Origin: Chryseobacterium joostei
GTDB taxonomy: Bacteria; Bacteroidota; Bacteroidia; Flavobacteriales; Weeksellaceae
Length of the DNA stretch: 64,000 nt
Assembly (NCBI RefSeq): GCF_003815775.1
Contig: NZ_CP033926.1
Location: forward strand, 4,092,001 to 4,156,000
Direction: 5' to 3'
Program-made: the position numbers and the translations under genes
Shown here: positions 1 through 64,000 of the stretch, piece by piece
Layout: every line of letters begins with the position of its first letter
Numbering within the stretch: position 1 is the stretch's first letter
The notes under the pieces: generated by a model
Databases searched by the model: none
The model's input: the letters and a program-made list of their open reading frames with translations, nothing else
What the model was told of the DNA's origin: nothing

Positions 1-1059
1 ATAGAAAGTGCTGTTTTGCATTCTTCCTAATCGCAGTCTTAGTCCCCCTATAATATTTGCATTGGCATTGGCGGGTACACTATAATAGTATGACCAAGTT
101 GCCAGGTGATTGGTATTCACTTTGGAAACAATAGGAACTTCTTTTCTTGTATTGGCCCCCCCGGTAAAAGTATTGGTCGTGTTGTTATAGGTATCGTTGG
201 TAAAATCTATAAAATATCCCATCAAATAATAAGTACTGCCTGTAAGAGGAGCTGTTCCTCCCTGTCCAGCGGGACTTTCCTGAGGAGAGTTTAGATTAAG
301 ATTTACCTCTACCAGATAATTTCCTTGTGGAAGAACTAAAGAATAGCCTCCTAAAGAAGTATTTTGTACCACTTTAAAGCCATTAATGTTAGAAACACCT
401 GAAATTGCTGGTGGATTAACCATTAATAGAGCATTGGTACCTGCTACAGCATTGTCTAATACAGATAATGATCCTGTAAAATCCAAATAAGCTACCTTGG
501 GTGTATTTTCTGCATCAATAGTGCTTTGCCATTGATTGGGAGTAGTGGCAGTACTAAAAATATGCAGTGCCTTGTTGTTACTGTTACTTCCTCCGTTAAA
601 TCCTATAAGACCATTAGCCGGTGAAGCTACTGGAGAGGTAGTACTCGTCAGATTGGCAATATTAAGGTTGGGGAGCAGTAAGCCTTTATTTCCTCCTGAT
701 ATGGTTATTTCCGGAGAGGTGGTGTATCCGCTTCCTCCGTTATTAACCGTAATACCTGTTACAGATCCGTTGGTAAGAGTTGCTGTAGCGCGGGCCTTAG
801 AGCCTCCGTTTACTATTGAGCCACCTCCGTAAAAATTAATAGTTGGTGGAGTTGTATAACCACTTCCGCCATTAGTGATGGTAACACCGGTTACGGCACC
901 TCCTGATATAGTAGCGGTAGCGGTAGCCGGAACTCCATTAAAGTTCTCAATATGCAGAATTGCACTGGGGTATGGTGTAGACGTGTTGATTCCTACACTT
1001 CCGCTTTGGGCTAATGCCATGGTAGCGAAAAATGTACTAACGAAGTTAATAATTTTCAT
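1..1059 (-). CDS. Secreted surface protein with glycine-rich repeats, 3' end cut by window
   Basis: An open frame of 353 codons runs from an ATG at 1059 to the window edge without a stop. It starts with a short signal peptide (MKIINFVSTFFATMALAQ) followed by GSVGINTSTP, a typical start of Bacteroidota surface proteins. Two tandem units of about 36 residues follow, each ending in a GGSGYTTPP or GGSGYTTSP motif. Further on come Gly/Asn-rich beta-strand-like stretches with NGLIGFNGGS and a later YLVEVNLNLNS segment. I expect an exported, cell-surface or adhesin-like protein; any T9SS sorting domain would lie beyond the window. No enzyme motif is visible, so the function is unknown. Confidence 0.8.
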   Translation of the reverse strand, partial: MKIINFVSTFFATMALAQSGSVGINTSTPYPSAILHIENFNGVPATATATISGGAVTGVTITNGGSGYTTPPTINFYGGGSIVNGGSKARATATLTNGSVTGITVNNGGSGYTTSPEITISGGNKGLLLPNLNIANLTSTTSPVASPANGLIGFNGGSNSNNKALHIFSTATTPNQWQSTIDAENTPKVAYLDFTGSLSVLDNAVAGTNALLMVNPPAISGVSNINGFKVVQNTSLGGYSLVLPQGNYLVEVNLNLNSPQESPAGQGGTAPLTGSTYYLMGYFIDFTNDTYNNTTNTFTGGANTRKEVPIVSKVNTNHLATWSYYYSVPANANANIIGGLRLRLGRMQNSTFY

Positions 1060-1557
1060 CTTTACTATGTTTATAAGATAATTTTAATTAAATACCTAGT
1101 GGAATATGTATTAAATCAATTGAAAGGTACGTAAAAAAAATGACCGTTTTATGGTTTTTGTGTAGAATTATATCTACAAAATTAATTATTTTTCAATAAA
1201 AAGTGATATTTAATGTATATTATATAATATTTTTCACGTATTGTTGATAAAATATATTCTCGTAAATAGCTATGGCTAAAGTATTTATTATAATAAACTT
1301 AAATTTTTATAAAATTAAGATATTGAAATAAAGTTTAATTAGTTACCATTCAGTGAATTAAAAATATATATTATTTTAATTTTTTTTAATAATATCATAT
1401 ATCATCAATCATTTCAATGATGCTTTATTGAAAATTTCGATGGTTTTTTGTTGTGTACTAAAGAAGTGTTTTTGCCGGAAAAAATAACGTGTTAAAATCG
1501 TTAAACGCGTTCCTCTTTTTAAAACTTTTCCCGAAATTTGAAGTAAAATTTAAAATT
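1060..1557. other. AT-rich divergent intergenic region
   Basis: About 500 bp separate the minus-strand surface protein from mqo on the plus strand, so both 5' regions must lie here. The stretch is very AT-rich with many A and T runs. I found no complete TTG/TAnnTTTG promoter, no RNA gene and no convincing short gene. Confidence 0.5.
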
Positions 1558-3063
1558 ATGTCACAATCGCTTACAAGCAGAACACCGAAACCTAAATACG
1601 ACGTTGTACTGATAGGGGGCGGAATCATGAGTGCCACGCTAGCCACGCTGCTCCATGAATTTGATCCAAATCTTGAAATTGCTATCTTCGAAAGACTTGG
1701 AAGATTTGCCAAGGAAAGTACAGCAGCATGGAACAACGCCGGAACAGGGCACTCCGCATTTTGTGAGCTAAATTATACGCCTGAAAAGCCTGACGGAAGC
1801 ATTGATATTAAGAAAGCAGAAAGTATTGCTGAGCAGTTTGAAATTTCAAAGCAGTTTTGGGCCTATTTGCTAAGCAAAGGTTATATTCAGGATCCAAAGG
1901 ATTTTATCAATTCCTGCCCACATATGAGCTTGGTATTTGGTGAAAAAGATGCCGAATATCTTAAAAAACGTTATGATAAAATGTCTGAATCTGTCCTTTT
2001 CTCAGGAATGGAATTTTCTTCAGATCATGAGAAACTGAGAGAATGGATTCCTTTGGTAATGAGCAAAAGAAATAAATCTGAAGTAATGGCTGCTACCAAA
2101 ATGGACATGGGGACGGATGTGAATTTCGGGACATTGACCAGAAAAATGGGTAGACATCTGCTTGAGGATTCTAATGTTGAGGTTTTCCTATACCATGAAG
2201 TGAAGGATATTGATCCAAAGGAAAATGGGAAATGGGAAATGAAGGTGAAAGATAGAATTAATAACCACAAGCAAGAGGTTACTGCAGATTTTGTATTCAT
2301 TGGAGCTGGGGGATATGCACTTCAGTTATTGGATAGCTCGGATATTAAGGAGAGTGAAGGATATGGAGGTTTCCCTGTTTCAGGACAGTGGTTGGTAACT
2401 CATAATCAGGAGCTGGTAGAGAAGCATCAGGCCAAAGTATATACACAGGCAACAGTGGACGCTCCGCCAATGTCAGTTCCACACCTTGATCTTAGAATCA
2501 TTGATGGTAAAAAAGCGCTTCTTTTCGGACCTTTTGCCGGATTTTCTACAAAGTTCCTGAAAGAAGGAAGTTATCTTGACTTACCTGAAAGTGTGAATAC
2601 CAAAAACTTAAAATCTTTATTTGGTGCGTGGTGGCATAATATTCCACTGACTAAATACCTTATCCAGCAGGTTGCGATGACTAAGTCTCAAAGAATGCAG
2701 CATTTGAGAGAATTTATCAAGGATGCCAATGAAAATGATTGGGAATTGAAAGTAGCAGGGCAAAGAGTTCAGGTTATCAAAAAAGATGAAAAAGAAGGAG
2801 GAAAGCTGGAGTTCGGAACTGAAGTAGTTGTTAACAAAAGCGGTACTATCGCCTCTTTACTGGGAGCGTCACCGGGAGCTTCAACAGCAGTATATGCAAT
2901 GCTGGATGTTCTTGAAAAATGTTTCCCTGAGAAACTGAATGGAGAATGGAAAGAGAAGCTGCTTGAAATGGTTCCATCATATGGACAAAAGTTGGCAGAA
3001 AATCCTGAACTTACTGAAAAGGTAAGAAATTATACAAAAGAAAAGCTAGAATTAGAATACTAA
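1558..3063 (+). CDS. mqo: Malate:quinone oxidoreductase
   Basis: This FAD enzyme of the inner membrane face oxidises malate to oxaloacetate and passes electrons to the quinone pool, replacing NAD-dependent malate dehydrogenase in the TCA cycle. The N terminus has the dinucleotide-binding motif VVLIGGGIMSATLATLL (residues about 16-32). It is followed by the Mqo signatures ESTAAWNNAGTGHSAFCELN and, near the end, LLGASPGASTAVYAML. At 501 aa it is in the usual range. I chose the ATG at 1558 (MSQSLTSRTPK). An in-frame ATG at 1489 would add 23 hydrophobic residues that the family does not need. Mqo activity is assigned from family membership. Confidence 0.95.
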   Translation: MSQSLTSRTPKPKYDVVLIGGGIMSATLATLLHEFDPNLEIAIFERLGRFAKESTAAWNNAGTGHSAFCELNYTPEKPDGSIDIKKAESIAEQFEISKQFWAYLLSKGYIQDPKDFINSCPHMSLVFGEKDAEYLKKRYDKMSESVLFSGMEFSSDHEKLREWIPLVMSKRNKSEVMAATKMDMGTDVNFGTLTRKMGRHLLEDSNVEVFLYHEVKDIDPKENGKWEMKVKDRINNHKQEVTADFVFIGAGGYALQLLDSSDIKESEGYGGFPVSGQWLVTHNQELVEKHQAKVYTQATVDAPPMSVPHLDLRIIDGKKALLFGPFAGFSTKFLKEGSYLDLPESVNTKNLKSLFGAWWHNIPLTKYLIQQVAMTKSQRMQHLREFIKDANENDWELKVAGQRVQVIKKDEKEGGKLEFGTEVVVNKSGTIASLLGASPGASTAVYAMLDVLEKCFPEKLNGEWKEKLLEMVPSYGQKLAENPELTEKVRNYTKEKLELEY

Positions 3064-3074
3064 CAACAGTAATG

Positions 3075-3120
3075 AGCAATGGATAGATATACTTATTCAT
3101 TGCTTATTATTTATTACTTA
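3075..3120 (+). terminator. Weak hairpin after mqo
   Basis: AGCAATG (3075-3081) pairs with CATTGCT (3098-3104), followed by TATTATTTATTAC. The stem is short and the T tract is broken, so it could be an inefficient terminator before the next gene. Confidence 0.3.
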
Positions 3121-3127
3121 TAAAAAG

Positions 3128-3529
3128 GTGGAAGAAGTCATTATTAAACCGGTTATTGCAAAGGAACTCCTGGAATCTCTTCAGGCAAAAACAGAAGAGG
3201 AGAGGCAGGTGATTGTACACTGCTGCTTTCCGGCATCGCCATTTTTAGGAAACCTGATCAGGATTTGGCATTCAACCTATCTTTTTGATAATCAGTCTGA
3301 GCATAGAAGCAAAATGATTCATGCGGAGAATATTTCAATTTCTCCTTATTGGACACCCGTTCCGTTTATGAAGGACTTTTGGTTTACCCTTATATTTTCA
3401 GGACTTCCGAAAGACTGTAAAAGTTTTGATCTAAAAGAAGTTATTCCTGAGGAGGGAGGCTTTTTTGTGGAATCTATTAAAAGAAATTCTTCTGACGTCT
3501 ATCGTGTAAAAATATCAGAATCCTATTAA
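3128..3529 (+). CDS. Conserved hypothetical protein, 133 aa
   Basis: I do not recognise a named family. The protein has no signal peptide or membrane segment and is rich in aromatic residues. Features such as IWHSTYLFD, HAENISISPYWTPV, FTLIFSGLPK and a terminal RNSSDVYRV look like conserved positions of a compact alpha/beta domain. The start is GTG at 3128; no in-frame ATG lies near enough to replace it. It ends 3 bp before the aminoglycoside adenylyltransferase gene and is probably cotranscribed with it. A functional link is possible but nothing in the sequence shows one. Confidence 0.7.
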   Translation: MEEVIIKPVIAKELLESLQAKTEEERQVIVHCCFPASPFLGNLIRIWHSTYLFDNQSEHRSKMIHAENISISPYWTPVPFMKDFWFTLIFSGLPKDCKSFDLKEVIPEEGGFFVESIKRNSSDVYRVKISESY

Positions 3530-3532
3530 GTC

Positions 3533-4399
3533 ATGAAAAGAAGAGAAGAAAAGCTGGAGCAGATCATCCAATGGGCAGAGAGGAATCCGGATATCCGTGC
3601 TGTTCTTCTGACAAGCTCATTGGTCAATCCGTATGCTCCTGTGGATAACTTCAGTGATCTTGATGTGGAGCTGGTTTTTGAGAACAGAAATGCCTACGAA
3701 GTTAATAACGAATGGATCCGTCTTTTTGGAGAACCAATTTCCATGATAGAGGAAAATGACACCGTTTTTGATGGAAAACATGCCATGAAAATGGTGTTGT
3801 ATAAAGACCATGTAAAGGTGGATTTTAAACTTTATCAGGTATCAGAGTTTTGTGAAGAAGTTAAAGAGGAAAGGCTTCCGGAAGACTGGGACCTTGGATA
3901 TAAGGTTTTGGTGGATAAAGATGGCCTAACTAAAGACTTGAAGGCGCCAACCTATCAAACCATCATGATTCATAAACCTACTGAACAAGATTTTAAACAA
4001 TTGTTCAATGATTTTTGGTGGGATGCAACCTATGTGGCAAAATGCCTTAAACGTGGAGATATTTTTTATGCTAAGTTCATGTCTGAGAATATTTTACGGA
4101 CAGATTATTTGGTTCCTTTAATTGAATGGTATATTGCGAGTTCCCATGGCTGGAACAATATCATGACCAATAAACATGGGAGATTGTTCAAAAAATATCT
4201 TTCTACCGAGATGTGGAATAGGGTAGAGGCCACTTTTTCCGGAAGTAATATTGAAGAAAATTGGCAGGCCCTGTTTGCCTGCGCAGATTTTGTGCATGAG
4301 CTAGGAACTGATTTAGCTGAGAAACTTAATTTTACATATCCCGCCCAACTTGAAATGGATATCCGAAACTATCTTACCGAAGTAAAAACAATGTCTTAG
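3533..4399 (+). CDS. aadS: AadS-type aminoglycoside 6-adenylyltransferase
   Basis: Enzymes of this family transfer AMP from ATP to the 6-OH of streptomycin and inactivate it. The N-terminal nucleotidyltransferase core is visible: LLTSSLVN around residues 26-33, then the metal-binding FSDLDVELVFE around 41-51, and VKVDFKLYQ with a further acidic residue near residue 97. A helical C-terminal half with WWDATYVAKCL and DYLVPLIEWY matches the streptomycin adenylyltransferase fold. Length (288 aa) is normal for AadK/AadS/ANT(6). No mobile element flanks the gene and its base use resembles its neighbours, so it looks like a resident chromosomal gene. The resistance phenotype is inferred. Confidence 0.85.
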   Translation: MKRREEKLEQIIQWAERNPDIRAVLLTSSLVNPYAPVDNFSDLDVELVFENRNAYEVNNEWIRLFGEPISMIEENDTVFDGKHAMKMVLYKDHVKVDFKLYQVSEFCEEVKEERLPEDWDLGYKVLVDKDGLTKDLKAPTYQTIMIHKPTEQDFKQLFNDFWWDATYVAKCLKRGDIFYAKFMSENILRTDYLVPLIEWYIASSHGWNNIMTNKHGRLFKKYLSTEMWNRVEATFSGSNIEENWQALFACADFVHELGTDLAEKLNFTYPAQLEMDIRNYLTEVKTMS

Positions 4400-4401
4400 C
4401 T

Positions 4402-5982
4402 CTAGGCAAATTCATTCTGTTTAATTAGGTTTTCAATACAATACTCTGCAATAGCTGTAATGGTTACGAATGGATTTACTCCAATTGTTCCGGGAATAAG
4501 CGATCCATCCAAAACATACAGATGGTCATGATCCCTTAGTTTTCCAAATTCATTGGTAGCTTCACCCAATACACATCCGCCAAGTGGATGATAGCAGATA
4601 TCCGCTCCAAAGCCATTGTTGAACAGAAAATGACTTCTGGTGCCACCATTGGCCTTATTCATTTTTCTGACAAAGTATTTGGCGTTTTGCCTCATGTTGA
4701 CCGTGTTGCTTTCATCCCAATTCAATTTCAGCATTTGGGTGGCTTTATCATAGGCTACTTCTCCTTTTTTATCTACTCTGTTGATTAACAAATATAAAGC
4801 TGTTGCAACATCCATTCCCATAGGTAAGGGTGCAATTTCTGTAAAAAAAGGATGTTCCTTGTCATCCCAGTTATCGATTCCGCCCACAGGAATTGTAGAT
4901 TGTTTTGATCCTGTTCCTCCGGATAATGGTTTTACCCAGTTTCTTCCGGTCATGAAATTACCATTGTTACCCCAATTTTTTCCTATTTTCTCATGTATCG
5001 GAAGATTATTTACAGCATTGGACCGTAGAAGAAGCTGTAAGGTTCCCATGGTTCCTGCTGAAAGAATCAATTTTTTACAATGAAAAACTTTATCAGTGAT
5101 TACATTTCCGGAGGTGTCAATTTGCTGAGCATTTAATGTATAGCTTTTATCGTCATTAAGTTTAATATGATCCACTTTATGCAGGTCAAGGATTTCAAGG
5201 TTTCCTGTGTCCATAGCTTTTTTAAGGTAGGTTTTGTCTAAACTGTTTTTGCCATGGTTATTTCCATAAATCACCTCTGTATTCAGGGCTGAGCGGGGAA
5301 CTTCATTACGGAATTCCTTTTCCATATACTTAAAGTCATATACATTAGGAACCCGCATCGTTTTAAAGCCTGCCTTATGGGCCTCTTCTTCACCTACTCT
5401 TGTAAATTTGTAATAAGGGCAGTCCTTTAAGAACTGCTCATCAATGACATTTACCTTGAGTTCTTCCCGTACCAAAGGAAAGTAATGATTGTAAAATCTT
5501 TCAGCATCCAGATTGGGGAAAACTTCTTTAAAGTAATCTTCTTTAGGAGTTACGGCCATACCTCCGTTTACCAATGAGCCTCCACCAACGCCTCTTCCAA
5601 CCCAGATATTGATATTATCGAAGTCCAATCGGTCAAGTGTTCCGGTAAAGGGAGTTAAAGAAAAGATATTCATGAAAGGAGCAATGGTTTTCTTTTTCAG
5701 CCATGCTGAACTTTTTCCGGGTTTTAAAAGATTGGAAAACGGAATTCCTGCTTTCTCCCAGTTAAGGCCCATTTCCAATAGAACAACTTTTTTTCCGGCC
5801 TCACAAAGTCGTAAGGCAGAAACTGCACCTCCATAGCCACTTCCAATGATAATGATAGGGGCTTCCACAATTTCTTTTATGGTATTTGTTCTTCGTTCCG
5901 CAGCTTGAAAAAGATTGGATTGAAGAAAATAAAAACCGGAAATAGCCAGTACACTTGTCTTAATGAATTCCTTTCTGTTCAT
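4402..5982 (-). CDS. GMC-family (cholesterol-oxidase-like) FAD oxidoreductase
   Basis: The gene is convergent with aadS, with 2 bp between the stops. The N terminus (MNRKEFIKTSVLAISGFYFL) resembles a Tat-like export signal with RK instead of RR, so the enzyme may be exported. After it come the FAD motif IIIIGSGYGGAVSALRL (about 43-59), WVGRGVGGGSLVNGGM, typical of the cholesterol oxidase branch, and a C-terminal HPLGGC plus VLDGSLIPGTIGVNP block that forms the flavin site. Such enzymes oxidise alcohol groups on sterols or other small molecules. The true substrate cannot be read from the sequence, since many bacterial members do not act on cholesterol. Confidence 0.88.
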   Translation of the reverse strand: MNRKEFIKTSVLAISGFYFLQSNLFQAAERRTNTIKEIVEAPIIIIGSGYGGAVSALRLCEAGKKVVLLEMGLNWEKAGIPFSNLLKPGKSSAWLKKKTIAPFMNIFSLTPFTGTLDRLDFDNINIWVGRGVGGGSLVNGGMAVTPKEDYFKEVFPNLDAERFYNHYFPLVREELKVNVIDEQFLKDCPYYKFTRVGEEEAHKAGFKTMRVPNVYDFKYMEKEFRNEVPRSALNTEVIYGNNHGKNSLDKTYLKKAMDTGNLEILDLHKVDHIKLNDDKSYTLNAQQIDTSGNVITDKVFHCKKLILSAGTMGTLQLLLRSNAVNNLPIHEKIGKNWGNNGNFMTGRNWVKPLSGGTGSKQSTIPVGGIDNWDDKEHPFFTEIAPLPMGMDVATALYLLINRVDKKGEVAYDKATQMLKLNWDESNTVNMRQNAKYFVRKMNKANGGTRSHFLFNNGFGADICYHPLGGCVLGEATNEFGKLRDHDHLYVLDGSLIPGTIGVNPFVTITAIAEYCIENLIKQNEFA

Positions 5983-6115
5983 GGGCTTTGGTTCTCAAAA
6001 ATTATGCTAGATTAAAGGGAATATATTTTATTTAAAACAGATTATGCTTTTTTATTACAATTTTAACTTTTGATCCCCTCAAAAATTCATAGTTTTACTT
6101 ATAATTTTAAAGTTC

Positions 6116-6733
6116 ATGAAAAAATATATATTGATCTTCTTACTTCTACCTTTATTGGCTTTTTCTCAAAAAATGGTCTCGCAGGAAGTAATGGATGTTA
6201 AGAAATTTCAGAAAGATCTTGATACTGAATATCTGGATCCTAAAACCACGCCTTTACGTGGGGATAATTTTACAAACTTTAAAGGACACCCTTTCTTTCC
6301 ATTTGATATGAAATACAGGGTGACTGCAAAATTTGTTAAAACAAAAAGAGCCAAGCCTTTTGAGTTGCCTACTTCTTCAGGTAAAACAAAATCCTACAAG
6401 GAGTATGGAAAAGCAATCTTTGAATTGGATGGGAAGCCTTATACTCTAACTTTATATCAAAGTCTGGACCTGATTAAACAGGAAAAATATAAAGATTATC
6501 TTTTCCTTCCATTTAGAGATGCTACCAATGAAAAGGAAACCTATGGTGGTGGAAAATACATGGATCTTAAAATTCCGAAAGGAAATACTATTCTTTTAGA
6601 TTTTAATCAATCCTATCAACCGTTTTGCGCTTATAATGCCTATGATTACAACTGTCCCATTGTTCCCGAGGAGAATAAACTTCCGGTGGAAATACGCGCC
6701 GGAGTAATGTATGAAGATATCTATCATCACTAA
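6116..6733 (+). CDS. DUF1684 domain protein, exported
   Basis: A signal peptide (MKKYILIFLLLPLLAFSQ) precedes a DUF1684 domain covering the rest of this 205-aa protein. Family hallmarks visible are the YGGGKYMDL motif near residue 142, the LDFNQSYQPFCAYN segment, and the C-terminal NCPIVPEENKLPVEIRAG signature. Two cysteines (FCAYN and NCPIV) could form a disulfide after export. The molecular function of DUF1684 is unknown. The gene diverges from the GMC oxidoreductase and ends 2 bp before the next gene, so the two are likely cotranscribed. Confidence 0.88.
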   Translation: MKKYILIFLLLPLLAFSQKMVSQEVMDVKKFQKDLDTEYLDPKTTPLRGDNFTNFKGHPFFPFDMKYRVTAKFVKTKRAKPFELPTSSGKTKSYKEYGKAIFELDGKPYTLTLYQSLDLIKQEKYKDYLFLPFRDATNEKETYGGGKYMDLKIPKGNTILLDFNQSYQPFCAYNAYDYNCPIVPEENKLPVEIRAGVMYEDIYHH

Positions 6734-6735
6734 TT

Positions 6736-7209
6736 ATGATCAGGTTAGAATTCTTTAAGCAAGAAGACTTCTCAAAGGTTAACTATGGCTTGGATGAGAA
6801 TCAGTTACGCTTTACTGCAACGGCAGAACAGGCTTTGCAAAATATCGAAAAAAGGGATGATAATGATGCATTCCCTATTACAATTCTGGAAGATGGAATT
6901 CCTGTAGGTTTTTTTGTTCTTGATTTTGGAAAAGATAAATTTGAGCTAACGGATAATACAAGCGCCGTTTTGATAAGGTCTTTATCTGTGAATCCTGAAA
7001 TGCAGGGGAAAGGAGTAGGCAAGGAGGCTATGATGCAGGTGGATGATTTTGTGAGAACACATTTTAAGGATTGTAGTGAGATTGTCTTGGCCGTCAACCA
7101 GAAAAATGAATTGGCTTATCATATTTATCTTAAGGCAGGGTATATTTATGATGGAAAAACCAGAATTGGAAGAAGCGGACGTCAATATCTGATGCATAAA
7201 AAAGTTTAA
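6736..7209 (+). CDS. GNAT family N-acetyltransferase
   Basis: The 157-aa protein carries the GNAT acetyl-CoA site: beta strand SLSVNPEM followed by QGKGVGKEAM (Q/RxxGxG/A, about residues 87-96), then VLAVNQKNELAYHIYLKAGY, typical of motif B. Such enzymes move an acetyl group from acetyl-CoA to an amine; the acceptor cannot be predicted. It starts 2 bp after the DUF1684 gene and is convergent with recO. There is no signal peptide, so it is cytoplasmic. Confidence 0.9.
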   Translation: MIRLEFFKQEDFSKVNYGLDENQLRFTATAEQALQNIEKRDDNDAFPITILEDGIPVGFFVLDFGKDKFELTDNTSAVLIRSLSVNPEMQGKGVGKEAMMQVDDFVRTHFKDCSEIVLAVNQKNELAYHIYLKAGYIYDGKTRIGRSGRQYLMHKKV

Positions 7210-7243
7210 TAAAAAAATAATCAGGTTAGAATTCTCTTTTAAA

Positions 7244-7930
7244 CTATTCAAATATCTGCTGTATAACTTCTAATGACGTTGGGTTTTTAAAGTCAGAGAT
7301 ATGGTAATGGTAATATACCAAAAGACTATCCAGAAAATCTTTTCTTAAGGAAGAATGAATTTTTGTTGCGTAAAGGTTCTCAGTACAAAGCACATTTTTC
7401 CAGATCGCTGAAATCTCTTCACCAAACAATTGGTGAGTCGGAGTAGTGGAAAAAGTTCCGGTTTCCGGATCTAAAAAATTACCTTCATTCATTAAAGGCG
7501 CAACACCCTGAATCTTTAATATCACCATTAAAAAAAGCAAATGCGACTGGTAGTTTTTATTTTCCAGCTCTTCTATGAATTTTTCTATGCTAAGGAAGAT
7601 ATTTGGATTTTTATTTTCAAGTCTAAGGATTTGGTTCAGAAAATCTGAAATAAAGAATATAACGGTATTTGCTCTTATATCTGCATCAACATCACAGTTT
7701 TTTACCAGCTCAAATTTTGAAATAGACTGTATTCCATTTCCTCTTACAGGATTAATAGAAAAGGTAAGTTTATTTAATGGCTGTAGGAGGGCTTTCTTTT
7801 TATTTCTTTTGGAATATATTCCTTTCAGGAAATAGGTCTGAAAACCATCCTCTTCTGTAAAACAATGCAGTACAGCATCATTTTCTCCATATTTGATGAA
7901 TGATAGTAAAAAACCGTTTTGTGAATTCAT
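7244..7930 (-). CDS. recO: DNA repair protein RecO
   Basis: RecO loads RecA onto single-stranded DNA together with RecR in recombinational gap repair. The N terminus (GFLLSFIKYGENDAVLHCFT) matches the RecO OB fold, including YSKRNKKKALLQPLNKLTF. The helical C-terminal part lacks the four-cysteine zinc cluster of some RecO proteins. Length (228 aa) is normal. The start codon overlaps the porZ stop by one base (TAATG), so translation is probably coupled in the minus-strand operon headed by the 5'-nucleotidase genes. Confidence 0.9.
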   Translation of the reverse strand: MNSQNGFLLSFIKYGENDAVLHCFTEEDGFQTYFLKGIYSKRNKKKALLQPLNKLTFSINPVRGNGIQSISKFELVKNCDVDADIRANTVIFFISDFLNQILRLENKNPNIFLSIEKFIEELENKNYQSHLLFLMVILKIQGVAPLMNEGNFLDPETGTFSTTPTHQLFGEEISAIWKNVLCTENLYATKIHSSLRKDFLDSLLVYYHYHISDFKNPTSLEVIQQIFE

Positions 7931-10185
7931 TAATTAACTACTCCTATTTTGGCTGTAGCTTTATCAGAGCCATCCTCATTGGTCATCAGTACAAAGTAAA
8001 TTCCTGATGCAACTCTGGTTCCTTTCTGATTATTAAGATCCCATTCATAATATCCTCCTCGAGCGACAGCTGAGTGTACTACATTTCCTGCAGCGTCAGT
8101 GATTCTTATGTTTGTTTTTTCTGCTAGGCCTTTAATGGTAACTTTTCCTTTGAAGTTAGAGTAAACAACAGGGTTAGGGTAAACTACAACATCCCCGAAA
8201 TTAGCATTTACATCAGAAACATCACTTTGATAGGTTACAATACCTTGATAGGTCACAAAATATACTTTACCAGTCTTCTTATCTACTTTTATATCTGTAA
8301 CACTATTGGTTGGTAGGGGAGAGTTTTCTCTCGTAAAGTGTTTTATTGTTTTTTGACCATCAGAAGATAGATAATAAACACCACCTCCTTCTACGGAAAC
8401 CCATTTGTAATCTCCGCCATCTACTTCAACCTGTAAAATGTGAGAATCTCTGAAAAGTTCTTCTCCAAGTCCATTTTGCTCTATTATTATAGGATTAACC
8501 TGAGGGGCCGGAGTTTTTATTTCTGAGGCTGCATTAGATAATATCCTTAAGCCACTGTCTGTACCAATCCATGCATCACCGGATTTATCAATAGCTACAG
8601 ATACAGTTCCGTTGGAGTTTCCGGCAAACCCGTTTGATTCTTTTAAGATATAGTCATTGTCGTCGGAAATATTAAGGGCATCCTTATAATCGCATACCCA
8701 AAAGGCATTAGCTCTTGATAGAGGGATCCATAACATATTTTCATAAACGATTGGTTTCTGTATTCCCAGGGTTTTAAAAGAAAGTTCCTTAGTGATAAAA
8801 TCATCTTTAGCTTTGTCATACATAGCTAGAATTGGCGCGCCATTTTCACCATAGGCAATAGATACAAAAATATTGCTTTTAGAGTCAGTTGTAATACCCA
8901 CAGCACGTCTGTAATATGGAGTAGCCTGTAGGTTATAGTATTTTACAAAGTCAAAGTCCTTATTCCCTGCATTATATTTCATTTTATAAACTCCCTGACC
9001 AAACATGGTATAATTTGTGAAAAATATCTCATTATTATCAAAAGGACTTATTACAGCATCTAGTACATTTATATTTCCTAATTTATTAAAGTATGATGAG
9101 TAAAGCCATTCTGTACCATTGAAATAGTAGAATCCTGGTTTTTGAGGAATTTCTACTGGGAAATTATATCTGTCAGCTCTTGCTCCGCTGGATACAAGAA
9201 GTTGATTATTGTCGTAAAGATTTATCTTATGTGCAAAATTGAAATTAGGGCCTGATGGTTTATAGGTTGTATTACCTTCGTCTTTTATTCCGGAGAACGT
9301 TGTTCCACCAAATATTTTTCCGTTGGCAATAATAGATGTATTACACTTTTCGCCAAAATCTATGGCGTTAGAGTAGGTTCCATTGATTCCAAAAGTATAT
9401 ACCCTGCTATCAGTAACTACAATACTGTTAGAGTTTACTACCACATCATTGATGTTTCCAAAGCTGGTAGGAAGCTGCATGGGAGTACCATTATTATAGA
9501 TAAAAGCTGCGGTAGCCGATGAAAATACTAATTCAGATTCAGAATCAATATGTCTAAATGCTCCGGGAATTTCTGTGGTCCAGGTAGAAAATACAGGGAA
9601 CGTGGTATTCAGTTCGTGGCTTTTTAAACCTGTGTTTGTTACAGAATATACCTTGTTTCCGAAAATGGTAGCTTCGTTACTTGCTTCATAAACCCCTGCA
9701 GTTAAGAAAAATGATGAGTCACCAAATTCTTTCTTTTTTATATTGAATATAGAAACACCATAACCTACTGAAATAACAGCCTGATCTCCTGTGATAGAGA
9801 TATGGTTGATTTTTTTGTTCCCATTATAGCCTGCAGCAATAGGAATATCAACGATATATTTGATTTCATTAGGAGTAATGACATCCATAGAGCCGTTTTC
9901 ATAACCAATCACTCCTATCTTACTTTTGGGATCATAATCAAATGCAGTGATTCCTACATTATGCAGACCATTAACCTTAGATAACTTCGTAATTTCTCCT
10001 GTTGATATTGTATAATAGAAGATCCCGTTTTCTGTTGCAGCTATTATTTTTCCATTGTCTTCCTTCATGGCTAAGACATTATTATAGGAAAAGAGATCTG
10101 CCCATTTTTTTGATGAAATGACCTGAGCTTTTGTAAACTGCAGGGATGCTAAAATACCAAGAGAAATTAAAGAGAGTTTTTTCAT
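7930..10185 (-). CDS. porZ: PorZ-like T9SS protein with beta-propellers and a T9SS sorting domain
   Basis: A signal peptide (ending FTKAQ) precedes two beta-propeller-like regions. Repeated blades include ATENGIFYY, AWIGTDSGLRILS and YKWVSVEGGGVYYLSS, and the start KKWADLFSYNNVLAMKE is typical of PorZ. The last 80 residues form a type A T9SS target domain: VVVYPNPV, then TIKGLAEKTNIRITDAAGNV, and GIYFVLM near the end. In Porphyromonas gingivalis PorZ works at the cell surface with PorU, PorV and PorQ to attach T9SS cargo and bind anionic LPS. Here the same role is inferred from architecture and the recO neighbourhood. It ends one base into recO and starts one base after the metallophosphoesterase stop. 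Confidence 0.85.
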   Translation of the reverse strand: MKKLSLISLGILASLQFTKAQVISSKKWADLFSYNNVLAMKEDNGKIIAATENGIFYYTISTGEITKLSKVNGLHNVGITAFDYDPKSKIGVIGYENGSMDVITPNEIKYIVDIPIAAGYNGNKKINHISITGDQAVISVGYGVSIFNIKKKEFGDSSFFLTAGVYEASNEATIFGNKVYSVTNTGLKSHELNTTFPVFSTWTTEIPGAFRHIDSESELVFSSATAAFIYNNGTPMQLPTSFGNINDVVVNSNSIVVTDSRVYTFGINGTYSNAIDFGEKCNTSIIANGKIFGGTTFSGIKDEGNTTYKPSGPNFNFAHKINLYDNNQLLVSSGARADRYNFPVEIPQKPGFYYFNGTEWLYSSYFNKLGNINVLDAVISPFDNNEIFFTNYTMFGQGVYKMKYNAGNKDFDFVKYYNLQATPYYRRAVGITTDSKSNIFVSIAYGENGAPILAMYDKAKDDFITKELSFKTLGIQKPIVYENMLWIPLSRANAFWVCDYKDALNISDDNDYILKESNGFAGNSNGTVSVAIDKSGDAWIGTDSGLRILSNAASEIKTPAPQVNPIIIEQNGLGEELFRDSHILQVEVDGGDYKWVSVEGGGVYYLSSDGQKTIKHFTRENSPLPTNSVTDIKVDKKTGKVYFVTYQGIVTYQSDVSDVNANFGDVVVYPNPVVYSNFKGKVTIKGLAEKTNIRITDAAGNVVHSAVARGGYYEWDLNNQKGTRVASGIYFVLMTNEDGSDKATAKIGVVN

Positions 10186-10186
10186 A

Positions 10187-11137
10187 TTATGCTATTATGC
10201 TGCTGTCAATTGCCTGATTATTCCAGGAGATATGCTTTACGTTTTTGTTTGTATCAAAATAAAAATCAATTCTACCCAAAAGAAGACCTGCCCAGCCCAC
10301 CTGATTAACAAGTACATTTTTGCCCTGTCTGTTGGTAAACGTTTGAGGTTCCGGTAGAAATGTATGTGTGTGGCCACCTAAGATAATATCAATATTTTCT
10401 GTACTAGCTGCTAAAATTTTATCACTTATCTTACTAGGTTCATCCTTATAATCATACCCAATGTGTGAAAGACAAATGACAAGATCGCATTTCTGTTCAT
10501 TTTTCAAAAAGTTTGAATAATGCTGTGCTACATCAATTGGATTAGAATAAACCGTTTCGCCATATTGTTTCTTACCCACAAGGCCATCCAGTTGAATTCC
10601 AACACCGAAGATTCCTACTTTTATTCCATTCTTATTAAAAATCTTATAGGGTGAGGTTTTCCCGTCCAAAATGGTATTTTTAAAATCATAATTGGAGCAG
10701 ATAAAAGGAAATTGTGCATTAGGAAGAACCTTTAAAAATCCCTCAAGCCCATTATCAAAGTCATGATTTCCCATGGTGGAAGCATCATACTTCATCATGG
10801 ACATTAATTTGAATTCCAGTTCTCCACCAAAGAAATTAAAATAAGGAGTTCCCTGGAAAATATCTCCCGAATCAAGAAGTAAAACATTACTTTCCTGATT
10901 TCTGATTTGCTGAATTAAGCTTGCCCTTCTTGCAAAACCTCCCTGATTGGGATTCTTTGTATAACTTGCATCAAAAGGTTCTATTCTGCTATGCTGGTCA
11001 TTAGTATGAAGAATGGTCAGTTTATTGGTGGACTTTAAGTCAAGAATGTTTAATTCTTCCGCCATCATCATATTGGGAGCCAAAGCCATTGCTAAAGATC
11101 CACCACCTATTGCTTTTAAAAAACTTTTTCTATCCAT
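10187..11137 (-). CDS. Exported metallophosphoesterase, 5'-nucleotidase N-terminal domain alone
   Basis: The 316-aa protein has a Tat-like N terminus (MDRKSFLKAIGGGSLAMALA) and the calcineurin-type phosphoesterase core of the UshA family. Metal ligands are visible in order: HTNDQHSR, LLDSGDIFQGT, TMGNHDFDNG, CLSHIGYD and LGGHTHT. It stops where the phosphoesterase domain of UshA ends. The usual C-terminal substrate-binding domain is encoded separately by the gene just upstream in the operon, whose stop overlaps this start (TAATG). The two products probably act together on extracellular nucleotides or similar phosphoesters, as an export pair. The substrate is not determined. Confidence 0.88.
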   Translation of the reverse strand: MDRKSFLKAIGGGSLAMALAPNMMMAEELNILDLKSTNKLTILHTNDQHSRIEPFDASYTKNPNQGGFARRASLIQQIRNQESNVLLLDSGDIFQGTPYFNFFGGELEFKLMSMMKYDASTMGNHDFDNGLEGFLKVLPNAQFPFICSNYDFKNTILDGKTSPYKIFNKNGIKVGIFGVGIQLDGLVGKKQYGETVYSNPIDVAQHYSNFLKNEQKCDLVICLSHIGYDYKDEPSKISDKILAASTENIDIILGGHTHTFLPEPQTFTNRQGKNVLVNQVGWAGLLLGRIDFYFDTNKNVKHISWNNQAIDSSIIA

Positions 11138-11895
11138 TACTTTTTACCAATAAAATTTAAACGAACATCTGTAGCAGGAACTATTTCAGGATTTTTCTTG
11201 AAATATTCAATATATAGATCTCTAAGTTTCACTCCCGTTGGGATTGCTTCTCCTTTCCCAAAGAACTTCATATTATCACCTCCCAAAGCAAGATAGTCTG
11301 AAGTCGCAATATAGTAGTCTTTGTTCGGATCTATTGTTTTTCCGTTAACTAAAGATTGGGTTAATTGTCCGTTTTTTGTTTCAATATATAAGTGAGAAAC
11401 AGGGTTGTTTACCTGTGTTTTTGCATAATATTCAAAAAGTCCGGGTAAATCAGCACCTTTCATTTTCACAATAATCAATTCATTTTCAAAAGGCATTACT
11501 TCAAAAACATTTTTCAGCATAATGTCCCCTTTTCCAATAGTAGTACGAATTCCTCCGATATTGATTAAGGCTGCATCTACATTTTGCTTAAGATTAGCCT
11601 TTGTCCATTGATCTCCTCCTTCCAAAGTATAATCAGCTAAAAGATTCCCCAGATTGCTGTTATCTCCCTGTTTTGTAAGATCTACACTGGTATGAGAAAT
11701 CTTTTGGTTCATTTCTTTATCCAGTTTTTGCTTATAGGGTTCAATAAACTTTACAAACTCCTCATCATTTTTTAGCTCATTATTAATAGAAATATTTTTC
11801 TGGGGCTTTACATTCGCAAGCTGCGATGTAGACGCCGTTTTGCATGCAGTAAGCGTTGCCAGAGCAATTCCTAGTAACAAGAATTTATTTTTCAT
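11137..11895 (-). CDS. 5'-nucleotidase C-terminal domain lipoprotein
   Basis: A lipoprotein signal (MKNKFLLLGIALATLTAC, lipobox LTAC) is followed by a 5'-nucleotidase C-terminal domain. Signatures are NLLADYTLEGG, ALINIGGIRTTIGKGDI, EVMPFENELIIVKMKG and YYIATSDYLALGGDNM, the region that binds the nucleotide base in UshA. I chose the ATG at 11895; an in-frame ATG at 11916 overlaps a -7-like element (TATATTTG, 11914-11921) and would spoil the lipoprotein signal. The gene heads an operon with the phosphoesterase half, porZ and recO. The protein is likely membrane-anchored and a partner of the separate phosphoesterase. Confidence 0.87.
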   Translation of the reverse strand: MKNKFLLLGIALATLTACKTASTSQLANVKPQKNISINNELKNDEEFVKFIEPYKQKLDKEMNQKISHTSVDLTKQGDNSNLGNLLADYTLEGGDQWTKANLKQNVDAALINIGGIRTTIGKGDIMLKNVFEVMPFENELIIVKMKGADLPGLFEYYAKTQVNNPVSHLYIETKNGQLTQSLVNGKTIDPNKDYYIATSDYLALGGDNMKFFGKGEAIPTGVKLRDLYIEYFKKNPEIVPATDVRLNFIGKK

Positions 11896-11913
11896 AATAT
11901 CTTTTAGTATATG

Positions 11914-11921
11914 CAAATATA
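11914..11921 (-). promoter_or_regulatory. -7 element TATATTTG before the nucleotidase-porZ-recO operon
   Basis: The minus strand reads TATATTTG, an exact match to the Bacteroidota -7 consensus TAnnTTTG, about 19 bp before the chosen start at 11895. No clear TTG lies 18-19 bp upstream, so this is only half a promoter. Confidence 0.5.
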
Positions 11922-11975
11922 ACTATATGTATAATAAAACATTATTATTTATTATAAATTCTTAGTGTAAATGAT

Positions 11976-11983
11976 TAAATTTG
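11976..11983 (+). promoter_or_regulatory. -7 element TAAATTTG before dapA
   Basis: TAAATTTG matches TAnnTTTG and lies 19 bp before the dapA start, giving a very short leader. The -33 TTG is not evident. It diverges from the operon on the other strand. Confidence 0.5.
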
Positions 11984-12002
11984 ACGAAAATAATTCGAAC
12001 AG

Positions 12003-12875
12003 ATGAGCATTTTAAAAGGAGTAGGTGTTGCATTGGTAACACCCTTTAATGAAGATTTATCCGTTGACTTCGATAGTTTAACAAAACTTGTTGAATACAA
12101 TATTGAAAACGGAACCAATTATTTGGTAGTATTAGGAACAACGGCTGAGGCCGCAACGCTTTCTGATGATGAGAAGAAACAGGTAATTGAGCATATCATT
12201 AAGGTGAATAATAAACGTCTTCCTCTTGTATTGGGAATAGGCGGAAACAATACTCTTGAGGTCAAGAAACAGATAGAAGAAGCAGATCTTTCTGCATTTG
12301 ATGCTGTACTTTCTGTATCTCCATATTATAATAAACCTAATCAGGAGGGTCTTTACCAACACTATAAAGCGCTGGCTTCTACAGGAAAAAATATTATTAT
12401 ATACAATGTTCCGTCGAGAACGGGACAGAATGTTGATGCGGATACTACCATTCGTCTTGCAAAAGAATTCCCGAATCTTTTTATGATTAAGGAGGCAGCA
12501 CCAAATATCTTACAATATTTTGATATCCTTAGAAAGAAGCCTGAAGGGTTCTCATTGGTTTCAGGAGATGATGAATATACACTTCCTGTTACTTTGGCAG
12601 GTGGAAATGGGGTAATTTCTGTGATCGGGCAAGGGTATCCAAAAGAATTTTCTACCATGGTACAATTGGCATTTGACGGAAAGGTAAAAGAAGCCTATGA
12701 GATTCACAACAAATTGGTTGAGATCACACGTCTTATTTTTGCAGAAGGAAATCCTTGTGGTATCAAAGTAGTGTTGGCTGAAAAGGGAATTATTAAGAAC
12801 TATCTGAGACTTCCGTTGGTTCCTGCATCAGAGGGGCTATATGCTAAAATTAAAGCTGAAATGTCAAAGATTTAA
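12003..12875 (+). CDS. dapA: 4-Hydroxy-tetrahydrodipicolinate synthase
   Basis: DapA condenses pyruvate with aspartate semialdehyde, the first dedicated step to diaminopimelate and lysine. The 290-aa TIM barrel shows the family residues: LGTTAEAATL (Thr-Thr pair of the active site), YNVPSRTGQNV with the catalytic tyrosine near residue 134, and FMIKEAAP with the Schiff-base lysine near 162. SGDDEYTLP and GVISVIGQGYPKE complete the signature. The gene stands alone, with a terminator 90 bp after the stop. Confidence 0.96.
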   Translation: MSILKGVGVALVTPFNEDLSVDFDSLTKLVEYNIENGTNYLVVLGTTAEAATLSDDEKKQVIEHIIKVNNKRLPLVLGIGGNNTLEVKKQIEEADLSAFDAVLSVSPYYNKPNQEGLYQHYKALASTGKNIIIYNVPSRTGQNVDADTTIRLAKEFPNLFMIKEAAPNILQYFDILRKKPEGFSLVSGDDEYTLPVTLAGGNGVISVIGQGYPKEFSTMVQLAFDGKVKEAYEIHNKLVEITRLIFAEGNPCGIKVVLAEKGIIKNYLRLPLVPASEGLYAKIKAEMSKI

Positions 12876-12965
12876 TTGATGAAATCGTTAATAACTGATT
12901 TTAATGTCAATTTGAAATTCACTTATGTGATAAAATTGATGATTTACAATTAACAAAATATAATT

Positions 12966-12999
12966 AAGTGAAAGGCTTCGGCTTTTCACTTTTTTTAAT
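12966..12999 (+). terminator. Rho-independent terminator after dapA
   Basis: AAGTGAAAGGC, a TTCG loop and GCTTTTCACTT form an 11-bp stem (one G-T pair), followed by a run of T. It closes the dapA transcript before the GNAT gene at 13015. Confidence 0.85.
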
Positions 13000-13014
13000 C
13001 ATAATAGGAAAAAT

Positions 13015-13518
13015 ATGAAATTAACAAAAGCAACCGAAGACAACGTCACCTTAATTCAGGATCTTGCACGCAGAAGCTGGAAGAACGCCTATGCAGACAT
13101 CCTTTCTGATGACCAAATGGAGTATATGCTTTCCGAAATGTATTCTAATACTGAACTTGAAAGCCAGCTCCAAAATCCCAATTATCACTATTACCTGATT
13201 TTGGATGAGGATAATGATTCCTATGAAGGATTTATTGGATACGAACACAATTATGAAGACAAAACGACAAAACTACATCGCATTTACTTGATTCCGGAAA
13301 GCAAAGGAAAAGGATTAGGAAAATTAGCACTTCAGTTTTTAAATGAAAAAGTTTCTGAAAACGGAAACGAAAGAATTATCCTGAATGTGAATAAACATAA
13401 TGCAGCTAAAAAATTCTACGAATCCCAAGGATACAGGGTTTATGACGAGGGAGTATTTGATATTGGGAATGGGTTTGTGATGGATGATTTCTTAATGGAA
13501 TTTCTAATTCACGATTAA
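13015..13518 (+). CDS. GNAT family N-acetyltransferase
   Basis: This 167-aa cytoplasmic protein shows the GNAT fold: an N-terminal LARRSWKNAYADIL helix pair, strand HRIYLIPES leading into KGKGLGKLAL (acetyl-CoA pyrophosphate loop, about residues 101-110), and ILNVNKHNAAKKFYESQGY for motif B. The layout resembles acetyltransferases related to SpeG or PaiA, but the acceptor is unknown. It is not related closely to the GNAT gene at 6736. It is transcribed separately from dapA because a terminator lies between them. Confidence 0.9.
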   Translation: MKLTKATEDNVTLIQDLARRSWKNAYADILSDDQMEYMLSEMYSNTELESQLQNPNYHYYLILDEDNDSYEGFIGYEHNYEDKTTKLHRIYLIPESKGKGLGKLALQFLNEKVSENGNERIILNVNKHNAAKKFYESQGYRVYDEGVFDIGNGFVMDDFLMEFLIHD

Positions 13519-13685
13519 TTGACTTAAAATTCTGTAACTTTATCCTGTAATTCTATAACAAGTGATTTCTTTTTTTGATTCATCTTTGTCTCAGAACCAA
13601 ATCACTTATAACAATACATTCATATGCTTGGTTTTGAGCTTATTTAGCTTTTTATCAGTATATTTTTTTCATCCTTAGTGTTTAA

Positions 13686-13717
13686 ATTCCTGTATTAAAG
13701 AATACAGGAGTTTTTTG
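13686..13717 (+). terminator. Rho-independent terminator
   Basis: TTCCTGTATT pairs with AATACAGGAG over a short AAAG loop, followed by TTTTTTG. It lies 170 bp after the GNAT stop and just before the AraC gene's upstream region. Confidence 0.7.
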
Positions 13718-13812
13718 TTGTAGGGGTAAAGTTAAAAAAATATGGCGCTATTTCACTTTTACTTGAAATAAATTATTATATTTACTAAAAAAATAGGCTT
13801 ACTAATACTAGG

Positions 13813-14394
13813 ATGAAAATGTACGTTAAATTTGATTTCAATGCCCTCTGTAAGAAGGTGTTGGACGAAAAACTGAAAGAGCATGGGTTGAAATACCGTT
13901 TGCTGAATTTCGGTGAGGTAGAGTTCTATGAACCCTTTACGCAGGAACAACATAGTCTTTTTAAGAAAAACCTTGAAGATTATGGTATTGAGATCATTGA
14001 AAGCCAAAAAACGGCTTTAGTACAGAAAATAAAAGATGTAATTGTAGAGCTTGTCTTTTCTGAAGAGATTATTCCTGTAAAGGCATCCATTTATATTTCT
14101 GAAAAACTGAATCACAGCTATGGATACCTTTCTAACCTATTTTCAGAGGTTGCTTATACTTCCATAGAAAACTTTATCATCCTCCAGAAAATAGAACATG
14201 CCAAGGCATTGATTATAAGAAATAAGCAAAGCCTTACGGAAATAGCCCATAAACTGAACTACTCCAGTGTAGCCCATCTAAGTACACAGTTTAAAAATAC
14301 AACAGGAATTACACCCTCTCAGTTTCAAAAAATTATAGGAAAAAGAAGAAGAGCCCAAAGTGTGGAAACAAACCCTAAAATGCAGTATGAATAA
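13813..14394 (+). CDS. AraC-family transcriptional regulator
   Basis: The C-terminal two thirds hold an AraC double helix-turn-helix: YISEKLNHSYGYLSNLFSEV (first HTH, about 96-115) and TEIAHKLNYSSVAHLSTQFK followed by TGITPSQFQ (second HTH, about 143-177). The first 75 residues (VKFDFNALCKKVLDEKLKEH and so on) look like a small ferredoxin-like domain rather than a sugar-binding cupin, a form seen in other Bacteroidota AraC proteins. It probably binds DNA as a sensor of an unknown signal. The last 8 bp overlap the start of the next gene, which encodes a receiver-like protein, so the two are likely coexpressed partners. Confidence 0.88.
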   Translation: MKMYVKFDFNALCKKVLDEKLKEHGLKYRLLNFGEVEFYEPFTQEQHSLFKKNLEDYGIEIIESQKTALVQKIKDVIVELVFSEEIIPVKASIYISEKLNHSYGYLSNLFSEVAYTSIENFIILQKIEHAKALIIRNKQSLTEIAHKLNYSSVAHLSTQFKNTTGITPSQFQKIIGKRRRAQSVETNPKMQYE

Positions 14395-14833
14395 AGAATT
14401 TCTGAACGTAATAGTAACAGATAACGATGAAAACACCTTAATTTTTTTTAAAAACATATTTAAAGAGCTTAAAATCTCAATAAAAACTCAATGTTTTTGT
14501 AATGGAAAAGACTTGATGGAGTATCTCAATAACAATGATGCGGTTGTCCCTGAAATAGTTTTTATGAAATACAATATTCCCGAAAAGAATAGTCTGGAAT
14601 GTATGGATGAAATAAAGAAGCAGGAGAAATTCAGTAATATGGTGACAACAGTTTATTATGATCAAATTAGTGAAAATGAAATAGAAGATATTTTCGTAAA
14701 AGGAACTAATATTTGTATGAAGAAACCGTCCGATTTTGAAAGTCTGAAAAAGGTGCTTACAGATGTTATTACGATCAATTGGCAGTATCATACTTCAGGG
14801 TTGAATAAAGAAAATTTTATTCTTAAAGTATGA
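14387..14833 (+). CDS. Degenerate response-regulator receiver protein
   Basis: The 148-aa protein has the outline of a CheY-like receiver: IVTDNDENTLIFF at the N terminus keeps the acidic pair (D12, D14), and MKKPSDFESLKKVL keeps the lysine after strand 5 (K113). The phosphoacceptor aspartate is missing. The strand that should read like FLDxNMP reads FMKYNIP, with lysine at position 61. It cannot be phosphorylated in the usual way and may work by binding alone. There is no output domain; the last 25 residues are unassigned. The start at 14387 overlaps the AraC gene by 8 bp. A longer start at 14360 is less likely. Confidence 0.75.
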   Translation: MNKEFLNVIVTDNDENTLIFFKNIFKELKISIKTQCFCNGKDLMEYLNNNDAVVPEIVFMKYNIPEKNSLECMDEIKKQEKFSNMVTTVYYDQISENEIEDIFVKGTNICMKKPSDFESLKKVLTDVITINWQYHTSGLNKENFILKV

Positions 14834-15446
14834 TCAATAAATAGTTTCGGCATCTTCACTTTAAAGAAATGGAATGGTATTTATTGCATACTATTCACAA
14901 ATAAGTGAGAATTTTATAATTAATAATTGAAATAATATAAAATAAAATTCAGTTAATATCCGGACATTTGTAAATATAAATTCAGTGACACAAATTTGAC
15001 TATATACCTCAAGATACAGATGAATGAAGAGTAATTGTTTCTACAGAAAATATATAAATCACGATGTTAGTTAACAAAATGAATTATATTAATTTCCAAT
15101 TTTAAAGCATAGAAGATCTTTAAACAAAACGGTACAATCATGAAAACTTGAAGTAGTTGGAGATATTTTTATTCGTTTCATTCCCTCATCTCCACCTAAA
15201 CACAGTTAGTTTTTATAATAAGCAAGTTGGAAAAATAATTCATTTTGTTTTTTATAATTTATTTTAATAGTTCTGGCTTAATCTTTATCTTATTCAAATA
15301 ATATATAGATATTTTCACACCACACACCACATCACAAAATATTAAGGCCAAACTATTAAAATAAATTTTTTAAGCAAGTCAAAAGTAATTTCTTCTAAAT
15401 AACAGTTTTATAAGGGGACCGCAGGAAAATATTTTCTGCGGTTTTT
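14834..15446. other. Gene-free region with inverted repeats
   Basis: This 613-bp AT-rich stretch between two convergent transcription units holds no ORF I would support on either strand. Its second half has large inverted repeats and ends in a plus-strand terminator, described separately as a candidate structured RNA. Confidence 0.7.
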
Positions 15447-15447
15447 T
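15073..15447 (+). ncRNA. Candidate structured RNA or palindromic element
   Basis: Two adjacent inverted repeats are visible. In the first, AACAAAATGAATTAT (15073-15087) pairs perfectly with 15235-15249. Inside it lie smaller pairs: TTTAAAG/CTTTAAA (15101-15107, 15118-15124) and TGGAGAT/ATCTCCA (15158-15164, 15188-15194). In the second, 15256-15282 pairs with 15341-15367 over a 17-bp perfect core plus TGGC/GCCA and TTAAT/ATTAA with single bulges, around a C/A-rich loop of 58 nt. A terminator follows. This could be an untranslated RNA transcribed rightward, or a palindromic DNA element. I found no clear promoter and no match to tmRNA, RNase P or 6S RNA landmarks. Confidence 0.4.
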
Positions 15448-15448
15448 T
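15418..15448 (+). terminator. Plus-strand rho-independent terminator
   Basis: CCGCAGGAAAATATTTTCTGCGG followed by seven T. The T tract is on the plus strand, so it terminates rightward transcription. The nearest plus-strand gene ends almost 600 bp upstream. It abuts the recG stop, which lies on the other strand. Confidence 0.75.
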
Positions 15449-17534
15449 ATGAAATCTTACTCCATTTATTTTTTCCTTTGTAGTACCTGATGTAATAATT
15501 CTTGATAATCAGGTTGTCTGGTCTAGCCAACATAGGATCTGCTTCCAGAATTTTATCTACAGTATTTTTTGTTGTCTTAATGATGGCAGAATCTTTCACA
15601 AGATCTAACCTCTTGAAATCTACAACACCACTTTGCTGTGTTCCCAGGATATCTCCCGGGCCGCGAAGTTGCATATCCACCTCAGAAATTTTAAAACCAT
15701 CATTCGTCTCTGTCATAGTTTTGATGCGGGTTCTGCTTTCCTTGGATAATTTATCTGAGGTCATCAAAATACAATAACTCTGTTCTGCACCTCTTCCCAC
15801 ACGGCCTCTAAGCTGATGAAGCTGTGAAAGACCAAACCTTTCAGAACTTTCAATCACCATGACAGAAGCATTGGGAACATTTACACCTACTTCAATAACA
15901 GTGGTAGCTACCATAATTTCTGCTTTTCCTGAGGCGAAATAAGCCATGGCAGCATCCTTTTCATCCGGTTTCATTTTTCCATGGAGCATGGTAACATTGT
16001 AATCTGAGAAAAAGTCCATGACATGTTCAAGGCCTTCCATTAGATTTTTGTAATCCAGTGTTTCAGATTCTTCAATCAGCGGATATACAAAGTAAATCTG
16101 TCTTCCTTTCTTTATTTCATCCCTACAGAAGTTATAAACATAAAGTCTGTCTTTTTCACGTCTGTGAGCCGTGATAATAGGCTTTCTTCCTACCGGCATC
16201 TCATCAATTACAGAAACATCAAGATCAGAATAAAAACTCATGGCCAATGTCCTTGGAATAGGAGTGGCAGTCATTACCAGAATATGCGGTGGAATCTTAT
16301 TCTTGGCCCAAAGTTTTGCCCTTTGTACTACCCCAAACCTGTGCTGCTCATCTATAATAGCCAGCCCAAGATTCTTAAACTTTACCTTATCCTCTAAAAC
16401 AGCATGAGTTCCTACAAGAATGGAAAGTGTACCATTTTCAAGTTCCTCATGAATAATTCTTCTCTCTGCAGCCTTAGTAGAGCCCGTCAAAAGCCTAATA
16501 TTGATTCCTGTTTTCTCCAGTAAATCTTTAATTCCATTGTAGTGCTGCTGGGCAAGAATTTCTGTAGGTGCCATCATACAGCTCTGAAAACCATTATCCA
16601 TGGCAATAAGCATTGTCAATAATGCCACCATTGTTTTTCCGGAGCCTACATCTCCCTGTAGAAGCCTGTTCATTTGAATCGGCCTTTTCATATCCATTCG
16701 GATTTCCTTTAAAACCCTCTTTTGTGCATTAGTCAGTTCAAAAGGAAGATGATGTTCATAAAAATCATTAAAATGATCTCCTATAACGGGAAAGGGATTG
16801 CCGAATGACTGAGTTTTATGATGAAGCTTTTTTAAGCCATATCCTAGTTGGAAAAAGAATGATTCTTCAAATTTCAGCCTGAAATCTGCCTTATCAAAAT
16901 GCTCCATGTCTTTAGGGAAATGTACATTGAGAACAGCATGTTGCCTCGACATAAACTTGAATGTTTTCATTAAGTATTCAGGGAAATTTTCTTCAATCAG
17001 ATTAGGAATTTCCTTACAAATATTTCTCAATGCATTTTGAAAAAATCTTTGGCCTAACCCTCTTTTCGTAAGTTTTTCAGAACTTGGATAAATGGGCTTT
17101 AAACGTAGATCCCCTTCTTTGTTTTCCTCAGCCTCTATTTCAGGATGTGGCATAGAAAACTGTCGATTGAAAACATTGATCTTTCCAAAAATATAAACAT
17201 CGCGGTTAATGGGAAGCTGCTCTTTCAACCATTTTGAATACTGGAACCAAACAAGATCCATACTGCCCGTATCATCATTGAATTTGGCAGATAATCTTTT
17301 GGTCTTTCCTGTTTGAATTTCCTGAACCTGGGTAATTCTTCCCTTCAATTGGATTTCCTGACTCGTTTCTTCCTGAAGCTGGGAAACTTTATAGACTTTA
17401 CTTTTATCCAGATAACGGATAGGATAGAAGTTGAGCATATCTTCTACAGTGGATAATCCTAACACACTTTTGATGAGTTTGGCTCTTTCCGGACCTATCC
17501 CTTTTACGTATTCTATGGAAGTATCTAAAGTCAT
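15447..17534 (-). CDS. recG: ATP-dependent DNA helicase RecG
   Basis: RecG remodels stalled replication forks and Holliday junctions. The protein (695 aa) has the N-terminal wedge/OB domain (LKGRITQVQEIQTGKTKR near residue 63 onward), Walker A LLQGDVGSGKTMVALL near 292-307, the DEQHRFG box near 395-401, TATPIPRTLA, and the C-terminal helicase motifs HGKMKPDEKD, ATTVIEVGVNVPNA and QLRGRVGRG. All motifs are intact and the length is typical. Confidence 0.97.
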   Translation of the reverse strand: MTLDTSIEYVKGIGPERAKLIKSVLGLSTVEDMLNFYPIRYLDKSKVYKVSQLQEETSQEIQLKGRITQVQEIQTGKTKRLSAKFNDDTGSMDLVWFQYSKWLKEQLPINRDVYIFGKINVFNRQFSMPHPEIEAEENKEGDLRLKPIYPSSEKLTKRGLGQRFFQNALRNICKEIPNLIEENFPEYLMKTFKFMSRQHAVLNVHFPKDMEHFDKADFRLKFEESFFFQLGYGLKKLHHKTQSFGNPFPVIGDHFNDFYEHHLPFELTNAQKRVLKEIRMDMKRPIQMNRLLQGDVGSGKTMVALLTMLIAMDNGFQSCMMAPTEILAQQHYNGIKDLLEKTGINIRLLTGSTKAAERRIIHEELENGTLSILVGTHAVLEDKVKFKNLGLAIIDEQHRFGVVQRAKLWAKNKIPPHILVMTATPIPRTLAMSFYSDLDVSVIDEMPVGRKPIITAHRREKDRLYVYNFCRDEIKKGRQIYFVYPLIEESETLDYKNLMEGLEHVMDFFSDYNVTMLHGKMKPDEKDAAMAYFASGKAEIMVATTVIEVGVNVPNASVMVIESSERFGLSQLHQLRGRVGRGAEQSYCILMTSDKLSKESRTRIKTMTETNDGFKISEVDMQLRGPGDILGTQQSGVVDFKRLDLVKDSAIIKTTKNTVDKILEADPMLARPDNLIIKNYYIRYYKGKNKWSKIS

Positions 17535-17603
17535 TTTTTATTTTGAAACTCGAATTTTGAGAGTCGAATTTAGAATGAGAAAAATAAAGTCTCGAATTTC
17601 GGT

Positions 17604-17641
17604 AAAATAAAAAAGACTTCCAAAAAAAATTGAAAGTCTTA
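17604..17641 (-). terminator. Terminator after the thioredoxin gene
   Basis: On the minus strand AAGACTTTC and GGAAGTCTT pair around a T-rich loop and are followed by TTTTATTTT. It ends leftward transcription of the gene at 17681-18214 before recG. Confidence 0.7.
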
Positions 17642-17680
17642 AGTTTGTTTATAGGTATTAATCCGAAATTGGATTGTCTG

Positions 17681-18214
17681 TTAATCTTTAATTTTAGATT
17701 TGAATTTTTTCTGATAATCTTCCCATTGTTCTCTGGTACGAATCTTTTTAAAGAGATCCTTTGAGATCAGTTCCAGATAAGGTTCCAGTTCCTTGGCAGA
17801 TAATTCCCCTTGAAGAATAGTGATAGGATCACCATGTTCATCCAGGAATACAGTACTTGGGACTGCTCCTACATTCATATACTGGGTAAACTCATGCAGG
17901 GAGTTTCTTCCTTTTTTATGTTCTGTATTAGGATTGGAAAATGTTCTTCCAAAAATTTCAACTGTATTTTTTTCTTCAGCATTGAATTTTACAGGATAAT
18001 AATTCTCATTTAAAATTTGGGCAATAACAGGATGTCCATATGTTTTTTTGTCCATGATTTTACATGGGCCGCACCAGTCTGCATAAAAATCAATAAGAAT
18101 TTTCTTGGGATTTTCTTTTTGAGCCTTCAGTGCTTCTTCAATGGTCATCCATTTCACCTGTGCAAAACTAAAGTTTAATAGGAGTAAGAGAACTATGCTT
18201 AAAATTTTTTTCAT
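17681..18214 (-). CDS. Exported thioredoxin-family protein
   Basis: A signal peptide (MKKILSIVLLLLLNFSFAQ) precedes a thioredoxin fold with the redox motif FYADWCGPCKIMDKKTY (CGPC near residues 48-51) and the cis-proline segment VGAVPSTVFLDEHGDPI. The 177-aa protein is likely periplasmic and works in disulfide reduction or exchange, in the manner of DsbD/TlpA-type proteins. It lies between recG and the POT transporter genes and has its own terminator. The partner proteins are not visible here. Confidence 0.9.
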   Translation of the reverse strand: MKKILSIVLLLLLNFSFAQVKWMTIEEALKAQKENPKKILIDFYADWCGPCKIMDKKTYGHPVIAQILNENYYPVKFNAEEKNTVEIFGRTFSNPNTEHKKGRNSLHEFTQYMNVGAVPSTVFLDEHGDPITILQGELSAKELEPYLELISKDLFKKIRTREQWEDYQKKFKSKIKD

Positions 18215-18255
18215 AATTTGATATTTATATAAAAATAAGCATAATTACTTATTCT

Positions 18256-19767
18256 TTATTTTACCTCCTGCATTAATTTTTTCACATACGGTGATATCAA
18301 AATTAATACCACTCCGGCAATTACAGCGTACAATCCCAATTGTTTATATCCATCAGTATAAGTGATAAGTTCATCATAATTGGTAGACCCCTTTTTTGCT
18401 GTTGCAAGACTTGCTCCAATAATACCAGCAACGTATTGTCCATAAGCTGATGCCAGGAACCACATCCCCATCATCATTCCCTGAAGATTTTTTGTGGATA
18501 GCTTGGTCATAATGGATAATCCAATAGGAGAGAGGCAAAGTTCTCCAAGGGTGATAATTAATAATGCCAATGTGAAGAAATTCAATGAAGTGATTCCTTG
18601 AAGATCTGCAAATAAACGGGTTGCGAATAAAACATAATATCCTAATCCCAGGAAAATAAATCCTAATCCGAATTTAATGATGGTATTCGGTTCAATTTTT
18701 CTTTTATTCAACCAAATCCAAAGAAGTCCGATTAATGGAGCAAGGAAAATGATGAAAAATGCACCTCCTGAATTATTAACCCCGTTGGGATCTAATCCAA
18801 AAAGGTCTTTGTTTAGGTTTTTTGCTGCAAAAATGCTTAAAGAACCTCCACTTTGCTCATAAATTCCCCAGAATATAATTGAGAAAATAATGAAAACTAA
18901 GGCTGCCCAAAGTTTCTTACGCTCTGCAGCTGTTACCTTAGACATTTCATAGAATAAATAGATTAATGTTAATGGTCCAATAGTCCACATAAAATAATCG
19001 GTATATTCTGTTTTAGCTACCATGGTCATGATAATTGGAACAAAAACCAGAGATAAAACATATACTCCGTATTCTTTCCATTTTGGAATGGGTGCTGATT
19101 TTGTTTCTGCTAAAGGATGTCCCGGCTGAAGTCCAATTGTACCTAATGTTCTTTGAGTAAAGACAAAATTGATCAAACTGATGACCATTACGATTGAAGC
19201 TAATCCGAATGCAATATGCCATCTCATTTCTTCAGCGATGATATTACTTAAAAATTCACCTTTACCAATCGCAATACAAAGATATCCTCCTAATAGCGCA
19301 CCAAGATTAATTCCTGCATAAAAAAGTGAAAATCCGGCATCTGCTCTTGAATCATTTGGCTTGTAAAGCTGGCCTACCATGGATGAAATATTCGGTTTGA
19401 AGAAACCTGTTCCCACTACGGTAAATGCAATCCCCAGAAAAAAGTATTTGTGTGGATCTGTAGCCAGAATTAAGCTTCCGACAATCATCAGAAGTCCACC
19501 CCAGAAAAGGGATTTTCTGAAACCTAGAATTTTATCTGCAAAAAGTCCACCTATAAAGGTAAAGGCATATACGAAGGCCTGCGTGGCTCCATATTGAAGG
19601 TTAGCTTCTTTTTCATGGAAGTTTAGCTGGGAGATCATGAAGAATACCAGCATACCGCGCATTCCGTAGAAACAGAAACGTTCCCACATTTCAGAGAAAA
19701 AAAGACTCCAGATTTGTCTAGGGTATTTTCCTTTGAAATTTTGTATTTCATCTAAAGTTAAGCTCAT
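18256..19767 (-). CDS. POT/PTR-family peptide:H+ symporter (1)
   Basis: An inner-membrane proton-coupled di-/tripeptide importer of the major facilitator superfamily, 503 aa with about 12-14 hydrophobic segments. The ExxER proton-coupling motif is present (EMWERFCFYGMRG, near residue 27), as is the PTR2 signature GTGFFKPNISSMVGQLY near residues 118-134. GELCLSPIGLS marks a late transmembrane segment. It is the first and shortest of three tandem POT genes on this strand (see 20147 and 22034); the paralogues differ enough to suggest different peptide preferences. A fragment of another gene lies in the 380-bp gap upstream. Confidence 0.93.
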   Translation of the reverse strand: MSLTLDEIQNFKGKYPRQIWSLFFSEMWERFCFYGMRGMLVFFMISQLNFHEKEANLQYGATQAFVYAFTFIGGLFADKILGFRKSLFWGGLLMIVGSLILATDPHKYFFLGIAFTVVGTGFFKPNISSMVGQLYKPNDSRADAGFSLFYAGINLGALLGGYLCIAIGKGEFLSNIIAEEMRWHIAFGLASIVMVISLINFVFTQRTLGTIGLQPGHPLAETKSAPIPKWKEYGVYVLSLVFVPIIMTMVAKTEYTDYFMWTIGPLTLIYLFYEMSKVTAAERKKLWAALVFIIFSIIFWGIYEQSGGSLSIFAAKNLNKDLFGLDPNGVNNSGGAFFIIFLAPLIGLLWIWLNKRKIEPNTIIKFGLGFIFLGLGYYVLFATRLFADLQGITSLNFFTLALLIITLGELCLSPIGLSIMTKLSTKNLQGMMMGMWFLASAYGQYVAGIIGASLATAKKGSTNYDELITYTDGYKQLGLYAVIAGVVLILISPYVKKLMQEVK

Positions 19768-19967
19768 AATGATATATGATTGTTTTAATTAAGGGTTTTT
19801 ATTATCCTGATCCAGTTCAAAACGAATTCTGTCCTGATCGATGATTTATTTTTAATTCTTATTTTTTTTGGAGGTACAGCAGATATTTGCTGGTGAATAT
19901 TTTTAGAGGACAGAGTGCTTATCTTTTCCAGAATATAACCGAGCTCTGTCTTTGTCTGCACTTTATA

Positions 19968-20087
19968 TTATCCTGAGTTGAAAGCAATCAATAATGAGCC
20001 ATCCGCCATCTTAAAAATTTTTTCACGCGATTGCCTAATAATTTCCTTTACGGATTGGAATAAAGAATCTTCGGGAATTTTCATCAT
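19968..20087 (-). pseudogene. N-terminal remnant of a DUF1016 (YhcG-type nuclease) gene
   Basis: On the minus strand a 39-codon frame starts MMKIPEDSLFQSVKEII, continues RQSREKIFKMADGSLL and stops soon after. This matches the usual first residues of Bacteroidota DUF1016 N-terminal-domain proteins (form: IPE..LF.S.KEII.Q.R.KV.RMAN..LL..YW). The expected continuation with TYW.IG..IVEDE is lost and a stop follows IAFNSG. The rest of the gene, normally about 350 codons, is absent, so this is a deletion remnant. The family match is from memory of the sequence pattern. Confidence 0.6.
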
Positions 20088-20091
20088 ACGA

Positions 20092-20124
20092 AAATAAAAA
20101 AAACCTCTGACTTAGCAGAGGTTT
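20092..20124 (-). terminator. Terminator after POT gene 2
   Basis: On the minus strand AAACCTCTGC-TAAG-TCAGAGGTTT forms a near-perfect hairpin followed by a run of T (TTTTTTATTTTC). It lies 23 bp after the stop at 20147. Confidence 0.85.
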
Positions 20125-20146
20125 TATTCATATTTTGTTAATGCAA

Positions 20147-21901
20147 TTAGTTTACACCGTGCATCATTTTCTTTAAGATAGGTGAAAGTAAGCCTAAGAT
20201 TACAGACGCAATACCACAAAGTACAACGAATACCATGAAGAATTCAAATAAGTTGTGAATTTCAAATCCTACAAAAGTAGGGTTATGTAATGGTAGCTGA
20301 GCTTTTTCAAATGCAGCAACCTGTTCAGTAGTTAAAGTTACTTTTTTATCCAAAACATCCTGTAGGTTTACTCCAATTTCCTGTGCTTTTTTAAATTTAT
20401 CACCTGTTGCAGGGATAAGTGCTCCTAATGAACCTGCCAAGGCATATCCTGCAGCATTAGAGATAAAGAAAACACCATATAATAATGAAGCGAATCTTTT
20501 TGGAGCTAATTTACCCACCAATGATAATCCGATTGGAGATAAACAAAGCTCACCACAAGTTTGGATGAAGTATAAAAGCATTAGCCATTTGATTGCTAAT
20601 AAACCTGAACTTCCAAGATCTTTTACATTGTGTGCAATGATGAAATAAGAAAGAGCAATTACAGCAAGACCAATAGCTTGTTTAAGAGGAGATACAGGTT
20701 CTTTTCCGTTCGCTCTTAATTTATCCCACATTAAACTGAAAGGAAAAGCTAGTAAAACTACGAAAATACCATTGAAGATCTGAACCATTGAAGGTGGCAT
20801 ATTCCATCCGAAAATGTTTCTGTCTGTCTGGTTATCTGCAATGAATGTTAATGAAGATCCTGCCTGTTCGAAAGCCGCCCAGAAAAAGATAATGAAGAAC
20901 GAAACGATATAGATTACCCAGATTCTTTGTCTTTCAATTTTATTTTCTGCAGAAGACATAATCAGGAATGCTAGGGAAATACCTGCTGCGTAGATGAATG
21001 GATAGATGATTCCTTTAATCATTTGTCCCATTTCCACTGAGTTAAATCCAAGTTCTCCTACCAATAAGTATCTGAATACAAAGAAAAGAACAACAAATAT
21101 ACCTACTGTAGCTGCCAAGAAACCACCTGAGAATTTTGCTGTTTGAGATTCTCCCTCTTCAAAATCTGCAGTTGAGTTATTTTTTGGAAGTCCACCAATA
21201 GGTCTTCCTTCCGGTGTTACTACATATTTGTTTTTAAGGATAAAGAATGTTACAGTTCCAATTACCATTGCAATTGAAGCCGCTAAGAAACCCCATTTGA
21301 ACGCGAAAATATCTCTTACTCCGGTTGTAGCATCTTTTACATCTCCTACATATGGACAGATAAATTGACCTAAAAATGCTCCAATATTAATCCCCATATA
21401 GAAAATAGTGAAAGCAGAATCCAGTTTAGATTTCTCCTGTTTTGGATAAAGACTTCCTACCATTGAGGAAATATTTGGCTTAAAGAATCCATTACCAAAA
21501 ATAATAACGAATAAAGCCAGCCACATAATAAGTTTAGCACTTCCAATGTCTGCGGAGAAAGTAGAGGCACTAATAAATAATAAAAACTGACCAATCGCCA
21601 TTAAAGATCCTCCAACGATGATCGCAAATCTGTTTCCAATATATTTATCAGCAATAAATCCTCCCAAAAGAGGTGTTAAATAACATAACGCTAGAAATCC
21701 ACCATAGATGATCGCCGCATCAGCTTCTTTTATCAATAAGGAATTTACCATAAAGAGCGTCAAAAGTGCTCTCATTCCATAAAAGTTGAAACGCTCCCAC
21801 ATTTCCGTGCCGAACAGAACCCATAACCCTTTCGGATGTCTGGAGCTCTTATTCTCTACAAATTCATCCGGTTTCGGACTCAATGCTTCAATATTATCCA
21901 T
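20147..21901 (-). CDS. POT/PTR-family peptide:H+ symporter (2)
   Basis: At 584 aa this is the longest of the three paralogues. It shows the ExxER motif (TEMWERFNFYGMRALL near residue 32), the PTR2 signature GNGFFKPNISSMVGSLYPK and GELCLSPIGLSLVGKL. An insertion of about 40 residues near the C terminus (LQDVLDKKVTLTTEQVAAFE region) lies between the last membrane segments, probably as an extracytoplasmic or cytoplasmic loop. It has its own promoter (21930-21959) and terminator and so can be expressed separately from the neighbours. Confidence 0.93.
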   Translation of the reverse strand: MDNIEALSPKPDEFVENKSSRHPKGLWVLFGTEMWERFNFYGMRALLTLFMVNSLLIKEADAAIIYGGFLALCYLTPLLGGFIADKYIGNRFAIIVGGSLMAIGQFLLFISASTFSADIGSAKLIMWLALFVIIFGNGFFKPNISSMVGSLYPKQEKSKLDSAFTIFYMGINIGAFLGQFICPYVGDVKDATTGVRDIFAFKWGFLAASIAMVIGTVTFFILKNKYVVTPEGRPIGGLPKNNSTADFEEGESQTAKFSGGFLAATVGIFVVLFFVFRYLLVGELGFNSVEMGQMIKGIIYPFIYAAGISLAFLIMSSAENKIERQRIWVIYIVSFFIIFFWAAFEQAGSSLTFIADNQTDRNIFGWNMPPSMVQIFNGIFVVLLAFPFSLMWDKLRANGKEPVSPLKQAIGLAVIALSYFIIAHNVKDLGSSGLLAIKWLMLLYFIQTCGELCLSPIGLSLVGKLAPKRFASLLYGVFFISNAAGYALAGSLGALIPATGDKFKKAQEIGVNLQDVLDKKVTLTTEQVAAFEKAQLPLHNPTFVGFEIHNLFEFFMVFVVLCGIASVILGLLSPILKKMMHGVN

Positions 21902-21929
21902 TTCTATTGTTAATTTTTGTTAAGACTGA

Positions 21930-21959
21930 CAAATATAGTTTATTTTGGGTTTTTGGCAA
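21930..21959 (-). promoter_or_regulatory. Promoter of POT gene 2
   Basis: On the minus strand TTG (21957-21959), 19 bp, TATATTTG (21930-21937). This fits the Bacteroidota housekeeping promoter in both elements and spacing, 28 bp before the start codon. Confidence 0.75.
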
Positions 21960-21969
21960 GGTTTTAATT

Positions 21970-22012
21970 TTATTTTTAAATAAAAAAGCTGCGGAACCAT
22001 TCCGCAGCTTGT
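21970..22012 (-). terminator. Terminator after POT gene 3
   Basis: AAGCTGCGGAA, CCATT loop, and TTCCGCAGCTT form a strong hairpin; on the minus strand it is followed by TTTTTTATTT. Confidence 0.9.
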
Positions 22013-22033
22013 TATTCGTTATAATAGTAAGGA

Positions 22034-23689
22034 TTAGTGTCCTTTTTCTTTCATAATTTTATTCAATCTTTTTAACATTGAAAGGCCTAATAATGTAGCA
22101 AATATTAACAAAGCGAAATTGACAAGGAAATAATTCGTTTTGTTTTCGTAGCTATACCAAGTACTCGCCAGAATTCCCGAAAGTTTATTACCCACAGAAT
22201 TCGCAAGGAAAAATCCACCCATCATTAAGGCTGTAATTCTAGCAGGAGAAAGCTTAGAAACGAAGGAAAGTCCCATTGGAGAAAGACATAATTCCCCAAT
22301 TGTAATGACTCCGTAACTGGCTACCAGCCATAAAGGAGAGACTTTTATTGACCCGTTTTCTCCGGCCATTACTGCTAAAACCATGACAAGACATGATAAT
22401 CCTGAAATGAAGAGTCCTAAAACAATCTTGGTTGGCGTTAAAGGTTCTTTTCCTTTTCTTCTTAACAGCGCCCAGAATCCAACTATAACAGGAGTGAGTG
22501 CAATTACCCAGAATGGATTAATGGATTGGAATAATTCGGTATTGTATAGATATACCTTATTTTCAGGATTTTTCTCTAGAACAGCACGCTGCTCAGGAGA
22601 AATGTTTTTAAAGTAAACATCTTTTCCGGTTTCTTTTTTGGTATCTCCGTTGTCATCCTTTTGAGATCGGAACTGATTATCATAAACTGGAGTTTCTTTG
22701 TCTTCGTAGCTCTTACCCTCCACCATATAAATACCTTCCAAGGGTTTTTCAAGAGAAGCAGGAACACTTCTGTCTGTATAATAATTAGCCCATCTTGTTA
22801 ATGCAGTACCATTCTGCTTGAAGACTGCCCAGAAGAACATACTGATCAGGAATACAGAAAGTAATGCACCAATAGATGCTTTTTCATCAGGCTTAGCTTT
22901 AAAGTAAAGTGAAGCATAAAAATAAATAACAGGAATACATGCAAAAATAAAGGCATCTGTACTGTCGCTTCCAAAGATGTTATTAGGTATAAACCAACCA
23001 ATTCCTCCAGCTACGATAGCAGGAACAAATACTTTAAGCATAATTTCAGAAAGTTTTGTGTCTCCTTCCTGTACAGGCTTCATTTGTGCTGCATGGATAT
23101 AGTGTTTTCTTCCGATCGTAAAAATAACCATACCAATCAGCATTCCAACTCCGGCAGTAATGAAAGCTTCACCCCAACCGAATTTATTACGCATAAATGC
23201 AGCAATAATGTTACAGATAAATGCCCCAATGTTGATTCCCATATAGAAAATATTGTATCCGGAATCTTTGTTGGCTTTATAAGGTTCTTCAGAATAAAGG
23301 TTTCCTAAAAGAGTAGAAATGGTAGGCTTAAAGAAACCGTTTCCAATAATAATTAATGCAAGGGAAGCATAAAATAAAGGTAAATCCTTGAAAACACCCA
23401 TTCCTATATATCCGGCAGCCATTAAGAAACCTCCAAGATAAATAGATTTAATATATCCTAAAACTCTGTCTGCCAGAAAACCACCAATAAATGGCGTAAG
23501 GTATGTTAGTGCAATATAAGTTCCAAAAATATCGTCAGCAGTTTTGTCAGGTAATCCCAGACCACCTTTCATTCCGGTAGGCTCTATCACATACAAAACA
23601 AAGATTCCAAGAATCAGGTAGTACCCGAAACGCTCCCACATTTCTGTAAAAAAGAGAAAAGGCAGCCCTTTAGGATGTTTAGTCTTCAT
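22034..23689 (-). CDS. POT/PTR-family peptide:H+ symporter (3)
   Basis: Third tandem paralogue, 551 aa from the ATG at 23689 (MKTKHPKGLPFLFF). A TTG start at 23713 is in frame but lies inside a -7-like element (TATTTTTG, 23711-23718), so it would not be in the transcript. Motifs: FTEMWERFGYYLILG (ExxER), GNGFFKPTISTLLGNLY (PTR2), GELCLSPMGLSFVSKL. A hydrophilic insertion of about 60 residues rich in Lys, Glu and Asp occurs mid-protein (EGKSYEDKETPVYDNQF region) between two membrane segments, a feature the other two copies lack. Peptide uptake is assigned from family; the ligand is unknown. Confidence 0.92.
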   Translation of the reverse strand: MKTKHPKGLPFLFFTEMWERFGYYLILGIFVLYVIEPTGMKGGLGLPDKTADDIFGTYIALTYLTPFIGGFLADRVLGYIKSIYLGGFLMAAGYIGMGVFKDLPLFYASLALIIIGNGFFKPTISTLLGNLYSEEPYKANKDSGYNIFYMGINIGAFICNIIAAFMRNKFGWGEAFITAGVGMLIGMVIFTIGRKHYIHAAQMKPVQEGDTKLSEIMLKVFVPAIVAGGIGWFIPNNIFGSDSTDAFIFACIPVIYFYASLYFKAKPDEKASIGALLSVFLISMFFWAVFKQNGTALTRWANYYTDRSVPASLEKPLEGIYMVEGKSYEDKETPVYDNQFRSQKDDNGDTKKETGKDVYFKNISPEQRAVLEKNPENKVYLYNTELFQSINPFWVIALTPVIVGFWALLRRKGKEPLTPTKIVLGLFISGLSCLVMVLAVMAGENGSIKVSPLWLVASYGVITIGELCLSPMGLSFVSKLSPARITALMMGGFFLANSVGNKLSGILASTWYSYENKTNYFLVNFALLIFATLLGLSMLKRLNKIMKEKGH

Positions 23690-23774
23690 ATATTCAAATT
23701 TCAATTCCCCCAAAAATAAGTTTTTAATTTCAATTGATAAAATAAATAATAAAGAGGTAAATGATTAATGAAAT

Positions 23775-23809
23775 AAATAAAAATCCCTTTCAAAAAATTG
23801 AAAGGGATG
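23775..23809 (-). terminator. Terminator after the DPP4 gene
   Basis: ATCCCTTTCAA, AAAA loop, TTGAAAGGGAT is a perfect 11-bp stem; the minus strand continues TTTTTATTTATTTC. Confidence 0.9.
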
Positions 23810-23832
23810 TATCATTTTAATCGGCGATATGA

Positions 23833-25962
23833 TTATAAGTTACTCAGGATAAAATCTGTCATTTTCTGATACAGCTGTGGCCTGGTTTGTCCACCATAGA
23901 TTCCGTGGTTTTTATCTGGATAAGCCATGAAATCAAACTGTTTTTTATTTTGAATCAAAGCTTCAGATAATTCCATAGAGTTTTGGAAATGTACATTATC
24001 ATCAGCAGTTCCGTGGATTAGGAGGAATTTTCCTTTCAATAAATTGGCGTATTCAGTAGGAGAGTTTTTGTCATATCCATCAGGGTTTTCCTGAGGCGTT
24101 CTCATGAATCTTTCCGTGTATACTGAGTCATAATATCTCCAGTTGGTTACGGGAGCTACTGCTATACCCATTTTGAAAACATCGGCACCCTTTGTCATTG
24201 CTAAACTGGTCATGTAGCCACCAAAGCTCCATCCGAACATTCCGATTCTTCCTTTATCAATATAAGATTGGTTTCCGAACCATTTTGCTGCTGTGATCTG
24301 GTCTTCAATTTCATATTTTCCAAGGTTCATATACGTAACTTTCTTGTATTTTGCTCCTTTATAACCAGTTCCACGCCCATCTACACAAGCAACAATATAC
24401 CCTTTTTGTACAAGGTGATTGAACCACATGGCATTACCATTGTCCCAAGAGTTAGCAACCTGTTGAGACCCCGGACCAGAATACTGGAACATAAATAATG
24501 GATACTTTTTGTTAGGATCAAAATTTTTAGGCTTCATTACCCATGCATTCATTTGATCACCTACCGCATTAGGAATGGTAATGAATTCCTTTTCAACAAA
24601 ATTATCAGACTTTAATTTCTGAAGCTGATCATTGTTATTTTGAAGTTCCTTTACTGTTTTCCCACTTCCATCTTTTAAAACATAGGTATATGGTTTTGCC
24701 GCAGTAGAAGATGTTTCAATGAAATAATTATAGTTTTTGCTGAAATTGGCAGAATTATTTCCCTCAGCATTAGAAATAAGCTGAGACTTGCCACTTTCGA
24801 TATTTACTTTAGAAACAACCTTATTGATGCTTCCTTTTTCTGTAGTCTGAACATAAATTTCTTTGGATTTTGGATTGAATCCATAGTAATCTGTTACCTC
24901 CCAGTTTCCTTTAGTAATCTGTTTCTTTAGTTTGCCATCCTTGTCATACCAATATAAATGACGATTTCCGTCTCTCTCGGAAGCCCAAAGGAAAGAATCA
25001 TCCTCAAGGAACTCCATTGTTGGGCTGTCTGTATCAATCCATTTATCATCTGTTTCAGTAAATAATTTCTGAACACCCCCTGTTTTAGTATTTACCTTTA
25101 AAATATCTGAAGCATTTTGAATTCTTTCGGAAGTAATCAAAACAACCTCATCAGGCTTTGCGGTTTGCAAAACATTAGGAATGTAATAATTTTTGAATGA
25201 ACCCAGATTCAACTGCATCGTTTTTCCAGTATCTAGACGGTATAATTGTGCAGAAACTATTGAGTTCTTTTCTCCTGCTTTAGGATATTTATAACGCATT
25301 TCTCCCGGATAAAGATTTTTTCCGTAGATAGGAATATAAATCTCAGGAACCTGGCTTTCATCAGATTTTACAAATACAATGGCATCTGAATTTTTAGTCC
25401 ATTCATACTGTCTTGCATGCCCAAACTCTTCTTCATACACCCAGTCTGCCAAGCCATTGATGATTGCATTTTTCTTCCCGTCATTACTTATTTGTGTAAT
25501 TTTTCCGGAATTCAGATCCTGAAAGAATAGATTATTATCTGAAATGAAAGCAATTTTTGTTGCATCAGGTGAGAATCTTGGCTCCTGTACAGGTTTTCCA
25601 TCATTTAGACTCATTACCTTTCCGGATTTTAAATCTTTCACTTCAAATTTTCCCAGAAAAGAATGTCTGTAGATAGGATGACTTTCTTTAAGCAAAAGGA
25701 TCTTGGATTCATCATCAGAAAATTCATAGCTTTCAAAGTTTCCGTCTACAATATTTCCCTCCTTTTGAGATGTTTTATAAGAATACTTTGCAATTCCTGT
25801 TGGTTCAATAACCAGGTAATTTTCACCGCTTTTCATGGAAGTAATCCCGGCAATGCCTTTGCCACGATAATATCCTGAATATATTTTATCTAAAGTAATT
25901 TCCTGTGCAGACACATTATGAAATGCAGCAGCTATAGTAAGAGTTAAAAGTATTTTTTTCAT
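23833..25962 (-). CDS. S9B dipeptidyl peptidase IV
   Basis: An exported serine peptidase that releases N-terminal dipeptides, typically Xaa-Pro. A signal peptide (MKKILLTLTIAAAFHNVSAQ) precedes the beta-propeller (DPPIV N-terminal domain) and the alpha/beta hydrolase domain. Key residues are intact: the amino-terminus-binding DWVYEEEF (Glu near 177-179), nucleophile GWSFGGYM (Ser579), Asp654 with Asn656 in HGTADDNVHF, and His686 in KNHGIYG. I chose the ATG at 25962. A longer ATG at 25983 lies inside the -7 element of a full promoter (25981-26010). It sits upstream of three peptide transporter genes, which suggests a role in feeding dipeptides to them. Confidence 0.95.
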   Translation of the reverse strand: MKKILLTLTIAAAFHNVSAQEITLDKIYSGYYRGKGIAGITSMKSGENYLVIEPTGIAKYSYKTSQKEGNIVDGNFESYEFSDDESKILLLKESHPIYRHSFLGKFEVKDLKSGKVMSLNDGKPVQEPRFSPDATKIAFISDNNLFFQDLNSGKITQISNDGKKNAIINGLADWVYEEEFGHARQYEWTKNSDAIVFVKSDESQVPEIYIPIYGKNLYPGEMRYKYPKAGEKNSIVSAQLYRLDTGKTMQLNLGSFKNYYIPNVLQTAKPDEVVLITSERIQNASDILKVNTKTGGVQKLFTETDDKWIDTDSPTMEFLEDDSFLWASERDGNRHLYWYDKDGKLKKQITKGNWEVTDYYGFNPKSKEIYVQTTEKGSINKVVSKVNIESGKSQLISNAEGNNSANFSKNYNYFIETSSTAAKPYTYVLKDGSGKTVKELQNNNDQLQKLKSDNFVEKEFITIPNAVGDQMNAWVMKPKNFDPNKKYPLFMFQYSGPGSQQVANSWDNGNAMWFNHLVQKGYIVACVDGRGTGYKGAKYKKVTYMNLGKYEIEDQITAAKWFGNQSYIDKGRIGMFGWSFGGYMTSLAMTKGADVFKMGIAVAPVTNWRYYDSVYTERFMRTPQENPDGYDKNSPTEYANLLKGKFLLIHGTADDNVHFQNSMELSEALIQNKKQFDFMAYPDKNHGIYGGQTRPQLYQKMTDFILSNL

Positions 25963-25980
25963 TTCTAATTTTAATGATTC

Positions 25981-26010
25981 CAAATTTAATAATTCTTACT
26001 TACATAGCAA
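25981..26010 (-). promoter_or_regulatory. Promoter of the DPP4 gene
   Basis: On the minus strand TTG (26008-26010), 19 bp, TAAATTTG (25981-25988), matching TTG/TAnnTTTG. It places transcription start near 25974 and supports the start codon at 25962. Confidence 0.75.
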
Positions 26011-26011
26011 T

Positions 26012-26046
26012 ATAAAACAAAGATCAGAACACTAGGTCCTGATCTT
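26012..26046 (-). terminator. Terminator after the double-glycine peptide gene
   Basis: AAGATCAG (26020-26027) pairs with CTGATCTT (26039-26046); the minus strand continues TTGTTTTAT. It ends 5 bp after the stop of the small peptide gene. Confidence 0.65.
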
Positions 26047-26051
26047 GTATG

Positions 26052-26276
26052 CTAATTTGCTACATGAACTGTCCCTGGATCTCCTGTCTCCGGTGGATAA
26101 TATCCCTCGGTAGCACAGGTTGGATAAGAAGAATTACACGGAACTTCCTCTGTTCCTCCAATCCACCAGATTCTTAGCTTACAGGTTACCCCATCTACAC
26201 ATCTTCTCATCCCCGGTAAAACTCCGCCATTTACTTCCTTTAATTGTACTCTTGAAATTTTTTTGAAATTTTTCAT
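26052..26276 (-). CDS. Double-glycine leader peptide, bacteriocin-like precursor
   Basis: The 74-aa product starts MKNFKKISRVQLKEVNGG, a double-glycine leader of the type cut by C39-peptidase ABC exporters. The 56-residue core (VLPGMRRC onward) has four cysteines (26, 32, 47 and 54), two adjacent tryptophans and a Gly/Pro-rich tail, so a disulfide-stabilised peptide is possible. Such peptides are common in Chryseobacterium and usually annotated as bacteriocin-like. No exporter or immunity gene is next to it. The gene has its own terminator. Antimicrobial activity is not shown; it might equally be a signal or other exported peptide. Confidence 0.7.
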   Translation of the reverse strand: MKNFKKISRVQLKEVNGGVLPGMRRCVDGVTCKLRIWWIGGTEEVPCNSSYPTCATEGYYPPETGDPGTVHVAN

Positions 26277-26406
26277 GGTAAATATTTTTTTATTAGTAAC
26301 CCTAAGCTAAGTAAAAAATTCATTGAATAGTGAAATTTTAAAAAAAAGATAATTTGGCAGAAAAATTGAATGTATATAATTACAAATCAAATCAAAAATA
26401 ATAATT

Positions 26407-26880
26407 ATGGAAACGAATGCATACAACCAGAAACTGAACCGCTATGTATTGAACGACCAAATTGTCTATACAGGTTTTTCCAGTTTTGATGATGCCACAG
26501 AATATGCTCACAAGAAAGGTGGAATATTGGTGGAAGTGGGGTTTAAGGGCGGTAACGATAACCCTGAGATTATGGATGAAGCTGGGTTGATAGAAAAAAA
26601 ACTTCATTACTATGTGTATGCAGGCGATGAATACAAGTTTATCCACTCATCTGATCCCGGATTTAGAAAATATGCAGAAGAACTGCAGAAAATTAAGGCA
26701 AAGAATGATAAAACAAGTCCCGATGAAAGATATTTTGCCAATTTTGAAATTGAGAATATAGAAGATCCAATCATTGTGATCAAAAATGACCATTTTGAAT
26801 CGGTAACATCAAGAGAGCGTTCAAAGTATTTGAAACATGCCAAAGTTTATGAATTAGGGGTATCCCTGCCAAAATCTTAA
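26407..26880 (+). CDS. Conserved hypothetical protein, 157 aa
   Basis: I do not recognise the family. The protein is soluble, acidic and has no signal peptide or membrane segment. It begins METNAYNQKLNRYVLNDQIV and contains a charged middle (KYAEELQKIKAKNDKTSPDE) and the end YLKHAKVYELGVSLPKS. It lies 10 bp upstream of the DUF6496 gene and both share one terminator, so they form a small operon diverging from the double-glycine peptide gene. Confidence 0.65.
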   Translation: METNAYNQKLNRYVLNDQIVYTGFSSFDDATEYAHKKGGILVEVGFKGGNDNPEIMDEAGLIEKKLHYYVYAGDEYKFIHSSDPGFRKYAEELQKIKAKNDKTSPDERYFANFEIENIEDPIIVIKNDHFESVTSRERSKYLKHAKVYELGVSLPKS

Positions 26881-26890
26881 AAAAAATATC

Positions 26891-27079
26891 ATGAGCAAGA
26901 CAAAATATTCAGATAAAGCTCAGGACAAAGTAGGAGAAGTGATGCACGAATTCAAGGAGGGAAAGTTGAAATCTTCTTCCGGAAAGAAAGTGACAAGCAG
27001 AAAACAAGCTATTGCTATCGGTATTTCTGAAGCAAGAGAAGAGGGATTGAAAGTGCCTCCAAAGAAAAAAAGTAAATAA
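26891..27079 (+). CDS. DUF6496 small basic protein, 62 aa
   Basis: A lysine-rich protein starting MSKTKYSDKAQDKVGEVMHE and ending VPPKKKSK. It contains the pattern KVGEVMHEFKEGKLKSS followed by VTSRKQAIAIGISEAR that is typical of DUF6496 proteins, widespread and of unknown function. The charge suggests nucleic acid binding, but that is only inference. It is the second gene of a two-gene operon. Confidence 0.8.
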   Translation: MSKTKYSDKAQDKVGEVMHEFKEGKLKSSSGKKVTSRKQAIAIGISEAREEGLKVPPKKKSK

Positions 27080-27080
27080 T

Positions 27081-27127
27081 TTCAATAAAAAAATGCCCGC
27101 AAAATTTTGCAGGCATTTTTTTATTGA
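27081..27127. terminator. Long bidirectional terminator
   Basis: TCAATAAAAAAATGCC and GGCATTTTTTTATTGA flank GCAAAATTTTGC, giving a palindrome of nearly 46 bp with A and T tracts on both sides. It sits between the DUF6496 gene and the convergent phosphorylase gene and can serve both. Confidence 0.88.
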
Positions 27128-27205
27128 AAAGCAAATAATCTAATTTGTAAACACTAAAAAAATAGATATAGGTGATTGCTTTTGTATCGTTGCTTTACTT
27201 TCTTG

Positions 27206-28870
27206 CTATTCAGCTTGATTATAAAGTATTCTATAATATTCATCAGCCATTCTATCACTATTGAACTGTTCTTTTACATCGTTCATAGCATTCTGCTGAA
27301 TCTTTCTCCACTGATCAGGATTGTCATAATAGGATGGGAGAATTTCGTTTTCAAGGATTTCATATAATTTGTTCAAATCATAGTTGTCCTGTTCATAAAT
27401 GCTCATATTCAGATAATCTGCCTTTGGTACAACAAATGAATTTTCTCCATGCTTTGCAAACTCAGGAATCCAGCCATCATCTGTGGATAAGTTAACGGAG
27501 CCATTCATCGCGGCAGTCATTCCTGAAGTTCCTGAAGCTTCCCTTGGAACTCTTGGGTTATTTAGCCATAGATCAGAACCTTGCTTTAATGATTTACTTA
27601 AAGAAAGCTCATAGCCTGTAAGAACAGCCATGTTTTTGTGATTTTTACTTTCTTCGACTAAGAGGTTGAAAGTAGAAATCGCAGAATAATCCATTGGGTA
27701 AGGTTTTCCAGCCCAAATAATTTGCACCGGATATTTGGGATTGTTCAGAAGTCTGTAGAATCTGTCTTTGTCATGTAAGAGAAGATCTGCACGTTTGTAA
27801 CCTGCGAATCTTCTGGCCCAGACAATGGTGAAAACATTGGGGTTGAATAAATTTCCGGTTTGGTCAGCTACAATGCTGAACAATTTTTTCTTCAAATGCT
27901 TTTTACGATAGTCAAAAACAGTATCATCGTTTTCATCCTTTGCATTGTAAAGAGGTTTATCGGCCCAATATTTAAATTCCTGTGCATTGGTGATGGATGT
28001 AATCTCGCAGATTCCGGGGTATTTATTCCACATCGCTCGGGAAACTACACCGTGAAGCTGTGAAACACCATTGGCTATTCTTGCCATTTTAAGGGCACAA
28101 AGAGAGTGGTTGAAACGTTCATCCTCAATACCTTCAATGCTTTTTACCTCATCCATACTATATCCGGAGAAATAAGACATGTCATAGCATAGTTTAAAAT
28201 TATGCTTTTCATTTCCTGCCTCTTCAGGAGTGTGGGTGGTGAAAACCAGTTTCTCTTTAACCTTATTCAGGTCCCCATTATATTTTTTTAACAGATAAAA
28301 TGCTGCGGGAAGTCCGTGGGCTTCATTCAGATGATAAACATCTCTTTCAATGTTCATTTCATCCAGTAATTTTGCTCCTCCTTTTCCTAGCAGAATATAT
28401 TGAGCCAGTTTTGTGGATTCATTGGCATCATATAATTTGTGACAGATTGTTTTGGAAACATGATCGTTTTCAGGAACATCCGTAGAAAGAAAAAACATAG
28501 GTGCTGTATTGAAAATTTCAGGATCAAGGTACCAAACCTTTACCCAAACAGGTGCACTGTGGATTTCGATTTGAAATTTTATTCCTGTATCTTCAAGAAA
28601 ACTGTACATTTTTCTCGTCCATACTGGTTGCAGGGTTTGATCATGATTTCTTGCCTGGTCATAGTAACCGAATTTCCAAAGAATACCGATTCCGATAAGA
28701 TCCTGCTTTAGGTTATAAGCGCTTCTCATATGAGATCCTGCCAGAAAACCAAGTCCTCCTGAATATATTTTTAATACCTGCTCAAGGGCAAATTCCATTG
28801 AAAAATAAGCGGTTCTTTTTGAATATTGGGGATTGATGTGGTAGGGTATTTTAAAATTCCTGAAATCCAT
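27206..28870 (-). CDS. Glycogen/alpha-glucan phosphorylase-like protein (GT35), short form
   Basis: The 554-aa protein belongs to the short alpha-glucan phosphorylase type of GT35: AYFSMEFALEQVLKIYSGGLG at the N terminus, YHLNEAHGLPAAFYLL, TTHTPEEAGNEKH, WARRFAGYKRADLLL and EASGTSGMTAAMNGS. Active phosphorylases release glucose-1-phosphate from glycogen with a PLP cofactor bound by the lysine in SGTGNMK. Here the aligned position (residue 452) is threonine, so PLP binding by that residue is not possible. Full-length GlgP is about 800 aa. No glg genes are adjacent except the half-synthase at 39795. Activity should be treated as unproven. Confidence 0.82.
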   Translation of the reverse strand: MDFRNFKIPYHINPQYSKRTAYFSMEFALEQVLKIYSGGLGFLAGSHMRSAYNLKQDLIGIGILWKFGYYDQARNHDQTLQPVWTRKMYSFLEDTGIKFQIEIHSAPVWVKVWYLDPEIFNTAPMFFLSTDVPENDHVSKTICHKLYDANESTKLAQYILLGKGGAKLLDEMNIERDVYHLNEAHGLPAAFYLLKKYNGDLNKVKEKLVFTTHTPEEAGNEKHNFKLCYDMSYFSGYSMDEVKSIEGIEDERFNHSLCALKMARIANGVSQLHGVVSRAMWNKYPGICEITSITNAQEFKYWADKPLYNAKDENDDTVFDYRKKHLKKKLFSIVADQTGNLFNPNVFTIVWARRFAGYKRADLLLHDKDRFYRLLNNPKYPVQIIWAGKPYPMDYSAISTFNLLVEESKNHKNMAVLTGYELSLSKSLKQGSDLWLNNPRVPREASGTSGMTAAMNGSVNLSTDDGWIPEFAKHGENSFVVPKADYLNMSIYEQDNYDLNKLYEILENEILPSYYDNPDQWRKIQQNAMNDVKEQFNSDRMADEYYRILYNQAE

Positions 28871-29072
28871 AAATACTGATTTGTGTTAGAAGAAGCAAAG
28901 GTATTGATTATGAAAATAAACTTTACATTAATTAATAGATAAATTAATTTTAAAAGTAGGTGTTGAATAGTTTTTTTACTTATCTTTAAGAGTGTAAAAT
29001 TTTGATTATCAAAAACTTTTAACGGTGAGGGCCAATGGCTGCATGTGTTCTAATTAAATAAAAAAATCACAC

Positions 29073-29870
29073 ATGAAAAAGACATTTTCTGAGGAAGATC
29101 TGATCAAGAATCTGAGTTTGTATTACCTGAACAGGCATTTGAAAAAAAAGCCCATAGAAAAGTATCACCGTACCATAGATGAATCTCCGCTTCATGATCG
29201 TGAAAAATATAGAAAAAAATCAGAGATTCTTCTTCTCAACTCTTTTATGCATCATTTCCCCGAAGTGAAATTTGAAAACTTTACCTGCGAGAGTCCCGAC
29301 TTTATCGCAAAGCTAAACGACAAAAAAATCGGAATAGAGTTGACTGAAGTTATCAACCATCTGGAAATGAAAAAAGTGGAAAGCACTTTGAATAAAATGT
29401 TCCGTCAGGCAGAAATATTATTAGAACAAGAAGACACCACGAAATATCGTGGTGTTTATTTTTTAGAATTCCATCCCAATATAAAGTTTGATCATATAGA
29501 GGAGCAGGAAGAAAATATTATCAGTATTTATAAAAGCATTAAAAAAAATAAAGGAATAGGATGTGTGAAAAGTGTGAGAAAATCCTTTCATCGAAGAAAT
29601 GTCTTTATTACCCACGAATACAGCATGAATCTTTTTGATGAATTATGTTCCGAGAAAATTCTGGAACTTATCGAAAAGAAAAATGAAAAGTTTCCTTACT
29701 ACGATACTTCTGTAGATGAATGCTGGCTGGTGATTGTTTCAGACATGAACTCCATTGCTTCCCGATATACCTTTATTCAGGATAAGGAGCATTTGAATGA
29801 AGTGAAAAGTCCTTTTCATAAAATCTTTCATCTTGAAAACCTTTGTGGGAACATTACAAGTATAAAATAA
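29073..29870 (+). CDS. Hypothetical protein with a PD-(D/E)XK-like motif
   Basis: No named family is recognised. The 265-aa soluble protein contains ESPDFIAKLNDKKIGIELTEV: proline-aspartate (75-76), then a glutamate at 89 in IGIELT, the layout of a PD-(D/E)XK nuclease core with threonine where the lysine is usual. An upstream acidic, helical segment (KKSEILLLNSFMHHFPEV) could supply the first helix. The C-terminal half includes DECWLVIVSDMN, a hydrophobic strand. It stands alone between the phosphorylase gene and a secreted-protein gene, without a methylase or toxin partner. Nuclease activity is a hypothesis from the motif only. Confidence 0.6.
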   Translation: MKKTFSEEDLIKNLSLYYLNRHLKKKPIEKYHRTIDESPLHDREKYRKKSEILLLNSFMHHFPEVKFENFTCESPDFIAKLNDKKIGIELTEVINHLEMKKVESTLNKMFRQAEILLEQEDTTKYRGVYFLEFHPNIKFDHIEEQEENIISIYKSIKKNKGIGCVKSVRKSFHRRNVFITHEYSMNLFDELCSEKILELIEKKNEKFPYYDTSVDECWLVIVSDMNSIASRYTFIQDKEHLNEVKSPFHKIFHLENLCGNITSIK

Positions 29871-29942
29871 GTTAAATTCATTATATTATTAGTAATAAAT
29901 TTATGTATTGATTTAAAATATTTCAAAATTATTTGAATTTTA

Positions 29943-29972
29943 TTGTTTGTTATTAAATTATAGGTATATTTG
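29943..29972 (+). promoter_or_regulatory. Promoter of the T9SS type B cargo gene
   Basis: TTG (29943-29945), 19 bp, TATATTTG (29965-29972), a full match in sequence and spacing to the Bacteroidota promoter. It leaves about 50 nt of leader before the ATG at 30031. Confidence 0.75.
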
Positions 29973-30030
29973 GTATGGGTTGGGTATTTGCCTGACTGTT
30001 AACTGATTCAACCATAAAAACTATATATCT

Positions 30031-32133
30031 ATGAGAAAAACTTTACTTTTTATTCTTCTATGTATATCCCATACCTTTTATTCTCAGGCAGATTGTGCAT
30101 CGGCACTGGCTGTTTGTGGTAACTCAAATATTACATATAGTCCATCAGGTTATGGTACCATCAAGGAATTGGTGAATTCAGGGAGCTGCTTGGATGCAAC
30201 GGGTGAGCATAATTCGATTTGGTATAAAATTACAATTGCTAATGGAGGAACCCTTACCTTTGATTTGGTTCCGAATAATCCGGATGCCGATTATGACTGG
30301 GCAATTTTTGGTCCCAATGTAAACTGTGGAAGTTTAGGAGCGCCTATACGTTGTAATGCAGCAACGGTGATAGGACCCGGACCTGCTACAGGATTGAATA
30401 TGACAAGTACCATTACAAATGCCTTAGGAGGATCACTAACGCCTTATTGTAAATATTTGGATGTTTTACCGGGACAAACTTATTATTTATTTATCGATAA
30501 CTGGGTGAGCAGTACAAGCAGTACAACGGCACCATTTTCTTTGACATGGGGAGGAACGGCAACATTGGCGTCACCATTTACAGACCCAAATATTCAGACT
30601 TATCCTTTTATTCCTCCAGGGGTTTCTCCAGCTAATCCTTCAGACCCAAGAGAGGTTGTTATTTGTTCTAGCTCGGTTCTGTTTGATTTTTCTACATTAT
30701 CACCGGGCATTATAAATGGTAATCAACATTTTAGTGTAAGCTATCATACCACTCAAAATGATGCCTTAACCGGGAATAATCCTATTACAACTCCAATAAC
30801 AGTAAACACAACTACGGTTTTCTATTACAGTATTAGTTATACGGATGCTGCTAATCCCGGTAATCCGCTCAATAAGTGTAAGCAGGTTGGAAAGTTTAAA
30901 TTCAAAGATGGCTCCATCACGGTTAAAAATGCAACTTTAACCGAGTGTAACAATAATAATGCGGGAACGGCATTATTTGACCTGACAACTGCTGATGTTA
31001 TTGGTATTCCAAATGTGACGAAGAAATATTATCACACGATGGCAGATCTCAATGCTGGGACCAATGAGATTACAACACCTACAGCTTTTGTTTCGGCTGA
31101 GGGAACCATTTATGTGAAAGTGATCTCTGAGTTTGGATGCTTTTCAGTGGCTAAGATTACTTTAAAATTTCATCCTGTAGTGGTTGTAAATGAAACTACT
31201 CTTAGATCCTGTTTTATTGAAACTAATTCTGCTACAGCATCATTTAATCTTATCAATGCTTCAGTGACAGGTCCGCAAAATACAGTGAAAAAGTATTATC
31301 CATCTCTTTCTGATGCAATTAATCAAACCAATGAAATTCCAACTCCTGCCAATTATATAGCTCCGAATGGAGTAGTATATGTAAGAGTTTTAAACGCTCA
31401 AGGTTGTTATGCTATAGCCAAGATTACCTTAGTGGTAATTCCGCCAGTATATTCTGCTATCCTTAAAGATAAAATTATTTGTGCTGAAGATAAGACGATA
31501 TTGGATGCTGGGCCAGGATTCAAAAGTTATGAGTGGAGTACCGGTGCTACAACCCAGACCATTAATGTAGGAATTGGAGTGTATTGGGTAAAACTTAAAA
31601 CTGGAGAATGTGTGACTACCCAAACTGTGAAAGTGATAGCATCTGAACAGCCGGTTGTTTCCAGCATTGATATTACAAATAGTTCAGTAACAGTATCGGT
31701 AATAGGAGGAAATCCGGCTTACAAATACTCTCTGGATAATATTGTTTGGCAGGATTCCAATGTTTTCAGCAACCTTCCAAGAGGAGATTATAAAATATTT
31801 GTAAAGGATGCTTACGACTGTGATCCTATTGTAGTTGAAATTGTTGTGCCGAATTTAATTAATGTTATTACTCCCAACGCAGATGGAATCAATGATGTCA
31901 TCGATTACTCTGCATTAGGCGGAAAACAAAACCTCATCATCAATGTTTTTGACAGATATGGAACAAAAATTCATCAGGCAGATAAGCTTAATGGCTATAA
32001 ATGGGACGGAACTGTTGCTGGTAGGAGAGTGCCTACAGGAACCTATTGGTATTCCGTATTATGGAATGAAAATGACAAGAAAAGCACACCTGTTAAATTT
32101 ACAGGCTGGGTACTAGTTAAAAATAGGGAATAA
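30031..32133 (+). CDS. Large secreted protein with T9SS type B sorting domain
   Basis: A signal peptide (MRKTLLFILLCISHTFYSQ) is followed by an N-terminal domain starting ADCASALAVCGNSNITYSP, with WYKITIANGGTLTFDLVP, YDWAIFGP and QTYYLFIDNW, as in many Bacteroidota surface proteins. Two tandem repeats of about 85 residues follow (each with KKYY, then EI.TP, then VKVISEFGC or VRVLNAQGC and AKITL). The last 90 residues are a gliding-motility-type (type B) T9SS target domain: TPNADGINDVIDY, FDRYGTKIHQADK, WDGT and VPTGTYWYSV. It is expected to be moved to the cell surface by the GldKLMN system. Substrate or adhesive role unknown. Confidence 0.88.
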   Translation: MRKTLLFILLCISHTFYSQADCASALAVCGNSNITYSPSGYGTIKELVNSGSCLDATGEHNSIWYKITIANGGTLTFDLVPNNPDADYDWAIFGPNVNCGSLGAPIRCNAATVIGPGPATGLNMTSTITNALGGSLTPYCKYLDVLPGQTYYLFIDNWVSSTSSTTAPFSLTWGGTATLASPFTDPNIQTYPFIPPGVSPANPSDPREVVICSSSVLFDFSTLSPGIINGNQHFSVSYHTTQNDALTGNNPITTPITVNTTTVFYYSISYTDAANPGNPLNKCKQVGKFKFKDGSITVKNATLTECNNNNAGTALFDLTTADVIGIPNVTKKYYHTMADLNAGTNEITTPTAFVSAEGTIYVKVISEFGCFSVAKITLKFHPVVVVNETTLRSCFIETNSATASFNLINASVTGPQNTVKKYYPSLSDAINQTNEIPTPANYIAPNGVVYVRVLNAQGCYAIAKITLVVIPPVYSAILKDKIICAEDKTILDAGPGFKSYEWSTGATTQTINVGIGVYWVKLKTGECVTTQTVKVIASEQPVVSSIDITNSSVTVSVIGGNPAYKYSLDNIVWQDSNVFSNLPRGDYKIFVKDAYDCDPIVVEIVVPNLINVITPNADGINDVIDYSALGGKQNLIINVFDRYGTKIHQADKLNGYKWDGTVAGRRVPTGTYWYSVLWNENDKKSTPVKFTGWVLVKNRE

Positions 32134-32157
32134 TTATCTGTTATAAATATTATACAT

Positions 32158-32194
32158 AGATAAAACCACTTCAGAAGAGGTGGTTTTTATCTAT
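32158..32194 (+). terminator. Terminator after the T9SS cargo gene
   Basis: AGATAAAACCACTTC and GAGGTGGTTTTTATCT form a long stem around AGAA. T residues within the 3' arm act as the T tract. Confidence 0.8.
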
Positions 32195-32228
32195 ACTTTT
32201 TTTACATTAGTTATTGAAAATAGAAAGA

Positions 32229-32819
32229 ATGAAAGACCTTTTTGTAAAACGCTTTGAGTATTATAAATCTCTTGGTGATAAAACATTTAGCCAGTTATCT
32301 GATGAACAGATCTTCTGGCAGTATAATGAAGAAAGTAATTCCATAGCGGTAGTTGTAAAGCATGTTGCAGGAAATATGCTGTCGAGATGGACTAACTTTT
32401 TGACTGAAGATGGAGAGAAATCCTGGCGCCATCGTGATGAAGAGTTTGTAAGCGCATTTAAAACAAAAGCTGAAGTTATTGAATATTGGGAAAAAGGCTG
32501 GGCATGTTTTTTTAATGCCTTAGATCAGATTAATGATGAAAATCTTTACACAATAATTCAGATAAGAGGAGAGTCGCATCCTGTTATTGACGCTGTTTTT
32601 CGGCAGTTGGCTCACTATCCTTACCACATCGGACAGATTATTTATATTGCGAAAATGATAAAAAATAATGACTGGAACACCCTTTCCATTGCTAGAAACA
32701 AATCCCAGGAGTTTAATAATGAAATGAAAAGTAAATTTTCAGGTGGAGAACCAGATTCCAATTCATCGCCGGTTTGCTTTCAAAACAGTCCGGAAGTAAG
32801 GGATGAATATAAACAATAG
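32229..32819 (+). CDS. DUF1572 / DinB-like protein
   Basis: A four-helix DinB-superfamily protein of 196 aa. Signatures are YKSLGDKTFSQLSDEQIFWQ, VKHVAGNMLSRWTNFLT with a histidine, RHRDEEF, and LAHYPYHIGQIIYIAKM with two more histidines. These three histidine positions form the metal site in the superfamily. I chose the ATG at 32229 (MKDLFVKRF) over an upstream TTG at 32214. Function is unknown; relatives are metal-dependent thiol transferases or stress proteins. Confidence 0.85.
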   Translation: MKDLFVKRFEYYKSLGDKTFSQLSDEQIFWQYNEESNSIAVVVKHVAGNMLSRWTNFLTEDGEKSWRHRDEEFVSAFKTKAEVIEYWEKGWACFFNALDQINDENLYTIIQIRGESHPVIDAVFRQLAHYPYHIGQIIYIAKMIKNNDWNTLSIARNKSQEFNNEMKSKFSGGEPDSNSSPVCFQNSPEVRDEYKQ

Positions 32820-32831
32820 ATTGAATCAATC

Positions 32832-32860
32832 TTGGATTATTATTAAAATTACTATCTTTG
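32832..32860 (+). promoter_or_regulatory. Promoter of mtaB
   Basis: TTG (32832-32834), 18 bp, TATCTTTG (32853-32860), an exact Bacteroidota promoter. AGGAG lies just before the ATG at 32886, a Shine-Dalgarno-like site that is rare in this window. Confidence 0.85.
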
Positions 32861-32885
32861 CACCCATAAAATTCAGGAGTAACAA

Positions 32886-34232
32886 ATGTCTACTTTTCAC
32901 AGAACTGCCGCGTTTCATACACTTGGCTGCAAATTAAACTTTGCAGAAACATCTACTATTGCCCGTCAATTAACAGATGCAGGTTATGATAAGGTAAGCT
33001 TTGATGAAAGAGCAAATATCTATGTAATCAATACATGTTCGGTAACAGAAAATGCTGACCGTGAGTGTAAGCTGCATGTAAAGAGAGCAATGAAGGCTAA
33101 TCCAGAGGGATTGGTTGTTATTGTAGGCTGCTATGCACAGTTGAAGCCTGAAGAAATTTCACAGATTGAGGGAGTTGATCTTGTTTTGGGAGCTAAAGAA
33201 AAATTCAATATTCTAAGCTACCTTGACGATTTAGAGAAAACTGACAATGAAGGAATTGTTCATTCATGTGAGATTGAAGAAACTGATTTCTTTATCGGAA
33301 GCTATTCTATCGGTGACAGAACAAGAGCTTTTCTGAAAGTTCAGGATGGATGTGACTATAAGTGTACTTATTGTACCATTCCATTGGCAAGAGGAATTTC
33401 TCGTTCAGATACTATTGAAAATGTTCTGAGAAATGCTACAGAAATTGCAGCTAAAGATATCAAGGAAATTGTACTTACCGGTGTAAACATTGGTGATTAT
33501 GGTAAAGGTGAGTTCGGTAACAAAAGACACGAACATACTTTTCTTGATCTAATTTCTGAACTGGATAAAGTAGACGGAATCGAAAGAATCCGGATCTCTT
33601 CCATTGAACCTAACCTTTTAAAGGATGAAAGTATAGAGCTGGTTTCTAAAAGCAGAAGCTTTGTTCCGCATTTTCATATTCCTTTACAGTCTGGATGCGA
33701 TGATTTATTGAAAAAAATGAAGCGTCGTTACCTTACTAAGCTATATAATGATAGAGTAAACAAAATCCGTGAGGTAATGCCTGACGCAGCCATTGGTGTG
33801 GATGTGATTGTAGGATTTCCAGGAGAAACAGAGGAGAAATTTATGGAAACCTATAATTTCCTTAATAATCTTCCAATTACCTATCTTCACGTATTTACTT
33901 ATTCTGAAAGAGAAAATACGGAAGCTTCAGAAATGGGTGATGTTGTTCCTATTCCAGAAAGAAAAAAACGTAATAAAATGCTTAGAATTCTTTCTGAAAA
34001 GAAAAAAATGGCATTTTATCAGACGCAGCTAGGAAAAACGCTTCCTGTACTTTGGGAGCATGAAAATAAAGACGGGAAAATGTTTGGCTTCACAGAAAAT
34101 TATGTGAGAGTTCAGAAAGACTTTGATCCTGCATTCGTCAATCAAATCGAATTTCTAAATTTAGAAAAAATCCTGTCAGATGGCACAGTTTCTGTGCAAT
34201 CTTCTTACCAAAACTTTTTAGCAAAAGCATAG
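32886..34232 (+). CDS. mtaB: tRNA t6A37 methylthiotransferase MtaB
   Basis: This radical SAM enzyme converts t6A37 to ms2t6A37 in tRNAs that read ANN codons. The 448-aa protein has the N-terminal UPF0004 domain with three cysteines (LGCKLNF, NTCSVTENAD, VGCYAQ) for one iron-sulfur cluster. The radical SAM motif GCDYKCTYCTIPLARG (CxxxCxxC, near residues 156-171) holds the other. IRISSIEPN and a C-terminal TRAM domain complete the family plan. It has its own strong promoter and a Shine-Dalgarno-like AGGAG site. Confidence 0.95.
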   Translation: MSTFHRTAAFHTLGCKLNFAETSTIARQLTDAGYDKVSFDERANIYVINTCSVTENADRECKLHVKRAMKANPEGLVVIVGCYAQLKPEEISQIEGVDLVLGAKEKFNILSYLDDLEKTDNEGIVHSCEIEETDFFIGSYSIGDRTRAFLKVQDGCDYKCTYCTIPLARGISRSDTIENVLRNATEIAAKDIKEIVLTGVNIGDYGKGEFGNKRHEHTFLDLISELDKVDGIERIRISSIEPNLLKDESIELVSKSRSFVPHFHIPLQSGCDDLLKKMKRRYLTKLYNDRVNKIREVMPDAAIGVDVIVGFPGETEEKFMETYNFLNNLPITYLHVFTYSERENTEASEMGDVVPIPERKKRNKMLRILSEKKKMAFYQTQLGKTLPVLWEHENKDGKMFGFTENYVRVQKDFDPAFVNQIEFLNLEKILSDGTVSVQSSYQNFLAKA

Positions 34233-34284
34233 GCTCTTTGCAAAATTTCCACTAAATTTATTTTTAACTTTAAATACTACATTC

Positions 34285-35802
34285 ATGAGAGATAAGTTTT
34301 TATCTTGGGGAATTGTATTAGTACTTGCTACATGGGCTGTAGCATTACTAATCAGAGCGCATTATTGGATACCTACGCTGTTATCCGCAATCTATGCATT
34401 GGGTGTTTACAATGCTTACCAATCGAAACATGCTATTTTGAGGAACTTCCCTGTGCTGGGGTACTTCAGGTATTTTTTCGAAAGTATTTCACCGGAAATG
34501 CAGCAATATTTCATAGAAAGGGAGACCGATGGGAAGCCTTTTCCAAGAAATCAGCGTTCTGCAGTATACAGACGTGCTAAAAACTTAAGTGATACGGTTG
34601 CTTTTGGTACACAGCTGGAAGTTAATCATAGAAAATATGAGGGAATTAAGCATTCAATTTATGCTAAATCTCCTTCAGAAGAGCTACCAAGAGTTTGGGT
34701 AGGGGGAGAGCAATGTACACAGCCTTACCATGCATCACTGTTTAATATTTCAGCAATGAGTTTTGGAGCTTTGAGTGACAGAGCACAGATTTCATTGAAT
34801 AGAGGAGCAAAAAAAGGGAATTTTTATCATAATACAGGAGAAGGAGGAATTTCACCTTACCACATGGAAGGAGGAGATTTATGCTGGCAGATTGGAACAG
34901 GATACTTTGGATGTCGTGATGATGAGGGGAAATTTAATCCTGAATTATTTGCAAAATATTCTACACTTCCTAATGTGAAAATGGTAGAAATCAAATTATC
35001 ACAAGGAGCAAAACCGGGGCATGGAGGAGTACTTCCAGGGGTTAAAAACACTCCGGAAATTGCTGCAATTCGTCACGTAACACCTGGTATGACCGTTATT
35101 TCACCACCATCTCATACTTCTTTTTCTGATGCGGCCGGATTATTAAGGTTTGTACAGGAGCTAAGAGAACTTTCAGGAGGAAAACCAGTTGGGTTTAAGC
35201 TTTGTATTGGTGATACAAAAGAATTTGAGGATATCTGTGTACAAATGAATGTACTGAAGATTTACCCTGATTTTATTACTATTGATGGAGCAGAAGGAGG
35301 AACAGGTGCAGCACCACCTGAATTCTCAGATGGAGTAGGGATGCCTTTGGAGCCAGCCTTGATATTTGTAAACAGAACATTGAACAATTATAACCTTAGA
35401 CATAAATTAAGAGTTATTGCCAGTGGTAAAGTTCTTACGAGTTTAGATATCTTAAGAGCGGTTGCTATGGGAGCAGATATGTGTAACAATGCAAGAGGAT
35501 TTATGTTCTCTTTAGGATGTATTCAGGCATTAAGATGTAATTCAAACAACTGTCCTACGGGAGTTGCAACACAGGATAAAATGCTTATTAAAGGACTTGA
35601 TGTGACGGACAAGGCGGAAAGGGTGTATCACTTCCATAAAAACACACTTCATACCTGCAATGAGCTAATTGCTGCAGCCGGAAGAAGTTCCTATGAAGAA
35701 GTAGATGCAACAATGTTTATGAGAGGAGATGAATTCGACCATCTTGCAGACCTATATTTCCCGGATATTTTAGGAAATGTAAAGCAAAAAGCAAGATCTT
35801 AA
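34285..35802 (+). CDS. FMN-binding glutamate-synthase-like protein
   Basis: Two N-terminal hydrophobic segments (residues about 5-38, WGIVLVLATWAVALLIRA and WIPTLLSAIYALGVY) anchor the 505-aa protein in the membrane. The rest is the FMN/FeS domain of glutamate synthase: MSFGALSDRAQISLNRGAKK, HNTGEGGISPYH, KLSQGAKPGHGGVLPG, DGAEGGTGAAP, then CIQALRCNSNNCPTGVATQ with clustered cysteines for an iron-sulfur cluster. The glutaminase domain of true GltB is absent. Relatives of this size are annotated as glutamate synthase family proteins; the reaction is not established. Confidence 0.9.
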   Translation: MRDKFLSWGIVLVLATWAVALLIRAHYWIPTLLSAIYALGVYNAYQSKHAILRNFPVLGYFRYFFESISPEMQQYFIERETDGKPFPRNQRSAVYRRAKNLSDTVAFGTQLEVNHRKYEGIKHSIYAKSPSEELPRVWVGGEQCTQPYHASLFNISAMSFGALSDRAQISLNRGAKKGNFYHNTGEGGISPYHMEGGDLCWQIGTGYFGCRDDEGKFNPELFAKYSTLPNVKMVEIKLSQGAKPGHGGVLPGVKNTPEIAAIRHVTPGMTVISPPSHTSFSDAAGLLRFVQELRELSGGKPVGFKLCIGDTKEFEDICVQMNVLKIYPDFITIDGAEGGTGAAPPEFSDGVGMPLEPALIFVNRTLNNYNLRHKLRVIASGKVLTSLDILRAVAMGADMCNNARGFMFSLGCIQALRCNSNNCPTGVATQDKMLIKGLDVTDKAERVYHFHKNTLHTCNELIAAAGRSSYEEVDATMFMRGDEFDHLADLYFPDILGNVKQKARS

Positions 35803-35850
35803 TAACAGAATAAATAAAGCTGTCTTAAGCAGATGATTTAAAACATAAAA

Positions 35851-35888
35851 AAATCAGAATAGCATATTGTCTATTCTGATTTTTTTGC
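35851..35888 (+). terminator. Terminator after the glutamate-synthase-like gene
   Basis: ATCAGAATAG (35853-35862) pairs perfectly with CTATTCTGAT (35871-35880), followed by six T. Confidence 0.88.
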
Positions 35889-36019
35889 TTTACAAATAAG
35901 ATCTTGTGAACTAGAATTATGATATAATAAAGATGAGGTTCTTACAGGTTTTCGGCTCATAAAGTGAGATTTTAAGATCTTAATCAACCCTCTTTATATA
36001 AAGTTCTTGAAAACGTTTA

Positions 36020-36057
36020 TAAATAAAAAACCGCCTGTGGTAGGCGGTTTTTTATTT
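36020..36057. terminator. Bidirectional terminator
   Basis: AAATAAAAAACCGCC, TGTGGTA, GGCGGTTTTTTATTT: a strong GC stem with A and T tracts on both sides. On the minus strand it ends the FKBP-like lipoprotein gene. Confidence 0.88.
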
Positions 36058-36068
36058 GTTTATATTTT

Positions 36069-36815
36069 TTAGTCTTGATCTGGAGTTCTCGTTTTACTTC
36101 CATAGATTTGGAAATTGAAAACAAAAGACTTATTTCTATAAGTTTGCCCTAGATATTGATAATGAGCATTTCTTGCAAAAGCTGCTTTTGATGGCACAAT
36201 GATTACCCCTTGTAAGTTATAAGGAGTTTCACTTGGTAAATCATTAAAAGAACTGAATTTTTGCAATGCTTCCTTAAATCCTGCTATTTCATAATAACCG
36301 GGTTGCTGTGCTGCTGTAGTGGTCGCTTTATCTAACACACTTTTTTTAACGTGATAATACATTGGATCTATCAAAGGAAGAGTACTTCCATCTATGGTAT
36401 TTAGAAATGCAGATTTTGCTGTAAATACTACACTTCCATTGTTATCAGCAGCTAGGTAAGAATAACCTCTACCCATTATTTTAATAATATTCCCTTCTAA
36501 GATTGGTTGAGCGTCAGTTGGAGCTGGTTGTGCACCATTTCTCATGATATAAATTGTTCCTGAAGGAAGCCTTTTAACGTCTAGTGCAGATAATTTCTTT
36601 TCCTTATCATCAGCAGTATCGGTAGCACTGAAAGGTTTTATATTTCCTTGTACATCAAGATAATTTTCATCCATAAATTTATTAATAGCCTGTTCATCAT
36701 AGCTATTCTGGACGTTGATGTCTTCCGGCTCTACATAATAATCCAATTCATCATCTTTTTTACATGCAGAAAAACACAAAGATCCCGCAAGGATATATAA
36801 AAATATTTTTTTCAT
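36069..36815 (-). CDS. FKBP-like lipoprotein
   Basis: The lipoprotein signal MKKIFLYILAGSLCFSAC (lipobox FSAC) anchors a 248-aa protein. The C-terminal 100 residues follow an FKBP peptidyl-prolyl isomerase pattern: GFKEALQKFSSFND, NLQGVIIVPSKAAFARNAHY, then KSFVFNFQIYGSK as the last strand. Several active-site aromatic positions of FKBP are hard to place, so catalysis is uncertain. Flavobacteria use FKBP lipoproteins such as GldI for gliding; this protein is larger and I do not call it GldI. It is divergent from the S4 gene with 55 bp between starts. Confidence 0.65.
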   Translation of the reverse strand: MKKIFLYILAGSLCFSACKKDDELDYYVEPEDINVQNSYDEQAINKFMDENYLDVQGNIKPFSATDTADDKEKKLSALDVKRLPSGTIYIMRNGAQPAPTDAQPILEGNIIKIMGRGYSYLAADNNGSVVFTAKSAFLNTIDGSTLPLIDPMYYHVKKSVLDKATTTAAQQPGYYEIAGFKEALQKFSSFNDLPSETPYNLQGVIIVPSKAAFARNAHYQYLGQTYRNKSFVFNFQIYGSKTRTPDQD

Positions 36816-36870
36816 TTCAAAAAACTTTAATTACTTTACAAATAATATAACGGCAAAAGTATAAAAAATT

Positions 36871-37308
36871 ATGAGAATAGATAAATTTTTGTGGAGCATT
36901 CGTTTTTATAAGACTAGAAATATTGCGTCAGAGGAGATTAAAAAGAATAGGGTTTCCATAGGAACCTCTGCCGTAAAGTCATCTAAGGAGGTAAAAGAAG
37001 GAGATGTTATTAAGATCCGCAAGAATCAAATTGATTATAAAATAAAAGTGATTCAGATCCCTAAAAGCAGAATTGGGGCAAAATTAGTTCCAATGCATAT
37101 ACAGGATGTAACAGATAAGGAACAATATGAACTTCTGAAACTTCGCAAAATGTCACAGGATTATTACAGAAATAAAGGAGAGGGAAGACCTACGAAAAAG
37201 GACAGGAGAGATATGGATGACTATGTAGGTAATGATATCGCCGCAGACTTTACAGATTGGGATGATTTCTTCGGAGAAACTGCTGATGATACCGAAAGTG
37301 AAGATTAA
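36871..37308 (+). CDS. S4 RNA-binding protein, Hsp15-like
   Basis: A 145-aa basic protein whose first 60 residues are an S4 domain (MRIDKFLWSIRFYKTRN, SVGT-like VSIGTSAVKSSKEVKEGDVI). The next part is LysArg-rich with RRDMDDYVGND near the end, followed by an acidic tail. Hsp15-type S4 proteins bind 50S subunits carrying stalled nascent chains. The role is inferred from the domain. It is convergent with aroK across a shared terminator. Confidence 0.88.
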   Translation: MRIDKFLWSIRFYKTRNIASEEIKKNRVSIGTSAVKSSKEVKEGDVIKIRKNQIDYKIKVIQIPKSRIGAKLVPMHIQDVTDKEQYELLKLRKMSQDYYRNKGEGRPTKKDRRDMDDYVGNDIAADFTDWDDFFGETADDTESED

Positions 37309-37313
37309 AATTA

Positions 37314-37346
37314 AAATAAAAAAGCTCTAGTGATAGAGCTTTTCTA
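37314..37346. terminator. Bidirectional terminator between S4 gene and aroK
   Basis: AAAAGCTCTA, GTGA loop, TAGAGCTTTT (37319-37342) with A/T tracts on both sides. Confidence 0.8.
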
Positions 37347-37842
37347 TTATTTCTTTTACAATGTCGTCCGGTTCTCTGGCATCTGTGCCGATGCTGAACT
37401 GAGCTTTACTGTAAAATTGATTTCTTTCAAATAGATGTTTGGCTATGAATTCCGGTAGATCTTCATCTGAAATATTGGCAATGATTGGCCTTTTTTCTTT
37501 CTGTTTGGAAAGCCTCTCAACCAAAGTTCCCACAGAAGCTCTTAGAAATATACTCTTAGAGTTATGATTGATGATCTCCATATTGTTATAATATACTGGA
37601 GTTCCTCCGCCAAGGCTTAAAACTACATTTTCCTCAGAAGCCAATATTTCTTCAAGGGCTTCTCTTTCAAGCTTTCTAAAGTAAATTTCCCCCTTTTTTT
37701 CGAATATTTCAGGAATGGTTAATTTACTCTTTCTGGAAATCTCTTTATCAAGATCGATCAGTTTAAAATCTATTTTTTCGCTTAATATTTTGGAAATGTG
37801 AGATTTGCCACACCCCATGTATCCAATTAGTGAAATTATCAT
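37327..37842 (-). CDS. aroK: Shikimate kinase
   Basis: Catalyses ATP-dependent phosphorylation of shikimate on the route to chorismate. The 171-aa P-loop protein has GYMGCGKSHISKIL (Walker A, residues 7-20), the shikimate-binding DLDKEISRKSKLTIPEIFEK and FRKLERE, LSLGGGTPVYY, and the lid KQKEKRPII. Its terminator overlaps the 3' end of the gene. No other aro gene is nearby. Confidence 0.95.
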   Translation of the reverse strand: MIISLIGYMGCGKSHISKILSEKIDFKLIDLDKEISRKSKLTIPEIFEKKGEIYFRKLEREALEEILASEENVVLSLGGGTPVYYNNMEIINHNSKSIFLRASVGTLVERLSKQKEKRPIIANISDEDLPEFIAKHLFERNQFYSKAQFSIGTDAREPDDIVKEIIEKLYH

Positions 37843-37874
37843 GAATTTTTTTTAAACAAATTTGCGAAAAAGTT

Positions 37875-37903
37875 TTGAGATAAAGAAAAAAGTCATATCT
37901 TTG
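37875..37903 (+). promoter_or_regulatory. Promoter of the tRNA operon
   Basis: TTG (37875-37877), 18 bp, TATCTTTG (37896-37903). A full match to the Bacteroidota consensus, about 55 bp before the first tRNA. Confidence 0.88.
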
Positions 37904-37957
37904 CACCACTTAAAACAAGGGGCATTACTTAAATGAAAACTTGTTAGGTAAGTGGCC

Positions 37958-38030
37958 GACTCGGTAGCTCAGCTGGTAGAGCAATACACTTTTAATGTAT
38001 GGGTCCTGGGTTCGAATCCCAGCCGGGTCA
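37958..38030 (+). tRNA. tRNA-Lys (anticodon TTT), copy 1
   Basis: 73 nt without encoded CCA. The acceptor arms GACTCGG and CCGGGTC pair, the anticodon loop reads CTTTTAA with TTT at the anticodon, and the T loop TTCGAATC is canonical. It is identical to the copy at 38202. Confidence 0.97.
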
Positions 38031-38064
38031 CTAGCAATAAAATTACGATACCTGTAGTTTTGTT

Positions 38065-38147
38065 GCCTGCGTGGTGAAATTGGTAGACACGCCATCTTGA
38101 GGGGGTGGTTTCCTAAGGATGTGCTGGTTCGAGTCCAGTCGCAGGCA
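38065..38147 (+). tRNA. tRNA-Leu (anticodon GAG)
   Basis: 83 nt with a long variable arm. Acceptor arms GCCTGCG and CGCAGGC pair. The anticodon stem CCATC/GGTGG encloses TTGAGGG, giving anticodon GAG. T loop TTCGAGTC. CCA is not encoded. Confidence 0.96.
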
Positions 38148-38201
38148 CTGCAAAGAAAATTTTATAATTATAGTGAAAACAATTTCATTTTAATTGTGGC
38201 C

Positions 38202-38274
38202 GACTCGGTAGCTCAGCTGGTAGAGCAATACACTTTTAATGTATGGGTCCTGGGTTCGAATCCCAGCCGGGTCA
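38202..38274 (+). tRNA. tRNA-Lys (anticodon TTT), copy 2
   Basis: Identical to the tRNA at 37958-38030, including the flanking GTGGCC just upstream, which points to a duplication. Same operon as the two other tRNAs. Confidence 0.97.
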
Positions 38275-38329
38275 CAAGTTTACTGAAAAGTAAATTTTTT
38301 TCATATTAATATTTTGTGATTTGGTGTTT

Positions 38330-38366
38330 CAAAGGTCTCTTTCAAGAGGCCTTTGATTTTTGTATT
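38330..38366 (+). terminator. Terminator of the tRNA operon
   Basis: CAAAGGTCTCTT and AAGAGGCCTTTG pair with one T-G wobble, followed by ATTTTTG. Confidence 0.8.
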
Positions 38367-38387
38367 AATAATCAATTCTAAAAAAAT

Positions 38388-38726
38388 ATGAGTGATATTA
38401 GTATTATTGATGAAGAATTAGCGTGGATGATTGTTGCAGTATTATTGTCTGCCGGAATTTTCTTTGTGATTTTTTTATATCATATAATTCGTGCCTATAT
38501 AAAATCCAATAAAGAAAAAGTAAAATTTAAAGATACCAGATCATATGGTTATATTTTAGGAGGTGGTTCTATCATCGGCTTTGAATTTTTTTGTCTACTA
38601 TTTCTTGAAGCAAAAAGTGAGATTATTAAAAATATTGCAACAGGAATCTTTTCTGTGGTATTGTTTTTTTCTCCCATAATTATTTGGTTAATTGGTTCTT
38701 ATTACAATAAATCAAAAAAACTCTGA
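38388..38726 (+). CDS. Small integral membrane protein, 112 aa
   Basis: No family recognised. Three hydrophobic stretches are visible: AWMIVAVLLSAGIFFVIFLYHII (about 12-34), YILGGGSIIGFEFFCLLFLEA (about 55-75) and IATGIFSVVLFFSPIIIWLIG (about 83-103), separated by charged loops (KSNKEKVKFKDTRS). It lies between the tRNA operon and panC, which is convergent. Real coding is supported by the strongly ordered hydrophobic pattern and the terminator right after it. Confidence 0.65.
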   Translation: MSDISIIDEELAWMIVAVLLSAGIFFVIFLYHIIRAYIKSNKEKVKFKDTRSYGYILGGGSIIGFEFFCLLFLEAKSEIIKNIATGIFSVVLFFSPIIIWLIGSYYNKSKKL

Positions 38727-38749
38727 CGTTACCATCAGAGTTCTTGTTT
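38716..38749. terminator. Terminator between the membrane protein gene and panC
   Basis: AACTCTGA (38719-38726) pairs with TCAGAGTT, loop CGTTACCA, followed by CTTGTTTTAT. The first arm overlaps the stop of the upstream gene. Confidence 0.65.
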
Positions 38750-38774
38750 TATAAAGTATATATGGATTGTTATA

Positions 38775-39623
38775 CTAATCCAAATGCATATTATCAATTA
38801 ATCTTACTCCATCCACAACCACTACAATAAAGGCTCTGAAATTTCTGTCTTTATAGAAGAAATCAGTTTCCTGTAAAGTATTTTCATCCGCAATTAGGAA
38901 GTATTCAAGTTGCATTCCTTGTTGTTCGTCAAAAATATCTTCTACACGTTCCTTAATTTCGGGTATTGTAACAGTTCGGAACCAGTCATTTACTTTATTT
39001 AAAGTTTCATAAATGATTTTTGAGGCCTCTTTTCTATCTTCATGAAGCCTTTGGTTCCTTGAGCTTAATGCCAGTCCGTTTTCTGCTCTGTAAATAGAAA
39101 CTCCTTTTATTTTAACAGGAATATGTTTCTTGTCAACCATTTTTCTGATAATGGCAAGTTGCTGAAAGTCCTTTTCACCAAAGTAAGCAACATCCGGCTG
39201 TATTTGTCTGAAAAGCTCTTCTACAACTGTTCCTACACCGTCAAAGTGTCCCGGTCTGGATTTCCCTTCCATTTCATTTTCCAATCCATCAAAGTCATAA
39301 TGCTGGCTTTCTGCCTTTTCAGGGTAAATATCTGTCACTTCCGGGATATAGACAGCATCTACAAGTCCGGAGTTTTCCAGGATTAAAATATCCCTGTTAA
39401 TGTCTCTTGGGTACTTTTCAAGATCCTCAGGATTGTTGAATTGGGTCGGATTTACAAAAATTGAAGAAATAACAAGGTCATTCTCCTTTTTTGCTTCTTC
39501 ATACAGGGAAAGATGCCCCTTGTGCAGAGCTCCCATCGTAGGGGCGAAGCCAATTTTTTTCCCCATTTCCTTCTGTCTTTCAATGAAGTCCTGAAGGATT
39601 TTCCTGTTTTTTATAACTTCCAT
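38775..39623 (-). CDS. panC: Pantothenate synthetase
   Basis: PanC joins pantoate and beta-alanine at the expense of ATP in vitamin B5 synthesis. The 282-aa protein has PTMGALHKGHLSLY (HxGH, near residues 28-41), SIFVNPTQFNNPEDLEKYPR, YFGEKDFQQLAIIRKMV, and GLALSSRNQRL in place of KMSKS. It diverges from the glycogen-synthase-like gene, and this pairing next to DUF4270, glmS and gld genes is a layout I associate with flavobacteria. Confidence 0.97.
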   Translation of the reverse strand: MEVIKNRKILQDFIERQKEMGKKIGFAPTMGALHKGHLSLYEEAKKENDLVISSIFVNPTQFNNPEDLEKYPRDINRDILILENSGLVDAVYIPEVTDIYPEKAESQHYDFDGLENEMEGKSRPGHFDGVGTVVEELFRQIQPDVAYFGEKDFQQLAIIRKMVDKKHIPVKIKGVSIYRAENGLALSSRNQRLHEDRKEASKIIYETLNKVNDWFRTVTIPEIKERVEDIFDEQQGMQLEYFLIADENTLQETDFFYKDRNFRAFIVVVVDGVRLIDNMHLD

Positions 39624-39747
39624 AGTTTATTTTAATACTTATTCAAAAATACTAAAAATATCATATAATAAAGTGTGTTTTTAATAGTTTGGGAAAGGGA
39701 AATTTCGTAAAAAAATGTTAATTAAAATAATGTTGGATGTTTTTTTG

Positions 39748-39755
39748 TAATTTTG
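39748..39755 (+). promoter_or_regulatory. -7 element TAATTTTG before the glycogen-synthase-like gene
   Basis: TAATTTTG matches TAnnTTTG, 40 bp before the ATG at 39795; a TTG lies too close (12 bp) to serve as -33. It supports 39795 over an earlier ATG at 39753, which falls inside the element. Confidence 0.5.
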
Positions 39756-39794
39756 CACATTAAAGCATTTTTACAAAAACTAGATAGAAAATTT

Positions 39795-40565
39795 ATGCCG
39801 AATCAAAAAATACTGTACATTACGACAGAGATGTATCCATACCAAGAAGACACGAATATGGCTGCTGTTGTAAACAAAATGGCACTTAAGATGCACAATG
39901 AAGGCAATGATGTAAGAGTTTTTATGCCAAGATTTGGACAAATAAGTGAGAGAAAATTCCAACTTCATGAGGTGATCCGTCTTTCGGGGATGAACATTAT
40001 TATCAATGACCTGGATCAGCCTCTAATCATTAAAGTAGCGTCTCTTCCGGGGGAAAGACTGCAGGTTTACTTTATTGATAACGAAGAATACTTCAAAAGA
40101 AAGCAATACTATTTTGATGATGAGGGAACGCCTTTCGACGATAACGACGAAAGAGCTATTTTCTTTGCCAGAGGGGTTATTGAAACAATCAAGAAGCTGA
40201 ATTGGGTTCCGGACGTGATCCATTTAAATGGATGGATGTCTTCTTTTGTTCCAATTTATCTTAAGACTTACTACGAATCAGATACTTACTTCAAGGATGC
40301 TAAAATTGTTCTTTCCCTATACAATGAGAAAGATGCAGACCTTGATAAAAAGATTGATGAAAAGCTAAAGTTCGATAATATTTCAGGATTAAAAGCGTTA
40401 GATAATCCAACAATCAAAAGTTTTGTTATCGAAAGTATGAACTATGTAGATGCCGTTGTAAAAGGAGATGAATTTCTGGATGAAGACCTTGATAAGGCTT
40501 TTAACGAAACGACGATCCAAAAGTCGGAGTATCTTGACGTAGATTCTATAAATCAACTTTATTAA
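39795..40565 (+). CDS. Glycogen/starch-synthase-like protein, N-terminal half only
   Basis: The 256-aa product covers only the N-terminal Rossmann domain of a GT5 glycogen synthase: MPNQKILYITTEMYPY, AAVVNKMALKMHNEGNDVRVFMPRFGQ, VYFIDNEEYF and PDVIHLNGWMSSFVPIYLKT. The C-terminal GT-B half with the nucleotide-sugar site is missing, and the KxGG motif near the N terminus reads NMAAV. It is therefore unlikely to make glycogen by itself. The end (FLDEDLDKAFNETT) is unlike a random truncation, so the short form seems stable. It is followed by the DUF4270 gene after 13 bp. Confidence 0.8.
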   Translation: MPNQKILYITTEMYPYQEDTNMAAVVNKMALKMHNEGNDVRVFMPRFGQISERKFQLHEVIRLSGMNIIINDLDQPLIIKVASLPGERLQVYFIDNEEYFKRKQYYFDDEGTPFDDNDERAIFFARGVIETIKKLNWVPDVIHLNGWMSSFVPIYLKTYYESDTYFKDAKIVLSLYNEKDADLDKKIDEKLKFDNISGLKALDNPTIKSFVIESMNYVDAVVKGDEFLDEDLDKAFNETTIQKSEYLDVDSINQLY

Positions 40566-40578
40566 AAACACATTTTTA

Positions 40579-42228
40579 ATGACTCATAATCTTAAAAAGA
40601 CTTTCGCCATACTTTCATTGGCGATTTTCGGAAGTGCAATTCTTTATAATTGTGAACCAGATCCAGATTCTCTTGGTGAGCAACTCTTTAATAAAGATGC
40701 AGCAAAGGGTGAAGAAGTTTCATATCCTATTATTGCTTATAATATTAATAATAATGACACTGTAAGAAGTGATGCTTCTAAGCTTATTACCGGATTAAGT
40801 GGAACAGGAGTGGCTTTAAGTGCCGGGGTTCTTGGTTCTTTTACAGAAAGCCAGTTTGGAATGCAGAAAGCATCTTATGTTACCCAACTGAGAATGCCTG
40901 TAGATAATTTTGACTTCAACGGGGATAATGCTAAAATAGACTCTGTGGTACTGGTAGTAAGACCTCCGGCTAATACTATGGATGATACTTATTATATTGC
41001 CGATTCTATAAAGGCACCTGGAGCATATGACAAAAATGACTTTATGGTGGGTACGGAAACGGTTCCGGTTTCTATCGAAAAGAAATCTTACCCTGTTCGT
41101 AAATATGGTAAAATAGGTGGGGCTTCTAAATCCATGACGATTAATGTACATGAAGTTACTACATTTTTAGATACCAATAATGAATCATTTCAGCGTTCTA
41201 ATGCAAATATTAGTACTGGTGAATTGTTAGGATCTGCTGTTTTTGATGGAAACGTAAGTACGGTAACTGTTACAAAAAAATCTGATAATTCTAATTTGTT
41301 TACCGGAAATCTTGGATTCAGAATTAAATTAAGCAATACAGATTTCTTCAAAACCCATATTATAGATAAAAAAGGAAAACCTGAACTTCAGGATGCTTCC
41401 AACTTTACCAGATACTTTAAAGGGATTAAGCTTTCTGTACAGGAAACTGATAGATATCTTTTCCAGTTCTCACCAGATGATATGGAATTGATCATGTATT
41501 ATAAATATGATAAGACTGAAAACGGTGTAGCATCAAGGCCACAAACAACGCTTAAGTTTAACCTAGGAAACCTGAATGCTCATATTGGTCAATATGAATA
41601 TGACAGAACAACATCTAAAGTGAAAGATGTATTGAATGCAATCAATAAGACTGATGGTGATCCAAAACTTTATGTTCAGGGAATGGGAGGTCCATCAATA
41701 GGACTTCAGATTCCTGATCAGACAATTAATAAGCTTAAAGAATTATTTGCAAAAGATAAAATAGGTATTGTAGGTGCTAAAATTAGGATGTATGCAGATC
41801 CTTTAACCTGGAAAAATACACATTCTGTAGATGGAGACCGCAAATTTACATTGGTACCACTGGTACTTAAAGATGGTAAACTTGATTATTCAAATTTAAG
41901 TTTTTCATCAGATGTAGTGGCTGGACTTAATATGTATATTTATGGTAAGAAAACAGATACAACTCCTGAATACTACGACTTCGTAGTGACAAAGACATTG
42001 AAGAATATTGTTGAAAGGCCAGCTACTGCTACTGCGGCGGAGTTGGAAAATAGACCATTGCTTGTTAACTTGGGAACTTTTGTGAAAAATTCACAAGGAG
42101 CGGCAGCTGGTGCTAAATTTACCACAAGAGCAATCGATATGAACAGAGCTATTTTTGTAGGAAGTGATGCTTCGAATGCCAATAAAATTCAGTTGATGGT
42201 TACCTATGCAACAAAGAAAATAAATTAA
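40579..42228 (+). CDS. DUF4270 lipoprotein
   Basis: The N terminus (TFAILSLAIFGSAILYNCEPDP) is a lipoprotein signal with a Cys near residue 26. The 549-aa protein follows the DUF4270 pattern: IDSVVLVVRPP, TFLDTN, TGNLGFRIKLSN, FKGIKLSVQ, MELIMYYKY and VQGMGGPSIGLQI, the last being a family hallmark. DUF4270 proteins are beta-rich, surface-associated and of unknown function. Its place between the glycogen-synthase-like gene and glmS, ahead of gldKLMN, suggests coexpression with cell-envelope genes. Confidence 0.88.
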   Translation: MTHNLKKTFAILSLAIFGSAILYNCEPDPDSLGEQLFNKDAAKGEEVSYPIIAYNINNNDTVRSDASKLITGLSGTGVALSAGVLGSFTESQFGMQKASYVTQLRMPVDNFDFNGDNAKIDSVVLVVRPPANTMDDTYYIADSIKAPGAYDKNDFMVGTETVPVSIEKKSYPVRKYGKIGGASKSMTINVHEVTTFLDTNNESFQRSNANISTGELLGSAVFDGNVSTVTVTKKSDNSNLFTGNLGFRIKLSNTDFFKTHIIDKKGKPELQDASNFTRYFKGIKLSVQETDRYLFQFSPDDMELIMYYKYDKTENGVASRPQTTLKFNLGNLNAHIGQYEYDRTTSKVKDVLNAINKTDGDPKLYVQGMGGPSIGLQIPDQTINKLKELFAKDKIGIVGAKIRMYADPLTWKNTHSVDGDRKFTLVPLVLKDGKLDYSNLSFSSDVVAGLNMYIYGKKTDTTPEYYDFVVTKTLKNIVERPATATAAELENRPLLVNLGTFVKNSQGAAAGAKFTTRAIDMNRAIFVGSDASNANKIQLMVTYATKKIN

Positions 42229-42255
42229 AACACAATAAAACACTAGACAAAAAAT

Positions 42256-44109
42256 ATGTGCGGAATAGTAGGATATACAGGTTTTCAAGATGCTTATGAG
42301 ATCGTAATTAACGGTCTTAGAAGATTGGAATACAGAGGATATGACAGTGCAGGAATTGTTTTAGAAGGTTCAGACAATAAGTTTGAAGTACAAAAAACAA
42401 AAGGGAAGGTAGAGGATTTGGTGAATATTTCGAAAGAATTGAAAGGAACAGCCAAAATTGGTATGGGACACACCCGTTGGGCAACTCACGGAGTTCCTAG
42501 TGATAGAAACTCTCACCCACATTTGTCAAATAATGGAAAAATAGCACTTGTACATAATGGTATTATTGAAAATTATGATACCATTAAGAAAATGCTGGCC
42601 GAAAAAGGATTTACTTTCCAATCTGAAACAGATACTGAAGTATTGGTAAACCTGGTTCAGTATTTTATGGATCTTAATCCTGAGATTGATTTTCCAACAG
42701 CAGTAAGATATGCGTTGAACGAAGTATATGGAGCATATGCCATTACAGTTCTTCATGAGGATTATCCTGGAGTTTTGGTTGTAGGAAGATTAGGTTCTCC
42801 TTTAGCAATCGGTATTGGAGATAAAGAATATTTTATTGCTTCTGATGCTTCTCCTTTCGTAGAGTTTACAAAAGAAGCAATCTACCTTGAAGAAGGCCAT
42901 ATGGCGACTATATCTCTGGAAAACGGAGTAGATATCAGAACAATTAATGAAAATTCTAAAATTGAGCCTGAAATTCAAGAGCTTAAGTTAAGCTTAGAGC
43001 AAATTGAAAAAGGTGGATATGAGCATTTCATGCTTAAAGAAATCTTTGAACAGCCTAAGTCTATCCACGATACGATGAGAGGAAGACTTCTTGTAGATGA
43101 GGGAATTATCAAGATGGCTGGAATCTGGGATCATTTAGAAAGATTCAAGAATGCTAATAGAATCACAATTATAGCATGTGGTACATCATGGCATGCGGGA
43201 CTTATTGGAGAATACTTGATTGAAGAGTATGCTAGAATCCCGGTTGAAGTAGAATATGCTTCAGAATTCAGATACAGAAACCCTATCATTACAGATAAAG
43301 ACGTTGTAATTGCAATTTCTCAATCAGGAGAAACAGCGGATACAATGGCTGCTTTAAAATTAGCAAAAGAAAAAGGTGCATTTATATATGGTATATGTAA
43401 CGTGGTGGATTCTTCCATTGCAAGAATTACAGATGCTGGTTCATATACGCATGCAGGTCCTGAAATTGGAGTTGCTTCTACAAAAGCATTTACAGCACAG
43501 CTTACGATCCTTACCCTAATTGCTTTCAAGCTAGGTAAGCACAACGGAAATCTGGGTAATGCTGAATTTATGAGCTTAATTGCTGAACTGGATGCTATTC
43601 CTAAGAAGATTGAAGAAGTATTAGCTACAACTCATGAACTAACTCAGGAAATTGCAAAAGACTTCGTGAAGGCAACAAATTTCCTTTATTTAGGAAGAGG
43701 ATACAACTATCCTGCAGCATTAGAAGGAGCTTTGAAATTAAAAGAAATTTCTTACATCCACGCTGAAGGATATCCGGCTGCTGAAATGAAGCATGGTCCT
43801 ATTGCCTTAATTGATGAAAATATGCCAATTGTTATTATAGCACCTAAAAAAGGACACTATGATAAGATTGTGAGTAATGTTCAGGAAATTAAAGCAAGAA
43901 AAGGAAAAGTTATCGCTGTCGTTAATAAAGGTGACCGTCAGGTTAGCGAAATGGCAGATTATGTTATTGAAATTCCGGAAACATCAGAATGTTTCTCTCC
44001 TATAGTAGCGTCAGTACCTTTACAGTTGCTTGCTTATTACATAGCAGTATATAGAGGTGCAAACGTAGATCAGCCGAGAAACCTAGCGAAATCTGTGACT
44101 GTGGAATAA
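42256..44109 (+). CDS. glmS: Glutamine--fructose-6-phosphate aminotransferase
   Basis: GlmS makes glucosamine-6-phosphate, the first step to UDP-GlcNAc for peptidoglycan and LPS. The 617-aa protein begins MCGIVGYTG with the catalytic Cys2, then has the glutaminase signatures GMGHTRWATHG and LVHNGIIENYD. Two SIS sugar isomerase domains follow (GTSWHAG..., ISQSGETADTMAAL, and LGRGYNYPAALEGALKLKE). The C terminus PRNLAKSVTVE is canonical. No glmS ribozyme-like riboswitch is seen in the short 27-bp gap upstream. Confidence 0.97.
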   Translation: MCGIVGYTGFQDAYEIVINGLRRLEYRGYDSAGIVLEGSDNKFEVQKTKGKVEDLVNISKELKGTAKIGMGHTRWATHGVPSDRNSHPHLSNNGKIALVHNGIIENYDTIKKMLAEKGFTFQSETDTEVLVNLVQYFMDLNPEIDFPTAVRYALNEVYGAYAITVLHEDYPGVLVVGRLGSPLAIGIGDKEYFIASDASPFVEFTKEAIYLEEGHMATISLENGVDIRTINENSKIEPEIQELKLSLEQIEKGGYEHFMLKEIFEQPKSIHDTMRGRLLVDEGIIKMAGIWDHLERFKNANRITIIACGTSWHAGLIGEYLIEEYARIPVEVEYASEFRYRNPIITDKDVVIAISQSGETADTMAALKLAKEKGAFIYGICNVVDSSIARITDAGSYTHAGPEIGVASTKAFTAQLTILTLIAFKLGKHNGNLGNAEFMSLIAELDAIPKKIEEVLATTHELTQEIAKDFVKATNFLYLGRGYNYPAALEGALKLKEISYIHAEGYPAAEMKHGPIALIDENMPIVIIAPKKGHYDKIVSNVQEIKARKGKVIAVVNKGDRQVSEMADYVIEIPETSECFSPIVASVPLQLLAYYIAVYRGANVDQPRNLAKSVTVE

Positions 44110-44217
44110 AAAGTAGTTGTAAATAAAATAAATTTAGATTTCTTCCGTTATTTCAAAAAAAATCTTAAAAGTTTCTTAAAAAAATTATATATTTACGGCT
44201 TAATTATAAAAATTAAC

Positions 44218-45639
44218 ATGAAAAGGATATTTCTTTTATTATTGTCTGCGTCGGTAGCATCGGTATCTTGTTCTGGTGGTGGCAGCTCTTCTGTAGGGAA
44301 GCCAGGAACAAAAGGAGAATTGATACCAAGAGAAAAAACAAAATCATTTGTTGCGGAAAGACCATACGGAATGGTTGCAATTCCTGCAGGTTCATTTGTT
44401 GCTGGTCTGGCAGATCAGGATCCAACAAATACACCTGAAAAAGCAGCATTGAAGACTGTTACTGTTTCTTCTTTCTTCATGGATGAAGCAGAAACTACCA
44501 ATTCAGAATACAGGGTATTCATCAACTATGTAAGAGACTCTATTGCGAGAACTCTACTTGCTGAAGCTGCCGGAGAAGGTGGTGATGAAGGAGGGCGTAA
44601 AGGAGCTAGCATAGGAGACTATGCATACCTTGCTAAGAAAGAAGAAAACTTAACACCTTATCAAGAATATATGGAAGGCCAGGGTGGCCGAGAAGACGGA
44701 AGCTATGATGCAAGCAAAAGATTAGACTGGAAAATTCCTCTACACTGGAGCACATCAAAATATCCGGACGTAGAATACGCGGAAGTTTTAGAATCTCTGT
44801 ATCTACCTGCTTCTTCAAGAATCGGAAATGAAAGAATTTTAGATGTAAGTAAACTTAAGTATACTTACCGTTGGGGAGATATGGATGCTGCACTTGCAGA
44901 TAATGAAAGAGGAGCCAATTACCTAAAGAGTCAAAGTATTGCGATTTATCCTGATACGACTGTTTGGGTAAAGGATTTCCACTTTGCTTACAATGAGCCA
45001 TTATTCGAACAATATTTCTGGCACAAGGCTTACAAAGACTACCCGGTAGTTGGGGTAACCTGGGATCAGGCAAGAGCTTACTGTAACTTCAGATCTAAAT
45101 TGAAAACAGATTACAACGAAAGTTTAAAAAGAAAAAAACAAAGACCATTGCAGTTCCGTCTTCCTACCGAAATAGAATGGGAATATGCTGCAAGAGGAGG
45201 AATGCAAAATGCTACTTACCCTTGGGGAGGTCCATATCTAATGGATGATAGAGGTTGCTACCTGGCAAACTTTAAACCGAAGAGAGGTAACTACATGGAA
45301 GACGAGAAAAAAGGTACTTATACATATACAGCTCCAGTTAAGAAATTTAAGAAAAATGGATTTGGGTTATTTGATATGGCTGGAAACGTTTCTGAATGGA
45401 CAGAATCTGCATACAACAATTCTTCATATGGATTCTCTTCTACATTAAATCCTTCTACTAAAGATAAAAAGGATACTAAGAAATCTGTAAGAGGTGGATC
45501 TTGGAAAGATATAGGATATGCGTTAATGACGGGGGCCAGAGATTGGGAAAGAAAAGATTCAGCAAGAAGCTATATCGGATTTAGAACTGTACAGGATATT
45601 CCTGAAGCAGCTGTTAAGCCAAGAAGAGTTAACAGATAA
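44218..45639 (+). CDS. gldK: Type IX secretion / gliding lipoprotein GldK
   Basis: A lipoprotein (MKRIFLLLLSASVASVSC, lipobox) of 473 aa with the formylglycine-generating-enzyme-like (FGE-sulfatase) fold: GMVAIPAGSFVAG near residue 51, FRLPTEIEWEYAARGG near 320, FGLFDMAGNVSEWTES near 381 and the end GFRTVQD. GldK (PorK) forms the periplasmic ring of the T9SS with GldN, attached to the outer membrane. The order gldK-L-M-N is intact. The start at 44218 is 108 bp after glmS, with TATATTTA, a promoter-like -7, in the gap. Confidence 0.96.
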   Translation: MKRIFLLLLSASVASVSCSGGGSSSVGKPGTKGELIPREKTKSFVAERPYGMVAIPAGSFVAGLADQDPTNTPEKAALKTVTVSSFFMDEAETTNSEYRVFINYVRDSIARTLLAEAAGEGGDEGGRKGASIGDYAYLAKKEENLTPYQEYMEGQGGREDGSYDASKRLDWKIPLHWSTSKYPDVEYAEVLESLYLPASSRIGNERILDVSKLKYTYRWGDMDAALADNERGANYLKSQSIAIYPDTTVWVKDFHFAYNEPLFEQYFWHKAYKDYPVVGVTWDQARAYCNFRSKLKTDYNESLKRKKQRPLQFRLPTEIEWEYAARGGMQNATYPWGGPYLMDDRGCYLANFKPKRGNYMEDEKKGTYTYTAPVKKFKKNGFGLFDMAGNVSEWTESAYNNSSYGFSSTLNPSTKDKKDTKKSVRGGSWKDIGYALMTGARDWERKDSARSYIGFRTVQDIPEAAVKPRRVNR

Positions 45640-45699
45640 TAAACCAGACAATTATTTTTCAATAACAATTTTATTTAACATTAAAAAAACTAACTCAAT

Positions 45700-46398
45700 A
45701 TGTTTAAGACTAAAGATGCTTGGATGAATTTCTTCTATTCATTCGGTGCTGCAATTGTAATTCTTGGAGCTTGGCTTAAAATTACTCACATTACCCTGGG
45801 ACCAATTAACGGTAATATCGCTCTTACTGTAGGGCTTATTACAGAGGCGATTATCTTTATTATTTTCGCATTTGACCCACCAAAATCTGAGGAGTCTTAT
45901 GCTTGGGAAAATGTTTATCCTGAATTATTGGATAAGCATGCTAACCCAAACCCATTACATTCTAACGTATCTTCTAGAAATAACAACGCTGCAGCTCAAT
46001 TTGCTGAATTAGAAAACTCTCTTTCTACCAAATTAGATAAAATGCTTGAAGACGCTAGATTAGATGTTCAGTTATTCGAAAGATTAAGAACAGGAATCGA
46101 TAAATTTTCAAGTTCTGTAGATCAAATTAACCAAACTGTAGACGTTTCTGCTTCTACTCATAAATATAATGATCAGTTGAACAAGGCTGCTCAGCATATG
46201 GAAAGTATGAATGCATTATATGCTATGCAATTGGAAAGTGGAAAGAAGCAAGCTGAATTTGCAACTAAATATGTTTCAGATATGCAAAAATCTGTAGAGC
46301 ATTCTGAGAAATTCAATCAAGAGCTACAAGGTTTAACGTCTAATCTTAATAACTTAAATAGAGTTTATGGTGGTATGCTAACTGCTATGAAATCTTAA
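45700..46398 (+). CDS. gldL: GldL, inner-membrane subunit of the T9SS motor
   Basis: GldL (PorL) with GldM forms the proton-driven inner-membrane motor of the T9SS and gliding. The 232-aa protein has two N-terminal membrane segments (FFYSFGAAIVILGAWLKI, about 9-26, and IALTVGLITEAIIFIIFAF, about 40-58), a conserved glutamate in the second (GLITEAIIF), and a long cytoplasmic helical domain from about residue 90 (LENSLSTKLDKMLEDARL and on). It follows gldK by 60 bp. Confidence 0.97.
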   Translation: MFKTKDAWMNFFYSFGAAIVILGAWLKITHITLGPINGNIALTVGLITEAIIFIIFAFDPPKSEESYAWENVYPELLDKHANPNPLHSNVSSRNNNAAAQFAELENSLSTKLDKMLEDARLDVQLFERLRTGIDKFSSSVDQINQTVDVSASTHKYNDQLNKAAQHMESMNALYAMQLESGKKQAEFATKYVSDMQKSVEHSEKFNQELQGLTSNLNNLNRVYGGMLTAMKS

Positions 46399-46446
46399 TT
46401 CCTAACCATTACTTAAACTACTTAATCAACAAACAAAGAAAAGAGA

Positions 46447-48039
46447 ATGGCACAAGGAAAACAGACCCCTCGTCAGAAGATGATCAACCTAATGTATTTG
46501 GTGTTCATCGCGATGATGGCCCTAAATATTGATGCAGAGATCATCAGATCATATTATGATTCTACCAGAGCGTTAAATGATACAAGAACTTTAACAGAAA
46601 AAAAGAACGAAAAGATTTTTGAAAGAACGCTGGAAGCTAAGGCTCAGCAGGTTCCGGATACCTACGCAAAACCTTGGGAAGACTACAAAGTATTGAAGAC
46701 TAAGATTGATGTATTGGTAAAATCTGCTCAGGATATCAAAGACTTGTTAAAGAAACAATCTGAGTTTCATGACAAAGATCCTAAAACAGGAAAAGAGATA
46801 GATGTAAGTGAAAACTTTGCTGCATTGAATAACAATGAAGCAACCACTGAATACTTCTTTAAAGAAGGAGATGAAAATGCACCATCAAAAAATGCTACAG
46901 ACCTAAAAGCTAAAATTGATGATGTAAGAAATTACATTAATGCTACTTTTGGTAAAAATCCTCAACTTAATGACCTAGTTGAGAGAGCGAATAAGTCTCT
47001 TATTGCAGAGTATCCTAAAGGAAAATCTCCAAATGACAAGACTTGGTTCCAAAATAAATTTTATCATCAGCCATTAATTGCTGCAATTTCTAACTTGGAG
47101 ATTATCCAAAATGATGCCAGAAACGTTCAGTCTGATGCATTGGCATTATTGCTACAAGAAAAAGTAGATGCTAGCATCAAGTTTACAAGCTATGAGCCAA
47201 TTGTTTCTGGTCCTACAGATATCCAAGCGGGTAAACAGGCAGAAATAAAAGTAATGTTGGGTAACTACTCCAATAGTAACAAGATTAAGATTTCTGGCGT
47301 AAGCAAGGATGAGAATGGTAAAGGTACCATTGCAATTTCAGGTTCTGGAATTGGTGAACATAAACTAGGTGGTACAATTACTTTAACAGATGCTACAGGT
47401 AAGGCGCAAGTTTTCCCTTGGACACATACCTATAATGTAATCGCAGGCCCTAGAGAAGTAAAACTTGAAAAAGGATTATTACTTTCTGCTGATAAAATGA
47501 ATGTAATGTATAGAGGACTTGAGAACCCTGTTTCAGGATCAATCTTAGGTGCAGACAATTCTAAACTTTCATTATCAGCTCCGGGAGCTAGTGTAAGAAA
47601 TACAGGACCTGGTAAATGGATTGTGAAGCCTTCAACAGGTACTACAGTGAAATTGACATTATCTGGAGTAGATCCACACGGTAAATCTGTATCTCAGGTA
47701 TTTGAATATAGAATTAAGAATGTTCCGCCACCTCAAGGTCAGATGAGAGGTCAGAATGTATTGTCCATGCCGGCAACTTCTATTCCTAATCAATCTGTAC
47801 AGGCAGCGATTCCTGATTTTGACTTCCCGGTTTCATTCAATGTAACTCAGTTCATGGTAAGAGTACCTGGTAGAGCCGCATTATTGATCCACGGAAATTC
47901 ATTAAATGAAGCTGCAGGATTAATCAAGAACCTAAGATCTGGAGACGTAGTTTCTATCTTCGATATTAAAGCAACAGCTCAAGGTTTGGAAGGACAACAG
48001 ATTAAAAACATTACTCCTATAATTATTAATGTTCAATAG
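46447..48039 (+). CDS. gldM: GldM, periplasmic/inner-membrane subunit of the T9SS motor
   Basis: The 530-aa protein starts with one membrane helix (KMINLMYLVFIAMMALNI, about 12-29) whose start MAQGKQTPRQKMINLMYL is strongly conserved in GldM. The rest lies in the periplasm as helical bundle (D1) followed by beta domains: GPTDIQAGKQAEIKVMLGNY, TYNVIAGPREVKLEKG, MYRGLENPVSGSI, and PDFDFPVSFNVTQFMVRVPG near the C terminus. It transmits motor force to the GldK/GldN ring. Forty-eight bp separate it from gldL. Confidence 0.97.
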   Translation: MAQGKQTPRQKMINLMYLVFIAMMALNIDAEIIRSYYDSTRALNDTRTLTEKKNEKIFERTLEAKAQQVPDTYAKPWEDYKVLKTKIDVLVKSAQDIKDLLKKQSEFHDKDPKTGKEIDVSENFAALNNNEATTEYFFKEGDENAPSKNATDLKAKIDDVRNYINATFGKNPQLNDLVERANKSLIAEYPKGKSPNDKTWFQNKFYHQPLIAAISNLEIIQNDARNVQSDALALLLQEKVDASIKFTSYEPIVSGPTDIQAGKQAEIKVMLGNYSNSNKIKISGVSKDENGKGTIAISGSGIGEHKLGGTITLTDATGKAQVFPWTHTYNVIAGPREVKLEKGLLLSADKMNVMYRGLENPVSGSILGADNSKLSLSAPGASVRNTGPGKWIVKPSTGTTVKLTLSGVDPHGKSVSQVFEYRIKNVPPPQGQMRGQNVLSMPATSIPNQSVQAAIPDFDFPVSFNVTQFMVRVPGRAALLIHGNSLNEAAGLIKNLRSGDVVSIFDIKATAQGLEGQQIKNITPIIINVQ

Positions 48040-48059
48040 GACTAAAATTGTAATTTATT

Positions 48060-48998
48060 ATGAAAAAATATATTAGCACCCTTTTAGTATTAGTTTCGGG
48101 ATTTGCATTTTCCCAAACTATTCTGAACGCTTCTTCTCCAGAAGAGTTTAGACAGATGAGAGCGGAGAATAAACAAAAAGTTGGTGATACTATTATTGAT
48201 AAAACAGTAAAACCTCTTGAATATGGATTTGTTGAAGATAAGGACATTCTTAAGAGTATGTTTGTTTGGGAAATCATTGATATGAATGACAAGATTAATC
48301 AGCCATTCTATTATGACAATCCGGACGGTCTTCTTTCTACACCTACAAGATCTCTATATCAGTTACTGTTAGATGCAGCTTTAACCGGTAAAATTGAGCA
48401 GGTGTATGATGATGAAAACTTTACTGTGAAACTTTCACCTGAAGGAATACAGAAAAGATTAGAGAATGTGAGAATCAATGATGCCGCAATCGATATCTTA
48501 AACTCAGGAAGACAATTAACTGAACAAGAGAAGAAAGAATATACCGACGTATTTAAAACGACTACTGATAAAGTAAAAGTTCTTAAAATAATGGGTATGT
48601 GGTTCGTAGATAAGAGAGACGGACAAATGAAATACAGACCTCTTGGTATTGCAGCTATGGGACCAGATCCAGCAGTACAAGGAGTTATAGGACCAGATGG
48701 TAAGCCAATTGCAAGCAATGACGAGCTTATTGACCTATTCTGGATTTTCTATCCGAATGCAAGAGATATTTTGGCAAACAATTATGTTTTCAATAGAAAA
48801 AACTCTTCTGCAGACCTTTCTTTCGATGATATTATCAATGCAAGAAGATTCTCTTCTGTCATTTATAAATCTTCAGGCGGTTTAGGAGATGGTACTATTA
48901 AGGATTATATCCCTAAAGATGCTGATGATCAGCTAGAGGAAAGCAACAGAATCAAGTCGCAGATCCTTGAAATGGAAAATGATATGTGGAATTACTAG
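48060..48998 (+). CDS. gldN: GldN, periplasmic T9SS ring component
   Basis: A signal peptide (MKKYISTLLVLVSGFAFSQ) and 312 aa of mature domain with KPLEYGFVEDKDILKSMFVWEIIDMNDK, FVDKRDGQMKYRPLGIAAMGP, and LIDLFWIFYPNARDIL, all GldN/PorN hallmarks. It forms the ring with GldK. A strong terminator follows, closing the gldKLMN unit. Confidence 0.97.
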   Translation: MKKYISTLLVLVSGFAFSQTILNASSPEEFRQMRAENKQKVGDTIIDKTVKPLEYGFVEDKDILKSMFVWEIIDMNDKINQPFYYDNPDGLLSTPTRSLYQLLLDAALTGKIEQVYDDENFTVKLSPEGIQKRLENVRINDAAIDILNSGRQLTEQEKKEYTDVFKTTTDKVKVLKIMGMWFVDKRDGQMKYRPLGIAAMGPDPAVQGVIGPDGKPIASNDELIDLFWIFYPNARDILANNYVFNRKNSSADLSFDDIINARRFSSVIYKSSGGLGDGTIKDYIPKDADDQLEESNRIKSQILEMENDMWNY

Positions 48999-49017
48999 AT
49001 TTCACTTGATATTTATA

Positions 49018-49050
49018 TAAAACCTGAGTATTTTTACTCAGGTTTTTTTA
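49018..49050 (+). terminator. Terminator of the gldKLMN unit
   Basis: AAACCTGAGTA, TTTT, TACTCAGGTTT followed by TTTTA. The next gene begins only 3 bp after the T tract, so its mRNA may come from read-through or an internal start. Confidence 0.9.
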
Positions 49051-49052
49051 TT

Positions 49053-50087
49053 ATGAAAAATGTAGATTATATTATTGTAGGAGATGGGTATGCCGGACTC
49101 TTTTTTGCACACCAGTTAATTAAGAATAACAAGTCATTTGTGATCTATTCTGAAGAGAGGAAAAGTGCCTCTCTGGTTTCTGCGGGGATTATTAATCCCG
49201 TTGTTCTTAAGAAGTTTACCACATTCTGGAAAGCACAGGAGCAAATAGATTTTCTTAAAGACAGTCTTAAGGAAATTGAGTCATATACTGGAGAGAATTA
49301 CCTCATCAATGCTCCAATACACAGAATTTTCCATGATGAGAATGAACAGAAGCTTTGGCTTAAGAAATCAGGAAATGAAGAATTATCAAATTTTTTGGAT
49401 CAAAAATTTGAGTCTTTAAACATAGTAAAAAATGATTTTCAGACCGGAAAGGTGAATCAGTCTGCCAGATTGAATGTAAGTGGATTTTTCGCAGGTTTAT
49501 TCAGTTATTTTGAAAAAAATGCCTTTTTGATGAAAGAAAAATTCGAGTATGATAAACTTGACCCATCCGAATCTTCTTATAAAGACTTCAGCTTCAAAAA
49601 TATTATTTTTTGTGAGGGAATGGGAGTGAAAAATAATCCATACTTTTCTGAAATTTCTGTGAATGCAAATAAAGGTCATCATATAAAAGTCAAGCTTTCT
49701 CAGCCAATTCCCGAGAATATAACGATTAAGAAGAAACATTTTCTCTTCCCGACAGGAAATGGTATCCATTTCTATGGCGGAACCTATGACAGAGAGCAGC
49801 TTCATCATCATATTGATGACTCTGCGGTTGCTCAATTGGTGAAAGGACTTTCAGAATTTTATCCCTACGATTTTGAAGTGGAGGAGGCTAACTTTGGTTT
49901 CAGACCCACTGTAAAAGATAGAAGACCAATTATAGGAAGACACGAAACTTTTAATAATTTGTATGTATTTAACGGATTGGGGGCACGAGGAATATTGAAT
50001 GGCTGCTATTTTTCAAGGGATTTATTCCGTTTTGTAGAAGAAAATATTCCGCTGCACGATGAAGTTTCATGGAATAGATTTAAGTAA
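49053..50087 (+). CDS. FAD-dependent oxidoreductase (DAO type)
   Basis: A 344-aa flavoenzyme with the N-terminal dinucleotide motif YIIVGDGYAGLFFAHQLI, the second FAD block IIFCEGMGVKN, and C-terminal EANFGFRPTVKDRRPIIGRH followed by NLYVFNGLGARGIL as in the D-amino acid oxidase family. The substrate is unknown. There is no signal peptide. It starts right behind the gldN terminator and is followed 44 bp later by the SemiSWEET gene. Confidence 0.88.
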   Translation: MKNVDYIIVGDGYAGLFFAHQLIKNNKSFVIYSEERKSASLVSAGIINPVVLKKFTTFWKAQEQIDFLKDSLKEIESYTGENYLINAPIHRIFHDENEQKLWLKKSGNEELSNFLDQKFESLNIVKNDFQTGKVNQSARLNVSGFFAGLFSYFEKNAFLMKEKFEYDKLDPSESSYKDFSFKNIIFCEGMGVKNNPYFSEISVNANKGHHIKVKLSQPIPENITIKKKHFLFPTGNGIHFYGGTYDREQLHHHIDDSAVAQLVKGLSEFYPYDFEVEEANFGFRPTVKDRRPIIGRHETFNNLYVFNGLGARGILNGCYFSRDLFRFVEENIPLHDEVSWNRFK

Positions 50088-50131
50088 CTACATTAGTTCT
50101 GAAGAAATTCATTTTTTCAAAAATATAGCTT

Positions 50132-50392
50132 ATGAATGAAAACCTACTGGGAATAATAGCAGGAATACTGACTTCCGTATCCATGATTCCGCAACTTGTA
50201 AAGGTGATCAGGGAAAAAAATGTAGAAGAGATATCCTTGCTTATGCTTTTGGTGCTTATTTCCGGGCTATCATTGTGGGTTTGGTATGGCTTTATGAAGG
50301 ATGAATTGCCTATTATTATATCAAATTCATTTGCTGTATTGGTTAATATATGTCTTCTGATTTGCTATATTATATACAGTAAAAAAGCATAA
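50132..50392 (+). CDS. SemiSWEET sugar transporter
   Basis: An 86-aa membrane protein with three hydrophobic helices and the PQ-loop signature SMIPQLVKVIREKNVEEIS in the first (about 17-35). ISGLSLWVWYGFMKDELPIIISN shows the following helices. SemiSWEETs work as homodimers and carry sugars down their gradient; the sugar here is unknown. It is the last gene before a bidirectional terminator. Confidence 0.9.
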   Translation: MNENLLGIIAGILTSVSMIPQLVKVIREKNVEEISLLMLLVLISGLSLWVWYGFMKDELPIIISNSFAVLVNICLLICYIIYSKKA

Positions 50393-50409
50393 AATATTTC
50401 ATACCCTAT

Positions 50410-50451
50410 AAAAAAAGACGCCCTATAGAAATAAGGCGTCTTTATATTTTT
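50410..50451. terminator. Bidirectional terminator
   Basis: AAAGACGCC (50414-50422) pairs with GGCGTCTTT (50435-50443); A and T tracts flank both sides, serving the convergent SemiSWEET and META genes. Confidence 0.85.
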
Positions 50452-50468
50452 ATTGTAAAAGGATACAA

Positions 50469-50903
50469 TTATTCAAGAACAAATTTAGCTAAAGGAGCCA
50501 TTCTTGCTTTGTTTAAAGTTAATGTATTCCCGTTAACAGAATAGTTGTCTGCAGCAAGAATTGCTTTTGTAAACTGGTTTTCAATATCCAGATCTTCACA
50601 AGCCATCATGGTAGACATTCCTTGGTTGAATTTAATTCTCATGATTTCAGGCTTGATTTCAAAAGTACCTCCCAAACCATTACATCCTGCATGACCTTCA
50701 TATCTCATTCCGTCCATGTTAAGTTTGAACGAAGGATTGTTTTTTGGATTTTTCAATTTGATCGGCTGGCCATTAAGCTCCGTTAATTTCCATGTTTTTC
50801 CTGTAATATCAGTTGTAGCAGGCTTCTTTGCAGTTTGAGTCTGGCAAGAAACTAGAAATACAGCTAGGAAAAGAGCGGATAAATAATAATATAAGCTTTT
50901 CAT
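50469..50903 (-). CDS. META-domain lipoprotein (HslJ-like)
   Basis: A 144-aa lipoprotein (FLAVFLVSC lipobox) with a META domain: TGKTWKLTELNGQPI, SFKLNMDGMRYEGHAGCNGLGGTFE, TMMACEDLDIENQF and NGNTLTL. HslJ-type META proteins are envelope stress proteins of unknown mechanism. It lies 37 bp behind a second lipoprotein gene on the same strand and is likely cotranscribed with it. Confidence 0.88.
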   Translation of the reverse strand: MKSLYYYLSALFLAVFLVSCQTQTAKKPATTDITGKTWKLTELNGQPIKLKNPKNNPSFKLNMDGMRYEGHAGCNGLGGTFEIKPEIMRIKFNQGMSTMMACEDLDIENQFTKAILAADNYSVNGNTLTLNKARMAPLAKFVLE

Positions 50904-50940
50904 AAATTTTTAATTTTAAATATTATGTTTTGTTCCTATG

Positions 50941-51333
50941 CTAATACGATGCCATTTTTGCAGGTCCTGATTCTTTTTTTGCCTGTTTAAGATGGAAGAG
51001 CACCATATCTACATTCTTCTTTAAAAAAGTTATATTGCCTTTAATTTCAGAGTATTGATACTCTTCATTGGAGGCCGTATACTCAGGCAAAGCATCACTT
51101 TTTTTAAGGTCATAAGTTTTACCGTTTAAATGTACGGTAGCTGTATTTTTAGAACGATTGATGGTTACTTCTATTTTTTCTCCATAGCTGTCAACATATA
51201 CATCTTTTGAAATGTCATCTGTATTTTCAGGATTAACGGAAGTAATTTGTTCAGCTTCTTTTCCGGGATGTTTACACGCTGTTGAGGAAAGAACTGCCAA
51301 CCCCAAAAGGATTGTTGATAATAATTTTTTCAT
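50941..51333 (-). CDS. Small lipoprotein with MliC-like fold
   Basis: The lipoprotein signal MKKLLSTILLGLAVLSSTAC precedes a roughly 110-aa beta-rich domain. The stretch YVDSYGEKIEVTINRSKN, then TATVHLNGKTYDLKKSDAL, then EEYQYSEIKGNITFLKKN follows the spacing of MliC/PliC lysozyme-inhibitor domains. The two cysteines of MliC are absent, so the assignment is tentative. It heads the two-gene unit with the META lipoprotein. Confidence 0.6.
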   Translation of the reverse strand: MKKLLSTILLGLAVLSSTACKHPGKEAEQITSVNPENTDDISKDVYVDSYGEKIEVTINRSKNTATVHLNGKTYDLKKSDALPEYTASNEEYQYSEIKGNITFLKKNVDMVLFHLKQAKKESGPAKMASY

Positions 51334-52057
51334 AGTGATAAGTGATTTTAAAGTGTTTCATGAATTATGGTGTTAATACTATATAAAAATACAAATATTT
51401 TTACTAATTATATGTTAATTTTACATAAACTAACATTATGTTTAAATAAAGGAGCTGTTTGTCACCTTTTTAAGACATTATTCAGAAAACGAAAAGTAAT
51501 TATTAAGATAAAAAGTTTGAAATTGAAATAGTTAATTCGGAATTTTTAACAGTTTTATTTTCAATAGGAAAAAGGATAGTTTATTCATTGTTCATTTGTG
51601 GTTTAAATTTTCGGCAAAAGTAATTTAAATATCATAGAATGCCAATAGGGTTTTGTAAATAATTGAAAATCATGATAAAAATTAGCTTTGTGTGTTTGCG
51701 TTTTCCCGAGATGAAGAATTAATTCGGAATAAAATTTTAATATACCTGAGAAAAGAACCGGATTACATCACTATTACAAAATCTTCCGTGTGGAAGCTGT
51801 AGAAGAGAAAGTACATTGAATTTTGCTTCGCTATTTATTGTATAGTATTATCTTTTATAAATACCTGAAATAAGGTTAGAAATAATTAATGGGTTTTTAT
51901 TTAAGGTTAAATTGTAGTGTGAAATACTATTAAATATGTTCTTATAAAAATTTCAATTACACTTAATAAAATTGATGAATGCTAAAAAATAGCCATTGAA
52001 AAATTAATAAAATTTTGATTTCAGGTTATTTAAAGAAGCGTTAAATTTTGTTAATCT

Positions 52058-52076
52058 ATTATGATGATATCATAAT
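52058..52076. promoter_or_regulatory. Palindromic operator candidate before the efflux operon
   Basis: ATTATGAT-GAT-ATCATAAT is a perfect 8-bp inverted repeat, lying 7 bp before a -7 element (TACATTTG, 52084-52091), where the -33 region and spacer would be. A dimeric repressor such as a TetR or MarR protein could bind here. No such regulator gene is in the window. Confidence 0.6.
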
Positions 52077-52083
52077 CTAAGTG

Positions 52084-52091
52084 TACATTTG
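52084..52091 (+). promoter_or_regulatory. -7 element TACATTTG of the efflux operon
   Basis: Matches TAnnTTTG. It lies 10 bp before the ATG at 52102, so the leader would be very short. No TTG -33 is present at the right distance; the palindrome lies there instead. Confidence 0.55.
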
Positions 52092-52101
52092 CCACTTCAA
52101 A

Positions 52102-52488
52102 ATGAGAAACTTTATAGTATATTTTTTAACAGGTCTTTTTCTGCTCTTTGTAGTGGAAAGCAGACTTAACGTTAAAACACTTCGAAATGACTACTCTGGT
52201 CATGTTTCTCATCATATGCCCAAAAGAGCCAACCGTCTGAATCAAACCTATGAAAAACTTTCGGTTCAGCAGATGGCAGATAATGTAGACAATTCTAGTC
52301 TGGAACTTACTGAGAATGATTTTCAACTGTCTGATGTATTTCAGGCAATTGTTGTTTTTGCAGGTGTTTTCAGTTTGATCTATATTTTTGGGTTAAAAAA
52401 CAAAAAACGGTTTAATCCGGATATTCACGGTTTTATTTTTGGTCTTGCTACCAAAAGGTTTATTCTGATCCGTTCCATTAGAATTTAA
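52102..52488 (+). CDS. Small membrane protein leading the RND operon
   Basis: No family recognised. The 128-aa protein has a hydrophobic N-terminal segment (MRNFIVYFLTGLFLLFVVES, possibly a signal anchor), a polar middle (HMPKRANRLNQTYEKLSVQQ), and a second membrane segment (FQAIVVFAGVFSLIYIFGL, about 85-103) followed by a basic tail. I chose the ATG at 52102; a GTG at 52081 lies upstream of the -7 element. It is transcribed in the same direction as the efflux genes, 142 bp before the adaptor gene, and could be a membrane accessory of the pump, but this is unproven. Confidence 0.65.
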   Translation: MRNFIVYFLTGLFLLFVVESRLNVKTLRNDYSGHVSHHMPKRANRLNQTYEKLSVQQMADNVDNSSLELTENDFQLSDVFQAIVVFAGVFSLIYIFGLKNKKRFNPDIHGFIFGLATKRFILIRSIRI

Positions 52489-52630
52489 AAATTCATTTTT
52501 TCCATTTATTTTCTGCCTGACCTCAGGTGGGGAGGTTTCACGCTGTGTTTGCTGGTAATCATCACATCGTATTATCTTCTATTACCATTTCTATTTCAAA
52601 ACATTAACGATTTATATAAACTCTAGAATT

Positions 52631-53716
52631 ATGATAAAAAGAGTTACCTCAGGCATTGCACTGAGTATCCTGTTACTTGCTGTTAGTTGCAACAAGAAAA
52701 AGGAAGAAAAAGAAGAAGTAACAACCTATCCGGTAACTTCACCGGTAGTGATGGATACTGTGATTAACAAAGAATATGTAGCTCAGATCCAATCTGTAAA
52801 GAACATTGAGGTTCGGGCACAGGAGAAAGGTTTTCTTGAGAAAATCTTTGTAGACGAAGGGCAGTATGTTCAGGCCGGACAAACCTTATTCCGCATTATG
52901 CCAAAACTGTATCAGGCTGAGTTACTAAAGGCAAAAGCTGAAGTAGAGCAAGCCTCCATTGAGCTGAAAAATGCAAGTACATTAGCTGGAAACAATATTG
53001 TTTCTAAAAATGAAAAAGCAATGGCAAAAGCTAAACTGGATGCAGCCAATGCAGAAATGAAACTGGCACAAATTCACCTGTCTTTTACAGATATCAAGGC
53101 TCCGTTCTCCGGAATAATCAATAGAATTCCTTTAAAGCTTGGAAGCTTGGTGGATGAAGGTGATCTTTTAACTTCATTATCAGATAATACAAGTATCTAT
53201 ACGTATTTCAACGTTTCTGAACCTGAATACTTGAGTTATCAAACCCATGCAGCAGACAGAGGAAGCAATCAGGTTTCCTTGATTACCGCTAATGGAGAAA
53301 CCTATTCACAAAAAGGAGAGATCCAGACTATTGAAGGAGAATTTGACAATGAAACAGGGAATATTGCTTTCCGTGCAAAATTTCCCAATCCGGATAAACT
53401 CTTGAGAAACGGTGAAACCGGAAAGGTTCAGATGACCATGCCGGTTCACAATGCATTGATCATTCCGCAGAAAGCAACCTATGAAATCCAGGATCAGAAA
53501 TATGTATTTGTGATAGACAAAAACGGAGTAGCAAAATCCCGAAATATAAAAATTGGCTATGAACTTCAGGATTTGTATGTGGTAAGCTCTGGTATTTCAA
53601 AAGGAGATCAAATTCTTTTGGAGGGTGTTCAGAAAGTGAAGGATGATCAGAAAGTGAAAACAAAATTCCAGGATCCTAAAAAAGTTCTTCAATCATTGAA
53701 ATTAAAAGCAGAGTAA
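52631..53716 (+). CDS. RND efflux periplasmic adaptor (MFP), lipoprotein
   Basis: The 361-aa protein starts with a lipoprotein signal (SGIALSILLLAVSC) and is the membrane-fusion adaptor of a tripartite pump. It shows the lipoyl-like region EVRAQEKGFLEKIFVDEGQYVQAGQTLFRI, an alpha-hairpin (ELLKAKAEVEQASIELKNAS), the DIKAPFSGIINRIPLKLGSLVDEGDLL flank and the beta-barrel domain. It links the RND pump and the outer-membrane factor encoded next. The adjacent genes are in the order adaptor, pump, outer-membrane factor. Confidence 0.95.
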   Translation: MIKRVTSGIALSILLLAVSCNKKKEEKEEVTTYPVTSPVVMDTVINKEYVAQIQSVKNIEVRAQEKGFLEKIFVDEGQYVQAGQTLFRIMPKLYQAELLKAKAEVEQASIELKNASTLAGNNIVSKNEKAMAKAKLDAANAEMKLAQIHLSFTDIKAPFSGIINRIPLKLGSLVDEGDLLTSLSDNTSIYTYFNVSEPEYLSYQTHAADRGSNQVSLITANGETYSQKGEIQTIEGEFDNETGNIAFRAKFPNPDKLLRNGETGKVQMTMPVHNALIIPQKATYEIQDQKYVFVIDKNGVAKSRNIKIGYELQDLYVVSSGISKGDQILLEGVQKVKDDQKVKTKFQDPKKVLQSLKLKAE

Positions 53717-53737
53717 TGGTCTCTAAAGTGAAGTAGT

Positions 53738-56700
53738 ATGTTTAAGAAATTCATCCGCAGACCTGTTCTGTCTATTGTAATCTCATTGATTATTGTGTTT
53801 TTAGGGATCTTGTCATTGGTAAAACTTCCGGTGACCCAGTTCCCATCTATTTCTCCACCTAAGGTAAACATCACCGCAGAATACCCTGGAGCCAACAACG
53901 AATTATTGATTAAATCTGTTGTTATTCCATTAGAAAGAGGGTTAAACGGTGTTCCGGGCATGAAGTACATGACCTCGGATGCCGGTAATGATGGAGAAGC
54001 TTCTATTCAGGTAGTATTTGACTTGGGAACAGATCCCAACGTAGCTGCCGTAAACGTTCAAAACCGTGTATCTTCAGTAGTAAATAAATTACCACCGCTG
54101 GTAGTTCGTGAAGGGGTGAAAATTACCCGTGAAGAACCGAATATGTTGATGTACATTAACCTGTACAGTGACGATCCTAAAGCCGATCAGAAATTCCTGT
54201 TCAATTATGCAGATATCAATGTGATGTCCGAATTGAGAAGGGTAAGTGGGGTTGGTTTTGCCGATATCCTTGGAACCCGTGAATATGCAATGCGTATCTG
54301 GCTTAAGCCGGACAGACTGACTGCCTACAATATTTCAGCTGATGAAGTAATGGAGTCCCTGAATGAACAAAGTTTGGAAGCATCTCCGGGTAAAACGGGA
54401 GAAAGTTCTGGAAAACGTTCGCAGTCTTTTGAATACGTACTAAAGTATCCGGGTCGTTTTAATAATGAAAAAGATTATGGAAATATCATTCTAAGGGCAA
54501 AGCCTGATGGTGAGTCTATACGTTTGAAAGATGTTGCAGATATTGAATTCGGAAGTTCAATGTATGATATTTATTCTACGTTGAATGGTAAACCTTCTGC
54601 TGCAATCACTGTAAAACAGTCTTATGGATCCAATGCGAGTGACGTTATCAAAAATGTAAAAACTTTAATGGCAGAACTGGAAAAAAATAATTTTCCAAAA
54701 GGGATGCATTATGATATCAGCTATGATGTTTCCAGATTCCTTGATGCCTCAATGGAAAAGGTTATACATACTTTATTTGAAGCCTTTATATTGGTAGCAA
54801 TTGTTGTATTTCTTTTTCTTGGAGACTGGCGTTCGACATTAATTCCGGCACTGGCAGTTCCGGTGTCATTAGTAGGAACCTTTGCGATAATGTCAGCTTT
54901 CGGAATTACGCTAAATATGATATCACTCTTCGCCTTAGTAATGGCGATTGGGGTAGTTGTAGATGATGCCATTGTTGTAATAGAAGCAGTTCATGCCAAG
55001 ATGGAGGAAAAGCATCTCTCTCCATTAAAGGCCACGGAAGAAGCAATGCACGAGATCAGTGGGGCAATTATTGCAATTACGTTGGTAATGGCATCTGTAT
55101 TTATCCCGATTGCATTCATGTCCGGACCAGTGGGAGTATTTTATCGTCAGTTTTCTATTACGATGGCTTCCTCCATTATCTTATCAGGAGTTGTAGCCCT
55201 TACGCTTACACCGGCATTATGTGCTTTAATCCTGAGAAATAATCATGGGAAAGCAAAAAAGAAAACACTGATAAGTATTTTCCTAGATAAGTTCAATAAC
55301 CTATTTACAAAAGGTGCCGGAAAATATGAGAAAATGCTTAATAAAACGGTTACGAAAAAAACGATTACGTTACCATTGTTACTGGCATTTTGTGCATGTA
55401 CTTATTTCTTGAGTAACTCCCTTCCTTCAGGATTTATTCCGGCAGAAGATCAGGGAATGATTTATGCAATTATTCAGACGCCTCCGGGATCTACTTTGGA
55501 AAGAACCAATCAGATTGCTAAGGAGCTTTTAAGAGAATCTGAAGATGTTGATGGGGTACAGTCTGTTTCTTCTCTTGCAGGATACGAGATTCTTACAGAG
55601 GGTACAGGATCTAACTCAGGAACCTGTCTGATCAACCTTAAAAGTTGGGAAGAACGTAAGGAGTCTGCAGCGGAGATCATTGAAAAACTGGAAGAAAAAG
55701 CTAAAAATATTCCGGGAGCCAATATTGAATTTTTCCAGCCACCATCCATTCCTGGGTATGGTGCTGCAGGAGGGTTTGAGTTACGTTTACTGGATAAAGC
55801 AGGAAGCGGCGATTACCATAAAATGGAACAGGTAAGTAATGACTTTGTTAAAGAATTGAAGAAACGACCGGAGCTAGGATCTGCATTTACATTTTATTCA
55901 GCCAGTTTTCCACAATATATGCTTAAGGTAGATAATGATCTTGCAGAACAAAAAGGAGTAACAATTGCAAAGGCGATGGATAATTTATCAACATTGATAG
56001 GTTCCAACTATGAGACCAGCTTTATCCGTTTCGACAGGCCATACAAGGTAATTGTTCAGGCAGGTCCACAATATCGTGCGTTACCTACTGATCTTTTAAA
56101 ATTATATGTTAAAAATGATAAGGATCAAATGGTACCTTATTCGGACTTCATGCATCTTGAAAAAGTATATGGTTTATCAGAAATCACAAGGCACAATATG
56201 TATAATTCAGCAGAGGTGAGTGGAACTCCGGCGCCGGGATATAGTAGTGGTCAGGCAATTCAAGCCATTAAGGAAGTTGCAGATAAAACACTCCCAAGAG
56301 GATTTGGTATTGACTGGGCAGGTATTTCCAAAGATGAAGTAAGCCGTGGAAACGAAGCCGTATTTATATTCCTGGTGTGTTTAGGGTTTGTATATCTGAT
56401 TCTTTCTGCGCAGTATGAGAGTTTTATTCTTCCGTTACCGGTAATTTTATCCTTACCTACGGGTATTTTCGGAGCATTTTTATGCTTGAAGCTTCTAGGA
56501 TTGGAGAATAATATCTATGCACAGGTGGCTATGGTTATGCTTATCGGGCTTTTGGGTAAGAATGCCGTATTGATCGTAGAATTTGCTGTACAGAAAAAAG
56601 CAGAAGAGGGAATTCCGGTTGCAAAAGCTGCTATAGAGGGAGCTGCTATCCGTTTCCGTCCGATCTTGATGACTTCCTTTGCCTTTGTTGCGGGATTGAT

Positions 56701-56929
56701 TCCTTTGGTTATTGCAACAGGCCCTGGAGCCGTAGGAAATAGAACCATTGGTACAGCAGCAGCAGGAGGGATGTTGATAGGTACGGTCTTCGGGTTGATG
56801 ATTATTCCGGGATTGTATTACATCTTTGGAACCATTGCTGAAAAGTCGAGACTGGCAAAATATGAAGAGGAAAATCCTTTAACAGAACAAACTGAACCTT
56901 ATGAACATGATGGAAAATTTGAAGACTAA
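53738..56929 (+). CDS. RND efflux transporter, HAE1 family
   Basis: The 1063-aa inner-membrane drug:H+ antiporter has 12 membrane segments in two halves. Visible marks: FIRRPVLSIVISLIIVFLGI (TM1), FPSISPPKVNITAEYPGAN, the porter loops, and TM4 with the proton-relay pair VVDDAIVVIEAVH (GVVVDDAI, near residue 406-412). FMSGPVGVFYRQFSIT and the second-half GLLGKNAVLIVEFA correspond to AcrB hallmarks. Length matches AcrB/MexB. The preferred drugs are unknown. Its 3' end overlaps the outer-membrane factor start by 29 bp. Confidence 0.96.
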   Translation: MFKKFIRRPVLSIVISLIIVFLGILSLVKLPVTQFPSISPPKVNITAEYPGANNELLIKSVVIPLERGLNGVPGMKYMTSDAGNDGEASIQVVFDLGTDPNVAAVNVQNRVSSVVNKLPPLVVREGVKITREEPNMLMYINLYSDDPKADQKFLFNYADINVMSELRRVSGVGFADILGTREYAMRIWLKPDRLTAYNISADEVMESLNEQSLEASPGKTGESSGKRSQSFEYVLKYPGRFNNEKDYGNIILRAKPDGESIRLKDVADIEFGSSMYDIYSTLNGKPSAAITVKQSYGSNASDVIKNVKTLMAELEKNNFPKGMHYDISYDVSRFLDASMEKVIHTLFEAFILVAIVVFLFLGDWRSTLIPALAVPVSLVGTFAIMSAFGITLNMISLFALVMAIGVVVDDAIVVIEAVHAKMEEKHLSPLKATEEAMHEISGAIIAITLVMASVFIPIAFMSGPVGVFYRQFSITMASSIILSGVVALTLTPALCALILRNNHGKAKKKTLISIFLDKFNNLFTKGAGKYEKMLNKTVTKKTITLPLLLAFCACTYFLSNSLPSGFIPAEDQGMIYAIIQTPPGSTLERTNQIAKELLRESEDVDGVQSVSSLAGYEILTEGTGSNSGTCLINLKSWEERKESAAEIIEKLEEKAKNIPGANIEFFQPPSIPGYGAAGGFELRLLDKAGSGDYHKMEQVSNDFVKELKKRPELGSAFTFYSASFPQYMLKVDNDLAEQKGVTIAKAMDNLSTLIGSNYETSFIRFDRPYKVIVQAGPQYRALPTDLLKLYVKNDKDQMVPYSDFMHLEKVYGLSEITRHNMYNSAEVSGTPAPGYSSGQAIQAIKEVADKTLPRGFGIDWAGISKDEVSRGNEAVFIFLVCLGFVYLILSAQYESFILPLPVILSLPTGIFGAFLCLKLLGLENNIYAQVAMVMLIGLLGKNAVLIVEFAVQKKAEEGIPVAKAAIEGAAIRFRPILMTSFAFVAGLIPLVIATGPGAVGNRTIGTAAAGGMLIGTVFGLMIIPGLYYIFGTIAEKSRLAKYEEENPLTEQTEPYEHDGKFED

Positions 56930-58358
56930 AAATATAATAGCTGCCATTGCCTTATCTCTTGTTTTAGCAAGTTGTAAGGCTCCAATGGCTACAGTCATAA
57001 AAGATGAAGTTAAGACCAATATACCTCAAAACTTCAATCAGGAAGAACAACAAGACGCCAATAATAACAGTGGAACAACCCCTTGGAGACAGTTTTTTAC
57101 CGATCCAAACCTGGTAAGCCTTATTGAAACAGCTTTAAAGAACAATCAGGAGCTACTTATCACTCTTCAGGAAATTGAAATTGCCAAGAGTGGAGTTTTA
57201 GCTAAAAAGGGCCGATTAAGCCCAACTGTTTCAGCAGGGATAGGTGCCGGATTGAAAAAAGCAGGACGTTATACCAGTGAAGGAGCCGGGGATGCTACTA
57301 CAGAGATAGAACCAGGAAGAGAAATGCCTGATCCACTAGGTAATTTCGGTGGCGGATTAATGGCCAATTGGGAAGTTGATATCTGGAAGAAACTGAGAAC
57401 AGAAAAGGAATCAGCGGTTGCTCACTATCTTTCTACAGTAGAAGGTAAAAACTTTGTGTTGTCTAATCTTATTGAGGAAGTTGCAGATAATTATTATGAA
57501 TTATTGGCTCTAGATAATCAATTGGATATCATACAGCAATATATTAAGCTTCAGCAAAGAGCCTTGGAGATTTCCAAGATTCAGAAAGAGGCTGCAGCTG
57601 CAACAGAGCTGGCTGTGAAGAAATTTGAAGCAGAACTGGCAAAGTCCAAGGCTTCAGAATATACCATTCGTCAGCAGATTACGGAAAAGGAGAATGAGAT
57701 CAATGCTTTATTGGGAAGATATCCACAACCGATTATCAGAACAAAGGAGAACTTCATGTCTACTATTCCGCCGACTGTATATACCGGGATTCCGTCACAA
57801 TTATTGGCCAATCGTCCTGATATTAAGGAGGCAGAATTGGAACTAAAATCTTCAAAACTGGATGTTGAAGCAGCGAGAAAAGAGTTTTATCCTTCCCTGG
57901 AAATCTCCGCAACACTAGGGTTGGAAGCATTCAAGCCATCTTATTTAGTAAAAATGCCTGAGTCTATAGCCTATAATCTGGTTGGAGAACTGGCAGGACC
58001 GCTTATTAATAAAAGTGCTATTAAAGCCAACTTCCAGACTGCGGATGCAAAACAGATACAAGCATTGTACGAATATGATAAAACTATTCTGAATGCTTAT
58101 TTGGATGTAGCCAATCTAATGTCTAAGATCAAAAATATAGATCAGTATTATCAATTAAAATCTCAGGAGACAAAAGCCCTGGATCAGTCCATTGATATTG
58201 CCAATCAATTATTCAGAAACTCCAGAGCAGATTATCTTGAAGTTCTTTTGAACCAAAGAGATGCACTGGATGCCAAAATGGAGCTTATAGAAGCCAAACA
58301 AAAACAGCTAAGCACTGTGGTGGATATCTACAAGAGTCTGGGTGGCGGCTGGAAATAA
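56901..58358 (+). CDS. RND efflux outer-membrane factor (NodT/OprM type)
   Basis: An outer-membrane lipoprotein of 485 aa. The start MNMMENLKTKNIIAAIALSL ends in the lipobox VLASC. Two OEP repeats follow: LIETALKNNQELLITLQEIEIAKS with GRLSPTVSAGIGAG, and ANRPDIKEAELELKSSKLDVEAARKEFYPSLEISATLG. The channel is typical of TolC-like proteins. Three candidate ATGs (56901, 56907, 56910) are in frame. The overlap with the pump gene suggests coupled translation. Confidence 0.93.
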   Translation: MNMMENLKTKNIIAAIALSLVLASCKAPMATVIKDEVKTNIPQNFNQEEQQDANNNSGTTPWRQFFTDPNLVSLIETALKNNQELLITLQEIEIAKSGVLAKKGRLSPTVSAGIGAGLKKAGRYTSEGAGDATTEIEPGREMPDPLGNFGGGLMANWEVDIWKKLRTEKESAVAHYLSTVEGKNFVLSNLIEEVADNYYELLALDNQLDIIQQYIKLQQRALEISKIQKEAAAATELAVKKFEAELAKSKASEYTIRQQITEKENEINALLGRYPQPIIRTKENFMSTIPPTVYTGIPSQLLANRPDIKEAELELKSSKLDVEAARKEFYPSLEISATLGLEAFKPSYLVKMPESIAYNLVGELAGPLINKSAIKANFQTADAKQIQALYEYDKTILNAYLDVANLMSKIKNIDQYYQLKSQETKALDQSIDIANQLFRNSRADYLEVLLNQRDALDAKMELIEAKQKQLSTVVDIYKSLGGGWK

Positions 58359-58396
58359 AGAAATATCATAATTCAGTCAATAAACAGTTAATGTTT

Positions 58397-58431
58397 TGGG
58401 GTCAATTCTTCGGAGTTGGCCCCTTTTGTTA
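58397..58431 (+). terminator. Terminator of the RND operon
   Basis: GGGGTCAATTC, TTCG loop, GAGTTGGCCCC (58398-58423) form an 11-bp stem with wobble pairs, followed by TTTTG. It separates the efflux operon from the unknown cluster to the right. Confidence 0.8.
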
Positions 58432-58653
58432 TTGTATACTTTGCTATGATGGCTGTAAGTTAAAAGAGAAAGAGAATGATTTTAATTCTAAACAAAGGCT
58501 AGGATCCCTCCAATTCAAAAAATACAGTAAATAGACTGGGAAAATTTTATATCAGAACACGTCTTGGTTAATACTTATATACTCATGCTTTAATAATTAT
58601 AATTTTTTTATACCAAAAAATATAACACGACGAGTTTTGACGTTGGTCACAAA

Positions 58654-58661
58654 TACTTTTG
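58654..58661 (+). promoter_or_regulatory. -7 element TACTTTTG of the unknown cluster
   Basis: Matches TAnnTTTG. The nearest TTG lies only 14 bp upstream (58637-58639). The inverted repeat TTGTATT/AATACAA overlaps the -7 element and the expected transcription start. The first gene starts about 370 bp downstream. Confidence 0.45.
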
Positions 58662-58983
58662 TATTGTAATAAAAATACAACAACTATGACCACATTTTTT
58701 CAAACACTCGATTGCTTCATCAAGAAGAAGAAATCACAAATTCTAAAACTTACCAACACATTAATTAACCAATTTTTAAAATCACATTGACGATGATAAG
58801 TGATGCTATTCACATTACAATACCAATGTATTTTATGTAACCAACTACACAAAAAAAATATGAAACAACACAAAAACACCAAATTTTTAACTATACAATG
58901 TACCTGCGTTTCTTGCAGAGATTACATTTAAATTTTGATAATAACACAATGAAGTTATTACAAAAACAATCTTCAATGAATTC

Positions 58984-59019
58984 TAAAATTTGGAATTTAT
59001 TGAATCACACCAAATTTTA
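58984..59019 (+). other. Hairpin just before the metalloprotease gene
   Basis: TAAAATTTGG (58984-58993) pairs with CCAAATTTTA (59010-59019) over a 16-nt loop, 20 nt upstream of the ATG. It is followed by ATTTTTAATATTT and resembles a weak attenuator or translation control element. Confidence 0.4.
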
Positions 59020-59039
59020 ATTTTTAATATTTAAAAAAT

Positions 59040-62000
59040 ATGTCAGTAAATATTAAATCACCCACTTCTTATTTTTTTACTGAGTTATCCTTTAGTCAGG
59101 GAGCAGGAGATAAGAGTTTTGGTGAGCTCAATGCAAATGAATTCCAGATAACAACCAGCTTTCCTGGAGCGCTTAAAGCGTATGCTGTAACAGATGGAGT
59201 TCTATTTTTTGCCAGGCATGGCAGTACAAATGATAAAGTTAATATCCTATTAAAACCTTCCACACCAGTTGACCTCGGTGTTAAAGTTAAATATTTCGTT
59301 TACAGAGGAGTTAATGCAAGTGATTTATTTAAGACAGTGAATGGAAAAGTTCAGCTTAATGATTCTAGCAGCTTAGAATATTTAAATACTTTTTGGCAGG
59401 AGTATATAAGCTTTTATGGATCAAATTCAGAATTTACAGCAGATAAAATCGGGTATTTATCAGATACTTCTTCTGGATCTTCTTCTGAAATTATTAAAAA
59501 ATTTTTCCCAAAAGATTCTCATAATTTAGTACGTGTAAAAGCAGGTACTCATATAGGTAACTTTTTCAGTGGTTCTGGAGGGTTTGAAATTGTAGTAGAT
59601 GAAGGTGACTTTTCCCAGAAAAAATCTGATACCGGATTAGAATTTGATTTGAAGTTTGCTACCGCAACCTCTTGTACATTGAAATTGAATGGTTCTAATT
59701 CTTTACCTGATGTTTTTGGAGGAAATGAAAATTCAAATATTGATGCTAAAATTTTCCGGGAGAATATTTTTAAATTTTTAGATCCTGCAGCTTTTTATGG
59801 TTCACACGTAACAAATAATGCACCTAATGGTAATACAGGAAGTATTTGTATAGGAGGTACCGGTACATCTTATTCTACAATGGATGACATTTATAACAAT
59901 TTTGTTAAAAAGTTTAAAAACAATCTTAAGACCTACTTTTACGTTAAAGGAAATGATAATAGGAGTTTAAATTTTTATAATTCAGACAATATATTGAAAG
60001 TAAATGGTACCGATTATAATTTAAGTACTTTAAATTGGCCTATTATTGTTCTTCCGTTACCTTACTGCAATATAGAATTTGCAAATGTTGTTCCCAATGA
60101 TTCATTTTTCAGTACCACTTTTTTATCAAGCAGCAGCAGTTTTTCTGTGCCTCAAAAAAGCTACTTTTTTTCAAAAATTGTGTCGAATTATGTATGTAAT
60201 TTACCATTTGTTAATTCTTCAGGAAATAAGATTTTTAGTAGTTTCACCTATTTGGTTTACAATAAACCTACCAGCCCGCTTGACTCCTTTTTTGGTCCTG
60301 TAAATTTGGAATCTGTTTTTGAGAGAGAGGATTATACAAGTAATCAAGGATCAATAGTAAACAACCTAAGACCTGTACTGATAAAAGAAGGGAGTAATAT
60401 AGGAATTTATAAGAGTAAACTTGTTTTGGAAGGATACTTAGCAGATACAAACCCAACAAACATACCAACAGATCCTACAGTTTTGTCCAAAACTCTTAGA
60501 ACTTATATCCTTTTGCCTCAGGAATCTACCATTTCATTATCAGATGTAAGCAAAGGAGGACTTAATGCCAGATACTATACTGCTGTAAATGATGCTGAGA
60601 GCTATTGTAAAACAATATATGAGAAAGGTAACATATGGAAAGGTAAGATACGTGATGTTCAGGACGTTAATGCATTATTGTATAGGAGAAAAGATAATGA
60701 TGATGATAATGCTCCTATTTATCAATTAGGAATTTCACAGGCAGATTATAAGAAAATGGTGGATGAAGTTTATACTATAGATGATAAGGCAACAAATTTA
60801 ACTTTCCATTTTGAGAATGAAGTAACTGATGCCAAAAGTTCATTTTATAAGTATGATCTGAAAGTAAAATTTGATAATAAAAATGGAGAACGTAAACAAA
60901 CAATAAAATACGTTACAGTATATACTATTGATGGTTGTTTCTTCTTTAGCAAGGATTATTCTGATAATTTTAAATTCTTCGAAGAGTTTGCCAATATTGC
61001 AGTAGATTTTTTACCCATAAATCTGTCGTCTTATAATTTTGGATATGAATGTGGTTTTGATTTTATCGGCTTTGAGGGTAGAGAAAAATACTACGATGTT
61101 ATAGGGAAATATTATAATAAATCTACAGGACAACTTGATAATATAGATGTTTCCAATGGAATCGATTATCAATTTAGAAATAATAAACTAAACTATTTTA
61201 AGCTCTTAAGTAAAAACTATAATCATAAACCTTCAAATTGGAGACATTCAGGAACTGATTTCGCTTTTCATACAGATTCATTTATAACTCTTTATCCTGG
61301 GAAAGAGACCACTGTAAAGTTGAAATTTACAAAATCTCAGAATCCATCGAAGCTGTATATAAAGTATAATAAGAAATATGTAGCTATAAATAATTCTACT
61401 GCAACCCCCTCATCAGATGATGAATTTGCAGAATTTGAAATCCCAGCTACAAACTATACTACCATCAATACAAATTATACGATAAAAATAAAGTCTTTAC
61501 AGGCTTCAAACGTAGACATTCCTATTGAAGTGTTTGCAGTAGAGGGAAGTAAAAAACTGTTGGCAGGAAAATGTTGGTTATTGAAAAATTCGGAAGCTTA
61601 TATACTTAAAACCATCTTGGTAAATGTTCAAACAAATACAACAGGAACAGTGAAAAGTGGTTTGCCAAGTACAGATTTGGTTCAATCGAAGTCAATACTC
61701 AATAATTTTTTAAATCAAGCTTTTCTGAAAGTAAAAGATGGAGATACTACTAAATATCTTAATTTAGACTTAACAAATGATCCGGGCTTTAAAGTTGCAG
61801 GTACTAATGTGGGATCTTATTTAACGCCTTATACAGATAGTGGTATTACCTATTATGCCGTAAAGGATACGGAGGATGTATTTGCCCATTGTATGACAAA
61901 ATTAAAAGATGAGAATCCGGGTATTAAGATAGATGACTTTTTGGTTTTATTTTTCTTTGACGAGCCTGGAGGAACTGATGGAGGAACTGCCGGAATTGCT

Positions 62001-62318
62001 GATAAAATAAGTGGCTATAGAGGAGCTAGGATTTATAGGCATGGATTGAAAAGAAATACTATTGCTCATGAGGCATTACATTCCATTGCTTTATATCATA
62101 GCTTTGATAATGATGGCGAGTATACTTTCCGAATAACTTGGTTAGTTTTGGGATCAATAATTCCTAGTCCATCACCAGTGCCTACAGATAATGTTATGGA
62201 CTATTTTCAATTCAAGCCTACAGATGAAGATAAATTAAGAAAATTTATTTGGAAATGGCAAATGAATAAAATTTGGAAAATGAATTACAATAATAACAAA
62301 CTAATTAAAGACACATAG
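59040..62318 (+). CDS. Large protein of unknown family with C-terminal metzincin signature
   Basis: The 1092-aa protein has no signal peptide and no membrane segment. The first 950 residues are of unknown family, rich in beta-strand-like sequence and Ser/Asn. The start MSVNIKSPTSYFFTELSFSQ is followed by VKVKYFVYRGVN and a FGYECGFDFIGFEG segment. Near the C terminus NTIAHEALHSIALYHSF gives HExxHxxxxxH (His1010, Glu1011, His1014, His1020). DNVMDYF, with Met1053, supplies a Met-turn 33 residues later, as in metzincin zinc proteases. This supports a peptidase domain; the glycine usual before the third ligand is absent. Substrate, location and export route are unknown. The next gene follows after 4 bp. 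Confidence 0.75.
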   Translation: MSVNIKSPTSYFFTELSFSQGAGDKSFGELNANEFQITTSFPGALKAYAVTDGVLFFARHGSTNDKVNILLKPSTPVDLGVKVKYFVYRGVNASDLFKTVNGKVQLNDSSSLEYLNTFWQEYISFYGSNSEFTADKIGYLSDTSSGSSSEIIKKFFPKDSHNLVRVKAGTHIGNFFSGSGGFEIVVDEGDFSQKKSDTGLEFDLKFATATSCTLKLNGSNSLPDVFGGNENSNIDAKIFRENIFKFLDPAAFYGSHVTNNAPNGNTGSICIGGTGTSYSTMDDIYNNFVKKFKNNLKTYFYVKGNDNRSLNFYNSDNILKVNGTDYNLSTLNWPIIVLPLPYCNIEFANVVPNDSFFSTTFLSSSSSFSVPQKSYFFSKIVSNYVCNLPFVNSSGNKIFSSFTYLVYNKPTSPLDSFFGPVNLESVFEREDYTSNQGSIVNNLRPVLIKEGSNIGIYKSKLVLEGYLADTNPTNIPTDPTVLSKTLRTYILLPQESTISLSDVSKGGLNARYYTAVNDAESYCKTIYEKGNIWKGKIRDVQDVNALLYRRKDNDDDNAPIYQLGISQADYKKMVDEVYTIDDKATNLTFHFENEVTDAKSSFYKYDLKVKFDNKNGERKQTIKYVTVYTIDGCFFFSKDYSDNFKFFEEFANIAVDFLPINLSSYNFGYECGFDFIGFEGREKYYDVIGKYYNKSTGQLDNIDVSNGIDYQFRNNKLNYFKLLSKNYNHKPSNWRHSGTDFAFHTDSFITLYPGKETTVKLKFTKSQNPSKLYIKYNKKYVAINNSTATPSSDDEFAEFEIPATNYTTINTNYTIKIKSLQASNVDIPIEVFAVEGSKKLLAGKCWLLKNSEAYILKTILVNVQTNTTGTVKSGLPSTDLVQSKSILNNFLNQAFLKVKDGDTTKYLNLDLTNDPGFKVAGTNVGSYLTPYTDSGITYYAVKDTEDVFAHCMTKLKDENPGIKIDDFLVLFFFDEPGGTDGGTAGIADKISGYRGARIYRHGLKRNTIAHEALHSIALYHSFDNDGEYTFRITWLVLGSIIPSPSPVPTDNVMDYFQFKPTDEDKLRKFIWKWQMNKIWKMNYNNNKLIKDT

Positions 62319-62322
62319 AAAT

Positions 62323-63237
62323 ATGAGAAATTTTTTATTGATACCTTTTTTGTGTATTTATATCTTTTCATCAGGACAAGAGTATAAATCAATTAGAAAT
62401 ATTACTGGTCAAAACTGTTCTGAAATAGCTTTTGAAGAATATCAGACTATTAAAGAGCAATATTTACAGCATTTGCAAAAAAATCTGGAGTCAGTTATTA
62501 ATAGAAATAACAACTTTTACATTAAAAGCAAACTGGATAGTGTTATGGCTGCTAAAAGTATAAAAGATCTGGCAGATCTTAATCTGGAAGATCAGAAGTA
62601 CAGGTATCAATTTAATTTCAAATATAAAAACTATAATGTCTATGGAAGATCACCATCTTCAACAGCAAGTAATTTATATTCTTTAGATATTTTAAGAAAT
62701 AATAAACATCTGGAAACGGTAGACTTCCTTACTGATGGAGGGTTCACTGTTGAAATCTATGCCAATAGATACAAAATGCAGGAAATTTATTCTGCAAAAC
62801 CTGGAAAGTGTACTTATTCTATAATGGACACCTACATGAGTAATGTACTTGTTGGAAATAGTTTAATAGATAATGGACAGGAGATTGTATTTACAGACTG
62901 GGATAAAAAGTTTAAAATTTCTGACGACATTCTATTAAAAATGTTACCTCGTTTATTCCCGCAAGCTATTCAGATACAAAAACAGAATGTTAAAAATATG
63001 CTTGGCAAGGATATGGGTTCAGGAGCGATTCTCAGTAATGATGATTTAAAAGTCGCCTACCAATATTTAGATCAGATTTCGAAAAATTTCAATAATGATT
63101 TTAAAGATTATAAAAAGTCCATACAGTTTGAAAAGCTTATTAGCAATAATAATACTCCAATCTGGAAAATTACGTATGGAATAGTTATTATTTTGAATGG
63201 GAATACTGGTAAAATACTAAGTGTGTATAATAAGTAA
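62323..63237 (+). CDS. Exported protein of unknown family, cluster partner
   Basis: A clear signal peptide (MRNFLLIPFLCIYIFSSGQ) precedes a mostly helical 285-residue domain with no recognised motif. Segments such as IKEQYLQHLQKNLESVINRNN and KFKISDDILLKMLPRLFPQA suggest helices. The gene starts 4 bp after the metalloprotease stop, so the two are surely cotranscribed. An export signal on this small partner, beside a large protein without one, would fit an effector with a periplasmic protector, but there is no direct evidence. Confidence 0.65.
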   Translation: MRNFLLIPFLCIYIFSSGQEYKSIRNITGQNCSEIAFEEYQTIKEQYLQHLQKNLESVINRNNNFYIKSKLDSVMAAKSIKDLADLNLEDQKYRYQFNFKYKNYNVYGRSPSSTASNLYSLDILRNNKHLETVDFLTDGGFTVEIYANRYKMQEIYSAKPGKCTYSIMDTYMSNVLVGNSLIDNGQEIVFTDWDKKFKISDDILLKMLPRLFPQAIQIQKQNVKNMLGKDMGSGAILSNDDLKVAYQYLDQISKNFNNDFKDYKKSIQFEKLISNNNTPIWKITYGIVIILNGNTGKILSVYNK

Positions 63238-63287
63238 AAATTATATATGGACAAATATTTCACCAATAAAACAATCAAAGTAATATT

Positions 63288-63313
63288 CTATAATTCTTCT
63301 TGAAGAATTATAG
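63288..63313 (+). other. Hairpin between the second and third cluster genes
   Basis: CTATAATTCTT and AAGAATTATAG form a perfect 11-bp stem with a CTTG loop. No T tract follows, so it is probably not a terminator; it could be a processing or regulatory site. Confidence 0.45.
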
Positions 63314-63340
63314 CACTAAATAATAAAATATTAATAAATT

Positions 63341-64000
63341 ATGCCAACCACAATAATACAAAAACCCTATTATCCAAAGCTATCAAATTTAATTAGCTTT
63401 AATAATTTACCGACGGGTTTAGATTTTGTTTCAAGTTTATCTCAGGATATTTTTTCTAATTTATATTATAAAAATTATCAGGCAAGTGTAAGTCCTTCGG
63501 GAGAGAGTGCTTTTTATAGCATGAGTCTTGTTGCAAAAAAGAGAATAGAATTTGATTTAGTCTATGGTTTAAAGTTTATACTAAACAAAGATCACCAAGA
63601 TAATACAATTTCTTCCTTTCCTGTCACACTTCAATACAATTGGCCAATCATTGGCTATCTATCAAGATTTAATCTCAATAATTTTTCATTCTCACCAAAA
63701 GAAATTTTTAAGGTAGCCTTAATTTCACTTAATCTAACAGAGAGTGATGTAATTAATCAAGCCATTAATGTTTTCGTTAATACTACAGGTGATCCTGTTA
63801 ATAAATTTGTTGATGATTTGAATGCTGAATTGAGCGGTTTAATTTCGTCTCCAATTCCTTATCCAAGTTCTGATAATAGAATTGAGGAATTAATTAGCTC
63901 TATTAATACAGCATATGGAGAAGGTGCAGCTTTAGCGGCCTTTGCAACATATATTGTAAGTAATATAAATAGTTTTAATCCCAAAGAAAGACTAAAATCT
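63341..64000 (+). CDS. Protein of unknown family, 3' end cut by window
   Basis: A 220-codon open frame runs from an ATG at 63341 (MPTTIIQKPYYPKLSNLISF) to the window end. There is no signal peptide; the sequence is mixed hydrophobic and polar with FDLVYGLKFILNKDHQD and VTLQYNWPIIGYLSRF. It shows no recognised motif. It begins 104 bp after the exported partner, with the hairpin at 63288 in between, in the same direction as the metalloprotease cluster. Coding is judged from the unbroken frame. Confidence 0.65.
   Translation, partial: MPTTIIQKPYYPKLSNLISFNNLPTGLDFVSSLSQDIFSNLYYKNYQASVSPSGESAFYSMSLVAKKRIEFDLVYGLKFILNKDHQDNTISSFPVTLQYNWPIIGYLSRFNLNNFSFSPKEIFKVALISLNLTESDVINQAINVFVNTTGDPVNKFVDDLNAELSGLISSPIPYPSSDNRIEELISSINTAYGEGAALAAFATYIVSNINSFNPKERLKS

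Follow-up and report, generated by a model that had tools for sequence, protein, structure and literature searches.

A probable polymorphic toxin-immunity cassette with a metzincin-type toxin and giant linked proteins in Chryseobacterium joostei

At the right end of the window (the whole 64,000-nucleotide stretch of Chryseobacterium joostei DNA analysed here), we found the beginning of a four-gene cassette, A-B-C-D, of which the window holds A, B and the start of C. Comparison of related loci indicates that this is probably a polymorphic toxin-immunity cassette, displaying the features of such systems: a constant N-terminal part, varied C-terminal toxins, adjacent varying immunity-type genes, and orphan modules. 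Within it, A and B very likely form an effector-immunity pair, with neutralisation of A by B as the predicted outcome, while C and D are putative, apparently undescribed delivery proteins of the cassette.

A preliminary description of this DNA had placed three adjacent plus-strand genes, the last cut by the window end, behind a terminated RND operon. The open reading frame listing bears out the genes, with A and B complete and a third frame open at the window end, and these are the first three of the cassette. Concerning the operon, a terminator-like hairpin does lie 3' of it at 58398..58423 (an 11-pair stem followed by TTTT; this hairpin, A, B, C and the parts of A given below are on the + strand), but it is not significant by pattern alone because one hairpin was found in the region against 1.9 expected in shuffles. 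A starts 681 bases past the end of the TolC-type gene at 58358; position 58432, where the described feature had begun, is non-coding. A Bacteroidota-type promoter pattern showed no enrichment in the window.

Gene A (59040..62318, with an ATG start, from the open reading frame listing) encodes a protein of 1092 aa without a signal peptide, as previously described, signal peptides being called throughout by a simple hydropathy rule rather than by SignalP. Gene B (62323..63237) follows 4 bases later and encodes an immunity-type partner of 304 aa that has an N-terminal signal by the same rule, whereas A, C and D have none. C (first 220 of 2279 aa at 63341..64000) is a DUF6603-related giant protein that continues beyond the window, and D (1538 aa) starts 5 bases 3' of it, outside the window, the two together occupying G000:C1:4155341-4166802. 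They are followed, 503 bases 3' of D and again outside the window, by a peptidase-like gene that we take to be M20.

A is made of three parts. Residues 1-647 (59040..60980) form a carrier module that in relatives is a separate protein of about 725 aa, and can be aligned with 16 such separate carriers of 707-740 aa. Residues ~654-850 (60999..61589) may be an Ig-like linker, and residues ~851-1091 (61590..62312) form the protease domain. The metzincin signature consists of an HExxHxxGxxH zinc motif and a Met-turn. In A, H1010, E1011, H1014 and H1020 of the zinc motif (residues 1010-1020, 62067..62099) and T1049, N1051, M1053 and Y1055 of the Met-turn (residues 1049-1055, 62184..62204) are invariant among 15 aligned sequences, while the G of the motif is replaced by A in the window protein and varies in some homologues. 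Residues 851-1091 of the structure model match metzincins, although for the A model Foldseek gave mainly Ig-like and p53-like matches and the metzincin match came from a second aligner only. By motif and predicted fold the C-terminus of A is thus a metzincin, in keeping with the signature first noticed there, and proteolysis is its predicted activity. The protease fold is common to A and to fragilysin, ADAM and pappalysin; those three carry signal peptides, being secreted or membrane proteins, whereas A lacks one by the hydropathy rule. Searches of A, B and C against Pfam, NCBIfam and PHROGs, and of A to D against PADLOC, gave nothing above cut-off and nothing convincing, nor did a profile search of the carrier family against the PDB give any believable match.

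Evidence for a toxin-immunity function comes from the comparison with Chryseobacterium aurantiacum (G215/L063), where the cassette occupies the same site, 3' of the corresponding TolC gene (97.6% identity across 452 aa). There, C and D are 92.9% and 92.2% identical to those of the window locus, against only 37% for A (58-65% over residues 1-312 and 26-34% in the protease part), and the two B proteins have no significant match. As judged from these sequences, the A-B pair is exchanged as a unit between constant neighbours. Where the carrier is separate, a gene of 590-1230 aa adjoins it in all 23 examined loci. The first 300 aa of these 23 slot genes fall into three clusters (18, 4 and 1), their last 160 aa into 12 (11 without L148, because its gene may be a split toxin), and the partner genes into seven. 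One slot C-terminus is an EndoU nuclease (PF14436, 49.9 bits, cut-off 25.3) and another resembles Toxin-deaminase (PF14424, E 0.0035, below cut-off); the partners of both are without export signals. Partners and toxins do not pair one to one: five toxin C-terminal clusters share the largest partner cluster (12). Divergence of A and B beside conserved C and D, together with the swapping in the slot, therefore gives good support to an effector-plus-immunity reading.

Partner export also matches toxin type. At least one exported partner (hydropathy rule) is present at 17/17 metzincin loci against 4/23 loci with other toxins, all four carrying the same hydrophobic toxin type (Fisher p 7e-8, which is optimistic because the loci are related). 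At three metzincin loci (L046, L049 and L053) the partner immediately 3' of the toxin has no signal by this rule, and exported copies lie upstream. Profile comparison relates several metzincin partner families across cassette and VgrG-type loci (K24-K12, 96% probability), and the B family to K23 (94%). The B family has no clear link to the larger metzincin-partner group (2-14%), and no link above 6% was found between metzincin partner families and partners of other toxins. A C-terminal motif common to partners, picked after inspecting the sequences, occurs in 21/25 against 0/16. Behind displaced metzincin C-terminal remnants at L040, L042 and L047 comes an immunity-type gene or gene fragment, either immediately or with one 96-aa ORF in between; that of L047 is 48% identical to B. 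The preliminary description had weighed a housekeeping identity for B; however, B matches no family at cut-off in Pfam or NCBIfam and nothing in PHROGs, PADLOC or PDB sequences, and its family has no believable match in a profile search of the PDB. Partners of this kind might conceivably be PepSY-like or MORN-like inhibitors. The effector/immunity layout proposed early on for A and B is thus strengthened by the unit swap, by partner export and by VgrG-linked relatives of the metzincin.

Alternatively, A might be a protease directed against eukaryotic hosts or prey, with B as a chaperone or inhibitor rather than an anti-kin immunity protein. Among the closest folds to the protease model are indeed animal ADAM proteases and fragilysin, which as a protease acts on host cells. 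However, the same slot holds EndoU and deaminase-like toxins with non-exported partners, and immunity-type genes are multiplied and left as orphans, a pattern expected of anti-kin immunity, which makes this alternative quite unlikely. We infer instead that A acts against bacteria and that it binds B directly.

In each of the 71 loci that show C (of 77 D loci in all), it lies directly 5' of D. Of 42 D genomes searched, a subset of the 77 loci picked for diversity, 39 have the N-terminal carrier part. When the three genomes without a carrier match are left out, the carrier lies at most 25 kb upstream of D and on the same strand in 37/39 D loci, so that carrier, C and D are co-inherited. An M15/endolysin-type gene is present 5' of 13/23 separate carriers; it is absent there in the window, for which we claim no lysis role. 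Genes of tail-fibre type (PHROG tail or Pfam tail matches) follow D in 53/77 loci, while none is in view at 24/77, and such genes are missing from the cluster in the window.

Nothing above cut-off or convincing was found for D in Pfam and PHROGs, and profile searches of the C and D families against the PDB gave no believable match. DUF6603 (PF20248) matches 3/17 aligned C proteins and not the window's own C; we found no mention of this domain in the literature searched. Neither C nor D matched any of 50,697 phage records, nor D any of 72,556 plasmid records, and one K3 fibre and a K9 chaperone have only short phage-record matches (9% and 36-37% of the query). In the PDB searches, helical proteins such as Mediator subunit 15 matched C over residues ~1450-1730 (E 0.0016 or higher), and these matches were set aside. 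The structure model of C has a pTM of 0.39, and LptD, ushers, porins and ApoB are listed for it by Foldseek and VIA-align, with barrels at rmsd ~10-15. We therefore read this low-confidence model only as predicting long amphipathic antiparallel strands, a reading supported by a period-2 hydropathy test (38 strands, z 6.6 against shuffles), and not as evidence of membrane insertion.

This resemblance to outer-membrane barrels, and the N-terminal extensions and Big_1, vWA or FHA matches of some D homologues, might suggest that C and D build a cell-surface or adhesion structure, with the toxin genes at a recombination hot spot as passengers that are merely tolerated. We consider this very unlikely, since 88/91 C and 76/79 D homologues have no export signal by the hydropathy rule, and the joint presence of carrier and D in 39/42 genomes exceeds what would be expected of passengers. 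As C and D are without recognisable relatives of known function, it is linkage that carries the argument for a delivery role, and on this basis carrier, C and D seem rather likely to be a dedicated delivery set.

The layout had at first been likened to contractile injection systems. Such a coupling is not borne out: no sheath gene was found near the cassette, the phage/eCIS sheath model PF04984 has no match in the C. joostei genome (3/14 control genomes match), and no VgrG or TssD relatives were found in cassette loci L040-L053 and L063-L159 or in the window locus (L002/L003), being confined to L054-L059 among the loci read. Homologues spread without secretion genes had been expected to speak against the idea; this is what we see for known contractile systems, although tail-fibre-type genes do follow the cluster at most loci, as described above.

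Nevertheless, A could be an effector of the Bacteroidota-type T6SS (T6SSiii) of its own genome, with the carrier as a VgrG/Hcp adaptor and C and D as accessories. The genome encodes TssC (PF17541 match, G000:C1:4508926), six VgrG-type genes and TssD, whereas PF05943 (VipB), the one search for T6SS subtypes beyond the TssC model and made in this genome only, gave no match. Moreover, a paralogue of the A C-terminus lies directly 3' of a VgrG gene in the same genome, and related metzincin domains are fused to VgrG at L054 (Pfam) and at L055 and L056 (BLAST to VgrG). TssC was matched by the Bacteroidota model in 14/42 D genomes of the wider sample, and T6SS sheath genes occur in 30/37 D genomes of the family sample against 150/259 of the rest (p 0.007, confounded by genus). 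However, TssC finds no match in 28/42 and 7/37 of these D genomes, respectively (one of the seven, G069, being a fragment), and with no VgrG or TssD relative at the cassette loci we regard this explanation as unlikely.

It is highly improbable that an eCIS-type contractile particle, with its genes elsewhere in the genome, carries the cassette products as cargo, even if tail-fibre-type genes are linked to D and PF04984 is matched at E <=1e-3 in 22/42 wider D genomes (13 above cut-off). In these 22, which include one without a carrier match (G320), the sheath is never near the carrier but on other contigs or, in one case, 1.4 Mb apart, and among 19 family genomes with an A, carrier or remnant match only one has PF04984 above cut-off. 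Since no sheath is linked to the cassette and 12/42 wider D genomes give no match to either sheath model, Bacteroidota TssC or phage/eCIS, a contractile injector is unsupported, and on balance the cassette appears independent of both T6SS and eCIS.

We propose that the metzincin of A would cut proteins outside the cytosol of a rival bacterium, in the periplasm or at the outer surface, while B, as the cognate exported immunity protein, would shield the producing cell and its kin. As constant helpers, C and D would join the carrier part of A in loading and delivering any toxin in the slot. In most relatives, the downstream phage tail-fibre-type proteins would supply target binding; the window copy, having no fibre genes, might borrow fibres or bind through D. 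More speculatively, the long amphipathic beta-sheet of C may insert into the target membrane. Tentatively, and with less confidence than for the delivery set itself, carrier, C, D and tail fibres could constitute a Bacteroidota toxin-delivery machine that is new and non-contractile: as a cytosolic complex it would exit the cell, bind rivals by phage-derived fibres, and open the target envelope via the C beta-sheet for any carrier-joined toxin. Many Bacteroidota seem to use conserved giant helpers to carry interchangeable toxins. If sheath-free delivery by C, D and carrier is true, it would represent a further antibacterial route in a widespread phylum, one for which toxin-immunity pairs are already catalogued. 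Through the toxin slot, the delivery idea can be put directly to the test.

Among known systems, Tc toxin complexes have three large components, one with a variable C-terminal toxin, and RHS/SpvB (TcB) and VRP1-type (TcA) domains. The cassette is similar in having three large components of like size, one with a variable toxin end, while neither RHS, SpvB nor any further Tc-type domain was matched by Pfam in D or in C and 16 aligned homologues. VgrG2b of the Pseudomonas aeruginosa T6SS bears a C-terminal metallopeptidase with immunity protein PA0261 (PMC6899460); going by its description there, its protease is fused to VgrG, whereas A joins its protease to a carrier that has C and D as linked genes. 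PVC/eCIS systems also involve phage-tail-derived parts and toxins without signal peptide; in contrast, the cassette has no linked sheath and has immunity-type genes, and the PVC metallopeptidase signature given in PMC3482391 is HExxHxxQ-E, against a metzincin-type motif in A. At cut-off, neither NCBIfam nor Pfam assigns A to a family. As far as PMC7073777 describes them, TANFOR toxins resemble the cassette in being from Bacteroidota, with a constant N-terminal module, swapped C-terminal toxins fused or in an adjacent gene, and an adjoining immunity gene; their loci are reported there to be enriched in T9SS substrates, whereas the A cassette is linked to C, D and tail fibres.

The gene cluster of the preliminary description is confirmed, and it extends further. 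Downstream of an RND operon's TolC-type gene and the terminator-like hairpin behind it, gene A (59040-62318, plus strand) codes for 1092 aa and gene B (62323-63237, plus strand) for 304 aa, while gene C starts at 63341 on the plus strand, runs past the window end and reaches 2279 aa in full. In the 4.89 Mb genome, of which the window covers G000:C1:4092001-4156000, D (1538 aa) begins 5 bases after C, so that the cluster reads A-B-C-D; a peptidase-like gene comes 503 bases after D. For A, the best protein matches with a name come from Chryseobacterium. Pfam, NCBIfam and PHROGs gave no family name for A, for B or for C up to residue 220; at full length, C and D had no Pfam match over cut-off and no convincing PHROGs match. 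A simple rule based on hydropathy and the lipobox assigns an export signal to B and none to A, C or D. Downstream of the cluster lies a 2217-aa exported-looking repeat protein with related genes (L003:9244-15897; G000:C1:4177244-4183897), apparently an ordinary secreted surface protein.

C, D and the N-terminal module of A, which is a separate carrier protein of ~725 aa in relatives, appear to belong together. Scanning genome contigs with a D alignment yielded 148 relatives; the analysis used the 80 best, at 77 loci, which by record title are Bacteroidota and mostly flavobacteria. C lies directly upstream of D in all of the 71 loci where it is in view. A carrier is present in 39 of 42 D genomes chosen for diversity and, once the three genomes lacking a carrier match are set aside, lies at most 25 kb upstream of D on the same strand in 37/39 loci, 33 of these at 10-18.4 kb. 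An export signal is absent by rule from C (88/91), D (76/79), separate carriers (22/23) and fused carriers (12/12). C is 41-69% identical to 16 aligned homologues, and 3/17 C proteins match DUF6603, for which we found no paper in the literature searched (most subscription papers and bioRxiv preprints lie outside it). The main difference among D homologues is an N-terminal extension of ~200-800 aa (11/18 aligned), which in some matches Big_1, Invasin_D3, vWA or FHA (PF13519 in one); the long N-terminal stretch of another (L102:9050-14962) is one that we take to resemble a von Willebrand A domain. By any test made, D and C are not phage proteins.

Downstream of D, 53/77 loci carry one or more genes from four clusters (K3, K4, K9, K13), three of which are tail-like. 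K3 has a PHROG 'tail' match in 9/10 members tested together (E 1e-15 to 3e-3) and in an eleventh (4e-5), K4 matches tail fibre PHROGs (8.5e-12) and Pfam Gp53-like_C (1.9e-8), and K9 matches Phage_tail_APC (9.3e-19); the one member of K13 tested matched nothing. Members of K5, K7 and K10, outside the 53/77 count, matched no tail family. The four clusters are absent from nine loci without C or D, and also from the cassettes of our genome and of a relative, G215.

The position behind the carrier, the toxin slot, is polymorphic. In all 23 separate-carrier loci (20 selected from a longer match list, plus L050-L052), a gene coding for 590-1230 aa directly follows the carrier, and in 22 a small gene lies directly behind it; in the exception, L148, a 380-aa ORF intervenes that is perhaps part of a split toxin. 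C is in view in 22/23 (the contig ends in L155), preceded by additional small genes in L051, L154, L156 and L157. Clustering these slot genes on the first 300 aa gives 3 groups, on the last 160 aa 12 (11 if L148 is dropped); their small partners form 7 clusters, the biggest of which goes with five toxin clusters. One slot C-terminus matches EndoU over cut-off, no other slot gene in that batch of 9 does so for any family, and that of L051 resembles Toxin-deaminase under cut-off. Several slot genes carry what we take to be nucleotidyltransferase-like motifs, with GS...D-hydrophobic-D patterns in the toxin C-termini of L141, L145, L151 and L052; all four are paired with one partner family. An M15 endolysin-type peptidase (L050:4562-6184 and L140-L159) lies upstream of 13/23 separate carriers, beside a patatin-type phospholipase in L050 and L052; both are possible release genes. 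Unlike in these loci, the toxin of the window is fused to the carrier.

G215 has a cassette at the same place as our genome. Identity between the two is 97.6% for TolC, 92.9% for C and 92.2% for D but only 37% for A, and there is no significant match for B. Within A, residues 1-312 are 58-65% and the protease part 26-34% identical; within C, the first 150 residues (window 63341-63790) are 64% and the rest 88-100% identical. Such a pattern is expected if a toxin-immunity unit was exchanged with one boundary inside C; the start of C, diverging along with A and B, may mark a recombination edge or a contact specific to the toxin.

The proposal that A and B, an enzyme without signal and an exported partner, form an effector-immunity pair is well supported by comparison. 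At least one partner is exported by rule in 17/17 metzincin loci (cassette or VgrG type, duplicates counted once) versus 4/23 for other toxins, all four beside one hydrophobic toxin type (Fisher p 7e-8, optimistic because the loci are related). In L046, L049 and L053 the partner directly behind the toxin has no signal, and an exported homologue lies on the toxin's other side. In profile comparisons based on alignments of 1-5 sequences with signal regions kept in, several metzincin partner families resemble each other (K24-K12 96%, F30-K12 96%, K42-K12 93%, B family-K23 94%) and none exceeds 6% with partners of other toxins; B's own family has no clear link to the larger metzincin-partner group (2-14%). 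A C-terminal motif, recognized by eye and chosen after the fact, occurs in 21/25 metzincin partners versus 0/16 others. L040, L042 and L047 hold displaced remnants of a metzincin C-terminus with an immunity-type gene, or part of one, behind them; in L040 a 96-aa ORF intervenes. In L047, where neither carrier nor C nor D is in view, the remnant is 71% identical over 72 residues and the gene after it 48% identical to B. Arrays of immunity-type genes of different families, with toxin remnants, lie between A and C at L040:11232-13701 and L042:7435-11761.

The likeness drawn to contractile injection systems is not supported. No genome has a sheath match near the carrier, and no VgrG or TssD relative occurs in the cassette loci read, so the cassette does not include a linked contractile injector. 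In the family sample (296 genomes), D is present in 37 (one of them, G069, a fragment) and TssC in 180; 30/37 D genomes have TssC and 7 lack it. Of 19 family genomes in which A, a carrier or a remnant was matched, the phage/eCIS sheath model hit 2, one over cut-off; the T6SS model PF05943, applied to our genome only, gave no match. Among 42 wider D genomes, 22 have a sheath match (13 over cut-off), 14 TssC and 12 neither, although four of these 12 are titled MAG, so that absence there is weaker; 10 of the 12 have a carrier. Use of a contractile system encoded elsewhere is thus excluded only in genomes where none was found.

Outside the cassette the protease domain also occurs on its own, as a T6SS-type toxin. 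Our genome codes for a 446-aa relative (30% identity over residues 666-1075, E 3e-7) directly 3' of a VgrG gene, itself after a TssD/Hcp gene, and the domain is fused to VgrG in L054 (Pfam) and in L055 and L056 (BLAST to VgrG). At the own-genome locus (L057:12425-16256; G000:C1:4312424-4316255), Hcp and VgrG precede a pair of related toxin-type genes (446 and 564 aa) separated by a lipoprotein-type gene, the metzincin domain being in the first; G127 (L059) has the same order.

The larger result is a cassette widespread in Bacteroidota that combines carrier, swappable toxin, immunity, C and D, often with tail fibres, and has a putative role in delivery. We found no description of it in the literature on polymorphic toxins, Bacteroidetes, tail fibers and delivery (most subscription papers and bioRxiv preprints being outside the search). 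The closest published effector type found is VgrG2b (PMC6899460), and related literature includes the TANFOR toxins (PMC7073777), the 2012 survey (PMC3482391) and the eCIS papers.
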